From: Rubrivivax sp. | GTDB lineage: Bacteria; Pseudomonadota; Gammaproteobacteria; Burkholderiales; Burkholderiaceae_C | Direction of reading: 5' to 3' | Length of the DNA stretch: 49,879 bases | Assembly (NCBI GenBank): GCA_027490215.1 | Contig: JAIXYO010000058.1 | Coordinates: 1 to 49,879, forward strand | Shown: one piece after another, positions 1-49,879 of the stretch | How the letters are laid out: each line of letters opens with the position of its first letter | Numbering within the stretch: position 1 is the stretch's first letter | Translations under genes and position numbers: made by a program | Notes under the pieces: model-generated | Database searches by the model: none | Told to the model about the DNA's origin: nothing | Seen by the model: the letters and a program-made list of their open reading frames with translations, nothing else

Positions 1-2
1 CG

Positions 3-884
3 TGCGGCTGCGATGCCAGCCTGACCGACATGTCGCAACTGCGCCTGCTGCTCGACGAACACATGGCCAGGGGCAATGAGGTCGGCCTCGCCCTGGTTCC
101 CGGGCTGGCAGCCGATACAAGTGCGCCGCGCCTGAAAAAGGCGTTGCTGCTGGCTGATCAGTTCCGCACCCTGCGCGGCGAGGTGCTGCGGCGGCTGGAC
201 AACCCGAATCTGCGACCGCCATCGGCGGTAGGCACGGCGTGGCCTCGGCGCCTTGCCGGGGGCGGTGCCCTGGCCGCGTTCCTCGCCTTGCTGTGCTGGC
301 GCGTAGGAGCCCGACGGGTCGGCGTGACGTCGACGTCGGCGGAGCCACCCATCGTGCACAAGGTGGAGGTGATCGATGCGGATGCGGTGGCACCGTCGGT
401 CGCCGTGGTCCCGACTCTGACCGAGCCGCCGTATGGTCTGTGGGTGGAGATCGGCTTGAATCTGGGCCAAGCGCTCGAGTTCAGCGGCAGGCTGGAGGCG
501 CAGTCGCTTGCGCTGATCGATGGCGCCGACGGCGCCCATGTCACGCATGACGAGGCTGTGACGGCCCTGGTCGCGCTCGCAGGCGAGTTGCGTGCTGCGC
601 GGGAGGCGACGGTCAACACTGGGCTGTCCCTGCTGGCGGGAATGGCGATCCATGACCGCGTAACCGAGTTTGGCCGGCTCGATCAGCAGCTTCAGGCGAT
701 CCTCGACGCGGTGCAGCGACTGCAAGAACTGCAAGCCAGCGAAGGGGTCATGGCCGACAGCACCGCTGTCGTCAGGCGTCAAGAGCTGATTCGACTGCAC
801 ACCGAGCTCGGCCATCTGTCCTGGCAACTGGCGGTCCTGCACGATGACGTGCATTCGACCGTTGCTATTTCTCAGGCCGGCTGA
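3..884 (+). CDS. Unrecognised membrane-anchored protein, 5' partial
   Basis: The reading frame is open from the left edge of the window (codons in phase from base 3), so the gene probably starts outside. The first internal ATG is at 30, with no good ribosome-binding site. Counting from that ATG, about 70 hydrophilic residues are followed by one hydrophobic segment (about residues 75-92, Gly/Ala/Leu-rich) and then a long region rich in Ala, Leu, Gln and Glu that is probably alpha-helical or coiled coil (about 140-275). I do not recognise a family. It ends 13 bases before the next gene, which leads directly into flgA, so it may belong to a flagellar operon. A role as a membrane-anchored helical protein is inference from composition only. 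Confidence 0.6.
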   Translation, partial: CGCDASLTDMSQLRLLLDEHMARGNEVGLALVPGLAADTSAPRLKKALLLADQFRTLRGEVLRRLDNPNLRPPSAVGTAWPRRLAGGGALAAFLALLCWRVGARRVGVTSTSAEPPIVHKVEVIDADAVAPSVAVVPTLTEPPYGLWVEIGLNLGQALEFSGRLEAQSLALIDGADGAHVTHDEAVTALVALAGELRAAREATVNTGLSLLAGMAIHDRVTEFGRLDQQLQAILDAVQRLQELQASEGVMADSTAVVRRQELIRLHTELGHLSWQLAVLHDDVHSTVAISQAG

Positions 885-897
885 GCCCGCAGCAGCG

Positions 898-2211
898 ATG
901 GAGCGTTCCGAGCTTTTCCTGCTGGATGCCGACGAGCTGGTGTCGACATTGAAGCGCAGAGATGCCCAGGCCAGCGGTCCGGCCCGGCTGCGCACGCGCT
1001 GGGCCGCCAAAGAGCTTGGTGACCTGCTGCGCACCATCGATCTGCCGGGCTACTCTCACTGCGTTCATGCGCTGGCCGGGCGCTTCGAGAGCGCCGACCC
1101 CCAGGCCCCGTTTGCCGTGTCGCCCGACCATTTCGATCGACTCACCCAGCGCCTGCAAACGGTGCTCGAAAACCTGCGGCATGCCCGTGCCGTGCAAGAC
1201 GACACGGCCTTTACCGAATCGTGGTTGTCGGTTCTGGCGGGCCCACCGCACGGTTCGTCGCCGCAGGAATCGACGACAGCTCCGGTATCCGACCGGCGTG
1301 ATCTGCGGCCTTGGCGCCGATGGCTGCCGTCGCTGCAGGAATCGACGACAGGTCCGGCATCCGAAGGTCAGCCAACAGCTGATTCGTCGCCTCCTGAGGC
1401 ATCGGTTGTCGTTCCCATGGATGACGCCAGTGCCGAGGTCATGGCCTCGAAGATGCGGGCGGAAGCAGAGGAGTTTCAGCGCGCCTGCCTCGAACAGGCG
1501 CGCCAGTTGCACGCCAGCCAAGCATGTACGCCGTTGGCCGCGCGGCCGGCCATCGAGCGAGTCGTGAGTGAACTGCTGGTGCAGTCCCGGCGCTCGGTGA
1601 TCAAGCTCAACCACCACAGCATGCGGCGGGAGGTGTCGGTGACCACCGAAGTCTGGGCTGAGGTGGAGCGGGCGGTCGCGATGCTGCCTTCGGCAGTCGT
1701 GCGCGACGCCAGCAGCGGCGCGCAGGCGGTGCGCATCGACCTGGACGGCGTGTCGATTGACGACCCGCTGTGCATTGCCGCTGGCGACCGACTCGGACAG
1801 GTCGGCGGCCGTGTGGATGTCCGCGATGACGGCATCGTCATTCGCGTTCCCCTGGACTACTGGCGCCCGATGGCGCTGCCAGTGCAGCAGCCCGAGGGCT
1901 GGGCGGCGGTGTACGCACTGCAGACCGCAAGCATTGACAACGACACCATCCCCGATCCCGAGCGCAGGCTGCCAGCCGGCCTGCTCTTGAGGGTGGGCAC
2001 CCGCGACATCCTGTTGCCAATGAGCCCGGGGCGAGGCGATGATGCCTCCCCGACACCGGTATGGCGTCACCTGCTGCCAGAGCCTGCCGCGTGGCCCCAG
2101 CCGCTGGGCTGGCGGGCGTTGGCCACTGACGCGGCTGGCCGTCTGATGCCCCTGCTGGTGCCTGTGTCCGAGGGTCGCAGCGCCGGCCCGAACGAAGGCA
2201 TGCCCCGATGA
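898..2211 (+). CDS. Unrecognised protein with internal duplication
   Basis: This gene encodes 437 residues. I chose the ATG at 898, which follows the preceding stop by 13 bases. An in-frame ATG at 844 would overlap the upstream gene by about 40 bases and add 18 residues. There is no signal peptide. The N-terminal part (about 1-115) looks helical. A Ser/Thr/Pro-rich linker contains a tandem duplication of about 24 residues (QESTT motifs at 1263 and 1335). The C-terminal half (about 200-410) is mixed alpha/beta, with many short Val/Ile/Arg strands. I do not recognise a domain. The stop codon overlaps the flgA start (ATGA at 2208-2211), so the two genes are probably translationally coupled and co-transcribed. 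Confidence 0.65.
   Translation: MERSELFLLDADELVSTLKRRDAQASGPARLRTRWAAKELGDLLRTIDLPGYSHCVHALAGRFESADPQAPFAVSPDHFDRLTQRLQTVLENLRHARAVQDDTAFTESWLSVLAGPPHGSSPQESTTAPVSDRRDLRPWRRWLPSLQESTTGPASEGQPTADSSPPEASVVVPMDDASAEVMASKMRAEAEEFQRACLEQARQLHASQACTPLAARPAIERVVSELLVQSRRSVIKLNHHSMRREVSVTTEVWAEVERAVAMLPSAVVRDASSGAQAVRIDLDGVSIDDPLCIAAGDRLGQVGGRVDVRDDGIVIRVPLDYWRPMALPVQQPEGWAAVYALQTASIDNDTIPDPERRLPAGLLLRVGTRDILLPMSPGRGDDASPTPVWRHLLPEPAAWPQPLGWRALATDAAGRLMPLLVPVSEGRSAGPNEGMPR
1256..1399 (+). repeat. In-frame tandem duplication, 72-bp period
   Basis: Two diverged copies of about 72 bases lie in tandem inside the unrecognised gene upstream of flgA. The best-preserved part is a 17-base identical core, GCAGGAATCGACGACAG, at 1263-1279 and 1335-1351. 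Both copies encode QESTT followed by a Pro and a Ser. The period is a multiple of three, so the frame is kept. The repeat lies in a low-complexity linker and may only lengthen it. Confidence 0.7.
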
Positions 2212-2897
2212 AGGCCTGCCGCATCGCTTTCGTGTTGCTGGGGTTGCTGCCGGGCCTGCCCTTGCCTGGGCTCGCCGCCGAAGCGTCGGGCGTGAGCTGG
2301 CTTTCGCTGATCACGCAGCATGTCGAGGGCCAGACCGGTCGCGTCGCCTACCGCGTGGTGGTGGATGTGCTGCCTGACGAGGTGATGCCGCCGGCCTGCC
2401 TGCAGCGTCCCAGCATCACCGGGCCCAGCCGACAGCACTGGCTGGGTCCGATGAGTCTGGCGCTGGCCTGTGAGCGGCCGGCCTGGCGTGGCACGCTGAC
2501 GGTGCGTGTGCGTGGCATGGCCCAGGTGGTGCGCAGTGCCCGCCCGCTGAATGCCGGCGTGCGCCTCAGCGAGGACGACGTGCGCCTGGTCGAGGCCGAT
2601 CTCGCGGCTGAACCGACCGGGGCCGCCACCGAGCTGTCGCAGGTACTGGGCCGCGAAACATCGCGCCCGCTGCGAGAGAATGCCACCATCGCGCTAAACG
2701 CTTTGCGCGTGCTGACCGTCATCAGAGCAGGCGATAGGTTGACGGTTCGGGTTCGCGGCAAGGCTTTCGAGATCTCTGCCGACGGTGTGGCCCAGCAAGC
2801 CGGAGCCGTTGGCGAGAACATCCGGGTCAAGCTGGGCGACGGACGGTCGTTGAATGCAGTGGTGGTGCGGGTCGGCCTGGTGGACATTGCGCTATGA
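2208..2897 (+). CDS. flgA: Flagellar P-ring assembly chaperone FlgA
   Basis: FlgA is a periplasmic chaperone that assists FlgI polymerisation into the P ring. The protein has 229 residues, a normal length. An N-terminal signal peptide ends near GLAAEA (about residue 24). The C-terminal SAF/ChapFlgA domain is clear: the segment with RPLNAGVRLSEDDV, the VLGRETSRPL segment, and the closing strands with VRAGD-like (IRAGDRLTVRVRG), GENIRVKL and VVVRVG motifs. The gene starts in an ATGA overlap with the upstream gene and is followed by flgM. FlgI itself is about 40 kb away in the flgB-J operon. Family assignment is secure. Confidence 0.93.
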   Translation: MKACRIAFVLLGLLPGLPLPGLAAEASGVSWLSLITQHVEGQTGRVAYRVVVDVLPDEVMPPACLQRPSITGPSRQHWLGPMSLALACERPAWRGTLTVRVRGMAQVVRSARPLNAGVRLSEDDVRLVEADLAAEPTGAATELSQVLGRETSRPLRENATIALNALRVLTVIRAGDRLTVRVRGKAFEISADGVAQQAGAVGENIRVKLGDGRSLNAVVVRVGLVDIAL

Positions 2898-2966
2898 AGG
2901 CGCCATCGGGGCGTTGGTGTGACAGGTCAGACCGATCTGGAATCTTTTGAATCGAGGGGTGAGACG

Positions 2967-3311
2967 ATGGATATCAAGTCAATGCAGCCGGGTTCGTTGC
3001 CAACCAATGTGCCGGCCAATGCGCCGACAACGGTCGTCAATCGGAGCGATGCGTTAGCCACCCCTGCGAACCTACCGACGCTTGCACCGGCGGCGGTGCT
3101 CAGTGTGCGCACGCCGGAGGTTGCCGCCGGGGTTCTGGTGGCCGCTGCCGCCAAGCAGGCCGAAGGTGAGATGGCCGATCAGGAACTGCTGAACGCGCTG
3201 AAGCAGCGGATCCAATCCGGTGATTTCGAGATCGATTACGGCAGCCTTTCGCGTTCGCTGGTCGAAAACGCGGTCATGGCCATAGGCCGTGGCCCCGGTT
3301 CGCCACGCTGA
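2967..3311 (+). CDS. flgM: Anti-sigma-28 factor FlgM
   Basis: FlgM binds FliA (sigma-28) and holds late flagellar genes silent until the hook-basal body is complete, when it is exported. The gene encodes 114 residues. I chose ATG 2967 because GAGGGG at about 2954-2959 gives a ribosome-binding site; a GTG at 2919 extends the frame but has no such site. The N-terminal half is disordered and Pro/Ala/Thr-rich, as usual for an export substrate. The conserved sigma-binding helices are at the C-terminus (LLNALKQRIQSGDFEIDY, then SLSRSLVENAV). It lies between flgA and flgN, and its target fliA is the next gene on the opposite strand. Confidence 0.92.
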   Translation: MDIKSMQPGSLPTNVPANAPTTVVNRSDALATPANLPTLAPAAVLSVRTPEVAAGVLVAAAAKQAEGEMADQELLNALKQRIQSGDFEIDYGSLSRSLVENAVMAIGRGPGSPR

Positions 3312-3332
3312 CCCAATCCGCTGGAGAACGCC

Positions 3333-3725
3333 GTGCTTGACGACAGCCCCATGATGAAAATCCTGCTGCCTCTCGCTCAAGCGCTCGCTCGCCAGCGAGA
3401 GGTGCTCGCCGCTGGTGCCCTGGATCAACTCGGCGCGGTGCATGCCGAGCTGGAAAGTCGATTCGAGGCCTTGAACGCCTGGCCGGGCGGTGTCGCCACG
3501 TTGCAGCAAGCCATCGCACTACTGCCCGGACCGGATTGCGACTCCGTGCGTGCGGTGCTCCAGCAGGCTGCCGAGGACAACCGCGTCAACGGTGATCTGA
3601 TCCGCCACGCCATGAACCGGGTTGCCGCCATGAACGCCTTCAGGGCGGCCAGCTCCGACGCGGGTACCTACGGTCCCGGCGCCGACCTCAGTGGCCAGGA
3701 AGCACGGGTTTCACACCGCGCCTGA
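3333..3725 (+). CDS. flgN: FlgN-like export chaperone
   Basis: This is a probable FlgN-family chaperone, which in known systems escorts FlgK and FlgL to the export gate. The 130-residue, largely helical protein starts at GTG 3333 after a CTGGAGA site; ATG codons at 3351 and 3354 are alternatives. Sequence signals are modest: heptad-like Leu/Ala helices (ALARQREVLAAGALDQLGAV) and the helix around NGDLIRHAMNRV, typical of FlgN. Position directly after flgM is the strongest support. Its 3' end overlaps the 3' end of fliA by 15 bases on the opposite strand. Confidence 0.78.
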   Translation: MLDDSPMMKILLPLAQALARQREVLAAGALDQLGAVHAELESRFEALNAWPGGVATLQQAIALLPGPDCDSVRAVLQQAAEDNRVNGDLIRHAMNRVAAMNAFRAASSDAGTYGPGADLSGQEARVSHRA

Positions 3726-4451
3726 TTTCTTCTCGCCCGCGCCCTGGCCGGCCAGTCCACCTCGCAGACGGAACATGGCCTGGGTGTGCAACTGGCTGAT
3801 GCGACCTGCCGTCAAGTCCATCACGAAGGCTATCTCCCGGTAGCTCAGGTGCTCGGTGTAGTGCAGCGCCAGGACTTGCTGTTCCTTCACCGGCAACTGG
3901 GCCAGCAGCGGCTGCAGGCGCTGCATCGTCTGACGCAGCGCGGCCTGCTCCAGGGGGTCGCTTCGCTCGTCGGTGGGCGGCTCGGCCGATTCCGGCAGCT
4001 CGTCGACGACATTGATGGCGACGGCACCTTCCAGCACTGCACGGTACTCCTCGATCGGCAAGCCCAGTTGTTCCGCGACTTCTGCATCCTCCGGCACGCG
4101 GCCGAGTGTGTGTTCCAGCGCAGTCACCGCATCCTGCGCACTGCGCAGCTTGTCGCGCTGGTGGCGTGGTAGCAAGTCGTTGCCGCGCAGCCAGTCGTAG
4201 ATCGCACCGCGCACGCGCATGCGGGCATAGACCCCGAACGGCGCACCGCTGTCCTGCAGTTGCCAGCGCGAGGCCGCATCCATCAGGCCCAGCATGCCTT
4301 CTTGCACCAGATCGTCCAGCTCGATCGATGTCGGTAGTTTCGACTTGATCTGGCCGGCGATGCGGCGCACCAAGGGCGCGTGCTCGCGCACGATGGCATC
4401 CATCGAACCAGCCGAGTAGGCTTCGACCCGTCGTTGGCGAAGCAGCGTCAT
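3711..4451 (-). CDS. fliA: Flagellar sigma factor FliA (sigma-28)
   Basis: FliA directs RNA polymerase to late flagellar promoters. Its 246 residues carry all expected regions: 1.2/2 (VREHAPLVRRIAGQIKSKLP; IELDDLVQEGMLGLMDAA; FGVYARMRVRGAIYDWLR), region 3 (LGRVPEDAEVAEQLGLP), and region 4 (LPVKEQQVLALHYTEHLSYREIA, helix-turn-helix near LTAGRISQLHTQAM). It is the last gene of the minus-strand flhA-flhF-flhG-fliA operon, 6 bases after flhG. Likely targets in this window are the sigma-28 promoters before fliC1, fliC2 and flgK. FlgM, its inhibitor, is encoded by the facing operon. Confidence 0.96.
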   Translation of the reverse strand: MTLLRQRRVEAYSAGSMDAIVREHAPLVRRIAGQIKSKLPTSIELDDLVQEGMLGLMDAASRWQLQDSGAPFGVYARMRVRGAIYDWLRGNDLLPRHQRDKLRSAQDAVTALEHTLGRVPEDAEVAEQLGLPIEEYRAVLEGAVAINVVDELPESAEPPTDERSDPLEQAALRQTMQRLQPLLAQLPVKEQQVLALHYTEHLSYREIAFVMDLTAGRISQLHTQAMFRLRGGLAGQGAGEKKSGAV

Positions 4452-4457
4452 CTCGGG

Positions 4458-5321
4458 TCAGCCCCAGGTGGTCATGTGACTCACCAGCGACTGATAAAGA
4501 GTGATGGGCAGCACCAGATCCTGGTCACTGCCCTTGCCGAAACGGGTGGCGCTGGCTGAGGGCACCCAGCCCAGAGAACGCAGCGGCTGTTCCAGCAATT
4601 GCTGTGATTGCTGCGCCAGGCGTTCGAAAGCCTGGTGACCCTCGGCCTCGCTGCCGCCGACGATCAGCACCGGCACCGCGTCGCCGCCCACCAGAACCGA
4701 CAGTTCACGCAGATGGGACAAGGCGCGCGTCAGTGATGCGTCGTCCGGCGCCGCGACGACGATGCGCTGCACGTCGTCGCCGTAGCACGGCATGTTGGTA
4801 CCGAAGGGTTCGCAGCTGGCAATGATGACGAACTCGAAATCGAGACCGCTGCGCTGCAGCATGTCCAAAAGCGACAGGCTGCGCGTGCGCTTGGCCGCTA
4901 CAGCGGCGGCGACCTTGACGCCGGTGGCGAACCAGAGCTTGTCGCTGACCTTGCGCAGCACCCGGTTCAAACCGATGCTGCCACTGAAGACCTGACCCAG
5001 ATCGAAACGAACCGGGAAGGCGAAGCCCTTGCTCGTCTGCCGTTCTACCAGCGGTACCTCGTCGACCAGCAGTGTCAGGTGGCCGCGATGACGCAATGCG
5101 TGCGCCGTGCCAAGACCCAGCGTGACGGTGGCATCGGGCGGCAGTGCGCTGGCCAGGCAGTACAGCTGCGGCACGCCGTCGCCGAACATCGCCCGCAGGC
5201 CCTTCGCCTGGTCGGTCGAGCCGACTTCATGTCGGGCTGCGGTGGCAGCGTGGGCGTTGTGCGCCGATGAATCGGTGTCATGGTCGCCGACAGCGACCCG
5301 CGAGTCTTGCGGTGTGTTCAT
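4458..5321 (-). CDS. flhG: FlhG/MinD-like protein lacking the Walker A loop
   Basis: FlhG (FleN/YlxH) is normally a MinD-type ATPase that partners FlhF and controls flagellar number. This 287-residue protein follows flhF in a 4-base overlap and keeps the N-terminal activator motif DQAKGLR (residues 37-43), which in known FlhG stimulates the FlhF GTPase. Where the deviant Walker A (xKGGVGKT) should follow, the sequence reads ASALPPDATVT, with no lysines or glycine loop. The usual DAD motif after the second strand is replaced by LLVDEVPL. ATP hydrolysis is therefore unlikely. The fold appears to persist (strands FEFVIIA, RIVVAAPDD, VPVLIVGG). The name rests on position and the activator motif. 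Confidence 0.8.
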   Translation of the reverse strand: MNTPQDSRVAVGDHDTDSSAHNAHAATAARHEVGSTDQAKGLRAMFGDGVPQLYCLASALPPDATVTLGLGTAHALRHRGHLTLLVDEVPLVERQTSKGFAFPVRFDLGQVFSGSIGLNRVLRKVSDKLWFATGVKVAAAVAAKRTRSLSLLDMLQRSGLDFEFVIIASCEPFGTNMPCYGDDVQRIVVAAPDDASLTRALSHLRELSVLVGGDAVPVLIVGGSEAEGHQAFERLAQQSQQLLEQPLRSLGWVPSASATRFGKGSDQDLVLPITLYQSLVSHMTTWG

Positions 5322-6790
5322 GCGTCGGTTCCAGCGGCTCCCCAGTTGCCCAGGTCGTCGACAAGCATGGCGGGCATGTGCGCCTCGTCCGCCCCGGTTG
5401 CGTCGCCACCCCGCGGGTAGATCGTGCGATGGGACACATAGGCTGCATCAGCGGCAAACAGGTCCTCAGGCACGCGCTGTCCGTTCGACAGGAACAACAA
5501 CGGAAGGTCGTGGCGCAGTACGCAGTCGATGGCCGGTGCCAGGCTCATGCCCTCGTCGATCTTGGTCACGATGGTCGAGTTCAGCCCCTGACCGTTCAGT
5601 GCCGTCTTGTGGGACGCAACGACGTCATCCATGGTCCGCGTCGAGGTCGTAGCGCTCATCACCAGTACGCGGTGCACATTGCCGCAGCCCCTGCGGATCA
5701 TGTCCAGCTGTTCGACCATCATGGTGTCGCGCTGGCTGACCCCGGCGGTGTCGAGCAGCACGATCTTGCGCGATGACAGTTCCGCCAGCTTGCTCTCCAT
5801 GTCCTCGCTGTCGCGCAGTGCCACCACCGGCAGGCCGAGGATGCGGGCAAACAGGCGCAGCTGCTCCTGGGCGCCGACCCGGTAGGTGTCGGTGGTCAAC
5901 AGCGCCACCTGACGCCGGCCATAGCGCATCACGCAGCGGGCGGCGATCTTGGCCAAGGTGGTGGTCTTACCCACCCCGGTCGGGCCGATGAAGGCATACA
6001 CACCGCCGCGGTCGAACATCTCGAAGGCGTCGATCACCTTCAACTGGGCCTGCACCCAGAGTTGGGCCGCTTTCAGTAGTGCGTCGAAGTCGTCCGTGTC
6101 TGGCAGCTCTGTCAGCATCCGCGACACCACGACAGACGAAAGCCCCGCGTTGACCAGACGATGTGTCAACTGGGCGCGGGCCGGGGCGCGCTGCTGCAGC
6201 ACGCTCCAGTAGTTGGTAGCCAGATGCCCGGACAGCATCTGCTTGACCTCGGCCATCTGGCTGGTCAGGTCGTTGAGGCTGGGATTCGACGCTGCATCTT
6301 TGTCACCCGATTCGGCGGGGCTGCCGGGCCGGATCAGGGGGGGCGCAGCTGCAGCGCCTGCCGTGGCTTGCGAGATGGTCGCCTGTCCCCGGGCCGCGCG
6401 CGCCTGCGCCACTTCCATCGCCAGCGACCGCGATTGCAGCGAAATCCGCTGCCGTTCGCGTGGCTGTTCCGGCTGGGGCGCCGGCTCTGCACTGCGCAGC
6501 AGCGTAGGCATCTGCACGTTGTAGGCGCTGGCGGCAGACGGCGGATTCATGGCAGCCCCCAGTGCCCGTATGGGCAGTGTGGCAGACGCCAGCGGACCCG
6601 GGGAAGCGGGTGTGGCTGGCGCCGCCGTCGTCATCGAGACCAGGTCCTTGGCGGCAATGGCCATGAACTCGATGCCGTCGTCGACCTCGCTGCTGGACAG
6701 CACCACGGCATCACCGCCGAGTTCGGCCTTGATCCTGCGCAGTGCGTCCTTGGGGTTGGTGGCGAAATATCGTTTGACGCTCATCTTCAT
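5318..6790 (-). CDS. flhF: SRP-type GTPase FlhF
   Basis: FlhF is an SRP-family GTPase that sets the pole for flagellar assembly. The 490-residue protein has the N-terminal basic segment MKMSVKRYFATNPKDALRRI, a long low-complexity B region (about 50-170), and the NG domain. GTP-binding motifs are complete: G1 GPTGVGKT (269-276), then LLTTDTYRVGAQEQL, the DTAGVSQRD motif, and TKIDEG (G4). Presence of flhF suggests polar flagella. It lies 30 bases after flhA and overlaps flhG by 4 bases. Confidence 0.95.
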   Translation of the reverse strand: MKMSVKRYFATNPKDALRRIKAELGGDAVVLSSSEVDDGIEFMAIAAKDLVSMTTAAPATPASPGPLASATLPIRALGAAMNPPSAASAYNVQMPTLLRSAEPAPQPEQPRERQRISLQSRSLAMEVAQARAARGQATISQATAGAAAAPPLIRPGSPAESGDKDAASNPSLNDLTSQMAEVKQMLSGHLATNYWSVLQQRAPARAQLTHRLVNAGLSSVVVSRMLTELPDTDDFDALLKAAQLWVQAQLKVIDAFEMFDRGGVYAFIGPTGVGKTTTLAKIAARCVMRYGRRQVALLTTDTYRVGAQEQLRLFARILGLPVVALRDSEDMESKLAELSSRKIVLLDTAGVSQRDTMMVEQLDMIRRGCGNVHRVLVMSATTSTRTMDDVVASHKTALNGQGLNSTIVTKIDEGMSLAPAIDCVLRHDLPLLFLSNGQRVPEDLFAADAAYVSHRTIYPRGGDATGADEAHMPAMLVDDLGNWGAAGTDA

Positions 6791-6820
6791 CCTGTCAGGT
6801 TCGGGGTGGCCGTCGGCGGC

Positions 6821-8902
6821 TTACTGGCGCTGGCAGATCACGCGCTGGAAATCGATGCTGGCACTGGACGGCAGCTCCGACATGGCCAGCACGACGGCCT
6901 GTGGTCGCACCCGGTGGGCCAGTCGGGCCAGCGTCAGCCGTGCGTGCTGGCCGCACACGAGCACCGGTGCTTGACCCAGGGCCTCCAGTTCGTCGAAGGC
7001 GGCCGCAGATTCCTCGATGAATCGGCGTGCGAGGTTCGGCTCCACCGCGCCGTCGGGCGCCACCGCTTCGTTGCCGATGGCCTGTTCGATCAGGCGCTCG
7101 AAGTCAGGGTGCAGGCCGGCGACACGGTAGGCGGTGACTTCGCCAAACACATCCTGAACGATCTGCCGGCGCAGTGCCATGCGCAGCGGCGCGACCACGT
7201 CCACCGGCTTGCTGCTGCCAACCAATCGGTCGGCGCAGACCTCGAGGATGGTGCGCAGGTCGCGCACCGTCACGCCTTCTTCCAGGAGCAGGCGCAAAAC
7301 GCTCTGCAGCTGTGCCGGCTGCACCAGCTTCGGTATCGTTTCCTCGACCAGCTTCGGGAAACGCGTCTTGAAGTGCTCGATGAGCTCGTGGGTTTCCTGG
7401 CGCCCGAGCAACTCGTGGGCGTACTGGGCGATCAGCTGGTCGAGGTGGGTGGTGATCACCACCGGTGGCTCGACCACCGTGTAGCCTGCGGCCAGCGCTG
7501 CCGAGCGCCTGTCTCTGGTGATCCAGGTGGCTGGCATGCCGTAGCTGGGGTCACGCACGGACACGCCCTCGATGGCAGTATGGTCGCCCGGCGGGTCGAT
7601 GGCCAGCAGCCGGTCGGGCAGCACCTGACCGCGTGCGATCTCGGCCCCATAAAGCATGAAGCGGTAGACCTCGGGCGGCAGCTGCAGGTTGTCCCGGATG
7701 TGCACTGACGGGATCAGGAAGCCCACCTCGCCAACGAACTTCTTGCGGATCGCCCGAATGCGCTTGATCAGGTCGCTGTCGTCGCCAGCGTCCACCAGGG
7801 AGATCAGACGGTAGGGCAGCTCCAGGCACAGTGGCTCGATGAGTGGCACATCGGCCCAGTTCACCTCGCCGCTGCGGGCTGGCTGGGTGGCAGCCAGCTT
7901 GGCGGCCTGTGTTGTGCGGGTCTGGCGCCGCGTGATGGCCCAGCCGACACCACCAAACAGCCCCGCGAAGGTCAGGAACGCCAGATGGGGCATGCCCGGG
8001 ATCAGCCCCAGCAGAGCCAGGATCGCCCCGACCATGTAGAACGACCCGCCTCCGGAGGCCAACTGCTGGCCGAGCTGGGCGGAAAAGTCGTCGTCGGTGC
8101 TGACACGCGTGACGACGATACCGGCCGCGGTAGAGATGATCAGTGCCGGCACCTGTGCCACCAGCCCGTCGCCCACGGCCAGCGTGGAATAGGTCTGAAG
8201 CGCTTCGCTGAAGCCCAGTCCGTGCTGCAATGTGCCCACAGCCACGCCGGCCAGCAGGTTGATCAGAAGGATCAGGATGCCGACGATGGCGTCGCCGCGC
8301 ACGAACTTCGAGGCACCGTCCATCGAGCCGAAGAAGTCGGCCTCCTGGGCCACCTCGGATCGCCGCTTGCGCGCTTCTTCCTCGCGGATGGCGCCGGTGT
8401 TCAGGTCGGCATCGATGGCCATCTGCTTGCCCGGCATGGCGTCCAGCGCAAAGCGCGCGGCCACTTCTGCCACCCGACCCGCGCCCTTGGTGATCACGAC
8501 GAAGTTGATCACCGTGAGGATCACGAAGACGACCAGGCCCACGGCGAAGTTGCCGCCGATCAGGACCTCGGCAAAGGCTTCGATCACATGGCCGGCAGCG
8601 TCCGTGCCGGTGTGGCCGTCCATCAGCACCACCCGCGTCGAGGCCACGTTCAGCGACAGCCGCAACAGCGTGGTCAGCAGCAGCACCGACGGGAAGGCCA
8701 CGAAGTCCTTGAAGCTGCGCATGTTCATCGCCAGCAACAGCACCAGCATCGACACGCCGATGTTGAACGTGAACAAGGCATCCAGTGCCAACGGCGGCAA
8801 GGGCAGCAGCATCATGCCCAGGACGGCCATCACCAGGATGGGCGCAACGGCCGTGGTGCTCGGAGCGCTCAGGCGCAGATTGCCGAAAGGGGAAGCAGCC
8901 AT
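6821..8902 (-). CDS. flhA: Flagellar export gate protein FlhA
   Basis: FlhA is the large export-gate subunit that couples proton motive force to substrate export. The length of 693 residues is normal. The N-terminal half carries about eight membrane helices, beginning near residue 20 (VAPILVMAVLGMMLLPLPPLAL). The FHIPEP-type cytoplasmic loop is present (RFALDAMPGKQMAIDADL; then EADFFGSMDGASKFVRGDA). The C-terminal cytosolic domain (about 345-693) includes the usual segments around GYTVVEP and LLEEGVTVRDLRTI. It is the first gene of the minus-strand flhA-flhF-flhG-fliA operon. Its usual neighbour flhB is absent from this window. Confidence 0.97.
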   Translation of the reverse strand: MAASPFGNLRLSAPSTTAVAPILVMAVLGMMLLPLPPLALDALFTFNIGVSMLVLLLAMNMRSFKDFVAFPSVLLLTTLLRLSLNVASTRVVLMDGHTGTDAAGHVIEAFAEVLIGGNFAVGLVVFVILTVINFVVITKGAGRVAEVAARFALDAMPGKQMAIDADLNTGAIREEEARKRRSEVAQEADFFGSMDGASKFVRGDAIVGILILLINLLAGVAVGTLQHGLGFSEALQTYSTLAVGDGLVAQVPALIISTAAGIVVTRVSTDDDFSAQLGQQLASGGGSFYMVGAILALLGLIPGMPHLAFLTFAGLFGGVGWAITRRQTRTTQAAKLAATQPARSGEVNWADVPLIEPLCLELPYRLISLVDAGDDSDLIKRIRAIRKKFVGEVGFLIPSVHIRDNLQLPPEVYRFMLYGAEIARGQVLPDRLLAIDPPGDHTAIEGVSVRDPSYGMPATWITRDRRSAALAAGYTVVEPPVVITTHLDQLIAQYAHELLGRQETHELIEHFKTRFPKLVEETIPKLVQPAQLQSVLRLLLEEGVTVRDLRTILEVCADRLVGSSKPVDVVAPLRMALRRQIVQDVFGEVTAYRVAGLHPDFERLIEQAIGNEAVAPDGAVEPNLARRFIEESAAAFDELEALGQAPVLVCGQHARLTLARLAHRVRPQAVVLAMSELPSSASIDFQRVICQRQ

Positions 8903-9118
8903 AACGTGCGGTTGTCGTTCCCGGAGCGAAGAATTCGGAGTCTAAAAACGTGTAAACAAAGTATAGAATTTATATTATCAATAAATCATTACAGTTTCAT
9001 TTTGTTTCGTGCAATCTGACCTTCCGAACCCCTTGGCGCAGGCTGCGCCCTGTATCGCGTTGTCCAAGGGGGCCGGATTGCTTCATCCGTCGGGGTCACG
9101 CACCCACGAAATCTCTCG
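8903..9118. promoter_or_regulatory. Divergent flhA / glycosyltransferase control region
   Basis: This 216-base divergent region has an AT-rich core (about 8940-9010) in an otherwise GC-rich locus and must carry promoters for flhA (minus) and probably the plus-strand gene at 9119. It contains AAACGTGTAAACA (8946-8958), which recurs exactly upstream of flgB (36930-36942), and the related TAAACAAAGTATA (8953-8965). Further right, CCCCTTGG at 9029-9036 pairs with CCAAGGGG at 9064-9071 around an inner hairpin GGCGCA-GGC-TGCGCC (9035-9049). I could not fix exact -35/-10 boxes. Confidence 0.5.
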
Positions 9119-10438
9119 ATGAGCCGTGATTCCTCCGAGGGCTTCGTTCTCGCATTTCATTGCGTTCCCGCCTGGGTGGAGCCTGCGATCGGGATGTTCT
9201 GGTCTGCCTTGGCGCGGGCGCTGCGGGCCCACGGCCAGACACTGGTGCTGGTCTCCACCGTGCCGCTCACAGACCCCGAGCTTCCGGTGGTCAGCATCCC
9301 GTACCTTCTGACAGAGTTCCCGGTCGACGCCGGCACCCTGGCCGGCACACCCGATACTGAGTTGATCGATGAAATCGGGGCTTGGTTCGGTTGCCCACCG
9401 GATGAAGCCATGACGGCGGCGCAGTCGGCCTGTGCCTTGTTCCAGGATCTGCTCGACACGTTCGAGCCGTCTGGGGTGATCGGCTGGCAGAGCATGAATC
9501 CGGCGTCGCGGCTTTTGCGCCAGCTGGCGCGTCAGCGCGACATCCCGTGCTGGATGGCCGAACGGGGGTGGATCCGCGGCACGCTGATGCTCGACCTCTG
9601 CGAGAACAACTTCCTGAGCGAGCTCAATCTCAGCCTGCCGCTCAAGCGTCTGGCCGAAGCCCATCGCCATGACGAGCAAGCGTTTGCGGCGCAGGCCAGG
9701 CGCCTGACAGAAAACAGCTGCCGTTCGCGGTATGCCTCGCCTGAATTCTGTCCGCGGGAGGAATTCCGGGCCCGCCACCACATTCCGACCGATGTGCGGG
9801 TCTTCGTGCTGATGACGCACGGCGAGCCGCATCTCAACGCACTGCCCCGTGGCCGCATACGTGCCAATCACAGCACCTCGCGTGAACGCCTGCAAGCTGA
9901 TGTCGACAACCTGGCCCATGCGCTGGCGCGGCAGGGCAAGTGGCTGCTTGTGCAGGAGCATCCGTTCAACGACGCGGCCGGCGCTGCGCTCGTGCTGCCG
10001 CAGCTGCCAAATGTGCTTCGCGTCACGGCGTCGGTGGATACGCTCATCGAGTGCGCCGACTGCATGCTTTTCACACTGTCTACCGTGCAGTTCGATGCGG
10101 CGCTGGCCGGCAAGCCGTTCGGCCTGTTGAGCAGAGGCCCGCTGTCCCTGGCCAGTGGCCCGCCCCAGCGGGCAGACCACGCCTCGACCGAGGCCTTTCT
10201 CGCTAGCATCGAGGATGCTGACGCCTGGCCGGCACGTCGCCTCATCATCGATCGGCGCCTCGCGTTCCTGCTCGATCACGTCCTGCTAAGCATCGACGAT
10301 GAGGCGGCGCGGATCGACTCGGCCCAGCGAGCGGCCGATCTCCTCGGCCCGCTCACCGCCTACCCACCTGCCGATCTGGATCAGCGCTTCTCGCAGTTCA
10401 TTGAGCGTTGGCAATCACCGGCGCCCCAGGGCAACTGA
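9119..10438 (+). CDS. Putative GT-B glycosyltransferase (capsule-synthesis type)
   Basis: This 439-residue cytosolic protein has no signal peptide or membrane helix. It resembles the GT-B-type proteins of the capsule polysaccharide synthesis group. An AERGWIRGT segment (147-155) matches their conserved Glu-Gly-aromatic motif between two Rossmann-like halves. In the C-terminal half, VQEHP (278-282) and LSTVQFDAALAGKP (320-333) match the nucleotide-sugar-binding pattern (HP...; ST...EAL..GKP). It lies between flhA and flagellin fliC1, with the sigma-28 promoter of fliC1 just after its stop. I infer that it may glycosylate flagellin or a surface glycan. Acceptor and sugar cannot be read from the sequence. 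Confidence 0.65.
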   Translation: MSRDSSEGFVLAFHCVPAWVEPAIGMFWSALARALRAHGQTLVLVSTVPLTDPELPVVSIPYLLTEFPVDAGTLAGTPDTELIDEIGAWFGCPPDEAMTAAQSACALFQDLLDTFEPSGVIGWQSMNPASRLLRQLARQRDIPCWMAERGWIRGTLMLDLCENNFLSELNLSLPLKRLAEAHRHDEQAFAAQARRLTENSCRSRYASPEFCPREEFRARHHIPTDVRVFVLMTHGEPHLNALPRGRIRANHSTSRERLQADVDNLAHALARQGKWLLVQEHPFNDAAGAALVLPQLPNVLRVTASVDTLIECADCMLFTLSTVQFDAALAGKPFGLLSRGPLSLASGPPQRADHASTEAFLASIEDADAWPARRLIIDRRLAFLLDHVLLSIDDEAARIDSAQRAADLLGPLTAYPPADLDQRFSQFIERWQSPAPQGN

Positions 10439-10496
10439 CGCCGGGCTTCCGGTCGCGTCATGTGGGCGCCATGTCGAAGAATCTATGCGAACGCGC

Positions 10497-10524
10497 TAAA
10501 CGACTTGCGCACACACGCCGTCAA
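10497..10524 (+). promoter_or_regulatory. Sigma-28 (FliA) promoter of fliC1
   Basis: The -35 element TAAAC (10497-10501) and -10 element GCCGTCAA (10517-10524) are separated by exactly 15 bases, the spacing of the FliA consensus TAAAG-N15-GCCGATAA. It lies about 60 bases upstream of the fliC1 start. The same -10 octamer recurs upstream of flgK, and GCCGTCAT upstream of fliC2. Confidence 0.85.
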
Positions 10525-10586
10525 TGAAGTCAGTAGGTGCTTGAATGTCAGGTGCCTGCGGCCAACCCATCCCTCAGGAGCTAAAA

Positions 10587-11447
10587 ATGGCATCAGTTAT
10601 TACAACCAACAACGCCTCGGTCATTGCCCAAGGCAACCTCTCCGGCGCCCAAAGCGCCCTGGCCACCTCGGTCCAGCGCTTGTCCTCTGGCATGCGTATC
10701 AACAGCGCCAAGGACGACGCCGCCGGCCTGGGCATCTCGCAAAGGCTGCAAGCGCAGATCACCAGCAACAACGTTGCTGCGCGCAACGCCGGCGACGCCA
10801 TCTCGATGGTGCAGACCGCTGAAGGCGGCATGCAGGAAGTCTCGTCGATGCTGCAGCGCATGCGTGAACTGGCCACGCAGGGCAACAACGCCTCGCTGAA
10901 CGACACGCAGCGCGGCTACATCTCGAACGAAGTCACCGCCCTGGGCGACGAAATCAACAAGATTTCCAGCCGCACCACCTTCAACGGCGCGACCTTGCTC
11001 GACGGTTCCATCTCCACCGCTGGTTCCGCCTCTGGCACCTTCCAGGTTGGCGTGGCCCAAACCGACACCCTCGACATCAGCAGTCTGATGCAGGACGTGT
11101 CAACAACCGGCGGGCTGTCCGCCTTGGGCACGGCCATCACCAACCTGGCTACCAGCTCCACCGCGGTCAACATGTCCGCACTGGGCACGGCCGTCGACAC
11201 GGCCATCGACACCATCGCCGGATTCCGGTCCGACCTGGGCTCGATGAACAACCGCCTGGACCACAACATCGCTAACCTGCAGAGCCAGTCGGAAGCTCTG
11301 TCCGCGTCCAAGAGCCGCATCACCGACACCGACTACGCGGCTGAAACTGCCACGTTGTCGAAGACCCAGGTGTTGTCGCAGGCTGCCACAGCGATGCTGT
11401 CGCAAGCCAACCAGATGCCAAACGCGGTGCTGTCGCTGCTGAAGTAA
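10587..11447 (+). CDS. fliC: Flagellin FliC (copy 1)
   Basis: This is the filament subunit. The ATG at 10587 follows a CAGGAG site at 10575-10580 and gives the standard flagellin N-terminus (MASVITTNNASVIAQ); the frame extends back to 10545 but the extra codons are not flagellin-like. At 286 residues it is a minimal flagellin: conserved D0/D1 N-terminal helix (about 1-165, with QRLSSGMRINSAKDDAAG) and C-terminal helix (about 205-286, ending QANQMPNAVLSLLK), joined by a short Ser/Thr/Ala-rich segment with no D2/D3 domains. It has its own sigma-28 promoter and a terminator after the stop. It shares a 103-base identical tract with copy 2. Confidence 0.97.
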   Translation: MASVITTNNASVIAQGNLSGAQSALATSVQRLSSGMRINSAKDDAAGLGISQRLQAQITSNNVAARNAGDAISMVQTAEGGMQEVSSMLQRMRELATQGNNASLNDTQRGYISNEVTALGDEINKISSRTTFNGATLLDGSISTAGSASGTFQVGVAQTDTLDISSLMQDVSTTGGLSALGTAITNLATSSTAVNMSALGTAVDTAIDTIAGFRSDLGSMNNRLDHNIANLQSQSEALSASKSRITDTDYAAETATLSKTQVLSQAATAMLSQANQMPNAVLSLLK

Positions 11448-11465
11448 TCGTTCTGAGTTGAATCG

Positions 11466-11498
11466 CTGAGGGCTGGCCGTTACACGGCCGGCCCTCAG
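11466..11498 (+). terminator. Hairpin terminator after fliC1
   Basis: A 15-bp stem (CTGAGGGCTGGCCGT at 11466-11480 pairing with 11484-11498, one G-T wobble) closes a 3-base loop 18 bases after the fliC1 stop. Only a short T-containing tail (TCATTT) follows, but stem strength and position support termination. It should insulate fliC1 from the HAD gene downstream. Confidence 0.75.
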
Positions 11499-11533
11499 TC
11501 ATTTGATGAGGCTGCCCAGATCTCGCGCGATGC

Positions 11534-11680
11534 CTGGGACCAGGCGGCCTGCGACATCTAAGCCACAACGGCGAGCCCATTCGCCAGTTGGCTGCAGCGC
11601 GAACCCTGCGCACATCCGCCGCCATCGACCACATGCAGAGCCTGCTGGTCGATCTTCGGGCGTGCCGCGCGTCAGGCGCT
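11534..11680 (+). pseudogene. flaG: Decayed flaG remnant downstream of fliC1
   Basis: In the frame with codons at 11561 and 11564, the translation contains HNGEPIRQLAAARTL and then SAAIDHMQSLLVDLRA. This aligns with the C-terminus of the intact FlaG at 15378 (ENGQLIRQLPAEETLR, then AAAIDYMQSVLVNQRA). An upstream LRHL matches LRVM. There is no start codon or N-terminal half; an in-frame stop lies at 11507-11509, and the frame runs past the normal FlaG end to a stop near 11722. The position, directly after a flagellin, mirrors fliC2-flaG, so a duplicated fliC-flaG unit is the simplest origin. Confidence 0.75.
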
Positions 11681-11721
11681 CAGGTCTGCCCACCTGCGCC
11701 ATCTCCCGCCCTCTGGTTGCT

Positions 11722-11751
11722 TTGACAAATATGACGTCTACCTTGTAATAA
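11722..11751 (+). promoter_or_regulatory. Sigma-70-like promoter of the HAD gene
   Basis: TTGACA (11722-11727) and TAATAA (11746-11751) are separated by 18 bases, close to the housekeeping consensus and AT-rich against the background. The site lies 86 bases upstream of the HAD-family start at 11838. It suggests that this gene is not under flagellar sigma-28 control, unlike the flagellins on both sides. Confidence 0.65.
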
Positions 11752-11837
11752 ATGTAAGGTGACAAAATAACGCATATGCGTTTATTCGAGCGTCAGCTTG
11801 ACGCGAGGAGCCGGTCGCCCAGTGCCCAATCGGGTCC

Positions 11838-14342
11838 ATGCCCGCAAACCCTCGCACCAACCTCTGCATGTCCACCACCGCCTCCATCACCCCGACCACG
11901 ATCACGGCGCCCGAGCTTCTCGGCCTGATCGACAACCTGCCCGCAGGCGTCAAGGCGCTGTCTCTGGATTGCTTCGACACCTTGTTCTGGCGCAAGGTCG
12001 TTCGCCCGACGGACGTCTTCTTCAACCTGCAGGGCACACCGCTGTGGGCCGCGGCGGGCATCACCGCTCAACTGCGCGCCCGGGCCGAGGAGGGGGCTCG
12101 CAAGCGCCGCTTCCTGACCAGCGGCACGACCGAAATCTCGATCGAGGACATCTACCGGACCCTGCTGAGCACTGGCGACACGGCCGATGTCTCGAGCTGG
12201 GTGGCGGCAGAGTTGGCTGCCGAGGCGGCCCATGGCTTTATCTATTTCCCCGTGCTGGACCTCATTCGACGCGCGCGCGCGCGCGGCCTGCGGGTCTTCA
12301 TCGTCAGTGACATCTACTATTCGGCGCGCCAGCTCAGCACGCTGCTGCAAGCAGTCATGGGCGAAGACTTCCGTCTGATCGACCGGGTCCATTGTTCGAG
12401 CGACCACGGGCGGAACAAGTCGCAGGGCCTGTTCGTGCCGGTGTTGCGCCGGGAGAAGCTGGCGCCCCATCAAGTCCTGCACATGGGCGACAACCCCGAG
12501 GCGGACTTCCAGGGCCCGGCACGCCTGGGCCTGCACGCGCGCCATCTGGTGAACCTGCCCGAAGTCCTGCTGCCGCAGTTGGAAGCTCGCGAGCAGGCCG
12601 CGTTGCAGCTGATGCCCGACGTGCGCCAGGCCTGCGGGGTGCCCAGCGCATATCACGCCTTGTGGGCCATGCAGGGTGCTGGTTTGGAGAGCGGGGCACG
12701 CAAGATCGGTTATCTGGCCCTGGGCCCGATCTTTCACGCTTTCTCGATCTACCTGCGCGACCAGCTGGCCCGGCTCGCCGAAGGCGGCCGCCCGGTCAAG
12801 TACGCCTTCCTGCTGCGGGACGGCTACCTGCCCTCGCTCGCCTTCGCCGCGTTCAGTGGCGTGCAAGGGTGCCCGCAGGTCAACGTCTCGCGACTGACCG
12901 CTGGGGCCGCAGCCCTGCGCACCCGCGACGACGTGATGCTTTTCCTGTCGAAGAACCTGGCGCCGACCAACCTGAAGGAAGTCGCGGCCCAGCTGATGCT
13001 GCCGCCGGAAATCTCGCAGGACATCATCGCCAAGGCTCTGCTGGAGCGGAGGCCGGAACGGGCCTTCTGCAGATTGGTGATGCGTGACGACAACCTCAGC
13101 AAGGTGTTCCTGGCGTCACGGCAGATCCGACAGCGCCTGTACACGCACCTGCGCCAGCAGACAGGCCTCGCGCGAGGCGACACGCTGGCACTGATCGATC
13201 TGGGCTACAGCGGCACCGCGCAGACCGCGCTATCGGCAGTCTTGCGCGACGAACTCGATGTTGATCTGCAGGGCATCTACCTGATCTCAAGCCGCGCCAG
13301 CGCGCAGCAGGCCGACCGTCGCGGGCTCGTCGGCTCGGATTGGGCCGACGAACGCCTGATCCTGACGCTGACCGCCTATATCGGCACTTTCGAGATGCTG
13401 TGCACCAAGGCCCAGGCTTCGGTCATCGACTACACCGAGGATGGCGAGCCGGTGCTGGGCGCAGTCGGCACCAAGGGCCAGCAGTCGGCGGTGGTGCAGC
13501 AGATGCAGGCTGCTTGCGTGCAGTTCGTCGCCGACGCCGTGGCCCTGCCAGCGCGCTGCCAGCCGCGCTTGACCGCGCAGGAACTGGGCCGCCAGGTCGT
13601 GGCCGACCTGGGTCGACTGCTCTATCTGCCGGAACGTGACGAGATCGCCTGCCTGACGGGTTTTGAATTCGACGTCAACAAAGGCTCGGACCTGGTACTC
13701 GCACTGGCCGACCTGCCCGCCGGCACGCGCGAGTTCAGGCGCCATGGGTGGGCGATGATTCACAACCAGGACGCCGAGATGCGTATCGGCTATCCGATGG
13801 AATTGCGGTATCTGGATCTGGCGCTGTCGACCACCCTGATCGCCGCCCACCGGTACGGCTTCGGCATCCGGCCGGGTCTGGCCAGTTACCGCCTGGAATC
13901 GGTACCGGTGCTCTATGCCACAGCGACCGAACACTGGCAGGTCCCGATCGAGGCCCGCGCTGGCCACGATGGCTATTTCGTGATGAACCTGATCCTGAAT
14001 TCCAAGTTGAGCACAGCGGTGCTGTGGGGGCAGCAGCACGAGTGGCTACAGATCGACTCCATCGAGAAGGTCCTGCTGACCAACCACAGGGACCGCAAGC
14101 TGCTGACCCTGGGCTCGGACGTGGTGCTCGACGGCATCGAGTCCATCGCCAATGGCCTTCTGCACTGTAGTCAGCAAGGCCTGATGTTCATCGCGCCCGG
14201 TGTGGCCAGCGACGACCGGCGCTACCGCATTCAGGTGGTCTACCGGTCAATCGCAGCCCGGGCCACTGCCCCTGCCGCACCTGTCGCCGATGGCGCAACC
14301 GCAGCCACGGGAGACGGATGGCGCCACTTCAGCGGTGGCTAA
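11838..14342 (+). CDS. Large HAD-superfamily protein between the flagellins
   Basis: The gene encodes 834 residues; an alternative start is ATG 11868. The N-terminal part (about 38-245) is a HAD hydrolase domain: motif I LSLDCFDTLF (Asp44 nucleophile), motif II VSDIYYS, a Lys in RNKSQG, and motif IV HMGDNPEAD. Motif I is DxFDT rather than DxDxT, as in the large HAD proteins often found in polysaccharide clusters. The remaining about 580 residues are unrecognised; they include IGYLALGPIFHAF and LIDLGYSGTAQ, both common in that group. It lies between two flagellin genes, with a sigma-70-like promoter. Role in flagellin or surface-glycan modification is inference; the substrate is unknown. Confidence 0.7.
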   Translation: MPANPRTNLCMSTTASITPTTITAPELLGLIDNLPAGVKALSLDCFDTLFWRKVVRPTDVFFNLQGTPLWAAAGITAQLRARAEEGARKRRFLTSGTTEISIEDIYRTLLSTGDTADVSSWVAAELAAEAAHGFIYFPVLDLIRRARARGLRVFIVSDIYYSARQLSTLLQAVMGEDFRLIDRVHCSSDHGRNKSQGLFVPVLRREKLAPHQVLHMGDNPEADFQGPARLGLHARHLVNLPEVLLPQLEAREQAALQLMPDVRQACGVPSAYHALWAMQGAGLESGARKIGYLALGPIFHAFSIYLRDQLARLAEGGRPVKYAFLLRDGYLPSLAFAAFSGVQGCPQVNVSRLTAGAAALRTRDDVMLFLSKNLAPTNLKEVAAQLMLPPEISQDIIAKALLERRPERAFCRLVMRDDNLSKVFLASRQIRQRLYTHLRQQTGLARGDTLALIDLGYSGTAQTALSAVLRDELDVDLQGIYLISSRASAQQADRRGLVGSDWADERLILTLTAYIGTFEMLCTKAQASVIDYTEDGEPVLGAVGTKGQQSAVVQQMQAACVQFVADAVALPARCQPRLTAQELGRQVVADLGRLLYLPERDEIACLTGFEFDVNKGSDLVLALADLPAGTREFRRHGWAMIHNQDAEMRIGYPMELRYLDLALSTTLIAAHRYGFGIRPGLASYRLESVPVLYATATEHWQVPIEARAGHDGYFVMNLILNSKLSTAVLWGQQHEWLQIDSIEKVLLTNHRDRKLLTLGSDVVLDGIESIANGLLHCSQQGLMFIAPGVASDDRRYRIQVVYRSIAARATAPAAPVADGATAATGDGWRHFSGG

Positions 14343-14367
14343 ACACTTGACAGCTCAGCGCCGTCAT
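14340..14367 (+). promoter_or_regulatory. Sigma-28 (FliA) promoter of fliC2
   Basis: TAAAC (14340-14344) and GCCGTCAT (14360-14367) are spaced by exactly 15 bases. The -35 box shares its first three bases with the TAA stop codon of the HAD gene. It lies about 60 bases before the fliC2 start, the same geometry as at fliC1. Confidence 0.83.
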
Positions 14368-14427
14368 TAAAGACATGGGGCAGCGTCCGGCTGACCCCAC
14401 TAGCCTAGACCCACTCAGGATATTCAA

Positions 14428-15303
14428 ATGTCTTCGATCATCGCCACCAACAACGCCTCGGTCATCGCCCAGAGCAATCTCTCAGGCGCCCAGAATGCCC
14501 TGACCCAGTCGGTCCAGCGCTTGTCATCGGGCTTGCGCATCAACAGCGCCAAGGACGACGCCGCCGGCCTGGGCCTTGCGCAAAGGCTGCAGTACCAGAT
14601 CACCGGTAGCAGCGTTGCCGCGCGCAACGCCGGCGACGCCATCTCGATGGTGCAGACCGCTGAAGGCGGCATGCAGGAAGTCTCGGTGATGCTGCAGCGC
14701 ATGCGCGAACTGGCCACGCAGGGCAACAACGCCTCGCTGAACGACACGCAGCGCGGCTACATCTCGAACGAAGTCACCGCCCTGGGCGACGAAATCAACA
14801 AGATTTCCAACCGCACTACCTTCAACGGCGCGACCTTGCTCGACGGTTCCATCGCCACCGCTGGCTCGAGCGCTGGCACCTTCCAAGTTGGTGCGGCTCA
14901 AAACGACACCATCGACATCAGCGGTCTGATGAAGGACGTCTCGATCGGCTCCGGTTCGGGTACCGCCGCGATGGCTTCCCTGGGTACAGCCATCAGCACC
15001 CTGGCAGGCTCCTTCAGCGCGGTCAATATGTCCGCCCTGGGATCGGCCGTTGACACTGCCATCGAAACCATCGCAGGATTTCGTTCCAGCCTGGGTTCGA
15101 TGAACAACCGCCTGGACCACGACATTGCCAACCTTCAGGTCTACACGCAATCGCTGATCGCGTCCAAGAGCCGCATCATCGACACCGACTACGCGGCTGA
15201 AACCGCTGCGCTGTCCAAGGCTCAGGTGTTGACGCAGGCCGCGACGGCGATGCTGTCGCAAGCCAACCAGATGCCCAACTCGATCATGTCGCTGCTGAAG
15301 TGA
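14428..15303 (+). CDS. fliC: Flagellin FliC (copy 2)
   Basis: The second flagellin has 291 residues with the same minimal D0/D1 architecture as copy 1 (N-terminus MSSIIATNNASVIAQ, C-terminus QANQMPNSIMSLLK). Both end in LLK rather than the more common LR. The N-terminal halves are nearly identical: bases 14707-14809 match 10866-10968 without a mismatch, including third codon positions. The centre (about 160-205) and the segment near VYTQSLIASK diverge. It has its own sigma-28 promoter and terminator and is followed by flaG, fliD and fliS. The ribosome-binding site is weak (CAGGAT). Confidence 0.97.
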   Translation: MSSIIATNNASVIAQSNLSGAQNALTQSVQRLSSGLRINSAKDDAAGLGLAQRLQYQITGSSVAARNAGDAISMVQTAEGGMQEVSVMLQRMRELATQGNNASLNDTQRGYISNEVTALGDEINKISNRTTFNGATLLDGSIATAGSSAGTFQVGAAQNDTIDISGLMKDVSIGSGSGTAAMASLGTAISTLAGSFSAVNMSALGSAVDTAIETIAGFRSSLGSMNNRLDHDIANLQVYTQSLIASKSRIIDTDYAAETAALSKAQVLTQAATAMLSQANQMPNSIMSLLK

Positions 15304-15328
15304 TCGGGCTGAACTGAGCCGCTGAGGG

Positions 15329-15356
15329 CCGGTCGTGCAGCGACCGGACACTTTTC
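15329..15356 (+). terminator. Rho-independent terminator after fliC2
   Basis: The stem CCGGTCG (15329-15335) and CGACCGG (15341-15347) encloses the loop TGCAG and is followed by ACACTTTTCT. It is placed 25 bases after the fliC2 stop and 21 bases before flaG. It may attenuate rather than fully block read-through into flaG-fliD-fliS, since no separate promoter for these is obvious. Confidence 0.72.
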
Positions 15357-15377
15357 TCTCGAACGGAGCCACGCACC

Positions 15378-15767
15378 ATGTCAACTGTCAACCCCAACCA
15401 AGCTTCCTCTGCCGTGCTGTCCACCTTGTCCACGCTGGACCGACCCACGTCCGGTGGCGCCACCTCGGCCGTGCCGACGCGGGCGGTCAGCGAGCGGCCG
15501 CCGGCGGCGATGTTGGTTTCTGCCGAGGAGGTGGCTCAGCCCTCGCGCGAGGCGGTGGCGCAGGCGGCCAAGCACATCGAATCGTTTGTGAAGTCGGTGG
15601 GCCGGTCGCTGGACTTCAGCGTCGACTCGCGCACCGGCCAGAGCGTGCTGCGGGTGATGAATCCGGAAAACGGCCAGCTCATCCGCCAGCTGCCTGCCGA
15701 GGAAACCCTGCGCGTGGCCGCGGCCATCGACTACATGCAGAGCGTGCTCGTCAACCAGCGCGCCTGA
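15378..15767 (+). CDS. flaG: FlaG family protein
   Basis: FlaG-family proteins affect filament length and are found next to flagellin or fliD. This 129-residue protein has a disordered N-terminus (about 1-55), a helix (QPSREAVAQAAKHIESFVKS), and the conserved C-terminal strand-helix DFSVDSRTGQSVLRVMN ... LIRQLP ... AAIDYMQ. It starts after GGAG at 15364-15367. It lies between fliC2 and fliD. A decayed relative of its C-terminal half is seen after fliC1. Confidence 0.92.
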   Translation: MSTVNPNQASSAVLSTLSTLDRPTSGGATSAVPTRAVSERPPAAMLVSAEEVAQPSREAVAQAAKHIESFVKSVGRSLDFSVDSRTGQSVLRVMNPENGQLIRQLPAEETLRVAAAIDYMQSVLVNQRA

Positions 15768-15810
15768 TGGGCTCTGTTTGCCCATCCTTGAACATTGAAG
15801 AGGCTCCACC

Positions 15811-17211
15811 ATGGCCGTAGGTTCTGCCAATTCCGCCACCGCCACCAGCGTGCTGGACGTGGCCTCTATCGTGTCGGGTCTGATGCAGGTGGAAAGCCAG
15901 CCACTGACCAAGCTGGACGCCAAGATCAGCGCCGTGAACACCAAGGTGTCGGCGATGGGCAGTTTCATGTCCAAGGTCAGTGCGCTGCAGACCGCGCTGG
16001 ACAAGCTGGCCGACTCGACGCAATTCAACACGCTCGGCACCACCAACAGCAACAGCAACCTGTTGAGCGTGGCGGCCACCAGCGGCGCGTCGGCGGGCTC
16101 GCTGGCGGTGCAGGTGAAGCAAAGCGCCTTGCCCCAACAGACGCTGCTCAGCGGTTTCACCTCGGCCACAGCGCTGGTTTCTAGTACTGCAGGCAGCTTC
16201 AACCTGAAGAACTCCGCCACCGGCGCCGTGGTGGGCGTGGACGTGACCAGCGCCACGACGCTGACGGACTTGGCTGCCCTGGTGACCGCCAGCAGCGCCG
16301 GCGTCACTGCTTCGGTCGTCCAGCAGACCGACAGCAGCTACGCGCTGCTGCTGAGCAGCAAGTCCGTAGGCGCCGCCCAAGCCTTCAGCACCGATTTCAC
16401 ACCCACCGGTGGCACCGCCACCGTGCTGACCGGCAGCACGGTCAGCACGCCACAGGCGGCCTCGGATGCGGCGATCCGCGTCAACGGCATCGACTACACC
16501 CGCTCCAGCAACACATTCACCAACATCCTGCCCGGCGTGACCTTGACTCTGCAGCAGTCGGTCAGTGCCGCCGACTGGGCGAGCGCATCCACCGCGACGG
16601 TGGCTGTCACCAACTCCAACGCCAACGCCGCCAGCGCGATCAACGGGCTGGTGTCGGCCTACAACGGTGTCTATTCACTGTACAAGTCGCTCACCCGTTC
16701 GGATAAGGATGCCGCGCTGCGTGGCCCGCTGAGCGGCGATCAGACGCTGTCCAATTTCATGGGCCGCGTGCGCAACCTGATCGATGCCGGTGTGCAGGAC
16801 GGCGCCGGCCGCACCGTGAATCTGTACGACGCAGGCGTGACCACCAGCAACGACGGCACCCTGAAGGTGGACAGCGCCAAGCTGAACACGGCCCTCACCG
16901 GCACGCTCGGCAGCATCCTCGCCACCGGTGCCCACGTCGGTTCGACCACGCGCAGCAACAGCCTCGATCAGTTCGTCGCCGATGCCCAGCGGGCCGGTGG
17001 CATTCTGGCCGACAGCAACAGCAGCAAGCAGGCCTTGATCAAGGATTACAACGACCAGAAGGCCGCACTGAACGTCAAGCTGCTGAGCATGAAGGCCCGG
17101 TACACCGCGCAGTACGCCAAGCTGGACGCCATGCTGACCAGCATGCAGCAGACCAGCACGGCCTTGACTGGCGCATTGGCGTCGCTCACCGCGTCGACCA
17201 AGAACGACTGA
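15811..17211 (+). CDS. fliD: Filament cap protein FliD (HAP2)
   Basis: FliD forms the filament cap and folds incoming flagellin. The 466-residue protein has the N-terminal motif SVLDVASIVSGLMQVESQPLT, the FliD N domain (about 10-110), a repeated Ser/Thr-rich mid region, the IRVNGIDYTRSSNTFTNILPG element, and the C-terminal domain and coiled coil (about 280-460) with GPLSGDQTL and LYDAGVTTSNDGTLKVD. It starts after GAAGAGG (about 15798-15804). fliS follows 10 bases later, as expected for a chaperone-cap operon. Confidence 0.95.
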   Translation: MAVGSANSATATSVLDVASIVSGLMQVESQPLTKLDAKISAVNTKVSAMGSFMSKVSALQTALDKLADSTQFNTLGTTNSNSNLLSVAATSGASAGSLAVQVKQSALPQQTLLSGFTSATALVSSTAGSFNLKNSATGAVVGVDVTSATTLTDLAALVTASSAGVTASVVQQTDSSYALLLSSKSVGAAQAFSTDFTPTGGTATVLTGSTVSTPQAASDAAIRVNGIDYTRSSNTFTNILPGVTLTLQQSVSAADWASASTATVAVTNSNANAASAINGLVSAYNGVYSLYKSLTRSDKDAALRGPLSGDQTLSNFMGRVRNLIDAGVQDGAGRTVNLYDAGVTTSNDGTLKVDSAKLNTALTGTLGSILATGAHVGSTTRSNSLDQFVADAQRAGGILADSNSSKQALIKDYNDQKAALNVKLLSMKARYTAQYAKLDAMLTSMQQTSTALTGALASLTASTKND

Positions 17212-17221
17212 GGCAACCCCT

Positions 17222-17629
17222 ATGAGCCTGAACTTGTCCCGAAATGGTCGTGCCCGCTATCAGGCCGTCAACAACACGGGCGCTGTGCTCGACCGCCCAC
17301 CCATCGATCTGGTGGTGCTGGTCTACGAGCGCATCGACGACAAGTTGCTGCTGGCCGAGCAAGCCGTCGCCGCCAACAACCCGGCCCAGCTGGGCGAGCA
17401 GATGCAGCAGGCCACCGACCTGCTGCAACAGGGCTTGGTTGCGACGCTGGACTTCGAGCGTGGCGGCGACGTGGCGCTGAACCTGGGTCGCGTCTACGAC
17501 TATTGCCAGCGCCGCATGTTGCAGGGCCATCTGCGGCGCGATGTGGAAGCGCTGCGTGAAGTCCGCAAGCTGCTGGCCGAGCTGCGTGAGGGCTGGGTGG
17601 GAATCCAGCAAGGCAAGGCCACCGCCTGA
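17222..17629 (+). CDS. fliS: Flagellin chaperone FliS
   Basis: FliS binds the C-terminus of flagellin and prevents cytosolic polymerisation. The 135-residue helical protein shows the family landmarks: YQAVNNTGAVLDRPPIDLVVLVYERI near the N-terminus (Tyr plus P.DLV.LVY), and GLVATLDFERGGDVALNLGRVYDYCQRRML in the centre (the L.....GG.iA.NL..lYdY pattern). It follows fliD directly. No FliT-type gene follows. Confidence 0.93.
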   Translation: MSLNLSRNGRARYQAVNNTGAVLDRPPIDLVVLVYERIDDKLLLAEQAVAANNPAQLGEQMQQATDLLQQGLVATLDFERGGDVALNLGRVYDYCQRRMLQGHLRRDVEALREVRKLLAELREGWVGIQQGKATA

Positions 17630-17708
17630 GGCCTCTGCCCGGTGCCTTGAGGGGCAAGCCCGGACGGGGTGGCCTGGAAGCGCCTGGTGAGCCCGGTCTG
17701 GCCGGGCC
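17630..17708. other. Convergent intergenic region with GC-rich hairpin
   Basis: This 79-base gap separates the 3' ends of fliS (plus) and the FlgO-like lipoprotein (minus). It holds a GC-rich inverted repeat, GCCCGG (17691-17696) with CCGGGC (17702-17707). There is no T tract on either strand, so a terminator call would be weak. Nothing else is visible. Confidence 0.4.
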
Positions 17709-18359
17709 CTAGTTCGAATCGATGCGGTAAACGAACTCCGGCTTGCCCCAGATCGTCTTGCGGCAGCCCATGGCCACGCTCTGCGTCGACACGCGCAACA
17801 CCGCCGACGAGGCCATGTCGACCTCGCGGGCGATGACCGTGAAGCGCGTGTCCTGCACGCTGTAGGTCCCCACGATGGCCGTCGCGGCGGCGTATTTCTG
17901 CGTGTGGGCGCCTGAGGCCTCCCGCGTGAGCGCATTCAGCCCCGCGGGGCTGAGCTTGAGCCGGGCCGCCAGTTCGGGGTGCACCACCGACAGCTTGCAG
18001 ACGCTGGAGATGCTGGCGCGAAACAGGTCGCCAAATGAAAGACCGAGCGCATCGGCCTGCAAGGTCTGGACGTCCACCAGGTCGGGAACCACCACATGCC
18101 CTGGCGCGTCCTGTCCGGCAGTTGCTACCGCCATCGGATCGCCAGGATGCTGGCGCGCAGCCTGGACCGGGCACAGATCTGTCGCGAGGAGTTCAGCCAG
18201 GTGCTGCAGGTCCAGCCGCGAGATGCGCTCGTCCTGGGGGACATAGCAGTCCGCCGGCACGCCCGTGGTGTTCAGTGACGAGCAGGCCGCCAGCACTGGC
18301 AACATGCTGCCGACTGCCAGCACCCTGACGCGGGCGAGGGCCCTCGGCTGTCGCGTCAT
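17709..18359 (-). CDS. FlgO-like outer-membrane lipoprotein
   Basis: The gene encodes 216 residues from ATG 18359 (a TTG at 18368 overlaps the preceding stop). A signal peptide with lipobox LAAC (VLAVGSMLPVLAACSS) predicts lipidation at about Cys26. The body resembles the FlgO domain, which in Vibrio helps anchor the flagellum at the outer membrane: the strand VVVPDLVDVQTLQ, a helix, then AIVGTYSVQDTRFTVIAREVD (the hhGtY......v.aR.vd pattern) and the strand SAVLRVSTQSV. It is the third gene of a minus-strand trio; the middle gene carries the same domain more clearly. Assignment is by motif pattern and context. Confidence 0.65.
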   Translation of the reverse strand: MTRQPRALARVRVLAVGSMLPVLAACSSLNTTGVPADCYVPQDERISRLDLQHLAELLATDLCPVQAARQHPGDPMAVATAGQDAPGHVVVPDLVDVQTLQADALGLSFGDLFRASISSVCKLSVVHPELAARLKLSPAGLNALTREASGAHTQKYAAATAIVGTYSVQDTRFTVIAREVDMASSAVLRVSTQSVAMGCRKTIWGKPEFVYRIDSN

Positions 18360-18364
18360 CGATT

Positions 18365-18982
18365 TCAACGGGTCAGAGCAATCACGGGCAGCGCCCGGGG
18401 CTTGTCGATCAGGCCGGCGACGAAGCGGTCGCGCGCGAAGCGCGTCTGGGCTGTCGACACCACCTCGCCGGTACCCAGGTCGATGATGCGTGCGCTCAGC
18501 AAAACGCCGTCAGCGGTGTCCGTGTAGGTGCCTGTGAGCACCTGGCCCGCAGGCAAGGCCTCGCGAACGCGCTTGATGTCGCGGCTCAGCGAAAACTCCC
18601 CCGCCTCGTTGATCACCATGCTGCGACTCAATCGCAGGTCGGACACCGCCCAGTTGCGCACCTGCATCTCGTGCATGAGGTTCTCACCCACGAGCCGCCC
18701 GAAGCTGGAACTTTCTCCCAAGTCGTTCAGGTTGGCAAAGCTGGTGATGACGGTGATGCGCTTGCGCACATCCACGTTGGCGTTGCGGTCGAGCTGGTCG
18801 GCCAGGAAAATCAGCCCGGCGTTGAATATGCCGGCACCGCTGGTGCTGGTCACGTTCGGGATAGGTTCGAATCCGCGAATGCTGGTGGCTGCCGCAGGCG
18901 TGCTCGCCGTCTGCGCATGTGCCAGCGGACTGCACAAGACGAGCGCCAGAGCGGTGACTTGGGGAATGGTGCGAATGGACAT
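18365..18982 (-). CDS. FlgO-like exported protein
   Basis: The gene encodes 205 residues. I chose ATG 18982 because it gives a signal peptide (TIPQVTALALVLCSPLAHAQ, cleaved after AHA); the longer frame to 19072 would overlap the upstream gene. The mature protein has the FlgO pattern: FLADQLDRNAN, a strand (RITVITSFANLNDLG), SSFGRLVGENLMHEMQVRNWAVSDLR, then GQVLTGTYTDTADGVLLSARIIDLGTG. It has no lipobox. It lies 10 bases after the small lipoprotein gene and 5 bases before the FlgO-like lipoprotein gene. A part in the outer-membrane collar of the flagellum is inferred. Confidence 0.72.
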   Translation of the reverse strand: MSIRTIPQVTALALVLCSPLAHAQTASTPAAATSIRGFEPIPNVTSTSGAGIFNAGLIFLADQLDRNANVDVRKRITVITSFANLNDLGESSSFGRLVGENLMHEMQVRNWAVSDLRLSRSMVINEAGEFSLSRDIKRVREALPAGQVLTGTYTDTADGVLLSARIIDLGTGEVVSTAQTRFARDRFVAGLIDKPRALPVIALTR

Positions 18983-18992
18983 TGGTGTGGCC

Positions 18993-19283
18993 TCAGAGTG
19001 AGCAGTCGCCTGCACGCCCCGTGCTGCTCCGGGGGGTGGCAACAGCGGAATCGAGGGGGCGGACGCGCTCAAGATGGTTCGGAGCCTGGGCGCGATAGGT
19101 CACTGGGTAGTCGTTGCAAGGCGCCGGGCGTGCAACGGCCAGACCGTTCGCCGGTGCCGCGACGCAATCAGTGCACGGTGTCGCCACCTGAGGTGGTGCG
19201 TTCACCACGATCAGGGGTGGCGATGCACAAGCCGTGAGGAGGGTCAGGGGGGCCAAAACGGAAAAGCGAAATAACCTGATCAT
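18993..19283 (-). CDS. Small Cys-rich lipoprotein
   Basis: The gene encodes 96 residues from ATG 19283 (GAGG about 9 bases upstream; a TTG at 19295 is less likely). The signal peptide FSVLAPLTLLTAC ends in a lipobox, LTAC, with lipidation predicted at Cys19. The mature chain is short and Pro/Ala-rich with four further cysteines (PCTDC, PCNDY, DCSL). It is the first gene of the trio with the two FlgO-like proteins. I do not recognise a family; a FlgP-like partner role is only suggested by position. Confidence 0.65.
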   Translation of the reverse strand: MIRLFRFSVLAPLTLLTACASPPLIVVNAPPQVATPCTDCVAAPANGLAVARPAPCNDYPVTYRAQAPNHLERVRPLDSAVATPRSSTGRAGDCSL

Positions 19284-19529
19284 GAGAGGCCTCAACCCGT
19301 TCGCCGATAGATACAGTAAAAAGCGTAAAACGCTTTAAAATGCGTTTTAGTGTACCAGTCTGATAGAGCTGAAGCAACGCAGTCGGGAATCTCTGCCGGA
19401 CGGCTTCTCGAACAAAGAGAAGCCTGAGTTTTCGCGAAAAGGTAAACTGATTTTTCTGCGTCGAAGTGGCTTCCGAATGGCTTCAGGCCCGATTCGACGC
19501 TGCACAGCAGCGCAAGGAGACAGAGGACG
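19284..19529. promoter_or_regulatory. Divergent control region with overlapping inverted repeats
   Basis: The region lies between the FlgO-like trio (minus) and the FliK-like gene (plus). AAAGCG (19320-19325) pairs with CGCTTT (19331-19336), and AAAACGC (19327-19333) pairs with GCGTTTT (19342-19348), giving two overlapping palindromes. TAAAAAGCGTAAA (19317-19329) resembles the A-rich motif found upstream of other flagellar operons. GGCTTCTC (19402-19409) with GAGAAGCC (19417-19424) forms an 8-bp hairpin followed by TGAGTTTT, and TTTTCGCGAAAA (19429-19440) is a perfect palindrome. No consensus sigma-28 or sigma-54 site is visible on either strand. Confidence 0.5.
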
Positions 19530-20555
19530 ATGTTCCCACAGGTGCCATCGGGTGCAGGAGTCACACCCGCACCGCCCACGCGGATCGAGTCTCAGGTCGT
19601 CAGTGCGCCACAGGGCGTTACGCCTGTCAGCCTTGATCCCCAGGCGCCGCGCGCCGCGGCCCCGCCGGTCGGCTTGGCGGGAGATACCGGTGTTCCTGTG
19701 CGGCGGGGGTTGGAGGTCGCCTCCGACCTTCGCAGTGGCGCGCAGACTGCGCTGCCTGTAGCCGGCGCAGCCTTCAACCCGGCGGCCACCCTGGATGCCG
19801 ACCTGCAGTCCTTGCTGCAGGGTCTGCGGGCTTGGGGTCTGTCGAGCCTGCTCGAGTCCCAGGCGCCAGAGCAACAGAACTGGCCCGCGGGAAACACGCC
19901 GCTGGCCGACACGCCTCAGGATGCCCTGGCGCACTTGCGCGACAGCTTGGGTCGATCGGCGATGTTTGCCTTTCATCCGAGGATTGCGTCGATGCTGGGT
20001 GAGGCTGAACGCCGCAGCGCATCGGAGCGTGCCACCTCGGCCTCGACTGCGCCCGACTCGCCGACAGGTTTGCCATCAACCCCTTCGGAGGTTGCCAACA
20101 GCCTGGCTGCCAATGAAGCAGGCCAGGCGAGTGATGCGGGACGAACCGCGCCTGCCACGCCGTCGAATTCACCAACACTTTCCATCGACCAGGCCCAGCA
20201 AGGGCTGCAATTGCTGCTGCAGGGCCGGCTTCGCTGGGAGGGCGAACTGACCCCGGGCGTGCCCGCTGAACTCGAACGCAACGATGTCTGGGAAGAAGAC
20301 CCAGATCGCCCCGGCACCTTGCAGCGGGGCACGTCGGTTCGCGTCAAGGTGTCCTTGCCAGACAGTGGCGAGCTCGTCGTCGTCGCGCAGCAGATTGCCG
20401 ATCGCTACACCGTGGCGCTACAGCCCGATGCGCGCCACCTGGGTCGCTTTGATGCCGCGATCTCCGACCTCCAGCAGGCGCTGGCGCCGTTGACCCCGAA
20501 TCCGGTGGCGTTGACCCTCCAGTCACCCGCACCTGGAAGTCTGTCCTCGTCATGA
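19530..20555 (+). CDS. FliK-like (hook-length control family) protein
   Basis: The gene encodes 341 residues and starts after AAGGAGACAGAGG. The N-terminal about 210 residues are Pro/Ala/Ser-rich and disordered. The C-terminal part (about 225-335) has the compact beta/alpha pattern of the FliK C-terminal domain: LRWEGELTPGVPAELE, VRVKVSLPDSGELVVVAQ, YTVALQPD, then a helix. It overlaps by 4 bases an FlhB-C-terminal-like gene, and such pairs occur beside flagellar operons in other bacteria. The canonical fliK of this locus is at 29741, so this is a second, divergent family member. Function is uncertain. Confidence 0.7.
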   Translation: MFPQVPSGAGVTPAPPTRIESQVVSAPQGVTPVSLDPQAPRAAAPPVGLAGDTGVPVRRGLEVASDLRSGAQTALPVAGAAFNPAATLDADLQSLLQGLRAWGLSSLLESQAPEQQNWPAGNTPLADTPQDALAHLRDSLGRSAMFAFHPRIASMLGEAERRSASERATSASTAPDSPTGLPSTPSEVANSLAANEAGQASDAGRTAPATPSNSPTLSIDQAQQGLQLLLQGRLRWEGELTPGVPAELERNDVWEEDPDRPGTLQRGTSVRVKVSLPDSGELVVVAQQIADRYTVALQPDARHLGRFDAAISDLQQALAPLTPNPVALTLQSPAPGSLSSS

Positions 20556-20857
20556 CTGAATCGGGTCGGTCGATCGCCAGTCAGGCCGTGGCCTTGCGCT
20601 ATGAGTCCAACGCCATGGCGCCTCGCATCGTGGCCAAGGGTGAGGGCTTCATGGCGCAAGCTCTGATCGACCGGGCAAACCAGGCTGGCGTGCCACTGAA
20701 TGAATCGCCAGAGCTGGTTCAACTGCTCATGCAGATCGACCTCGACCAGATGATTCCTCCGACCCTGTACGCGGTGGTAGCCCAGGTGCTGGTGTGGGCC
20801 TACAAGGTCGACGAGCGAGCGCCGAGCCCCGACCGACCGGGCGTGCCGGGCCGCTGA
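20552..20857 (+). CDS. FlhB C-terminal-domain-like protein (FlhX/FhlB type)
   Basis: This 101-residue soluble protein matches the cytoplasmic C-terminal domain of FlhB after its autocleavage site: AVALRYESNAMAPRIVAKGEGFMAQALIDRANQAGVPL, then IPPTLYAVVAQVLVWAY. The NPTH cleavage motif and the whole membrane domain are absent. Short FlhB-like proteins of this type are known and can partly substitute for the cleaved FlhB C-terminus. It overlaps the FliK-like gene in an ATGA. The pairing fits the known link between FlhB and FliK in substrate-specificity switching. Full-length flhB is not in this window. Confidence 0.82.
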   Translation: MTESGRSIASQAVALRYESNAMAPRIVAKGEGFMAQALIDRANQAGVPLNESPELVQLLMQIDLDQMIPPTLYAVVAQVLVWAYKVDERAPSPDRPGVPGR

Positions 20858-20868
20858 ATTCGCACACC

Positions 20869-21201
20869 TCAGACCGACAGGCTGCTGACCTCGCGATAGG
20901 CTTCAAGCAGCTTGTTGCGGACAGCCACCATGCCCTGGAAAGAGATGCTGGCCTGCTGCATAGAGATCATCACCTGCTCGATCGAGACGTTCTTGTCACC
21001 GAGCTGGAAGGCCTGAGCCTGAGCTTGGGCGGTGTTTTGTGCGGCATTCACATCGCGCACCGCATCGCGCAGCAACATGGGGAAATCGATTGCTCCGGCT
21101 GCGATGTCTGCAGCGGGTGCCGGTTTTCCGCGTGCAGCGCTCTGCATCGCCTCCATTCGGGCGAGCAAGGCATCGACACTGGGCAGCGTGGTGATGGTCA
21201 T
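20869..21201 (-). CDS. fliE: Hook-basal body protein FliE
   Basis: FliE joins the MS ring to the rod and is an early export substrate. The 110-residue protein starts at ATG 21201; the longer frame upstream overlaps fleR and is not real. Family landmarks are IDFPMLLRDAVRDVNAAQNTAQAQAQAF, the NVSIEQVMISMQQASISFQ core and VAVRNKLLEAYREV at the C-terminus. It is the last gene of the fleS-fleR-fliE operon on the minus strand, 23 bases after fleR, and converges with the FlhB-like gene across an 11-base gap. Confidence 0.95.
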   Translation of the reverse strand: MTITTLPSVDALLARMEAMQSAARGKPAPAADIAAGAIDFPMLLRDAVRDVNAAQNTAQAQAQAFQLGDKNVSIEQVMISMQQASISFQGMVAVRNKLLEAYREVSSLSV

Positions 21202-21224
21202 GGTGGGTTCGGGATGTGGTGGTT

Positions 21225-22790
21225 TCAGATGTGCTGCGGCCAGGCGCCGCCCGCACCGCTCATGGCGTTGGAGGCCACAGGGATGTCGATCGAAGTTGCG
21301 GTGCTGTCCGTGCCGCAGTCGGTGTCGCCGGCCTCGCCTGAGGGTGCAAACGACTGTTCGCGGTATGCCTTGAGCTTGTAGCGCAGGGCCCGCTCGGAGA
21401 TGCCCAGAATGGCGATTGCGGCGCGTCGGTTGCCACCCACCTTGTCCAGCACGCCCAGGATGTGTTCGCGTTCGACATCGCGTACGTTGCGCGCCCGGGT
21501 GGCCGGGCCTTCGGGCGGCGCCGCCGGGACGATGACTGGCGTGTGCACCGCCGTCAGCGCGGGCGCGGCCAGCGGGGATTCGGTGACGGCCGCGTCGGCC
21601 TTCGGGTTCTCGCACGGCGGCAGTTCGAGGTGCATCGGTTCGATCCACGGTGCCTCGCTGAGCAGCAGGCCGCGCTGGATGGTGTTCTCCAGTTCGCGAA
21701 CGTTGCCGGGCCAGCGGTGGCGGCACAGCGCGGCCTCGCTGGCCGGGGAGAGACTGCGGTCCGGCATGCCGAAGCTGGCGCCGTAGCGTTGAACGAAGCG
21801 GCGCGCCAGCGGGATGATGTCGCCCGGTCGTTCGCGCAGCGGGGGTACCGGAACCGGAAAGACAGCCAGCCGGTAGAACAGGTCGTCACGGAATCGCCCG
21901 CTCGCCACATCGGCGCTCAGGTCCCGGTTGGTGGCGGTGATCAGCCGGATGTCGATCGCGATGCTCTGCTGTCCGCCGAGACGCTCCAGGGTTCGTTCCT
22001 GCAGCACGCGTAACAGTTTGACCTGAGTGGTCGCGGCCATCTCGCCGATCTCGTCAAGGAACAGCGTGCCGCCCTGGGCCTGTTCGAACTTGCCGGCTTG
22101 CTGCCGGGCGGCGCCGGTGAACGAGCCCTTCTCATGGCCAAACAGCGTGGCCTCGAGCAGGCTGTCCGGGATGGCGGCGCAGTTGATGGCCACGAACGGG
22201 CCCTCTGCACGGCGCGATGACAGGTGGATGTGCCGCGCCATCACCTCCTTGCCAACGCCTGACTCGCCTGTCAGCAGAACGCTGGCGTCGGACACGGCCG
22301 CCCGCTCTGCCCGCGCAACCGTTGCACGCATGCGGGCGTCGGTGCACAACAGCCCGCTGGCTGAGGGGCCTGGGTCCGCATCCGCCGAGGATGCCGGCAG
22401 GTGCCGCCGAACCGCCTCGACCAGCACTGACGTGGAAAAGGGCTTGAGCAGCAGTTCACGGGCGCCAGCCTTCAGCGCTGCGATGGCCAGCGGCGCGTCC
22501 GCGAAAGCCGTCATCAGCAGCATCGGTGGGTGATGACGGCGAGCGCGCACGGTCGTCAGCAGTTCCAGGCCGTTCATGCCAGGCAGCCTGAAATCGGAAA
22601 CGACCAGGTCGACATCTGCACCGGACAAGACCGTGAGGCCCTCTTCGGCGCTGGCCACCGGGCTGACGCTGAACCCGGCGCGGCGCAAGGTCGAGAAGAG
22701 CGCCTCGCGCAGTTCGGGATCGTCCTCGATCAGCAGCACGTGCGGCGCCACCGTCGGTGTTGGCGCGATTGCGGTCGAGGTCATGTCCAT
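21225..22790 (-). CDS. fleR: FleR/FlrC-type sigma-54-dependent response regulator
   Basis: The gene encodes 521 residues from ATG 22790, 5 bases after fleS; the open frame to 23399 is an upstream artefact. It has a receiver domain (15-130; acidic pocket Asp23/Asp24, phosphoacceptor Asp66 in VVSDFRLPG, Lys116), an AAA+ domain (about 148-385; Walker A GESGVGK 175-181, sigma-54 contact loop GSFTGA 222-227, a Ser variant of GAFTGA, Walker B TLFLDEIGE), and a Fis-type helix-turn-helix (NRRAAIAILGISERALRYKLKAY). FleR-type regulators activate middle basal-body and hook genes. The name fleR is by family and context; flrC is equivalent. Confidence 0.9.
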   Translation of the reverse strand: MDMTSTAIAPTPTVAPHVLLIEDDPELREALFSTLRRAGFSVSPVASAEEGLTVLSGADVDLVVSDFRLPGMNGLELLTTVRARRHHPPMLLMTAFADAPLAIAALKAGARELLLKPFSTSVLVEAVRRHLPASSADADPGPSASGLLCTDARMRATVARAERAAVSDASVLLTGESGVGKEVMARHIHLSSRRAEGPFVAINCAAIPDSLLEATLFGHEKGSFTGAARQQAGKFEQAQGGTLFLDEIGEMAATTQVKLLRVLQERTLERLGGQQSIAIDIRLITATNRDLSADVASGRFRDDLFYRLAVFPVPVPPLRERPGDIIPLARRFVQRYGASFGMPDRSLSPASEAALCRHRWPGNVRELENTIQRGLLLSEAPWIEPMHLELPPCENPKADAAVTESPLAAPALTAVHTPVIVPAAPPEGPATRARNVRDVEREHILGVLDKVGGNRRAAIAILGISERALRYKLKAYREQSFAPSGEAGDTDCGTDSTATSIDIPVASNAMSGAGGAWPQHI

Positions 22791-22795
22791 GGTCT

Positions 22796-23986
22796 TCAGA
22801 CGGCCGGTAGAACCGGCAGGGACAAGGTGAAGGCGGCGCCCTGGGGCGAGCACGGGCTGTGGGTGAGCTCTCCGCGGTGCGCATGTGCTGCGGCACGCGC
22901 CATCGCCAAGCCGAGGCCGGTACCGTTGGCCCGGCCGCTGGCGAATGGCTCGAACAGGCTGGAGGCAATGGCGGGTGCGATGCCGGGCCCCTGATCGGCG
23001 ACGACGATGTCCACCCGATGTCCAGCGTGCAGGCAACGCACGCTGATCAGGCTGTTGTGTGGCGCGTGCTGCAGCGCGTTCTCGAGCAGCGCCAGCACAG
23101 CCGAGCCGATCTGCAGCCGGTCCATTGCCAATTCGCAACCATGGGCCTGCCAATCGGCGTCCAGGCGCAGTCTGCTCTGGGCCATCTGCGGCACGATCAA
23201 AGCCAGCTGCTCGCGAACAAGGGGCTCGATTGCGCTGACTTCCTGGGCGCGTACGCTCGTGCGGACAAAGCTCAACATCCGCGTTATGAGGGCATCCAGC
23301 TGACCGAGTTGACCGACCAGTCGTTGCGCCATGCCCATCCGTTCCGCATCGTCCAGGCCGAGTTCGCCCAGCTGACCCGCATACAGCGTAGCGGTGCAAA
23401 GCGGTGTGCGCAGCTGATGGGCGAGCTCGGCGCTCATGCGGCCCATGGCAGCCAGCCGATCACGGCGGGCATCGTTCTCGCGCTCACGCAGCATCTCGGT
23501 CACGTCTTCCAGGCGGATCAGCTGACGCGACGAGTCCGTGTCGTCCGGCAACCAGGTCACGTTCACCACGCGGGCGGACTCGCCACGGTCGGTGAAGTAG
23601 TTGTCGCTGGATCCCTGACGCCGCCAGTCGGTGGGCATCTCCCACAGCGTGTGCACTGCCAGCCAGGGCAGCAACGCCGCAGCGGCGCCATTGAGCGCGG
23701 CCACCCGTCCGTTGTGAAGCGACACCAGACCGAACGGGGCCGACGAAAACATCGAACCAAGGTGCGCCTCGGCGAGCGTGCGCCGGCGAACCTCTTCATG
23801 CAGGCGCGTCTTCGTGTGTTTCAGGTCGGAACGCAGCCGATCCAGCGACTGCTCCAGCGCCTTGTCCTGTCCGGCGAGCTCCGAGGTGTGCTCAGCGAAC
23901 GCGGCCAGCGCAGCTGACAGCGTATCGACCGCAGGTGCGTGCGCGACGGAGGGGGCGGGAGAGGCAAAAGTCACGGTTTCGAGCAT
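22796..23986 (-). CDS. fleS: FleS/FlrB-type sensor histidine kinase
   Basis: This 396-residue soluble kinase has an N-terminal coiled coil (about 35-75), a PAS-like region (about 75-165, FSSAPFGLVSLHNGRVAALN), a dimerisation helix with phosphoacceptor His190 in AELAHQLRTP, and a HATPase domain (N box LLENALQHAP, G1 DQGPGIAP, G2 GTGLGLA). There is no membrane segment, as in FleS/FlrB, which sense an internal assembly cue. It is the first gene of fleS-fleR-fliE, divergent from fliF across a 79-base AT-rich gap. Confidence 0.9.
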   Translation of the reverse strand: MLETVTFASPAPSVAHAPAVDTLSAALAAFAEHTSELAGQDKALEQSLDRLRSDLKHTKTRLHEEVRRRTLAEAHLGSMFSSAPFGLVSLHNGRVAALNGAAAALLPWLAVHTLWEMPTDWRRQGSSDNYFTDRGESARVVNVTWLPDDTDSSRQLIRLEDVTEMLRERENDARRDRLAAMGRMSAELAHQLRTPLCTATLYAGQLGELGLDDAERMGMAQRLVGQLGQLDALITRMLSFVRTSVRAQEVSAIEPLVREQLALIVPQMAQSRLRLDADWQAHGCELAMDRLQIGSAVLALLENALQHAPHNSLISVRCLHAGHRVDIVVADQGPGIAPAIASSLFEPFASGRANGTGLGLAMARAAAHAHRGELTHSPCSPQGAAFTLSLPVLPAV

Positions 23987-24065
23987 GGCTTGACCCTCAA
24001 TTCTACTGCTAATAACAATTAAACAGAGTAAATCGGTTATAACTTAGTAATGATGATTGTGATTT
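23987..24065. promoter_or_regulatory. Divergent fleS / fliF control region
   Basis: This 79-base AT-rich gap holds promoters for fleS (minus) and fliF (plus). TAAACAGAGTAAA (24020-24032) matches the A-rich motif seen upstream of fliK (TAAACTAAGTAAA) and flhA (TAAACAAAGTATA). No sigma-54 consensus (GG and GC 10 bases apart in the right context) was found. fliF has no clear ribosome-binding site. Confidence 0.5.
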
Positions 24066-25943
24066 ATGGCTGACGGTACAGTTCAGCAGGGCGCTGCCTC
24101 CGGCAAGGCGGAAGATGACTTGTCGACGTTGGTCGGCCGGGCTCGCGCCCTCGCCGAGCGCGTCAAGTCGCTGGGGATGTTGCAGAGGCTGATACTGGGC
24201 GCCTCGGTGGTGCTGGTGCTGGCGGTGTTGATCGCTGTGCTGTTGGGCGACCGCAGCCGGGATGACTACAAGGTCCTCTTTTCCAATGTCGCCGAGCGCG
24301 ACGGCGCGGCCATCATCGCGGCGCTGCAACAGATGAATGTGCCGTACCGGTTCACCGAGGGTGGCGGCGCCATCATGGTGCCCGGTCCGCAGGTGAACGA
24401 AACCCGATTGCGGCTCGCCGGGCAGGGGCTGCCCAAGGACGGCTCAGTGGGTTTCGAGTTGCTGGAAAACCAGAAGCTGGGCACCAGCCAGTTCGTTGAA
24501 CAGATCAATTACCAGCGCGGCCTCGAGGGCGAACTCGCCAAGACCATTCAGTCCATCTCACAGGTCAAGCAGGCGAGGGTGCATCTGGCCATCCCCAAGG
24601 GATCGGCCTTCAGTCGAGATGAACAGAGGCCGACGGCGTCGGTGGTGCTGGCGCTGCACTCGGGCCGTTTTCTCGATGAATCGCAGATCACGGCGATGTC
24701 GAATCTGGTCAGCTCGTCGGTGCCACAGATGAGTCCGCAGTCGGTCACGGTGATGGACACCGATGGCAATCTGCTGTCGCCGAATCCGAACCGTCAAGGC
24801 GCGGTGGGGCTCGACGCGGCACAGCTCAAGTACGTGTCCGAGACGGAGTCGACGATCGCCAGGCGCATCTCGGCCATCGTCGAGCCGGTGACCGGTCGCG
24901 ACAACGTGCGTGCCCAGGTCTCGGTGGATATCGACTTCACCCAGATAGAACGTGCCGAGGAAACCTTCAAGCCGAACTCTCCACCTGACCAGAGCGCGAT
25001 CCGCAGCCAGCAAAGCGTCGAGTCCTCCAGCCCGCTCAATACAGCAGGCGGTATTCCCGGCGCGCTCAGCAACCAGCCGCCGCAGCCAGCGCAAACGCCC
25101 ATCGACAACCTTCCGCCGACACAGCAGGGAGCAGCCTCCGCGGCTGCGCCTGCGGTCAACGCCGGCACGGCTGCACAGGTGACGAACACGGCCCGCAAGG
25201 AATCGACCACCAATTACGAGGTCGACAGGGCGGTACAGGTGACCAAGGGTGCTCGCGGGGTCATCAAGCGCGTCTCTGCGGCCGTGATCGTCAACAACAA
25301 AAGGGGAGAGGACAAGGGCGGCAAGCCGACCTCCACGCCTTTCACGCCAGACGAGCTCAAGCAGATCAACCAGATGGTGCGGGACGCCATGGGCTACAGC
25401 GAGGCGCGCGGGGATTCGGTCAGTGTGTCCAACATTCCCTTCACCGTCGAGCCGCCCGAAGAAGTCCCGCTCTGGCGCGATGGCGGTGTGATCGAGGTCG
25501 TGAAGGCCACGCTCAAGGTGCTCCTGCTGCTGGCGATCGTGGGCATCGTGTTCCTGGTGGTGGTCAAGCCGCTGCTCTACCCGCCGCCGGTTCCAGTCCC
25601 CGACGAGGCGCAGCAGCTCGACGAGCAGTTCGACGAGAAGATGAAGCTGGAGCTGGCGATGCTGTCACCACAGGCCCGAGAGAAGCGGCGGCTGGAGATG
25701 GAACTCGACAAGGAGCGGCGACGGATGGAGCTCGAGGAGCGCCAGATGGCAGAAGACGAGGCCCGCGTGCGCGCCGAGGAAGACCGGCGGCGCGAGGAAG
25801 AAGATCGCAAGCGCATGGAAGAGGACAAGCAGCGCGAGTACGAAGAACTGCTGGCCTATGCCAAGGACTATGTCAGCCGTGACGCAGCTGTGGTCGCTGC
25901 GGTCTTCAAGGACTGGCTGCGCGAGCAGAAACCGGGCGCCTGA
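24066..25943 (+). CDS. fliF: MS-ring protein FliF
   Basis: FliF forms the inner-membrane MS ring on which FliG and the export gate assemble. The 625-residue protein has a first membrane helix (about 40-62), ring-building motifs (DYKVLFSNVAERDGAAIIAALQQ; GFELLENQKLGTSQFVEQINYQRGLEGELAKTI; the DTDGNLLS segment), a disordered Pro/Ala-rich periplasmic insert (about 300-375) and a second membrane helix (about 484-506). The C-terminal cytosolic tail carries an extra, highly charged Arg/Glu helix (about 536-595) before the FliG-binding end AKDYVSRDAAVVAAVFKDWL. It starts the fliFGHIJ operon. Confidence 0.96.
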   Translation: MADGTVQQGAASGKAEDDLSTLVGRARALAERVKSLGMLQRLILGASVVLVLAVLIAVLLGDRSRDDYKVLFSNVAERDGAAIIAALQQMNVPYRFTEGGGAIMVPGPQVNETRLRLAGQGLPKDGSVGFELLENQKLGTSQFVEQINYQRGLEGELAKTIQSISQVKQARVHLAIPKGSAFSRDEQRPTASVVLALHSGRFLDESQITAMSNLVSSSVPQMSPQSVTVMDTDGNLLSPNPNRQGAVGLDAAQLKYVSETESTIARRISAIVEPVTGRDNVRAQVSVDIDFTQIERAEETFKPNSPPDQSAIRSQQSVESSSPLNTAGGIPGALSNQPPQPAQTPIDNLPPTQQGAASAAAPAVNAGTAAQVTNTARKESTTNYEVDRAVQVTKGARGVIKRVSAAVIVNNKRGEDKGGKPTSTPFTPDELKQINQMVRDAMGYSEARGDSVSVSNIPFTVEPPEEVPLWRDGGVIEVVKATLKVLLLLAIVGIVFLVVVKPLLYPPPVPVPDEAQQLDEQFDEKMKLELAMLSPQAREKRRLEMELDKERRRMELEERQMAEDEARVRAEEDRRREEEDRKRMEEDKQREYEELLAYAKDYVSRDAAVVAAVFKDWLREQKPGA

Positions 25944-26029
25944 CATGACCCGCCCATCGAACCCATTGGCGGCTGCGCCGTTGCGGCATCGCGCTGCGTG
26001 GTTGTGCGGCTGCATGACAAGGACTCACC

Positions 26030-27136
26030 ATGGCTGAGGAAGACGCCAGCGGCGCCCCGGCAGCGCCCCGCCCGATGTCATTGGCTGACGCGATGAAGGA
26101 GGGCGTCAAGGGCGCCCAGGGATCGATCAACAGCGCTTCTGACCTGGACGGTCCGTCGAAGTCGGCGGTGGTGCTGCTCGCCGTCGGTGCCGAGGCGGCT
26201 GCGGATGTGCTGCGCGAGTTGTCGCCCTTCGAAGTGCAACGCCTGTCGGCCAAGATGGCCGTGGTGCGAGCGTTGTCTCGCGATCTGGTGCTCGAAGTTT
26301 TGCGCGAGTTCCGCGACACCACTTCGAACAACGCCCAAGTCGCGTTTGACACCGACTCCTTCATGCAGAACATGCTGGGCAAGGCACTGGGCATGGAGGC
26401 GGCGTCGGACCTGCTGGGTCGGCTGGAGTCGGCCGTCGACATGTCGGGCATCGAGACGCTCAAGCGCATGGAGCCCGATGTGTTGTTCGAGATCATCAAG
26501 AACGAGCACCCGCAGATCATCGCCACCGTCTTCGTCTTCCTGGACGCCGAGCTGTCGTCCCAGGTGGCCAAGCTGTTCGGTGAGGATGAGCGCAACGAGA
26601 TCCTGCTGCGCGTGGCCTTGCTGGAGAAGGTCCAGCCCGCAGCGCTGAAGGAGCTCAACGAAGTGATGAGCCGTGTCGCCGGACCCGACAGCGACCTCAA
26701 GCGCAGCAATGTGGGCGGTGTGGGTCCAACGGCCGACATCCTGAATCTGCTTTCCGGAGGCATCGATCAGCAGGCGCTGGCCCGCATCCGTGAATTCGAC
26801 CCCGAGCTCGCGGCCCGGATCATCGAGAGCATGTTCACTTTCGAGGATCTGTTCGAGCTGGAGGATCGCTCGCTGCAGACCCTGATGCTGGAGATTCCGC
26901 AGCCTCAGCTGGTCGTGGCGCTCAAGGGCGCGAGCCCACGCCTGCGCGACAAGCTGCTGAAGAACATGGCCAAGCGCGCAGCCGAGGCGGTGCGCGAGGA
27001 ACTCGAGACCAAGGGCCCGGTGAAGGTCCAGGAGGTCGAGGACACGCAGAAGGAGATCCTCGCGATCGGGCGTGCGCTGACCGAAGAGGGCCGCATGCTG
27101 ATGCAGCGGGGCAAGCAGTCGGATGCTTTCCTGTAG
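26030..27136 (+). CDS. fliG: Motor switch protein FliG
   Basis: FliG links the MS ring to FliM and takes up torque from MotA. At 368 residues it has an N-terminal extension of about 34 residues relative to enteric FliG (EHPQ motif at 159-162, versus about 125). FliGN begins near LDGPSKSAVVLLAVG. The motor domain retains the charged helix segment IREFDPELAARIIESMF with LEDRSLQTLM. The C-terminus has the usual VEDTQKEILAIGRALTEEG. It starts 86 bases after fliF. ATG 26030 is the best start; later Met codons would trim the extension but have no better ribosome site. Confidence 0.96.
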   Translation: MAEEDASGAPAAPRPMSLADAMKEGVKGAQGSINSASDLDGPSKSAVVLLAVGAEAAADVLRELSPFEVQRLSAKMAVVRALSRDLVLEVLREFRDTTSNNAQVAFDTDSFMQNMLGKALGMEAASDLLGRLESAVDMSGIETLKRMEPDVLFEIIKNEHPQIIATVFVFLDAELSSQVAKLFGEDERNEILLRVALLEKVQPAALKELNEVMSRVAGPDSDLKRSNVGGVGPTADILNLLSGGIDQQALARIREFDPELAARIIESMFTFEDLFELEDRSLQTLMLEIPQPQLVVALKGASPRLRDKLLKNMAKRAAEAVREELETKGPVKVQEVEDTQKEILAIGRALTEEGRMLMQRGKQSDAFL

Positions 27137-27178
27137 CCGCCCGCGCAGGCCCGTACCCGATAGCGCCCGTCACAGCCC

Positions 27179-27841
27179 ATGTCTTCCACCGACGCCCTGA
27201 TGCCACCGCGAGGCTGGTTGCCGCCGTCGTTCGATGCGCCGCCCCCACCACCGCCGCCGCCTCCCACGCTGTCGCAGGCCGAAATCGACGCGACGCTGGA
27301 ACAGGCGCGGCGCGATGGGCTGGTCACCGGCTACGAGCAGGGCTTCGAACAGGGCTTGGCCGATGGTCGAGCGCAGGGCCTCGCCCAGGGCTTGACCGAA
27401 GGCCGGCGTCAGGCCTTCGATCAGGCCGGCGAGCGCCTGGCTGCATTGACCGCCCAGCTGGAAGCCACCTTGACTGAAATCAGTGCCTGGCCCGAGGCCA
27501 TGTCCGAGCCTGTGGTCGATCTGGCCTTGCTGGTGGCTCAGCGCTTGAGCGGGAGCCAGGCCTTTGAGCGTTCGGCCTTCATGGCCGCCGTGCAGGAAGC
27601 GCTGATGCATCTGCCCATGCCGGGTGAGAAGCTGCTGTTGCGGATCGGGCCTGAAGATGCGCAGAACTGGCAGGAAGCCCTGCATCGGTACGAGCTGCCG
27701 TTCGGCCACACGGTCGTCGTCGATCCCGATGTGCCCGTCGGTCGCGTCTTTGTCGAGGTAGGCGGGACGCGGCTCGACATCGGGCCCACCGCGCGTCAGG
27801 CACTGGTGCGCTCGGCTCTCGGTCTGCCCCTGGTGCCATGA
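27179..27841 (+). CDS. fliH: Export ATPase regulator FliH
   Basis: FliH binds FliI and tethers it to the C ring and export gate. The 220-residue protein has a Pro-rich N-terminus (a run of prolines around residues 20-31), then a Gly-periodic helix of the FliH type (GYEQGFEQGLADGRAQGLAQG, GxxxG-like repeats, about 57-85). The C-terminal domain contains VVDLALLVAQRLSG, LLLRIGPEDAQ and the final VFVEVGGTRLDIGPTARQA. It overlaps fliI by 4 bases. Confidence 0.92.
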   Translation: MSSTDALMPPRGWLPPSFDAPPPPPPPPPTLSQAEIDATLEQARRDGLVTGYEQGFEQGLADGRAQGLAQGLTEGRRQAFDQAGERLAALTAQLEATLTEISAWPEAMSEPVVDLALLVAQRLSGSQAFERSAFMAAVQEALMHLPMPGEKLLLRIGPEDAQNWQEALHRYELPFGHTVVVDPDVPVGRVFVEVGGTRLDIGPTARQALVRSALGLPLVP

Positions 27842-29262
27842 CGGGGCCCGAGGCGTCTGTGGCGCCAGCGTTTGCCGCCACGGCCACCTCGCGCGCACTG
27901 ATCCGTCTGCAGGCAGCCAAGCGGCGTCTGGCCCATGCGCCTAGCTCGGTGCGCAGCGGCCGCCTGGTTCGCGTCAACGGGCTGATCCTGGAGGTCGAGG
28001 GCCTGCCGTTGGCCATTGACCAGCGGGCACTGATCCGCACAGGCGACGGCCGCACCATCGAGGCATGCTGTGTTTCGTTCCACCATGGCATCACGCAGTT
28101 GATGGCCCTTGACGCCGAGACCAACGTGGGGCCCGGCGCACTTGTCTACCCGGCTGGCACACCGGCCGACGCCGGTGACCGGTTCGAACTGATGGATCGA
28201 CGCCGGGCGATGCCGATCGGTCTGTCATTGCTCGGGCGCATCGTCGATGGTTTCGGCCGCCCGCTCGACGATCTGCCAATCACCTTGTCGGCCGCGCCGG
28301 GACAAGGCAGCGGGCGCCTCAACCCCCTGACCCGCGCGCAGATCGACCAGCCTATGGACGTCGGCGTGCGTGCCATCAACGGCCTGCTCACCGTAGGTCG
28401 CGGCCAGCGCATGGGCATATTCGCCGGCACTGGCGTGGGCAAAAGCCTGCTGCTCGGCATGCTCGCACGCAACAGCCAAGCCGATGTCGTGGTGGTCGGG
28501 CTGATCGGTGAACGCGGTCGCGAGGTGCGCGAATTCGTCGAGGACATCCTGGGCGCGCAGGCGCTGAAGCATTCGGTGCTGGTGGTTGCCACTGCGGACT
28601 CCGCCCCCTTGGCCCGTGTGCGCGGCGCGTGGTTCGCCACCGACGTGGCCACCTGGTTCCGCGATCAGGGCCACCACGTACTGCTGATCATGGATTCGCT
28701 CAGTCGCTTCGCCATGGCCCAGCGCGAGATCGCCCTCGGTCTGGGTGAACCGCCGGTGGCCCGCGGCTACCCGCCCAGTGTCTTCCAGCGCCTGCCAGAA
28801 CTCGTCGAGCGGGTTGGCAACAGTGACGTTTCTGGTGGCTCGGTGACGGCCTTCTACACCGTGCTCCTCGACGACGACGACAGCAGCGACCCCCTGGCCG
28901 ACACCGCCCGCGGGGTGCTCGACGGCCATGTCTTCCTGTCGCGCACCCTGGCCGAGGCCGGCCACTACCCGGCCATCGATATCGAGCGCTCGATATCGCG
29001 CGTGATGCCGCGTGTCGCGTCGACAGAGCAGGTGGCGCAGGCGCGTCTCGTCAAGCGGCTGTTCGGGCGCTACATGCGGGGCCGCGACATGGTGGCGATG
29101 GGGGCCTACAGCCCAGGCGCCGATCCCGAGCTTGACGCTGCCCTGCGGAGCTGGCCCGCAATCTCGTCGTTCCTGCAGCAGCCTGCCGACGAGGCGGTGA
29201 ACCACGGCGAGGCGCTGGCCCGGCTGGCTGCTCTGAGCCTCGAGATGCAGCGCGGGAGCTGA
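27838..29262 (+). CDS. fliI: Flagellar export ATPase FliI
   Basis: FliI is the F1-beta-like hexameric ATPase of the flagellar type III export apparatus. The 474-residue protein has an N-terminal beta-barrel domain (about 40-110), Walker A GTGVGKS (197-203), catalytic Glu in IGERGREVREF, Walker B LLIMDSLSRFAMAQREI, and the C-terminal helical domain with RYMRGRDMVAMGAYSPGADPELD. It starts in an ATGA with fliH and is followed 2 bases later by fliJ. Confidence 0.97.
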   Translation: MTGPEASVAPAFAATATSRALIRLQAAKRRLAHAPSSVRSGRLVRVNGLILEVEGLPLAIDQRALIRTGDGRTIEACCVSFHHGITQLMALDAETNVGPGALVYPAGTPADAGDRFELMDRRRAMPIGLSLLGRIVDGFGRPLDDLPITLSAAPGQGSGRLNPLTRAQIDQPMDVGVRAINGLLTVGRGQRMGIFAGTGVGKSLLLGMLARNSQADVVVVGLIGERGREVREFVEDILGAQALKHSVLVVATADSAPLARVRGAWFATDVATWFRDQGHHVLLIMDSLSRFAMAQREIALGLGEPPVARGYPPSVFQRLPELVERVGNSDVSGGSVTAFYTVLLDDDDSSDPLADTARGVLDGHVFLSRTLAEAGHYPAIDIERSISRVMPRVASTEQVAQARLVKRLFGRYMRGRDMVAMGAYSPGADPELDAALRSWPAISSFLQQPADEAVNHGEALARLAALSLEMQRGS

Positions 29263-29264
29263 GC

Positions 29265-29705
29265 ATGCAGAGCCGTGACCTGGGCCAGCTGCTGCTGCTG
29301 GTAAACACGCAGGTCACCCAGGTGGCCGGCGAGCTGCGCCTCGCCAGGCAGCAATTGCAGCGGGCTGTGCAACTGCGCCAGCAGCTCAACGACTTCGGCA
29401 GCGAGTACCTGGTTTCTGCGCTGGTCGGCAACCGGAGCGGAGGTCTCGTCAGCTTCGCGCGAGATGCGCAGGCCTTTGGCCAGCGTCTGCTAGGCACCGC
29501 AGGTCAGCAAACCGAGGCCATCGGCAGCCATCAGGAGCGCGTCCGGGTCCTGCAACTGCGGCTGCAAGACCTGCAGCTGCGCTGCGAGGGCCTGGAGAAG
29601 CAGCACGCCAAGGTTCTGCGTGCAGAGCAGCGGATCGTGCAGCGCCGCCTCGACAGCGAGCTGGAAGACGTGATCAATGCACGCTTGCCGCCACCTCTGG
29701 CATAA
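29265..29705 (+). CDS. fliJ: Export chaperone-escort FliJ
   Basis: FliJ is the coiled-coil stalk of the export ATPase and a chaperone escort. The 146-residue protein is a Gln/Leu/Arg-rich antiparallel coiled coil for most of its length (for example RLARQQLQRAVQLRQQLNDF and RVRVLQLRLQDLQLRCEGLEK), with the C-terminal pattern QRRLDSELEDVINAR. It starts 2 bases after the fliI stop. Sequence identity in this family is low, so the call rests on coiled-coil architecture, size and gene order. Confidence 0.88.
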   Translation: MQSRDLGQLLLLVNTQVTQVAGELRLARQQLQRAVQLRQQLNDFGSEYLVSALVGNRSGGLVSFARDAQAFGQRLLGTAGQQTEAIGSHQERVRVLQLRLQDLQLRCEGLEKQHAKVLRAEQRIVQRRLDSELEDVINARLPPPLA

Positions 29706-29725
29706 AAACTGCGACATCGGTAACG

Positions 29726-29738
29726 TAAACTAAGTAAA
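29726..29738 (+). promoter_or_regulatory. A-rich motif immediately upstream of fliK
   Basis: TAAACTAAGTAAA lies 2 bases before the fliK ATG, in the 35-base fliJ-fliK gap. It agrees at 11 of 13 positions with TAAACAGAGTAAA before fliF. No purine-rich ribosome-binding site is otherwise present, so the motif occupies the translation-initiation region and could act on RNA rather than DNA, or be chance. Confidence 0.35.
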
Positions 29739-29740
29739 CC

Positions 29741-31297
29741 ATGTCAACAAACTCAATCGGCATATCAAGCGCTTATCCGAAAAGAGGCGAGCAGCATCGC
29801 TTTGGCACCTGCGCACAGGTTGGCGAGTCGCCAGTCGCAGGAGTCGATTTTGCGCAGCTGCTGCGAGTTCGCCAGGGCGAGACTGAGGATGAAGTTCCTG
29901 CGGCGCCTTCGGATTTGCGTGCCAGGAAGCTGGTGAGTGACGATTCGGTCGCGGAGCCTGGCGCATTGCCTGTAACAGCGGCAAATATTGCCGCTGTTGA
30001 CATGGTTGCCGTCGTTGCACCGGTCCCCTTGGCTGCTGCCTCGACGGCAAAGGGCACTTCGGATCCGGCTGGGGCCTCAGCGCCTGCTCCGCTGGCCACC
30101 GTCGTGCCGACCGCTGCCACCGACGCGCCGGCAGGGCAAGCGCGGAAGCCCGTGCTGCGCAACGCGACATCCGCCGCGGTCGCGGTGACCGCACCTGGAT
30201 CTGGACCTGTATCCGAACTGGCTGTGGATCAGCATGTGCTGGCACTCGCGGTACCCGCTGCGCCGCTGCCGGGCGCGACACGCGTATTCCAGTTGCCAAC
30301 TTCCTTCGCCGGGACCGAGAAACCCGTCTCAAACGAACCGGTCTCTTATCCCGCCGACGCAAAGCCGGACCGGTTTGCGCCCTTGCCATCGTCTTCAGCG
30401 ACCCTTGGGATGCCTGGTGGTGTTCTGCCGGCGCCTGTCGTCACCGCGCACCCGGGCGTCGTTCAGGCGCTGGCCTCGGCTGCAGCGGAAGCCGCTGCCC
30501 GCTTTTCGGGTGTTGCTTCAGCAAGCGGGTTGCCTCAGAAGACCGCGCCGCGCATCGCGACATCCACCTCGGTCACGGTCACCGCACCTGCACCAGCACC
30601 TGCACCTGCATCCGAGCTGGCTGTGGGTCAGCATGTGCTGGCACTCGCGGTGCCCGCCACGCCGCCGCCCGACGCGACAGGCGTATTCCAGCCGCCTGCT
30701 TCCTTCGCCGGGGCCGAAAAATCGGCCGCAACCGAGCCGGTTTCTGATCCCGCCGAGGCGAAGCCGGACCGGTTTTCGCCCTTGTCAACGTCCTCAGCGA
30801 CCCTCGGGATGCCTGGTGGTCTGTCGCCGGAGCCGGTCGTCGATGTCCACCCTGGCTTCGTTCAGGATCTGGCCTCGGCGGCAGCGGAAGCTGCTGCCCG
30901 CTTTTCAGAAGCTGCTTCAGCAAGCGGGGTGCCGCAGAAGCTGCAGATCGACATCGACAACGGCGAAGCCGGCCGGATCCGCATGGACATGGTGTTCAGC
31001 GAGCCCGGACATGCCGCGCTGGTGGTTCATGCCAGCAGCGAGGCGCAGTCGCAGCTTCTGGGTGAGCGCAGCCAGCAATTGGTGGACACCCTGCGTGAAC
31101 TCGGTCTGGTGGTCCAGGTGAGCGTGCGCGAGGGCGGCACCCAGGGCGGCGCCTCGGACGGCCGACCGAACCCCGGACGCGGCATGGCTGGCGTTGCGCC
31201 AGCTCACGCGGTGCGCCGAACCACAGACCCCATGACACCGCTGTCGGCCATGGCGCCACGCGCCACTGACGGCACTCGACTCGACCTCTACGCCTGA
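29741..31297 (+). CDS. fliK: Hook-length control protein FliK
   Basis: FliK measures hook length and triggers the FlhB switch. The 518-residue protein has a disordered Ala/Pro/Ser/Val-rich N-terminal region (about 1-400) that includes a tandem duplication of about 130 residues, and the conserved C-terminal domain (about 403-480: KLQIDIDNGEAGRIRMDMVF, HAALVVHASSEAQSQLL, LVDTLRELGLVVQVSVREG). It lies between fliJ and fliL as in most flagellar clusters. Duplication of the ruler region should lengthen the molecule; a longer hook is inference. Confidence 0.92.
   Translation: MSTNSIGISSAYPKRGEQHRFGTCAQVGESPVAGVDFAQLLRVRQGETEDEVPAAPSDLRARKLVSDDSVAEPGALPVTAANIAAVDMVAVVAPVPLAAASTAKGTSDPAGASAPAPLATVVPTAATDAPAGQARKPVLRNATSAAVAVTAPGSGPVSELAVDQHVLALAVPAAPLPGATRVFQLPTSFAGTEKPVSNEPVSYPADAKPDRFAPLPSSSATLGMPGGVLPAPVVTAHPGVVQALASAAAEAAARFSGVASASGLPQKTAPRIATSTSVTVTAPAPAPAPASELAVGQHVLALAVPATPPPDATGVFQPPASFAGAEKSAATEPVSDPAEAKPDRFSPLSTSSATLGMPGGLSPEPVVDVHPGFVQDLASAAAEAAARFSEAASASGVPQKLQIDIDNGEAGRIRMDMVFSEPGHAALVVHASSEAQSQLLGERSQQLVDTLRELGLVVQVSVREGGTQGGASDGRPNPGRGMAGVAPAHAVRRTTDPMTPLSAMAPRATDGTRLDLYA
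30158..30940 (+). repeat. Tandem duplication of about 395 bp inside fliK
   Basis: Bases 30158-30541 and 30557-30940 are diverged direct copies (offset 393 bases at the left end, 399 at the right because copy 2 gained two codons in its Ala-Pro run). Shared markers are SELAV.QHVLALAVPA, SFAG.EK, AKPDRF.PL, SATLGMPGG, and LASAAAEAAARFS. The frame is kept. Both lie in the disordered N-terminal ruler region. Confidence 0.85.
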
Positions 31298-31325
31298 CGG
31301 CGGCCACTCTTTTCACAAGGTTCCC

Positions 31326-32039
31326 ATGGCTGATCAAACTCCTAGCACCGACGCCCCTTCCGCCGAGACCTCAGCGGCGGCCGTCGAATCGGCAAATCCA
31401 CCGAAATCCAAGAAGCCGCTGCTGATCGGCGGTATCGCCGTTGCCGTGCTCGCCGCCGCTGGCGTCGGTTTCACGATGTGGTCATCGGCGAAGAAGCAAG
31501 CCGAGGAACAAGCCGAGAACTCGGTCGAGAAGCGGCTGATGAAACAGCTGGAATACAAGAAGGAAAACAAGCCGCCGGTGTTCATCACACTGGATGAATT
31601 CCTGGTGAACCTGCCGGGCAGCGGCGGTGGAGAGCACTACCTGCAGACCAAGCTGGTGCTGCGCACGGCCGACGCCGCGACGGAAAAGCGCATCACCGAG
31701 TTCCTGCCGCTGGTACGCGACCGCGTGCTCGCCGTACTGTCGGCGCGCACGGTGGCCGAATTGGCCACCGTCGAAGGCAAGGCCGCGATGGCCAAGGATA
31801 TTGCGCTGGTGATCAACGCAATCATCGAACCGCAGCTCACGGCCATCTTCATCCTGCAGCAGGAGCCTTCGACCCTCGATCTGCGCAACCTGGAGCGTCT
31901 GGGTGCGATTCCGAAGGAGACCGCTGGCGGAGGCTCCTACAGCGCGGTGGCCAAGGAAGCCGCCGCCCAGTTCTGGAAGGTCACCGAGATGGACCTGCCG
32001 GTGCAGTCTGTGCTTTTCAACGCACTGGTGATGCAGTGA
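31326..32039 (+). CDS. fliL: Flagellar basal-body protein FliL
   Basis: FliL is a single-pass inner-membrane protein around the stator that supports torque at high load. The 237-residue protein is longer than enteric FliL (about 155). It has an acidic/Ser-rich cytosolic N-terminus, one membrane helix (about residues 34-54, LLIGGIAVAVLAAAGVGFTM), a charged linker, and the periplasmic domain (FITLDEFLVNLPG, HYLQTKLVLRTAD, and a helix with RDRVLAVLSARTVAEL). A C-terminal extension (about 155-237) is unusual. It lies between fliK and fliM. Confidence 0.92.
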   Translation: MADQTPSTDAPSAETSAAAVESANPPKSKKPLLIGGIAVAVLAAAGVGFTMWSSAKKQAEEQAENSVEKRLMKQLEYKKENKPPVFITLDEFLVNLPGSGGGEHYLQTKLVLRTADAATEKRITEFLPLVRDRVLAVLSARTVAELATVEGKAAMAKDIALVINAIIEPQLTAIFILQQEPSTLDLRNLERLGAIPKETAGGGSYSAVAKEAAAQFWKVTEMDLPVQSVLFNALVMQ

Positions 32040-32061
32040 CAGGCCCGTCACACGATCGCGC

Positions 32062-33078
32062 ATGAACCAGCCCGCTTCACCCCCGTCGAACGCTGGCGCG
32101 AGTGCGTCGGCCTATGTGTTCGACAAGATGCAGCGCGTCGTCAAGCGACGCATGCCCACGCTCGAGCTCATCCACGAGCGATTTGCCCGTACTGCGCGGC
32201 TGACGCTGTTCAACATGGTTCGCCGCGCGGTCGAGGTCGAGGTCAAGCTGCCCGAACTCAAGCCGTATGCGGCGTTCGTCAACAGTTTTCCGGAGCGGAC
32301 CAACATCAACCTGGTCAACATCCGGCCCCTGCGTGGCGTGGGCTGCTGGATCATTGATCCGCAGGTGGTCTACATCACCATCGACAACATGTTCGGTGGC
32401 GAAGGCAAGCTGCCGCCCAAGATCTCGACCAAGGAATACACCGCGATCGAGCTGCGCATCATCCGGCGCCTCGTCGACAGCCTGCTCAACGAGTACGAGA
32501 AGGCCTGGAAGCCGGTTCACGAGATCAAGTTCGATTTCCTGCGTCAGGAGACGAGCTTCCAGTTCGCACGCATCACCGACAACGAAGAGATGGTGCTGCA
32601 TTGCAGCTTCACCGTCGACATCAACGGTCGTCAGGGCAGCGTCGATCTGTGCATTCCCTTCTGGGTGCTTGAGCCGATCAAGACGCTGCTGTTCAGCCAG
32701 ATGCAGGCCTTTCAGGCTGACGATGACAGCGGCTGGACCGACAACCTGCGCTCCGAGGTGCAGTCGGCGCAGGTGGCGATGGTGGCCGTGCTCGCCCGCA
32801 AGCAGACCACGCTGGGCGAAGTGTTGTCGTTCAACGTCGGCGACCTGCTGCCCATTGAACTGCTCGACCCCGTGACGGTGATGGTCGATGGCCTGCCGAT
32901 GCTCAAGGGCGATTACGGGGTGCGCAACGGTCGCTATGCCGTCAAGGTCACCGAGATCGAGCACCCGATCGCCTTCGGCCAGAAGCCCGACGAGCGGGGC
33001 TTCATGAGCCCGAAATTCCGCGAGCGAACAGCCACCACCAGTCCGACCGACTCCACTTCCCAGAGAGACAGCCTGTGA
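32062..33078 (+). CDS. fliM: Motor switch protein FliM
   Basis: FliM forms the C-ring wall and binds CheY-P. The 338-residue protein has the CheC-like middle domain (LELIHERFARTARLTLFNMVRR, then NLVNIRPLRGVGCWIIDPQVVYITIDNMFGG) and the C-terminal SpoA domain (LGEVLSFNVGDLLPIE...VTVMVDGLPMLKGDYGVRNGRYAVKV). The N-terminus is short; the CheY-binding consensus LSQ.EID is not obvious in the first 20 residues. Its TGA overlaps the GTG start of fliN. Confidence 0.96.
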   Translation: MNQPASPPSNAGASASAYVFDKMQRVVKRRMPTLELIHERFARTARLTLFNMVRRAVEVEVKLPELKPYAAFVNSFPERTNINLVNIRPLRGVGCWIIDPQVVYITIDNMFGGEGKLPPKISTKEYTAIELRIIRRLVDSLLNEYEKAWKPVHEIKFDFLRQETSFQFARITDNEEMVLHCSFTVDINGRQGSVDLCIPFWVLEPIKTLLFSQMQAFQADDDSGWTDNLRSEVQSAQVAMVAVLARKQTTLGEVLSFNVGDLLPIELLDPVTVMVDGLPMLKGDYGVRNGRYAVKVTEIEHPIAFGQKPDERGFMSPKFRERTATTSPTDSTSQRDSL

Positions 33079-33467
33079 ACACCGAAGCCAATACCAGTGC
33101 AGCAACGGATCCCGGCGAATCGCCCGGCACCAACGCGCGCAAGCCGCGCATCGAACGATCACCGTACACCCTGCTGGACGACACCTCAGGGTCCACCACC
33201 GCCAGCAACGACATCGAGCTTGTGATGGATGTGCCGGTGCAGCTGACTGTGGAGCTGGGTCGATCCAAGATGCAGATTCGCCACCTGGTGGGTCTCACCT
33301 ACGGTGCGGTAATCGAGCTGGACGTGCCAGCGGGCGATCCGCTGGATGTGGTGGTCAACGGCACGCTGGTCGCGCAGGGTGAGGTGGTGATCGTCAACGA
33401 CCGCTACGCCATCCGACTGACCGACATCGTCACGCCCACCGAGCGGTTACGCAAGCTCAGTCGATGA
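33075..33467 (+). CDS. fliN: Motor switch protein FliN
   Basis: FliN forms the base of the C ring and docks FliH for export. The 130-residue protein starts at GTG 33075 in a GTGA overlap with fliM. The first about 48 residues are disordered. The SpoA domain is complete: IELVMDVPVQLTVELGRSKM, GAVIELDVPAGDPLDVVVNG, LVAQGEVVIVNDRYAIRLTDI. It overlaps fliO by 4 bases. Confidence 0.95.
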   Translation: MNTEANTSAATDPGESPGTNARKPRIERSPYTLLDDTSGSTTASNDIELVMDVPVQLTVELGRSKMQIRHLVGLTYGAVIELDVPAGDPLDVVVNGTLVAQGEVVIVNDRYAIRLTDIVTPTERLRKLSR

Positions 33468-33784
33468 GCAACATGACCGGTTACGCCTTGTCGTTGCTGC
33501 TGCTGGTGGCTCTGGTGGCGGTGGCGCTGTCGCTGGCCTGGCGCAGGCGCTCGCCGAGCGCAAGCGGTACGAAGGGCGAGGTTCGCGTGCTGGAAGTGGT
33601 GCCCGTCGGCCCCACTGACCGACTGGTGCTGGTAGGCCTTGCCGGCCAGCGCTACCTGTTGGCGCAGGGCACCCGGGGATTGACGTTGCTGGTGGCGCCT
33701 CCCGCGGCTCCGACTTTTGCTTCATTGGGGGATTGGTCCGCTGCGCCCAAGACCGTGCCAGTGGTTGAATCGAGCCCGTCATGA
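33464..33784 (+). CDS. fliO: Flagellar export protein FliO
   Basis: FliO assists FliP assembly into the export gate. The 106-residue protein has an N-terminal membrane helix (about 5-24, YALSLLLLVALVAVALSLAW) followed by the short FliO domain (VRVLEVVPVGPTDRLVLVGLAGQRYLLAQGTRGLTLL). It starts in an ATGA with fliN and overlaps fliP by 4 bases. Confidence 0.9.
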   Translation: MSNMTGYALSLLLLVALVAVALSLAWRRRSPSASGTKGEVRVLEVVPVGPTDRLVLVGLAGQRYLLAQGTRGLTLLVAPPAAPTFASLGDWSAAPKTVPVVESSPS

Positions 33785-34530
33785 ACGCCCGGCGGGTCGT
33801 CCTGCTCGGGCTGACGCTGGCCATGCTGACTGCCGTGGGCGCCGCCAGTGCCCAGGCCATCCCCTTGGTCGACGGTGTGCCGAGTGCGGGTGGCGGTACC
33901 AGCTACACCGTGCCGGTGCAGACCCTGCTGCTGCTGTCGGCGCTGTCCTTTCTGCCTGCGGCGCTGATGCTGATGACCAGCTTCACCCGCATCCTGATCG
34001 TGTTCTCACTGCTGAGGCAGGCGCTGGGCCTGCAATCCATGCCGCCCAATTCGGTGCTGGTGGCGCTGTCCCTGTTCCTCACCTATTTCGTGATGAACCC
34101 GGTCTTCAACGAGATGTACCAGAAGGGCTGGCAGCCCTACGCGAACAAGGAGATCCCGCTGGAGACCGCGCTGGAGCGGGGCAGCGCGCCGCTGAAGGCC
34201 TTCATGGTGAGACATACCCGCGACTCCGACCTGCAGCTTTTTTCGCGGCTGGCTCGCGAGCCCCTGACCGACCGCGAGAGCGCGCCAATGCGGGTGGTGG
34301 TGCCTGCCTTCGCGATCTCGGAGATCCGTACCGGCTTTCTGATCGGCTTCGTCGTGTTCCTGCCCTTCGTGGTGATCGATCTCGCCGTGGCCAGCATCCT
34401 GACCTCGTTGGGCATGGTGATGGTGTCGCCGATCATGTTCACGCTGCCTATCAAGCTGATCGTCTTCACGCTGGCCGATGGCTGGAGCCTGCTCGCCGGT
34501 TCGCTGGTCGAGAGCTTTCTCACCAAGTAA
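33781..34530 (+). CDS. fliP: Export gate protein FliP
   Basis: FliP is the core of the FliPQR export pore. The 249-residue protein has a cleavable signal peptide (MNARRVVLLGLTLAMLTAVG, ending near ASAQA) and the four membrane segments with the signature SFTRILIVFSLLRQALGLQ, LFLTYFVMNPVFNEMY, and the C-terminal FLIGFVVFLPFVVIDLAVAS and PIKLIVFTLADGWSLL. It overlaps fliO by 4 bases. fliQ follows 12 bases later. Confidence 0.97.
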   Translation: MNARRVVLLGLTLAMLTAVGAASAQAIPLVDGVPSAGGGTSYTVPVQTLLLLSALSFLPAALMLMTSFTRILIVFSLLRQALGLQSMPPNSVLVALSLFLTYFVMNPVFNEMYQKGWQPYANKEIPLETALERGSAPLKAFMVRHTRDSDLQLFSRLAREPLTDRESAPMRVVVPAFAISEIRTGFLIGFVVFLPFVVIDLAVASILTSLGMVMVSPIMFTLPIKLIVFTLADGWSLLAGSLVESFLTK

Positions 34531-34542
34531 AGGCAGAAATCG

Positions 34543-34812
34543 ATGGACGCCGGCCTGGTCATGGAACTGCTCATTGGTGCGCTGCGCATGACCGCCATTC
34601 TGGGCGGTCCCGTCATCCTGACCGTGCTGATCGTCGGCATCGTCCTCGGCGCGCTGCAGTCGGCCACGCAGATCAACGAGCCGGCGGTTGCCTTCGTGCC
34701 GAAGTTGTTGGCGGTGATGCTGGTGTTGGCCGTCACGGGGGCCTCCACGCTGGGCATCTTCGTCGACTACGTGCGGGAAATGATCACCCGCATTCCGCAG
34801 ATTGCCGGATGA
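34543..34812 (+). CDS. fliQ: Export gate protein FliQ
   Basis: FliQ is the small gate subunit of the FliP5Q4R1 complex. The 89-residue protein has two hydrophobic hairpin helices (about 15-40 and 50-75) and the signature GPVILTVLIVGIVLGALQSATQINEPAVAFVPKL. It starts 12 bases after fliP with an AAAGG site and overlaps fliR by 4 bases. Confidence 0.95.
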   Translation: MDAGLVMELLIGALRMTAILGGPVILTVLIVGIVLGALQSATQINEPAVAFVPKLLAVMLVLAVTGASTLGIFVDYVREMITRIPQIAG

Positions 34813-35576
34813 ACACCACCGGTCTGGATGCCGCCTTGATGGGTCTGGCGGCCACCTACCTGCTGGCTTCGGTGCGATTTCTGGGCCTGTTCCTGGCCTT
34901 GCCGCTGTTGTCCTTTCGCGGGTTGCCGCTGTCGCTTCGTGTGGCACCGGTGCTGCTGCTGGCCCTGGTGGCCGCGCCACCGGCGGGCGCGCCTGTCAAC
35001 GCCGATCTGATGAGCGTCGGCAGCGAACTGGCTATCGGGCTGGTGATGGGCTGGTCATTGCGCCTGGCCATGCTGGCCGTTGACCTGGTGACGGAGGCGC
35101 TGTCCATGCATTCGGGCTTCAGCTTCGCGCAGACCGTATCGCCCGACGCCGCGCTTCCCTCCACGGCACTTGGCGAACTGTTGGGCATGGCGGTTCTGGC
35201 TGCCCTGTTCGTCAGCGACGTGCACCTGGTGTTCATTGAACTGCTGGCCACCAGCATGACTCGGGTGCCGCTGGGCAGCTGGCCCTCCGGTTGGGAGCTG
35301 CCGGGGCTGCTGGCCCTGGTCACCGGCGCGTTCTCGATGGGGTTGGTGCTGTCGTGCGGCAGCTTTGCCCTTTACCTGTTCTCGAACACCATGCTCGGAC
35401 TGATCAGCCGGGTCTCTCCGCAACTCAACCTGATGGCAGTGGGCTTCTCGATAAGCGCACCGCTGGCCTTGCTGGTCATGCTGGTGCTGGCATTGCAACT
35501 GCCTGCGCTGGCGGACGCGATCGCCACCGCCGCCCTGGCCTTCGTCTGGCAGGGCCTCGGCCCGGGCCCGCCTTGA
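34809..35576 (+). CDS. fliR: Export gate protein FliR
   Basis: FliR completes the FliPQR gate. I start it at ATG 34809, in an ATGA with fliQ; the open frame reaching back to 33717 runs through fliP and fliQ and is an artefact. The 255-residue protein has about six membrane helices and the family pattern (RFLGLFLALPLLSFRGLPLSLRVAPVLLLAL, then a SMHSGFSFAQTVSPDA segment, FALYLFSNTMLGLISRVSPQLNLMAVGF). In other species flhB often follows; here the next gene is a carbonic-anhydrase-like gene. Confidence 0.95.
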   Translation: MNTTGLDAALMGLAATYLLASVRFLGLFLALPLLSFRGLPLSLRVAPVLLLALVAAPPAGAPVNADLMSVGSELAIGLVMGWSLRLAMLAVDLVTEALSMHSGFSFAQTVSPDAALPSTALGELLGMAVLAALFVSDVHLVFIELLATSMTRVPLGSWPSGWELPGLLALVTGAFSMGLVLSCGSFALYLFSNTMLGLISRVSPQLNLMAVGFSISAPLALLVMLVLALQLPALADAIATAALAFVWQGLGPGPP

Positions 35577-35708
35577 ACCACTGCGCTGGCAGGCCGGAGA
35601 GGTCGCCAGCCCACACCTGCCACCACCCTGCAAGCCCGCTGGCTGAACGCGTTGTCGTCAGCGACGCCTGCCCAGGAGACGGATCCCGATTCCCTGACGA
35701 GATTGAAC

Positions 35709-36839
35709 ATGATGCGCAAAACCACCCTTGCCGGTCTGACCGCCTGCACACCCTTGGCCCTGGGCCTTCTGCTGTCTGCGGCCGCCCTTTCGGCGCATGC
35801 CATCGAGGAAGGTCCTCCCTCCATCAAGGAAGGCCTGCCCAAGCCCGCCGTAGCACCGGCTTCCGGCGCACTGTCGCCTTTCAAGTCGAAAGGCTCGGCG
35901 ACGGCGCCCAATGCCGCAGCGGAGCCGGACAAATCGCGCAAGCCTGCCGCCACACCCATTGCCAAGGGTGAGGCCAGTGCCGACGAAACCCTGCAGAAAC
36001 TGCTCGCCGAGCGCATTGCAGGCTCGGGGGATGTGGTCCTCCGGACTCGCGAACCGTCGCCGGCCAAGCCAGCTGCTGTCGAGGCACCTCCAGCGAAGCC
36101 TGCAGCGAGCGCCAAGAAAACGCCCAAGCCCGAGGTGGCTGCCCAACCGACGGTGCCCCTGCCGCCCCCCCGCTGGGACTATTCTGGCGACGGCGGTCCA
36201 GAGCGCTGGAGCACGCTGAAGCCCGAAAACGCGATCTGCGCCAGCGGCTTGCGCCAGAGCCCGATCGACATCCGCGATGGCATCAAGGTCCAGCTCGACC
36301 CTGTGCAATTCGACTACCAGCCCAGTGGCTTCCGCGTCGTCGACACCGGCTACACCGTCCAGGTCAATGTGGCCGCCGGCAACACCATCCAGATCATGGG
36401 CCGCCGCTACGAACTGGTGGGGTTCAATTTCCGCCGGCCCTCGGAAGAGCGCGTCAATGGCCGCGGTTTCGACATGGGCGTCCACATGGTCCACAAGGAC
36501 ATGGATGGCCGACTGGCGGTGGTGGCCGTGATGCTGACGCGTGGTGCTGCGCAGCCGGTGATTCAGTCCGTCTGGAACAACCTGCCGCTGGAGCGCAATC
36601 GCGAGGTCGAAGCGGCCTCGCTGCTCGACCCGTACAAGCTTCTGCCAGACGACCCCCGCTACATCACCTACATGGGTTCGCTGACCACCCCCCCGTGTAC
36701 CGAAGGCGTTCTGTGGATCGTGATGAAGACGCCAGTTCAGGTGTCGGCCGAGCAGATCGCGATCTTCTCGCGCCTGTATCCGATGAACGCGCGTCCTGTG
36801 CAGCCCGACAACGGCCGTCTGATCAAGGAATCTAACTGA
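35709..36839 (+). CDS. Secreted alpha-carbonic-anhydrase-like protein, zinc site degraded
   Basis: The gene encodes 376 residues from ATG 35709 (the frame extends to a TTG at 35652). An N-terminal signal peptide (cleavage after ALSAHA) is followed by about 130 residues of Pro/Ala/Lys-rich linker and an alpha-carbonic-anhydrase domain (about 155-370). Family landmarks are WDYSGDGGPERW, RQSPIDIRDG, PSEE, DMGVHMVHKDMDG, and SLTTPPCTEGVLWIV, with the usual bacterial Cys pair. The metal motif FHFH reads FNFR (Asn240, Arg242), leaving only His259 of the three zinc ligands, and the second-shell Glu before it is Gly. Catalysis is therefore unlikely. It lies between fliR and flgB, so a structural role in the periplasm near the basal body is possible. 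Confidence 0.88.
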   Translation: MMRKTTLAGLTACTPLALGLLLSAAALSAHAIEEGPPSIKEGLPKPAVAPASGALSPFKSKGSATAPNAAAEPDKSRKPAATPIAKGEASADETLQKLLAERIAGSGDVVLRTREPSPAKPAAVEAPPAKPAASAKKTPKPEVAAQPTVPLPPPRWDYSGDGGPERWSTLKPENAICASGLRQSPIDIRDGIKVQLDPVQFDYQPSGFRVVDTGYTVQVNVAAGNTIQIMGRRYELVGFNFRRPSEERVNGRGFDMGVHMVHKDMDGRLAVVAVMLTRGAAQPVIQSVWNNLPLERNREVEAASLLDPYKLLPDDPRYITYMGSLTTPPCTEGVLWIVMKTPVQVSAEQIAIFSRLYPMNARPVQPDNGRLIKESN

Positions 36840-37004
36840 CGGTATGCCGCCCGGTAACGGCAAGTGTTGCCGCTGCCGAGCGGCAGTGATCGTCAGTTTG
36901 GCGCCAGAGCGGCAATTCATGACTGATTTAAACGTGTAAACAGATCAAAAAATCAGGTATGAGATTTGCGATACAGGTTCATATCGCCTCCGTATCCAGA
37001 CGAC
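36840..37004 (+). promoter_or_regulatory. Control region upstream of the flgB operon
   Basis: After the carbonic-anhydrase-like stop, two mutually exclusive hairpins occur: CGGCAA-GTG-TTGCCG (36858-36872) and GCCGCT-GCCG-AGCGGC (36869-36884), neither with a T tract. A weak sigma-54-like site has TGGCGC at 36899-36904 and GGCAA at 36911-36915, with GG and GC exactly 10 bases apart but poor flanks. The A-rich motif AAACGTGTAAACA (36930-36942), overlapping TAAACAGATCAAA (36937-36949), lies 56-75 bases before flgB and is identical over 13 bases to one upstream of flhA. Confidence 0.45.
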
Positions 37005-37418
37005 ATGACCTCTGTACCTCCGTTCGATCCTGCTGCCTTCCATGCCGCTGCGCTGCAGTTGCGTAGTCATCGGCACGTGGTGCTGGCCTCGAATCTGGCC
37101 AACGCCGACACGCCCGGCTACCTGGCGCGGGACATCGACTTTGCCTCGGTGCTGCGCGAGAAGATGCAGGGCCTGAGCGCGTCAACTCGCCTGCCACTGG
37201 CCAGAACCGCCGGTAGCCACCTGTCTGGCATCGAGGACTCGTCTTCGCCGGCCCTCGGATATCGAACCGTGCTGCAACCCAGCGTTGACGGCAACACCGT
37301 CGACCCCGATGTCGAGCGCGCGCACTTCGCCGAAAACTCGACCGGTTTCGAACTGGCTACGGCGCTGCTCAGCCATACGAAGCACGCCCAGCAAATGGCC
37401 ATCACGGGGCAGCCATGA
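37005..37418 (+). CDS. flgB: Proximal rod protein FlgB
   Basis: FlgB is a proximal rod subunit. The ATG at 37005 gives 137 residues; a TTG at 36966 adds 13 unlikely codons. Family features are the N-terminal rod motif HRHVVLASNLANADTPGYLARDIDF and the C-terminal helix ENSTGFELATALLSHTKHAQQMAITG. It is the first gene of flgBCDEFGHIJ and overlaps flgC by 4 bases. Confidence 0.95.
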   Translation: MTSVPPFDPAAFHAAALQLRSHRHVVLASNLANADTPGYLARDIDFASVLREKMQGLSASTRLPLARTAGSHLSGIEDSSSPALGYRTVLQPSVDGNTVDPDVERAHFAENSTGFELATALLSHTKHAQQMAITGQP

Positions 37419-37822
37419 GTCTCCTGAATGTCTTGCACATCGGTGCCAGTGCCACCGTGGCACAGAGCCAGAGGCTCAATGCCATCGCCTCGAACATCGC
37501 CAACGCCGACTCGACCACGTCAGCCAACGGCGAGGCCTACCGCGCCCTGCAGGTCGTTTTCCGGCCCAAGCCCGATCTCGGCGGTGTCGGTTCAGGGGTG
37601 GAAGTTGCTGCGGTGGTGCCGAGCGCCGCGCCACTCAAGAGCATGCATCGGCCGGGGCATCCCAACGCCGATGCAAATGGGTACGTACAGGGGTCCAACG
37701 TGGATCCGGTGGAAGAGATGGTCAACATGGTGGCGGCCTCTCGCGCCTACCAGATGAACGTTGATCTGATGAACAACTCACGCCAGCTGCTGCAACGCGT
37801 GATCGACATGGTGAGGACCTGA
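37415..37822 (+). CDS. flgC: Proximal rod protein FlgC
   Basis: FlgC is a proximal rod subunit. The 135-residue protein has the rod N-terminus (QRLNAIASNIANADSTTSANGEAYR), the HPNADANGYVQGSNVDPVEEMVNMVAASRAYQMN signature, and the C-terminal helix NNSRQLLQRVIDM. It starts in an ATGA with flgB and shares one base with flgD (TGATG). Confidence 0.96.
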   Translation: MSLLNVLHIGASATVAQSQRLNAIASNIANADSTTSANGEAYRALQVVFRPKPDLGGVGSGVEVAAVVPSAAPLKSMHRPGHPNADANGYVQGSNVDPVEEMVNMVAASRAYQMNVDLMNNSRQLLQRVIDMVRT

Positions 37823-38526
37823 TGCCAACAACGAACGCGGGCGCACTGCCGTCCGGCATTCCCAGCTACGACCCGACTGCCGCCCCGGCACCGAAGACGT
37901 CAACCGGTATGGGTACGTCTGCTGCGGAGACGCAGGATTACTTCATGAAGATGCTGCTGGCGCAGATCCAGAACCAGGATCCGATGAGTGCCCAGGATCC
38001 TGCGCAGATGACCAGTCAGCTGACCCAGTTGAACATGGCCAGCGGGATCGAGAAGCTCAACAGCAGCCTGTCTTCGATGTTGTCGCAGATGTCGGCCCAG
38101 TCATTCATGGGCAATGCGGCGTTGATCGGCAGCAGCGTGATCGCGCCCGGATCCAGCCTGACCCTGGGCGCCAGCAACTCGGTGGACTTCGGTGTGAATG
38201 TCGGCGCGGACAGCACCCAGACCACCGTCAAGGTTCTGGCCGCAGACGGCACTGTCGTCGACGAGCTCAGCCTGGGTGCCATGAGCAAAGGAACCCATCG
38301 CTTCACCTGGGACGGCGCTGGCTACAACGGCCAGCGTGCGGCCTCGGGCCAGTACCGCCTGCAGGTCATAGCTGCCGACGGAGCCGGCGCTGCGATCGCG
38401 GCCAACACGCTGACCTCCGGGGTGGTCAGTGGTGTCGGGCGCGACAGCAGCGGCGGTGTGCAGATGCTCACCACCGACGGCCGCAGCGTGGCGCCCGCCG
38501 ACCTGATTCAACTCTCCAAATCCTGA
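37822..38526 (+). CDS. flgD: Hook cap protein FlgD
   Basis: FlgD caps the growing hook. The 234-residue protein has a disordered N-terminus, the conserved helix DYFMKMLLAQIQNQDPMSAQDPAQMTSQLTQLNMASGIEKL, and the C-terminal FlgD Ig-like/tudor region with KGTHRFTWDGAGYNGQRAASGQYRLQV. The N-terminal segment contains FLK-like FMKMLLAQ, typical of the family. flgE follows 10 bases later. Confidence 0.95.
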   Translation: MPTTNAGALPSGIPSYDPTAAPAPKTSTGMGTSAAETQDYFMKMLLAQIQNQDPMSAQDPAQMTSQLTQLNMASGIEKLNSSLSSMLSQMSAQSFMGNAALIGSSVIAPGSSLTLGASNSVDFGVNVGADSTQTTVKVLAADGTVVDELSLGAMSKGTHRFTWDGAGYNGQRAASGQYRLQVIAADGAGAAIAANTLTSGVVSGVGRDSSGGVQMLTTDGRSVAPADLIQLSKS

Positions 38527-38536
38527 GGTTAACTTC

Positions 38537-40423
38537 ATGAGTAATTCATTCGACACCAGCCTTGCAGGCCTGAACGCCCAGACCGCAGCCATCCAGGTCA
38601 CCAGCAACAACATCGCGAATACATCCACCGTTGGCTTCAAGGCTCGCCAATCGCTGTTCGTCGACCAGTACTTCAAGGCGGTTGAATCGGGCGGCGTCGC
38701 CGGCAACAGCGATGCCGGCACCAAACGTGTCGACACCCAGGGTTCGCTGAAGTCCACGAGTTCAGCGCTGGACCTGGCCGTGCAAGGCAGCGGCATGTTC
38801 TGCCTGACCAGCCAGGTGTCTGGTGACACCGCAACCTCCACCTATTACAGCCGCAACGGCAGCTTCGCCGTCAACAAGGACGGCTACATCGTCAACGCCA
38901 ACGGGCTGTTCCTCAATGGCTACCAGCCGAACGCCACGTTCAGCGGTGCGACCACCACGATGGGCGCGCTGATGATGCCGCCGGCGGCGTTGGAACCGGT
39001 GAACTCGACCTCCGGCACCGTGGCCGCCAATCTGGATGTGCGCCTCGCCGCGCCCACCGCAGTGGTCGGTGGTGTGTCCACACCCAAGCCCTTCCTGGCC
39101 AGTGATCCATCAACCTACAGCGCCAGCACCACGGTGAACGTATTCGATGCGAAGGGCGTGGGCCACCAGATCAGCCTGTATTTCAAGAAGGTCGACGACA
39201 CCGTGGTGGACGATCCACGCAGCCTGACCACCCCCAAGGCCATGGCCACGGCCTCGCAGTTCGAGCTCTATATGCAGGGCGATGGCGCCACGCTGAAGCG
39301 CGGTGCTGCCGGCAATGCCGGATCTGCCACGCTGGGCACGGCTGCCGACACCGCAGCAGCGGAGGCCAAAGCCCTTTACGACGCCTACGAGGCGGCACAG
39401 GGTAACGCGCTCGGTGCCAGCAGCAACTACCAGTCCGCGGTCGCGACGACGAAGGCCGCCGTGGCGGCTCAGGACAGCGCGCTGGTGAGGCTGGCTGCCG
39501 TGCCCGTCACACAGACGCTGGCCACCGCGGCGCCTGAGCTCGCCGCTCTGGTGTCCGCCGCCAGTGGCCTGAGCGCTGCCAACACCGACGGTGACCCGGC
39601 TGCCATTACCCTGCGACAGGCCGCCTTCAACACTGCGCTGGCGAACTACTCGGCCGCGCCCGCGCTGACCGATTCCGCGGACATCGCTCGAGCGCAGCCG
39701 GCGGTGAGTGCGATCACTGTCTACAACTCGGCAACCAACGCCTTGGTTGAGGCAGACGACACCGAGGCCAGCGCCCTGGCGGCCCTGACCAGCGCCAATG
39801 CCACCGCGCTCAGCGCAGCCGAGGCCAATGCGGAGGCGGTGGCTGCCTCCCGCCTTGGCACGCTGCAGTTCGTCGATGGCCAACTGCTGGGTTCGTTGAC
39901 GACCTCAGCCAGCACCGGCAATGCGGCGACCCCGACGCTGTTCAACGCTCAACTGGCTGACAGCAATGGCGTCGGATTGTTCGACGTGTCGCTCGACCTG
40001 TCCCAGATGACCGCCTTCGGCAAGACCTTCACGGTGTCCAAGAACACCGCAGACGGGGCTGCGCCGGGTGCACTTTCCGGCTTCTCGGTCAGCGAGACCG
40101 GCATGCTGACCGGTCAGTACACCAATGGCAAGACCATGGTGGCGGGGCAGCTGGCGCTGGCGTCATTCCAGGCACCTGACCAGTTGAGCCCCGCCAGCGG
40201 CAGTGTCTTCAACGCCAGCGCCGCATCGGGTGAACCGGTGCTTGGCACCGCCACTTCCGGCTCCTTCGGTGCGGTGCGCTCCTCGGTGCTGGAGCAGAGC
40301 ACCACCGACATGGCGGCCGAGCTGGTCAACCTGATGATCCAGCAGCGCAACTATCAGGCCAATTCGCAAGGCCTGCAGGCGGCAAACGTGGTGATGACCA
40401 CTGCCATCAACCTGGGCCGCTGA
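38537..40423 (+). CDS. flgE: Hook protein FlgE with large Ala-rich insertion
   Basis: FlgE is the hook subunit. At 628 residues it is about 225 longer than enteric FlgE. The N-terminus (LAGLNAQTAAIQVTSNNIANTSTVGFKA) and C-terminus (QSTTDMAAELVNLMIQQRNYQANSQGLQAANVVM) are canonical. Between the strand FELYMQGDGATL and the strand LGTLQFVDGQLLGSLTT lies an insertion of about 170-180 residues (about 260-440), very rich in Ala and predicted helical (AAEAKALYDAYEAAQ, TTKAAVAAQDSALVRLA, SANATALSAAEANAEAVAAS). The insertion falls in an outer hook domain. It shares one base with flgF. Confidence 0.95.
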   Translation: MSNSFDTSLAGLNAQTAAIQVTSNNIANTSTVGFKARQSLFVDQYFKAVESGGVAGNSDAGTKRVDTQGSLKSTSSALDLAVQGSGMFCLTSQVSGDTATSTYYSRNGSFAVNKDGYIVNANGLFLNGYQPNATFSGATTTMGALMMPPAALEPVNSTSGTVAANLDVRLAAPTAVVGGVSTPKPFLASDPSTYSASTTVNVFDAKGVGHQISLYFKKVDDTVVDDPRSLTTPKAMATASQFELYMQGDGATLKRGAAGNAGSATLGTAADTAAAEAKALYDAYEAAQGNALGASSNYQSAVATTKAAVAAQDSALVRLAAVPVTQTLATAAPELAALVSAASGLSAANTDGDPAAITLRQAAFNTALANYSAAPALTDSADIARAQPAVSAITVYNSATNALVEADDTEASALAALTSANATALSAAEANAEAVAASRLGTLQFVDGQLLGSLTTSASTGNAATPTLFNAQLADSNGVGLFDVSLDLSQMTAFGKTFTVSKNTADGAAPGALSGFSVSETGMLTGQYTNGKTMVAGQLALASFQAPDQLSPASGSVFNASAASGEPVLGTATSGSFGAVRSSVLEQSTTDMAAELVNLMIQQRNYQANSQGLQAANVVMTTAINLGR

Positions 40424-41163
40424 TGATCGACCGGATGATCTTCACGGCGATGGCCGGCGCGCGCAACGCGGTCGATCAGCTGGCGGTGACGGCCAACAAC
40501 ATGGCCAACGCCGCCACGCCGGGCTTTCGCGAGCAGCTGGCGGCCTTCCGCGCGGTGCCGGTCGTGGGCGAGGGCGCGCCAACCCGAGTGTCCTCTGTCG
40601 ATTCGACGCCCGGCTTCTCGAGTGTCGGTGGGCGCATCGAGCAGACGGGCAACCCGTTCGATCTGGCGCTGGAAGGCGACGGCTGGTTCACTGTCAAGCG
40701 ACCCGATGGCTCGTTGGCCTACACCCGGGCCGGCCGCCTCTCGGTGGACAGCGGTGGCGTTCTGCGCGTGGCCGGCGGTGCGGCGCTGCAAGGCGACAAC
40801 GGCGAGCTGCGCATGCCCGCTGGCAGCGTGCCCGAAGTCGGTGGCGATGGCGCGGTCTTCGCCCGGCGCGAAGGCGAGGTCACGGGCACGCTGGTTGGCC
40901 GCCTGCGCATCGTTCGCGCGGACCCCGGTGCGCTCGATCGCGGTCCTGATGGCCTGTACCAGGCCACCACTGCCTTGCCGCTCGCGGGCTCGACCGCTGT
41001 GCGGGTTCGCCAAGGTGCCTCGGAGTCCAGCAACGTCAGCGTGTCCGAAGCGATGGTGCAGATGATTTCGCAAACCCGCATGTTCGAGCTGTCGATGCAG
41101 ATGGTCCGCAATGCCGATCAGAACGCTCGCAGCGCCAACCAATTGATCACCGCGGCCCGCTGA
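40423..41163 (+). CDS. flgF: Proximal rod protein FlgF
   Basis: FlgF is a rod subunit. The 246-residue protein has the N-terminal motif ITAMAGARNAVDQLAVTANNMANAATPGFREQL (initial residues IFTAMAGA), the LDLALEGDGWFTVKRPDGSLAYTRAGRL pattern (FDLALEGDGWF here), and the C-terminal VSVSEAMVQMISQTRMFELSMQMV helix. The gene starts one base overlapping flgE (TGATG). flgG follows 24 bases later. Confidence 0.95.
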   Translation: MIDRMIFTAMAGARNAVDQLAVTANNMANAATPGFREQLAAFRAVPVVGEGAPTRVSSVDSTPGFSSVGGRIEQTGNPFDLALEGDGWFTVKRPDGSLAYTRAGRLSVDSGGVLRVAGGAALQGDNGELRMPAGSVPEVGGDGAVFARREGEVTGTLVGRLRIVRADPGALDRGPDGLYQATTALPLAGSTAVRVRQGASESSNVSVSEAMVQMISQTRMFELSMQMVRNADQNARSANQLITAAR

Positions 41164-41187
41164 GGCCCCGCGCACTGAAAGCTACCG

Positions 41188-41973
41188 ATGATTCGATCAC
41201 TCTGGATTGCCAAGACCGGCCTTGATGCCCAGCAGACCAACCTGGACATCATTTCCAACAACCTGGCCAACGCCGCGACCACCGGGTACAAGCGGATGAA
41301 GCCGATGTTCGAGGATCTGCTCTACCAGACGCTGCGCGCGGCAGGTGGACCCACCGGCGGCGAGTCACAGTCACCAAGTGGCTTGCAAGTCGGCACCGGA
41401 GTGCGCGCCGGTGCATCCGAACGCGTTTTCCTGCAGGGCAACCTGACCCAGACTGGGAACCCGCTGGACGTCGCAATCAACGGCACCGGCTTCTTCCAGG
41501 TGACCTTGCCTGACGGCCAGATCGCCTACACCCGCGACGGCAATTTCGCGCGTGATGCGCAGGGACAGCTGGTCAGCCAGTCCGGCTATGTCTTGTCGCC
41601 GGGCATCACGATCCCTGTCAACGCGATTTCGACGACCATCAGCCCCACCGGGCAGGTTTCGGTGCAGTTGCCGGGCACGGTGGCACCCAACCAGGTCGGC
41701 GAACTGCAGATCGCAAGCTTCCTGAACCCGGGTGGTCTCGCCTCGATCGGCGGCAACCTGCTGGTCGAGACCGCGTCTTCGGGTCCGCCCAATGTCAGCC
41801 TGCCGGGAACCGATGGTGCAGGCACCCTGCAGCAGAAGTATGTGGAGTCCTCCAACGTCAATGTGGCCGAGGAACTGGTGTCGCTGATCCAGGCGCAGCG
41901 AGCCTACGAGGTCAATGCGCGCGCCATCAGCGCGTCCGACCAGATGTTGCAGAAACTGGCGCAGCTGGCATGA
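41188..41973 (+). CDS. flgG: Distal rod protein FlgG
   Basis: FlgG forms the distal rod. The 261-residue length is standard. Landmarks are [36 protein letters not shown], the [10 protein letters not shown] segment, [30 protein letters not shown], and the C-terminal [27 protein letters not shown]. It overlaps flgH by 4 bases. Confidence 0.97.
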
Positions 41974-42683
41974 CAGCTCGTCGCTCGTTCATGACCTTCG
42001 CCCTGCGGTGCAGTCTGGCCGCCGCCGCGCTCGCGTTGGGTGGTTGCGCAACGTCCACCGCTGACAAGACACTCAGTGATCTGGCAGTGACCACGGCCAA
42101 ACCCCGGGGTGGCTTCGCAGCTCCAGCCAGCCAGGGCAGCTTGTTCCCGGCCGTGGGTGGTCTGAGCACGGGCTATCGGCCCTTGTTCGAGGATCGCCGC
42201 GCCCGCAATGTTGGCGACACACTGACGGTGCTCCTCGACGAGAAGACGACCGCCAACAAGAAGAGCTCGGCCACTGCCAGCAAGGGCAGCACCCTGAGCG
42301 CGAAGATCACCTCGGGCACCAAGGTGCCGGTGATCGAGGACTGGGCTGGGCTGAATCTGGGCGGGGCCAGCGGCAACACCTACGCGGGCAAGGGCAGCAG
42401 CAGCGCGACCAACGACTTTTCCGGGACGATCACCGTCACCGTCGTCGAGGTCTACGCCAACGGCAACCTGCTGGTCGCCGGAGAAAAGCGACTCGCCGTC
42501 AGCGATGAAGAGGAGGTGATTCGCTTCGCGGGTGTCGTCAATCCGGTGGACCTCAATGCCAACGCGGTGTCGTCGACCCTGGTGGCCGACGCTCGGATCG
42601 AGTACCGCGGCCGCGGGGCTGCCGACGACGCTCAGACCCCCGGGTTGGTCACCCGTGCGGTGCTGAAGTTCTGGCCCTTCTGA
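41970..42683 (+). CDS. flgH: L-ring lipoprotein FlgH
   Basis: FlgH forms the outer-membrane L ring. The 237-residue protein has a signal peptide with lipobox LGGC ([14 protein letters not shown]). The mature part carries [77 protein letters not shown] and the C-terminal VLKFWPF. It starts in an ATGA with flgG and shares one base with flgI. Confidence 0.97.
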
Positions 42684-43846
42684 TGGTCTCCCTCGCCGCT
42701 CATGCGCCGCGCTCATCGGGGCCACGACCCCGACGGGTCGTGAACTGGTGTCGCGGCTTGCTGATCACAGCACTGCTGATCGCCGCGTTCGACCGGCCGG
42801 CGCTGTGCGCAGAACGGCTCAAGGACATCGCCTCGGTATCAGGCGTGCGCAACAACCAGCTGATCGGTTACGGATTGGCCGTCGGTCTGGACGGAACCGG
42901 CGATCAGACCACTCAGACGCCGTTCACCCGTCAAAGCGTGATCTCGATGCTGCAGGCCCTGGGCGTGTCGGTACCGCCAGGCCAGAACGTTCAACTCAAG
43001 AACACTGCGGCCGTGATCGTGACCGCCACGCTGCCGGCGTTCTCACGCCCCGGGCAGTCGATCGACGTGACCGTGTCCTCGATGGGCAACGCGAAGAGCC
43101 TGCGCGGCGGCACCCTGCTGATGACGCCGCTGCGTGGCGCTGACGGGCAGGTTTACGGCATGGCTCAGGGCAACATCGTGGTGGGCGGCGCCGGTGCTGG
43201 CGGCGGTGGTGCCTCGGTGCAGGTCAATCAGCTGTCGGCCGGCCGCATTCCCGGCGGCGCCTTGGTGGAGCGAGCGGTCCCCGGCCAGCTTGACCAGGAG
43301 ATGATCCAGATCGAGCTGGCCCGCAGCGACTTCACGCTGATGCAAAACGCCCTGGAGGCGATCGAGAAGCGCTTCGGTGCGGGTGTGGCCGTGGCCGTTG
43401 ATGCCCGCTTTCTGAGAGTGAACCTGCCCGTCGATGCCGGTGCGCGCATGGCCTTCCTGTCACAGCTCGAGCAGGTGCGCGTCGAGACCGAGGCTGTCGG
43501 GCCGCGCGTCATCGTCAACGCCCGCACAGGCTCGGTGGTGATGAATCAGCTGGTGACCATCGAGCCCTGTGCCGTGTCGCATGGCTCGCTGACGATCCGG
43601 GTCGGCAAGGAGCCGCAGGTCAGCCAGCCGCAACCGTTCTCCCGCGGCGAGACGGCTGTGACCACCCAGGATTCCGCGTCCATCGAGCAGCCGAAGGCCG
43701 CGCTGCTCGCCTTGCCGGCAGCAGCATCGCTGGAAGAGGTGGTTCGCGGGCTGAACCTGCTGGGCGCCAATGTCAACGATCTGATTTCTATCCTGCAGGC
43801 GATGAAGACCGCCGGCGCCCTGCAAGCCGAGATCGAGGTGATTTGA
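42683..43846 (+). CDS. flgI: P-ring protein FlgI
   Basis: FlgI forms the periplasmic P ring with FlgA as chaperone. The 387-residue protein has an N-terminal region of about 43 residues before the signal cleavage site (hydrophobic LLITALLIAAF, ending ALCAE), longer than usual because of a basic Arg/Pro-rich lead. The mature domain is canonical: RLKDIASVSGVRNNQLIGYGLAVGLDGTGDQT, FSRPGQSIDVTVSSMGNAKSLRGGTLLMTPLRGADGQVY, and the C-terminal LNLLGANVNDLISILQAMKTAGALQAEI. An internal start is possible, but TGATG coupling to flgH favours ATG 42683. Confidence 0.96.
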   Translation: MVSLAAHAPRSSGPRPRRVVNWCRGLLITALLIAAFDRPALCAERLKDIASVSGVRNNQLIGYGLAVGLDGTGDQTTQTPFTRQSVISMLQALGVSVPPGQNVQLKNTAAVIVTATLPAFSRPGQSIDVTVSSMGNAKSLRGGTLLMTPLRGADGQVYGMAQGNIVVGGAGAGGGGASVQVNQLSAGRIPGGALVERAVPGQLDQEMIQIELARSDFTLMQNALEAIEKRFGAGVAVAVDARFLRVNLPVDAGARMAFLSQLEQVRVETEAVGPRVIVNARTGSVVMNQLVTIEPCAVSHGSLTIRVGKEPQVSQPQPFSRGETAVTTQDSASIEQPKAALLALPAAASLEEVVRGLNLLGANVNDLISILQAMKTAGALQAEIEVI

Positions 43847-43847
43847 G

Positions 43848-44168
43848 ATGAGCGTGATCCAGCCTTGGGCCATGCGCCCGACCGTCGATGTCAATCCGAC
43901 CGCCGCTTCCGCGTCGAGGCCGACACCCGCCGGGGCAGCGCCCGATGCGATCGGCCGCCAGTTCGAGCAACTGCTGGTGCGGCAGCTGCTCGCCCAGGTG
44001 CGCTCGGAAAGTCTGAGTGGAGACGAAGCTCCCAGTGCCTCGGCCGGCTATCTGCAGCTCGCTGATGATCAGCTGGCCGCCACCATCGCTTCGGTAGGTG
44101 GCCTCGGCCTGGGCGCCTCCCTGGGGCGTTGGATGAAGGGGATCGCCGCGTACCAGAACGCGCCCTGA
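43848..44168 (+). CDS. flgJ: Rod-binding protein FlgJ, single-domain form
   Basis: FlgJ caps the growing rod. This 106-residue version contains only the N-terminal rod-binding domain (AIGRQFEQLLVRQLLAQVRSESL, then GYLQLADDQLAATIASVGGLGLG). The C-terminal peptidoglycan hydrolase domain found in gammaproteobacteria and many betaproteobacteria is absent, so another enzyme must open the wall. It follows flgI by 1 base and ends the rod/hook operon. The flgK promoter starts 14 bases after its stop. Confidence 0.9.
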   Translation: MSVIQPWAMRPTVDVNPTAASASRPTPAGAAPDAIGRQFEQLLVRQLLAQVRSESLSGDEAPSASAGYLQLADDQLAATIASVGGLGLGASLGRWMKGIAAYQNAP

Positions 44169-44181
44169 TGCCCTTCGGCGC

Positions 44182-44209
44182 TAACTGTTTTCCGCGCCGT
44201 CGCCGTCAA
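44182..44209 (+). promoter_or_regulatory. Sigma-28 (FliA) promoter of flgKL
   Basis: TAACT (44182-44186) and GCCGTCAA (44202-44209) are spaced by 15 bases. The -10 box is identical to that of fliC1. The site lies 32 bases upstream of the flgK ATG and separates the late flgKL genes, perhaps with motAB, from the earlier flgB-J operon. Confidence 0.75.
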
Positions 44210-44240
44210 TCCCCTGAGGCAACAGCGAACCACCCACACC

Positions 44241-45632
44241 ATGAACGCCAATTCGATCGCAAACACGGCCCTGTCGGCACTGCAGAACGCACAGGCCGGC
44301 ATCAACCTGACGTCACAAAACGTCAATGGACAGGCCGTTGCCGGATATACCCGGCGCAAGCTCGACATCGCCACCGAGCAGGTGATGGGCAACGGTGCGC
44401 CTTTGCTGGGCAGCGGCGTCAGCGTCAACGGATTCAGCCGGGAGTGGAGCGCACTTCTGCAGCAGCAGCGCGTCACCCAGGCCGGCACCACCGCCTTCAA
44501 CGCCACCGTCGCCGACGGGCTGGCCTCGCTGGACCGCCAGGCCGCCGATGCCACGCTGTCCCTGGACAAGCCGGTCAACGACTTCTTCACCAGCGTGGCC
44601 ACGCTGGCGCGCAACCCGAAAGACGCATCGGCGCTCGCGGCTCTCAAGACTCAGGGCAGCGTGTTGCTCAACGCCGCGCAGCAGTATCAGGACAGCATCT
44701 CCGCCGTGCAGCGCAATGCCCGCGGCGCGTTGGCAACGTCGGTGGAACAGCTCAACAACATCGCTGGCGAACTGGCTGTCATCAACCGTGACATCGTCAC
44801 CAGCCAGGGAAGCGCGGGCCCGGTTCCCGCCCAACTCGATCGCCGTGATGCCTTGCTGCTGCAGGCCGGTGGCCTCGTGGGCGGTGACCTCGGACTGGAT
44901 GCCGACGGTCAGGCGTATATCTTCGTCGGCGGCCAACCGCTTCTCAATGGCGGCAGCGCGGCGGCGCTGAAGATCACGTCGCAGGACACGTCAGGCAATG
45001 CGCCGCTCGCCTTGTCGATGCAGTTCGGCACAGCGGGCCAGGCCATTTCCCCCGTGAGCGTGGCCCTGGCATCGGATGCCCTCGACGGCACGATGGGCGG
45101 GCAGCTCAAGCTGGCCAGCGATCCCTTCCTCGTGTTGCAACCCAACGGCCATCCCGACCCGAACCTGGCCCCTATGACCGAGCTGATGTCGGCTGCCGCA
45201 GGCCAGCCTGCCAAGCCCGATGCCAGCGCACTGATGACGGCGCTGTCCGCATTGGGTGCCTTCAGAGCCAGCAAAGTCCCCAGCGATGCAGATCGCGTTG
45301 CGCTTGACAAGTCCCTGCAGGCGCTGGCAGCGCAGGCCAACAGCACCGATGCCCAGACGAGTGCCGGCGCCATGCAGGCCAGCTTGCTCGGTGGCTGGCG
45401 TGCCTTCGTCGGCAATCTGGGTTCGGCAGTCAACGCGCACAAGTCGGCGCAGGCGGCCTCGGCCGCGGTTGAAACGCGCCTGAACGCCGACTTCCAGTCG
45501 CAATCTGGCGTGAATCTGGACGAGGAGGCCGCCAACCTGATGCGCTATCAGCAGAGTTATGCGGCAGCCAGCAAGCTCTTGCAGGCCAACGCGACCCTTC
45601 TCGATCAACTGCTGGCCGTTGTCGGTCGTTAA
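44241..45632 (+). CDS. flgK: Hook-filament junction protein FlgK (HAP1)
   Basis: FlgK is the first junction protein. The 463-residue protein is shorter than enteric FlgK (about 547), mainly in the central domain. Landmarks are NTALSALQNAQAGINLTSQNVNGQAVAGYTRR, EWSALLQQQRVTQAGT, PVNDFFTSVATLARNPKD, ISAVQRNARGALATSVEQLNNIAGELAVINRDIV, and the C-terminal GVNLDEEAANLMRYQQSYAAASKLLQ. It follows a sigma-28 promoter, and flgL is 11 bases downstream. Confidence 0.96.
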   Translation: MNANSIANTALSALQNAQAGINLTSQNVNGQAVAGYTRRKLDIATEQVMGNGAPLLGSGVSVNGFSREWSALLQQQRVTQAGTTAFNATVADGLASLDRQAADATLSLDKPVNDFFTSVATLARNPKDASALAALKTQGSVLLNAAQQYQDSISAVQRNARGALATSVEQLNNIAGELAVINRDIVTSQGSAGPVPAQLDRRDALLLQAGGLVGGDLGLDADGQAYIFVGGQPLLNGGSAAALKITSQDTSGNAPLALSMQFGTAGQAISPVSVALASDALDGTMGGQLKLASDPFLVLQPNGHPDPNLAPMTELMSAAAGQPAKPDASALMTALSALGAFRASKVPSDADRVALDKSLQALAAQANSTDAQTSAGAMQASLLGGWRAFVGNLGSAVNAHKSAQAASAAVETRLNADFQSQSGVNLDEEAANLMRYQQSYAAASKLLQANATLLDQLLAVVGR

Positions 45633-45643
45633 AAGCGAGTAAA

Positions 45644-46489
45644 ATGATGAGAGTGTCTACAAATCAAATCTACCAGGTTTCAACGGACGCGTTGAACTCC
45701 AACCTGGCTTCCTCTACGACCGAGCAGCAGCGCATCAGCTCGGGAATTCGCATCGACGCGGTATCTCAGGACATCGCGGCCGTGACCCAGGCCTCGGGCT
45801 TGTTGGCCGTGAAGGCGCAGGCCGCGATTTTCAACAGCAACCTCGACGAGCTCGAGATGCGCTATTCCGAGAGCGACCAGAGCCTGTCGGTGATCCACGA
45901 TGCTCTGGGACGCATTTCAGAAGCCCTGGCGCAGTCGCGGAATGCCGCGCTCAGCGCGAGCGACCGCAGGGCACTCGGTGTCACCATCCAGAGCGACGCG
46001 GCTGCTATCGCGGCCGAGTTGAAGCGCTCGGACAGCCAGGGCCGGCCCTTGTATTCCGGTGGTGTCGCCGACGCGAACCACCCGGCGCTGCTCGTGCGCC
46101 CAGGTCAGACCCTCAGCGCCGAAATCACCTTGTCGCAGGCCGATCAGGACAGCATCGCGGCGCTGGCTGGCAGCGACTGGGCCACCGGCACCGGACTGGC
46201 GTCGTCTACCAGCGCGCAGCGTGCCGATGCACATTCGCTGGTGACGCGCATGCAGGCGTCCGCGCTGGAGGCGCGCCAGCAGGTCGGCGGCCGCTGGCAG
46301 CTGGTGTCCACCTACCAGAACGAAAACCAGGCCGTGTCCGATGCCGCGAACATCGCGCGAACCAACCTTGTGGGAACCGACATGGTCAAGTCCATTTCCG
46401 AACTGGCCGTTTTTTCGGCGCAGTTGCAGGCTGCCCGTTCGCTGTTCGTTCGAATCTCGGCCAACTCCCTCTTCGACTCGCTGCGCTGA
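45644..46489 (+). CDS. flgL: Hook-filament junction protein FlgL (HAP3)
   Basis: FlgL is the second junction protein and is flagellin-like. The 281-residue protein has the N-terminus MRVSTNQIYQ, then LASSTTEQQRISSGIRIDAVSQDIAAVTQASG, LDELEMRYSESDQSLSVIHDALGRISEALAQSRNAALS, and the C-terminal helix LVGTDMVKSISELAVFSAQLQAARSLFVRISANSLFDSLR. ATG codons at 45644 and 45647 are both possible. The ribosome site is GCGAG just upstream. It is co-transcribed with flgK. Confidence 0.95.
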   Translation: MMRVSTNQIYQVSTDALNSNLASSTTEQQRISSGIRIDAVSQDIAAVTQASGLLAVKAQAAIFNSNLDELEMRYSESDQSLSVIHDALGRISEALAQSRNAALSASDRRALGVTIQSDAAAIAAELKRSDSQGRPLYSGGVADANHPALLVRPGQTLSAEITLSQADQDSIAALAGSDWATGTGLASSTSAQRADAHSLVTRMQASALEARQQVGGRWQLVSTYQNENQAVSDAANIARTNLVGTDMVKSISELAVFSAQLQAARSLFVRISANSLFDSLR

Positions 46490-46531
46490 AGCCTGATAGC
46501 GCAGCGGCCAACCTATTGACTCTGGAACGAC

Positions 46532-47392
46532 ATGACCATTCCCATTGGCTGGCTCATCGGCATACTTTGCGCCTTGGGGGGCTATGCACTTCACGGCGGC
46601 CACCTCGCCGTTCTTTGGCAGCCCACCGAGGTGCTGACCATCGTTGGTGCCGCCGTGGGCTACATGGTGGCGTCCAACAGTCTGCGCATCCTGAAGCAGA
46701 CGTTCGCCGTGTTGCCCTCCGCATTCAAGGGATCGGGGGCCAGCAAGCGGCTGTACCTCGACCTGCTGTGCCTGATGTTCGAACTTCTCACGAAGATCCG
46801 GCGTGACGGCTTCATGTCGCTGGAAGCCGACATCGAGGAGCCAGAAAGCAGTGCGCTGTTCCAGAAGTACCCAGCCATTGCGAAGGATCACCATCTGCTG
46901 GAGTTCCTGACCGATTACCTGCGCATGATGCTGGGCGGTTCGCTGAATGTCGTTCAGATCGAAAGCCTGATGGAGCAGGAACTCGAGGTTCATCACCAGT
47001 CGGCACACGTACCGGTCAGTGTTATCCAGAAGGTGGCCGATGCCTTGCCCGCCTTCGGCATCGTTGCCGCGGTGATGGGCGTGGTGCATACCATGGGCTC
47101 GATCGGCCTGCCGCCGGCTGAGCTGGGAAAGCTGATCGGCGCGGCGCTTGTCGGAACCTTCCTCGGTATCTTGCTCGCCTACTCGTTCGTGGGCCCGGTC
47201 GCCACCGTGATGGAGCAGAACGCCGAGTCGGAAGCCAAGGCCTTCCTGTGCGTGAAGGCGGTGCTGCTGGCCCATCTCAATGGATTCACCGCGCAGGCAG
47301 CGGTGGAGTTCGGTCGCAAGATTCTTTATGCCGACCTGCGCCCTACATTCAAGGAGCTTGACGAAGAGACCAAGGCCGTCAAGGGCAAGTGA
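46532..47392 (+). CDS. motA: Stator protein MotA
   Basis: MotA is the proton-channel stator subunit. The 286-residue protein has four membrane segments: about 5-23, 30-50, 168-190 (ALPAFGIVAAVMGVVHTMGS) and 200-222. The cytosolic loop retains the torque residues Arg and Glu in KIRRDGFMSLEADIEEPESS, and the proline of the channel helix PAFGIVAAVMGV. It is proton-type by similarity. It shares one base with motB. No dedicated promoter is seen in the 42-base gap after flgL, so read-through from the flgK promoter is likely. Confidence 0.96.
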   Translation: MTIPIGWLIGILCALGGYALHGGHLAVLWQPTEVLTIVGAAVGYMVASNSLRILKQTFAVLPSAFKGSGASKRLYLDLLCLMFELLTKIRRDGFMSLEADIEEPESSALFQKYPAIAKDHHLLEFLTDYLRMMLGGSLNVVQIESLMEQELEVHHQSAHVPVSVIQKVADALPAFGIVAAVMGVVHTMGSIGLPPAELGKLIGAALVGTFLGILLAYSFVGPVATVMEQNAESEAKAFLCVKAVLLAHLNGFTAQAAVEFGRKILYADLRPTFKELDEETKAVKGK

Positions 47393-48567
47393 TGGCGACT
47401 TCCCCGGAGAAGGCGCTACCGCCGATCATCGTCAAGCGAGTCAAGAAGGCTGCCCATGGCGGCCACGGCGGCGTCTGGAAGATCGCCTACGCCGACTTCG
47501 TGACCGCCATGATGGCTTTCTTCCTGCTGATGTGGGTTCTGGGGTCCACCACCTCCGGCGACCTCGCCGGAATCTCGGCCTACTTCCAGAACCCGCTGCG
47601 CGTGGCGGTCGAAGGCGGCAACGGCTCAGGCGATGCGACGCGTCTCATCAAGGGCGGGGGCGAAAACATCTTCAGGCGCGACGGTCAGGAAGCGAAAGCC
47701 GATTCCAACACGCCGCAGAAGAAGGTCAGCAACCAGGAAGATGTCAGCGAGCAGTACAACCGCGCCGAGCAGGGCAAGCTTGAGCAGCTCAAGGAGCAGC
47801 TCGAACAGCAGATCGCCAACGACCCGACGCTCGACAAGTCCAAGAACCAGATCTTCATGGACATCACCGCCGAGGGTCTGCGCATCCAGATCGTCGATGA
47901 GAAGAATCGGCCAATGTTCGACACCGGCAGTGCCGACATGACGCCGCAGACCCGGCAGTTGCTGGCCACGATCGGCAGGGTTCTCAGCACGCTGAACAAC
48001 CGCCTGCGGATCGAAGGTCACACTGACTCGCGTCAGTTCGGCGGCGGGCCCACTGGCTATGGCAACTGGGAGCTGTCCAGCGAGCGCGCCAACGCCGCCC
48101 GGCGTGCGGTGGTCAGCGGTGGCTTTCTGGCGAACCGCATCGCCCACGTGGCCGCGTTCGCCGACAGCGTGCAGCTCAATCCCAGCGATGCCAATGACCC
48201 CCTGAACCGTCGCATTTCGCTGATGGTCTTGAAGCAGCCTCCAAACAGCGCTCCGGCGCCTGCGATCCCTGCGTCCGCGGCGAACCCCGCGCCGGTGCCG
48301 GTCAGCACCAACGACTCCGCGACAGCACCCGCGCTCACCGCGAGCGAAGGCAGATCGCTGCGTGAGGGCTCCGCCGTCGAGCGCCCGTACGGTGCTGGCT
48401 TGCAGCAACAGGCTGGTAGCGGCGAGGTTGGCACGGCAGAGCCTTCACGCCTGTTCCCGCCGCGACCCGACGGCCCCTCGCGCGAGCCGAAGGCGCCGCC
48501 ACCCTTGTCGGTACCCGACGCGGCAAGCAACCGGGGGCAGGCGTTCGTGCTGCCCGGTGCCAGGTGA
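47392..48567 (+). CDS. motB: Stator protein MotB
   Basis: MotB anchors the stator to peptidoglycan. The 391-residue protein has the single membrane helix with the essential Asp (WKIAYADFVTAMMAFFLLMWVLG), a periplasmic plug/linker (EQYNRAEQGKLEQLKEQLEQQI), and the OmpA-like domain (about 150-280: NRPMFDTGSADMT, LRIEGHTDSRQFGGGPTGYGNWELSSERANAARR, and DPLNRRISLMVLK). A Pro/Ala-rich C-terminal tail of about 110 residues is longer than usual. ATG 47392 is favoured over GTG 47389. Confidence 0.95.
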   Translation: MATSPEKALPPIIVKRVKKAAHGGHGGVWKIAYADFVTAMMAFFLLMWVLGSTTSGDLAGISAYFQNPLRVAVEGGNGSGDATRLIKGGGENIFRRDGQEAKADSNTPQKKVSNQEDVSEQYNRAEQGKLEQLKEQLEQQIANDPTLDKSKNQIFMDITAEGLRIQIVDEKNRPMFDTGSADMTPQTRQLLATIGRVLSTLNNRLRIEGHTDSRQFGGGPTGYGNWELSSERANAARRAVVSGGFLANRIAHVAAFADSVQLNPSDANDPLNRRISLMVLKQPPNSAPAPAIPASAANPAPVPVSTNDSATAPALTASEGRSLREGSAVERPYGAGLQQQAGSGEVGTAEPSRLFPPRPDGPSREPKAPPPLSVPDAASNRGQAFVLPGAR

Positions 48568-49364
48568 AGGACGTGCTGCGCCAGGCCGTGGCGCATTCTC
48601 TGGCGGGACTGATCGCCGCAGCGCTGTCCTGCGCGATCGCGGCGCATGCCAAGAAGCCGGCTCTTGCTGAAAGCCAGCCCGCCGAGCCAGCCGCTGATCG
48701 GGTTGCTCCGGTCTCTGCTGACGCCGATGTCGAAGCGCTGAAGCAACGCCATGAAGCCGCCTTCCTGGTGGCGTTGAAGGAACAGGTCTGTCTGTTGACG
48801 CGTGGGTGTGTCACCGACGAAGGACGGCTGCTCGACGCACTGGAAACCTGCAAGCTTGTGGAGGCGGATCTGGCTGCGAGGGCCGACTCTGGCAACCGTG
48901 AGGCTGCGCTGGTGCGCGGTCTGATCGCATTGCGTATGGCGCAATCGCATTCGTCGCGCTCGCTCGACAAGATCAATGCTCAGCTCCCCGGTGCCTCGGT
49001 AGTGCTGCGCCGGCGCTGGGCACAAGAGACCCAGGTCGGCGAGCGATACCTGTCGATCGCTGCCCAGCAGGGCCAACCGCAGGCCTGTCTGGCGCTGGCC
49101 GAGCACTTGAGCGCCCGCGTGCCCCAGCCAGAGGCGCAACTCGTGTCGCATCTGTTCCTGTGTGCCGTGACCGGGTTCGATGCCAAGGGCGACCGCGCTG
49201 GCGCCATCGACGCCTATTCCAAGATGCGCGCCGCGCTGCGGCCCAGCGATCCGCTGCTCGTCAACGCGCATGTCCTGATCTACCGCTTGCAGTCACCGGG
49301 AAGGCCGTGGCAACAAGTCGAACCTGCCGAAGCGATGGCTGTGCGAAAGGCTGCCTCACCATGA
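48564..49364 (+). CDS. Unrecognised exported helical protein
   Basis: The gene encodes 266 residues and starts with GTG 48564 in a GTGA overlap with motB. A signal peptide is likely (LAGLIAAALSCAIAAHA). The mature protein is helical, with Leu/Ala repeats resembling Sel1/TPR units (RYLSIAAQQGQPQACLALAEHLS, then VSHLFLCAVTGFDAKGDRAGAIDAYSKM). Four cysteines occur in the mature part. The periplasmic MotX of sodium-driven Vibrio motors has Sel1 repeats, but I cannot claim orthology. Translational coupling to motB suggests a stator-linked role, which is inference. Confidence 0.65.
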   Translation: MKDVLRQAVAHSLAGLIAAALSCAIAAHAKKPALAESQPAEPAADRVAPVSADADVEALKQRHEAAFLVALKEQVCLLTRGCVTDEGRLLDALETCKLVEADLAARADSGNREAALVRGLIALRMAQSHSSRSLDKINAQLPGASVVLRRRWAQETQVGERYLSIAAQQGQPQACLALAEHLSARVPQPEAQLVSHLFLCAVTGFDAKGDRAGAIDAYSKMRAALRPSDPLLVNAHVLIYRLQSPGRPWQQVEPAEAMAVRKAASP

Positions 49365-49840
49365 AGATTTCCCTGATTCGATGCTTGATCTGGCTCGGCG
49401 TGTTCCTGCTTTGCGCCCTGCTGCTGGTGAGTTGCGTCCGCGAAGTGACGGGCGTGGACAGCTACCATGAGGTCAGCTGTGACTACGAGCAGCCCCCTCA
49501 GTGCGCGCCCTCCGGCCGTTACGTCGTGCTGGTGCGCAAGCGCGGCGACGTCAGCGTCAAGCCGCCGCGGCTGCCCGAACTGGCGGTGGAGACCTACAGC
49601 GCCACCGGCCTGCTCGAGTCGCGTGTCGATCAGGTCAGGTGCGTCATGCCGGATCCCAACAACGTGGTCTGTCGAGGGTTGCTGACGACCATCGCCGGCA
49701 GCTCCCGTCCCGTGACCGCGCCCTGGCGTCTGGTGCAGGGGCGATTGATCAACGACAGCGTCGACCCGAACCGGGTTCGATACCTCGACGGTCTGGCCAT
49801 GTGGCGAAACCGGCTGACTCTGGGCAACTACGAACAGTGA
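49361..49840 (+). CDS. Small lipoprotein, unrecognised
   Basis: The gene encodes 159 residues from ATG 49361 in an ATGA overlap with the previous gene. The signal peptide ends in a lipobox, LVSC (CLIWLGVFLLCALLLVSCVRE), with lipidation predicted at Cys25. The mature domain is beta-rich with four further cysteines (VSCDYEQPPQC, VRCVM, VVCRG), suggesting disulfides in the periplasm. No family is recognised. Overlap with the motB-linked gene suggests one operon. Confidence 0.65.
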   Translation: MKISLIRCLIWLGVFLLCALLLVSCVREVTGVDSYHEVSCDYEQPPQCAPSGRYVVLVRKRGDVSVKPPRLPELAVETYSATGLLESRVDQVRCVMPDPNNVVCRGLLTTIAGSSRPVTAPWRLVQGRLINDSVDPNRVRYLDGLAMWRNRLTLGNYEQ

Positions 49841-49850
49841 AGGATCGGCC

Positions 49851-49879
49851 ATGAAGAAACTATGGGCCTCGCTGAAGAC
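49851..49879 (+). CDS. Start of a further gene, 3' truncated by the window
   Basis: An ATG at 49851 follows an AAGGATCGG ribosome-binding site and opens MKKLWASLK before the window ends. The basic start followed by Trp/Leu suggests, weakly, another membrane or exported protein in the same operon. Identity cannot be judged. Confidence 0.45.

Follow-up and report, generated by a model that had tools for sequence, protein, structure and literature searches.

The closest described relatives of the protein reported here are the bacterial α-carbonic anhydrases (CAs) (PF00194; PDB entries 6eki, 4x5s, and 1kop). It shares with these enzymes the fold, the Cys pair, and the SPIDI, PSEE, and SLTTPPC motifs, but it lacks two zinc His residues, Q92, N62, and His64, carries a linker motif specific to its genomic place, and is encoded in a flagellar cluster. 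Residue names such as Q92, H94, and H64 follow the numbering of human CA II and were assigned through the motifs. Dioscorin, a plant storage protein, has to our knowledge no flagellar link. It has the α-CA fold and is among the matches of our protein, and the title of its PDB entry (4twl) gives ascorbate as a ligand. CARPs VIII, X, and XI are inactive α-CA folds for which noncatalytic roles have been proposed (PMC6609565). Like them, our protein has an α-CA fold that has lost at least one zinc His, but CARPs are animal proteins, whereas its nearest PDB relatives are bacterial enzymes. Its best PDB matches are bacterial CAs, with no CARP-named molecule among the best 60 of 240, and the bacterial identity of its nearest relatives may point to a loss separate from that of the CARPs. 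FlhE, which acts in the periplasm, has become part of a flagellar operon, where its gene follows flhB and flhA, and has been proposed to be a rod-assembly chaperone (PMC11247099). Our protein is likewise the product of a flagellar-operon gene and probably periplasmic; unlike FlhE, it is encoded behind fliR, and at an E value of ≤0.01 its Pfam match is to the CA family alone.

A keyword search of titles and the beginnings of abstracts in the open-licence literature, where absence is not proof, found no CA tied to a bacterial flagellar cluster. It returned a motility screen with a can mutant that had a growth defect (PMC3948606), a use of CA as a gel standard (PMC2936354), and genome descriptions whose searched portions do not tie a CA to a flagellar cluster (PMC9686282); the available part of a review of bacterial CAs does not contain the string "flagell" (PMC5746736). 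As far as this search goes, the tie of a CA to a flagellar cluster is new, and the fold family, its inactive animal members, and the flagellar genes were already known.

The window, i.e., the whole stretch of DNA analyzed, is a contig of 49,879 bases that carries a long flagellar cluster together with a CA gene. CA genes beside fliR or flgB are termed linked here, and unlinked copies are termed standalone; unlinked means that a fliR or flgB match was absent from the sequence read around the gene, which for most loci reached 1.5 kb to either side and was shorter at contig ends. The window gene encodes 376 amino acids without internal stops, and the protein matches PF00194 with 120.6 bits against a cutoff of 27 (E value, 1.2e-34), the sole Pfam family at an E value of ≤0.01. 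A sequence search of the PDB matched a bacterial α-CA (E value, 7.1e-55), and an NCBIfam search returned no family. A Pro/Ala/Lys-rich stretch precedes the CA domain. The features of the locus are as follows, the cluster genes being named by eye, except for fliR and flgB (Pfam).

33781..34812, + strand: fliP and fliQ, upstream; named by eye, with tblastn matches in the same order at other linked loci
34809..35576, + strand: fliR of the CA-linked clade (PF01311, E 1.3e-38; FliR tree)
35709..36839, + strand: flagellum-linked gene for an α-CA-fold pseudoenzyme (translation; PF00194, E 1.2e-34; domain dN/dS 0.05 to 0.11 in three genomes)
35709..35801, + strand: probable signal peptide, residues 1 to 31 (MMRK...SAHA), read by eye
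35979..36047, + strand: conserved linker motif, residues 91 to 113 (ADETLQKLLAERIAGSGDVVLRT), present in all 40 linked proteins whose N terminus could be read; a modelled helix of modest confidence
36171..36833, + strand: α-CA-fold domain, residues 155 to 375 (AlphaFold2 pLDDT mostly 90 to 98; Foldseek PDB matches to bacterial α-CAs)
36345..36353, + strand: T213-G214-Y215 in place of N62-G63-H64, proton shuttle gone (comparison with relatives)
36420..36434, + strand: G238-F-N240-F-R242 in place of QFHFH, two zinc ligands and Q92 gone (comparison with relatives)
36477..36485, + strand: G257-V-H259, the E117 position (mostly Val in relatives) and the sole zinc His kept, H119 (alignment)
37005..37418, + strand: flgB (PF00460, E 1.8e-6)

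The initial annotation described a secreted protein with the scaffold motifs and Cys pair of α-CAs, lying between fliR and flgB, with FNFR in place of the metal motif FHFH. The translation, the PF00194 match, and the alignment bear out the scaffold, with the Cys pair (residues 177 and 330) conserved in 44 and 45 of 45 aligned rows, and Pfam matches to PF01311 and PF00460 bear out the gene's place. Residues 239 to 242 are indeed FNFR (H94N and H96R) and the third His, H259 (H119), is retained, so that the zinc positions of an α-CA enzyme (EC 4.2.1.1; 94, 96, and 119) are occupied by N, R, and H. The window protein has also undergone N62T, Q92G, and H64Y, the last of which puts Tyr215 where the enzyme has its proton shuttle His64. 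The Thr199-Glu106 gate pair is kept as T326 and E246. The initial annotation had further listed a second-shell Glu-to-Gly change. This change is not special to the window: the Glu117 column is Val across most of the subfamily, including His-intact members, with Glu in only 2 of 84 distinct unlinked copies, and its loss is a subfamily-wide trait outside the window's dismantling. A sequencing slip as the source of FNFR was rejected as unlikely, since the same protein occurs at the same place in two more genomes (domains 99% and 95% identical), both of them metagenome-assembled genomes (MAGs) with a common sample label. The suggested structure prediction yielded an α-CA-fold model with a domain pLDDT of mostly 90 to 98, and the six best Foldseek matches of the model in the PDB are bacterial α-CAs, with TMt values of 0.87 to 0.91 (0.91 to 6eki) and identities of 37 to 41%.

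We lean, with modest confidence, toward the reading that the linked CA-fold protein is a fixed and so far unrecognized component of one flagellar lineage, a periplasmic accessory that no longer needs catalysis. Its placement in the genome would fit a basal-body component, and the linked gene sits between export-gate genes (fliPQR) and, mostly, rod genes (flgBC), in the FliR clade described next and at the loci of family f18, genus g172, and a second genus. In a quick tree of 102 FliR rows, a single branch (SH-aLRT, 99) splits 12 FliRs with a CA gene from 90 without one. The CA gene lies behind fliR in 12 of 12 loci of this clade and in 0 of the 90 others, for which roughly 1.5 kb was read (86 have at least 1,200 bp downstream, and a more distant CA would be missed). 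Seven linked loci were dropped from the tree, six with a short FliR piece only and one without a FliR match. For eight of the 12 clade FliRs, the genome had no previously known CA and was reached by a FliR search; the remainder are from G000, G130, and G131, found by the CA search of the window's genus, and G408, whose CA was already known. The clade spans several genera and three family codes.

In a FliR search of 399 genomes across the order, the window was followed by six loci of two other families (E values of 1e-41 to 1e-43, versus 1e-25 for the next match). All six have a CA behind fliR, two of them with one open reading frame (ORF) between, versus none of the next five loci. Family f18 (26 genomes) has the window-type FliR in six genomes, each with the CA, and none of its 13 loci with other FliR types has one; the gene order fliP-Q-R-CA-flgB-C-D was read in two f18 loci. 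In genus g172, 47 of 151 genomes have a CA match, and fliR lies upstream of the CA in 28 of the 30 loci read; L210 is truncated at a contig end, although flgB and flgC follow its CA, and L212 is unlinked. flgB was found within 1.5 kb after the CA in 23 of the 29 linked g172 loci and not found in six. A second genus is represented by L053 (MAG Burkholderiales Jr-25may17-74), with the CA between fliR and flgB; match places in common with G156 suggest that it is genus g12 of the window's family. A CA match is present in 19 of its 21 genomes, and 4 of the 20 loci read out of 24 are linked. At most 30 CA loci were read per search. The linked and unlinked sets are search yields and non-random samples. 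An occurrence of the CA-linked FliR clade elsewhere in the class was rejected: in a search of 369 genomes, none of the 29 other FliR loci among the matches listed has a CA.

The initial annotation had also suggested testing whether FNFR, or another non-His pattern, and the fliR-flgB position are conserved together. FNFR and this position are not: FHFH is retained in all four linked copies of the second genus, in 2 of 6 in f18, and at 27 of 29 linked loci in g172, with FNFR itself confined to three genomes, all from the window's genus. FNFR as a signature shared by flagellar CAs at large is rejected, since 32 of 41 distinct linked copies retain their His ligands. Relatives with FHFH are found away from flagellar loci as well, part of what the initial annotation had named as refuting evidence, but loss of the zinc site recurs in other linked copies. 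What stands of the proposed noncatalytic flagellar role is a dismantled metal site, purifying selection, and a place behind fliR kept far beyond the genus, which make the role better founded than could be known from the window's sequence. Conserved position is by itself not proof of function.

Two ORFs between fliR and the CA were noted, L152 2231-3019 (g172) and L053 4777-5490; judged by eye, both may have a lipobox. They were rejected as one conserved partner, since the two proteins are dissimilar and neither has a Pfam match. At L053, the CA and flgB are separated by a multicopper oxidase gene (6728-8884, − strand) of opposite orientation.

The linked proteins share a linker motif of 25 residues, a helix followed by G-S-G-D-hydrophobic-R-T, in 40 of 40 proteins with a readable N terminus. 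The motif was first spotted in these proteins, so this count is descriptive, and its absence from unlinked proteins is the test: a motif profile found no match in them (this region is 60 residues or longer in 81 of 84) or elsewhere in the window, and the three cut linked copies are its only other matches. Most unlinked copies carry a different helix at the linker, DPMDxLRERLAEKLGA, which is perhaps related. A Pfam scan of the linker in three linked proteins found no family, and AlphaFold2 models the motif as a helix with a pLDDT of about 66.

At least one zinc His is missing from 9 of 41 distinct linked domains, compared with 1 of 84 among the distinct unlinked ones; the count excludes the three linked copies that are cut (L127, L152, and L153). 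The linked losses comprise three N94/R96 copies in the window's genus, four E94/R96/Q119 copies in g197 (one of them cut), and two D94 copies in g172, which may still hold zinc, by analogy with the His2Asp zinc site in the title of PDB entry 1cvc. The sole unlinked loss is L045 (1077-1739), the only CA match of G123, a genome of the window's genus, with Q94, H64R, N62T, and T200I. The remaining 32 linked copies have every readable zinc His, so most linked bacteria may have an active enzyme. On a 44-row CA tree built without the site columns, four losses are forced by starred branches (bootstrap 5 to 95% range, 4 to 4), and an 84-row tree also gives four. Three of them fall in linked copies and that of L045 in a standalone copy, i.e., three events on 6.5 units of tree length versus one on 13.2, events too few for the difference in rate to be firm. 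An approximately unbiased (AU) test did not reject the window and g197 losses as one clade (P = 0.097), so the independent losses could be fewer. With that qualification, the zinc site was apparently lost three separate times in the linked lineage while the gene was under selection.

Changes at the losing copies are concentrated in the active site. Conserved positions (93 columns, 11 of them core catalytic) were defined from the consensus of 114 others, with L064, L212, and short rows excluded. The three copies of the window's genus changed at seven columns, six of which are catalytic (N62T, H64Y, Q92G, H94N, H96R, and the E117 position; Fisher P = 4e-6), and the seventh adjoins H119. This P value is flattering, because the core list was drawn up after the window's changes had been seen, and the other groups are the fairer test: 6 of 13 changes are in the core in g197 (P = 6e-4), 6 of 9 in L045 (P = 4e-5), and 4 of 15 in the D94 pair (P = 0.07), for which targeting is weakly indicated. 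Site-keeping groups have 1, 11, and 3 altered columns, and no core column is among these. His64 was lost in all four zinc-site losses, N62T occurs in three of the four, and R96 occurs in two (N94/R96 and E94/R96/Q119), and E106 and T199 are retained in the ligand-losing copies wherever readable.

These patterns suggest that the linked CA serves the flagellum through binding, with catalysis not required. The window protein would be secreted, consisting of a signal peptide, a Pro/Ala/Lys linker, the motif, a further linker, and the α-CA fold, and would act at the basal body, within the periplasm. Docking to a component of the flagellum may be the task of the motif, and the CA fold may form a rigid binding module at the rod, the P-ring, or the peptidoglycan side, comparable to an FlhE-like assembly chaperone or an accessory ring protein. 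The ancestor would have been catalytic with catalysis dispensable, from which repeated loss of the catalytic site would follow, the window's lineage having also lost its proton path. More tentatively, and with somewhat less than even confidence, the protein would be a structural element new to the flagellum, all members of the subfamily, including the standalone ones, would serve flagella, and catalysis would be optional and repeatedly shed. A metabolic enzyme would then have become motor architecture, with intact, D94, N94/R96, and E94/R96/Q119 stages coexisting. Lists of flagellar parts are widely held to be near complete, some accessory rings aside. If our reading is true, a part has been overlooked at a fixed place behind fliR in three families, and the copies form a rare natural series from enzyme to scaffold, in which the importance of catalysis for the motor can be tested directly by comparing the FHFH and FNFR versions at one locus.

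It is rather unlikely, in our estimate, that the protein instead manages protons and bicarbonate, the ancestral linked enzyme having sped CO2/HCO3−/H+ exchange at the stator or export gate and the inactive forms acting as a proton antenna, a role much like the one proposed for inactive human CARPs at the lactate transporter MCT1. The intact zinc His residues of the 32 linked copies are what such an enzyme would keep, but the shuttle His64 is gone in every zinc-site loss, and position, motif, and selection outlast the catalytic site. The joint loss of His64 weakens this catalytic or proton-antenna explanation, which may still apply to the many intact copies.

Equally unlikely in our view is a CA with a general periplasmic role that lies by chance inside the flagellar cluster and moves along with it. 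Standalone copies of the same subfamily adjoin ordinary-looking genes (15 loci, by eye), and the flagellar cluster is patchy: of the 15 genomes in the window's genus, 3 have it. Against this, the place behind fliR is kept in several genera of three family codes, and the motif is location specific. In addition, the three carriers in the window's genus (G000, G130, and G131), which have the FNFR copy in the flagellar locus, own a second, FHFH CA elsewhere. All 15 genus genomes have a CA match, and the other 12 have one each, without fliR or flgB in the locus read. The second CA of the window's genome has an intact FHFH and is cut by two contig ends (L003, at the start of G000:C47, and L002, at the start of G000:C60), whose 403-bp overlap is 96% identical, reflecting either a strain mixture or two near-identical copies.

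The subfamily also tracks flagella, which counts against chance carriage and in favor of the flagellar reading. Among 399 genomes of the family, a FliR match is present in 101 of 103 with a CA at an E value of <1e-85, versus 144 of 209 without a CA match (Fisher P = 5e-11, kinship ignored); the CA classes were set by eye, and a FliR match may be a type III secretion relative. The weaker CA classes have FliR matches in 51 of 55 and 28 of 32 genomes, and the two FliR-less genomes of the best class are fragmented (630 and 460 contigs; 93% and 91% complete). Within the window's genus, window-type FliR occurs in the same three genomes as the FNFR copy. The other 13 of 16 FliR matches are of a distant type (31 to 34% identity; G000 and G130 have one each), adjoined by fliP and fliQ and without a CA in the locus read, and the best identity to any other FliR among the matches listed for the 399 family genomes is 38%. 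The window cluster therefore resembles an additional flagellar system with a patchy distribution. The CA tree was rooted on a single long, distant row; next to two outgroup rows, its deepest branches are linked ones (one deep fork is weakly supported), the window's clade lies among unlinked copies, and linkage requires three changes, so that the CA of the window cluster may have been swapped or recaptured. Either linkage was the ancestral state, from which the gene escaped and to which it returned by a later swap in family f1, or the same spot captured standalone genes repeatedly.

Slightly less likely still is a new ligand site, in which Asn240 and Arg242, or the Glu/Arg/Gln pocket, bind another anion or a peptide, an idea modelled on partner binding by inactive CA relatives. 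The recurrence of R96 in two lineages and N62T in three, with E106 and T199 retained where readable, would fit it, but residue 94 differs among lineages, and a shared origin of the window and g197 losses is not rejected by the AU test.

The window-genus CA gene is under purifying selection. Its domain has dN/dS values of 0.05 to 0.11 (three genomes), compared with 0.10 to 0.16 for fliR, 0.15 to 0.17 for flgB, and 0.11 to 0.14 for the FHFH copy, and the part before the domain has values of 0.30 to 0.45; the g197 CA gives 0.07 to 0.14, a rough estimate at dS > 1. A pseudogene was rejected on these values, and a decaying duplicate on its way to one, as two missing zinc ligands and an FHFH paralog in the same genome might suggest, is most improbable given this constraint, a stop-free frame, an intact Cys pair and fold, and the confinement of six of seven conserved-column changes to the active site. 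An in-frame N-terminal extension to the fliR stop was likewise rejected, the 132 bp from fliR to the ATG evolving as noncoding sequence (dN/dS of 0.9 to 1.7). Elsewhere in the window, two large genes (9119-10438 and 11838-14342) lie beside and between the two flagellin-like genes, as judged by eye; one of them starts in a HAD-type-like manner and perhaps functions in flagellin glycosylation.
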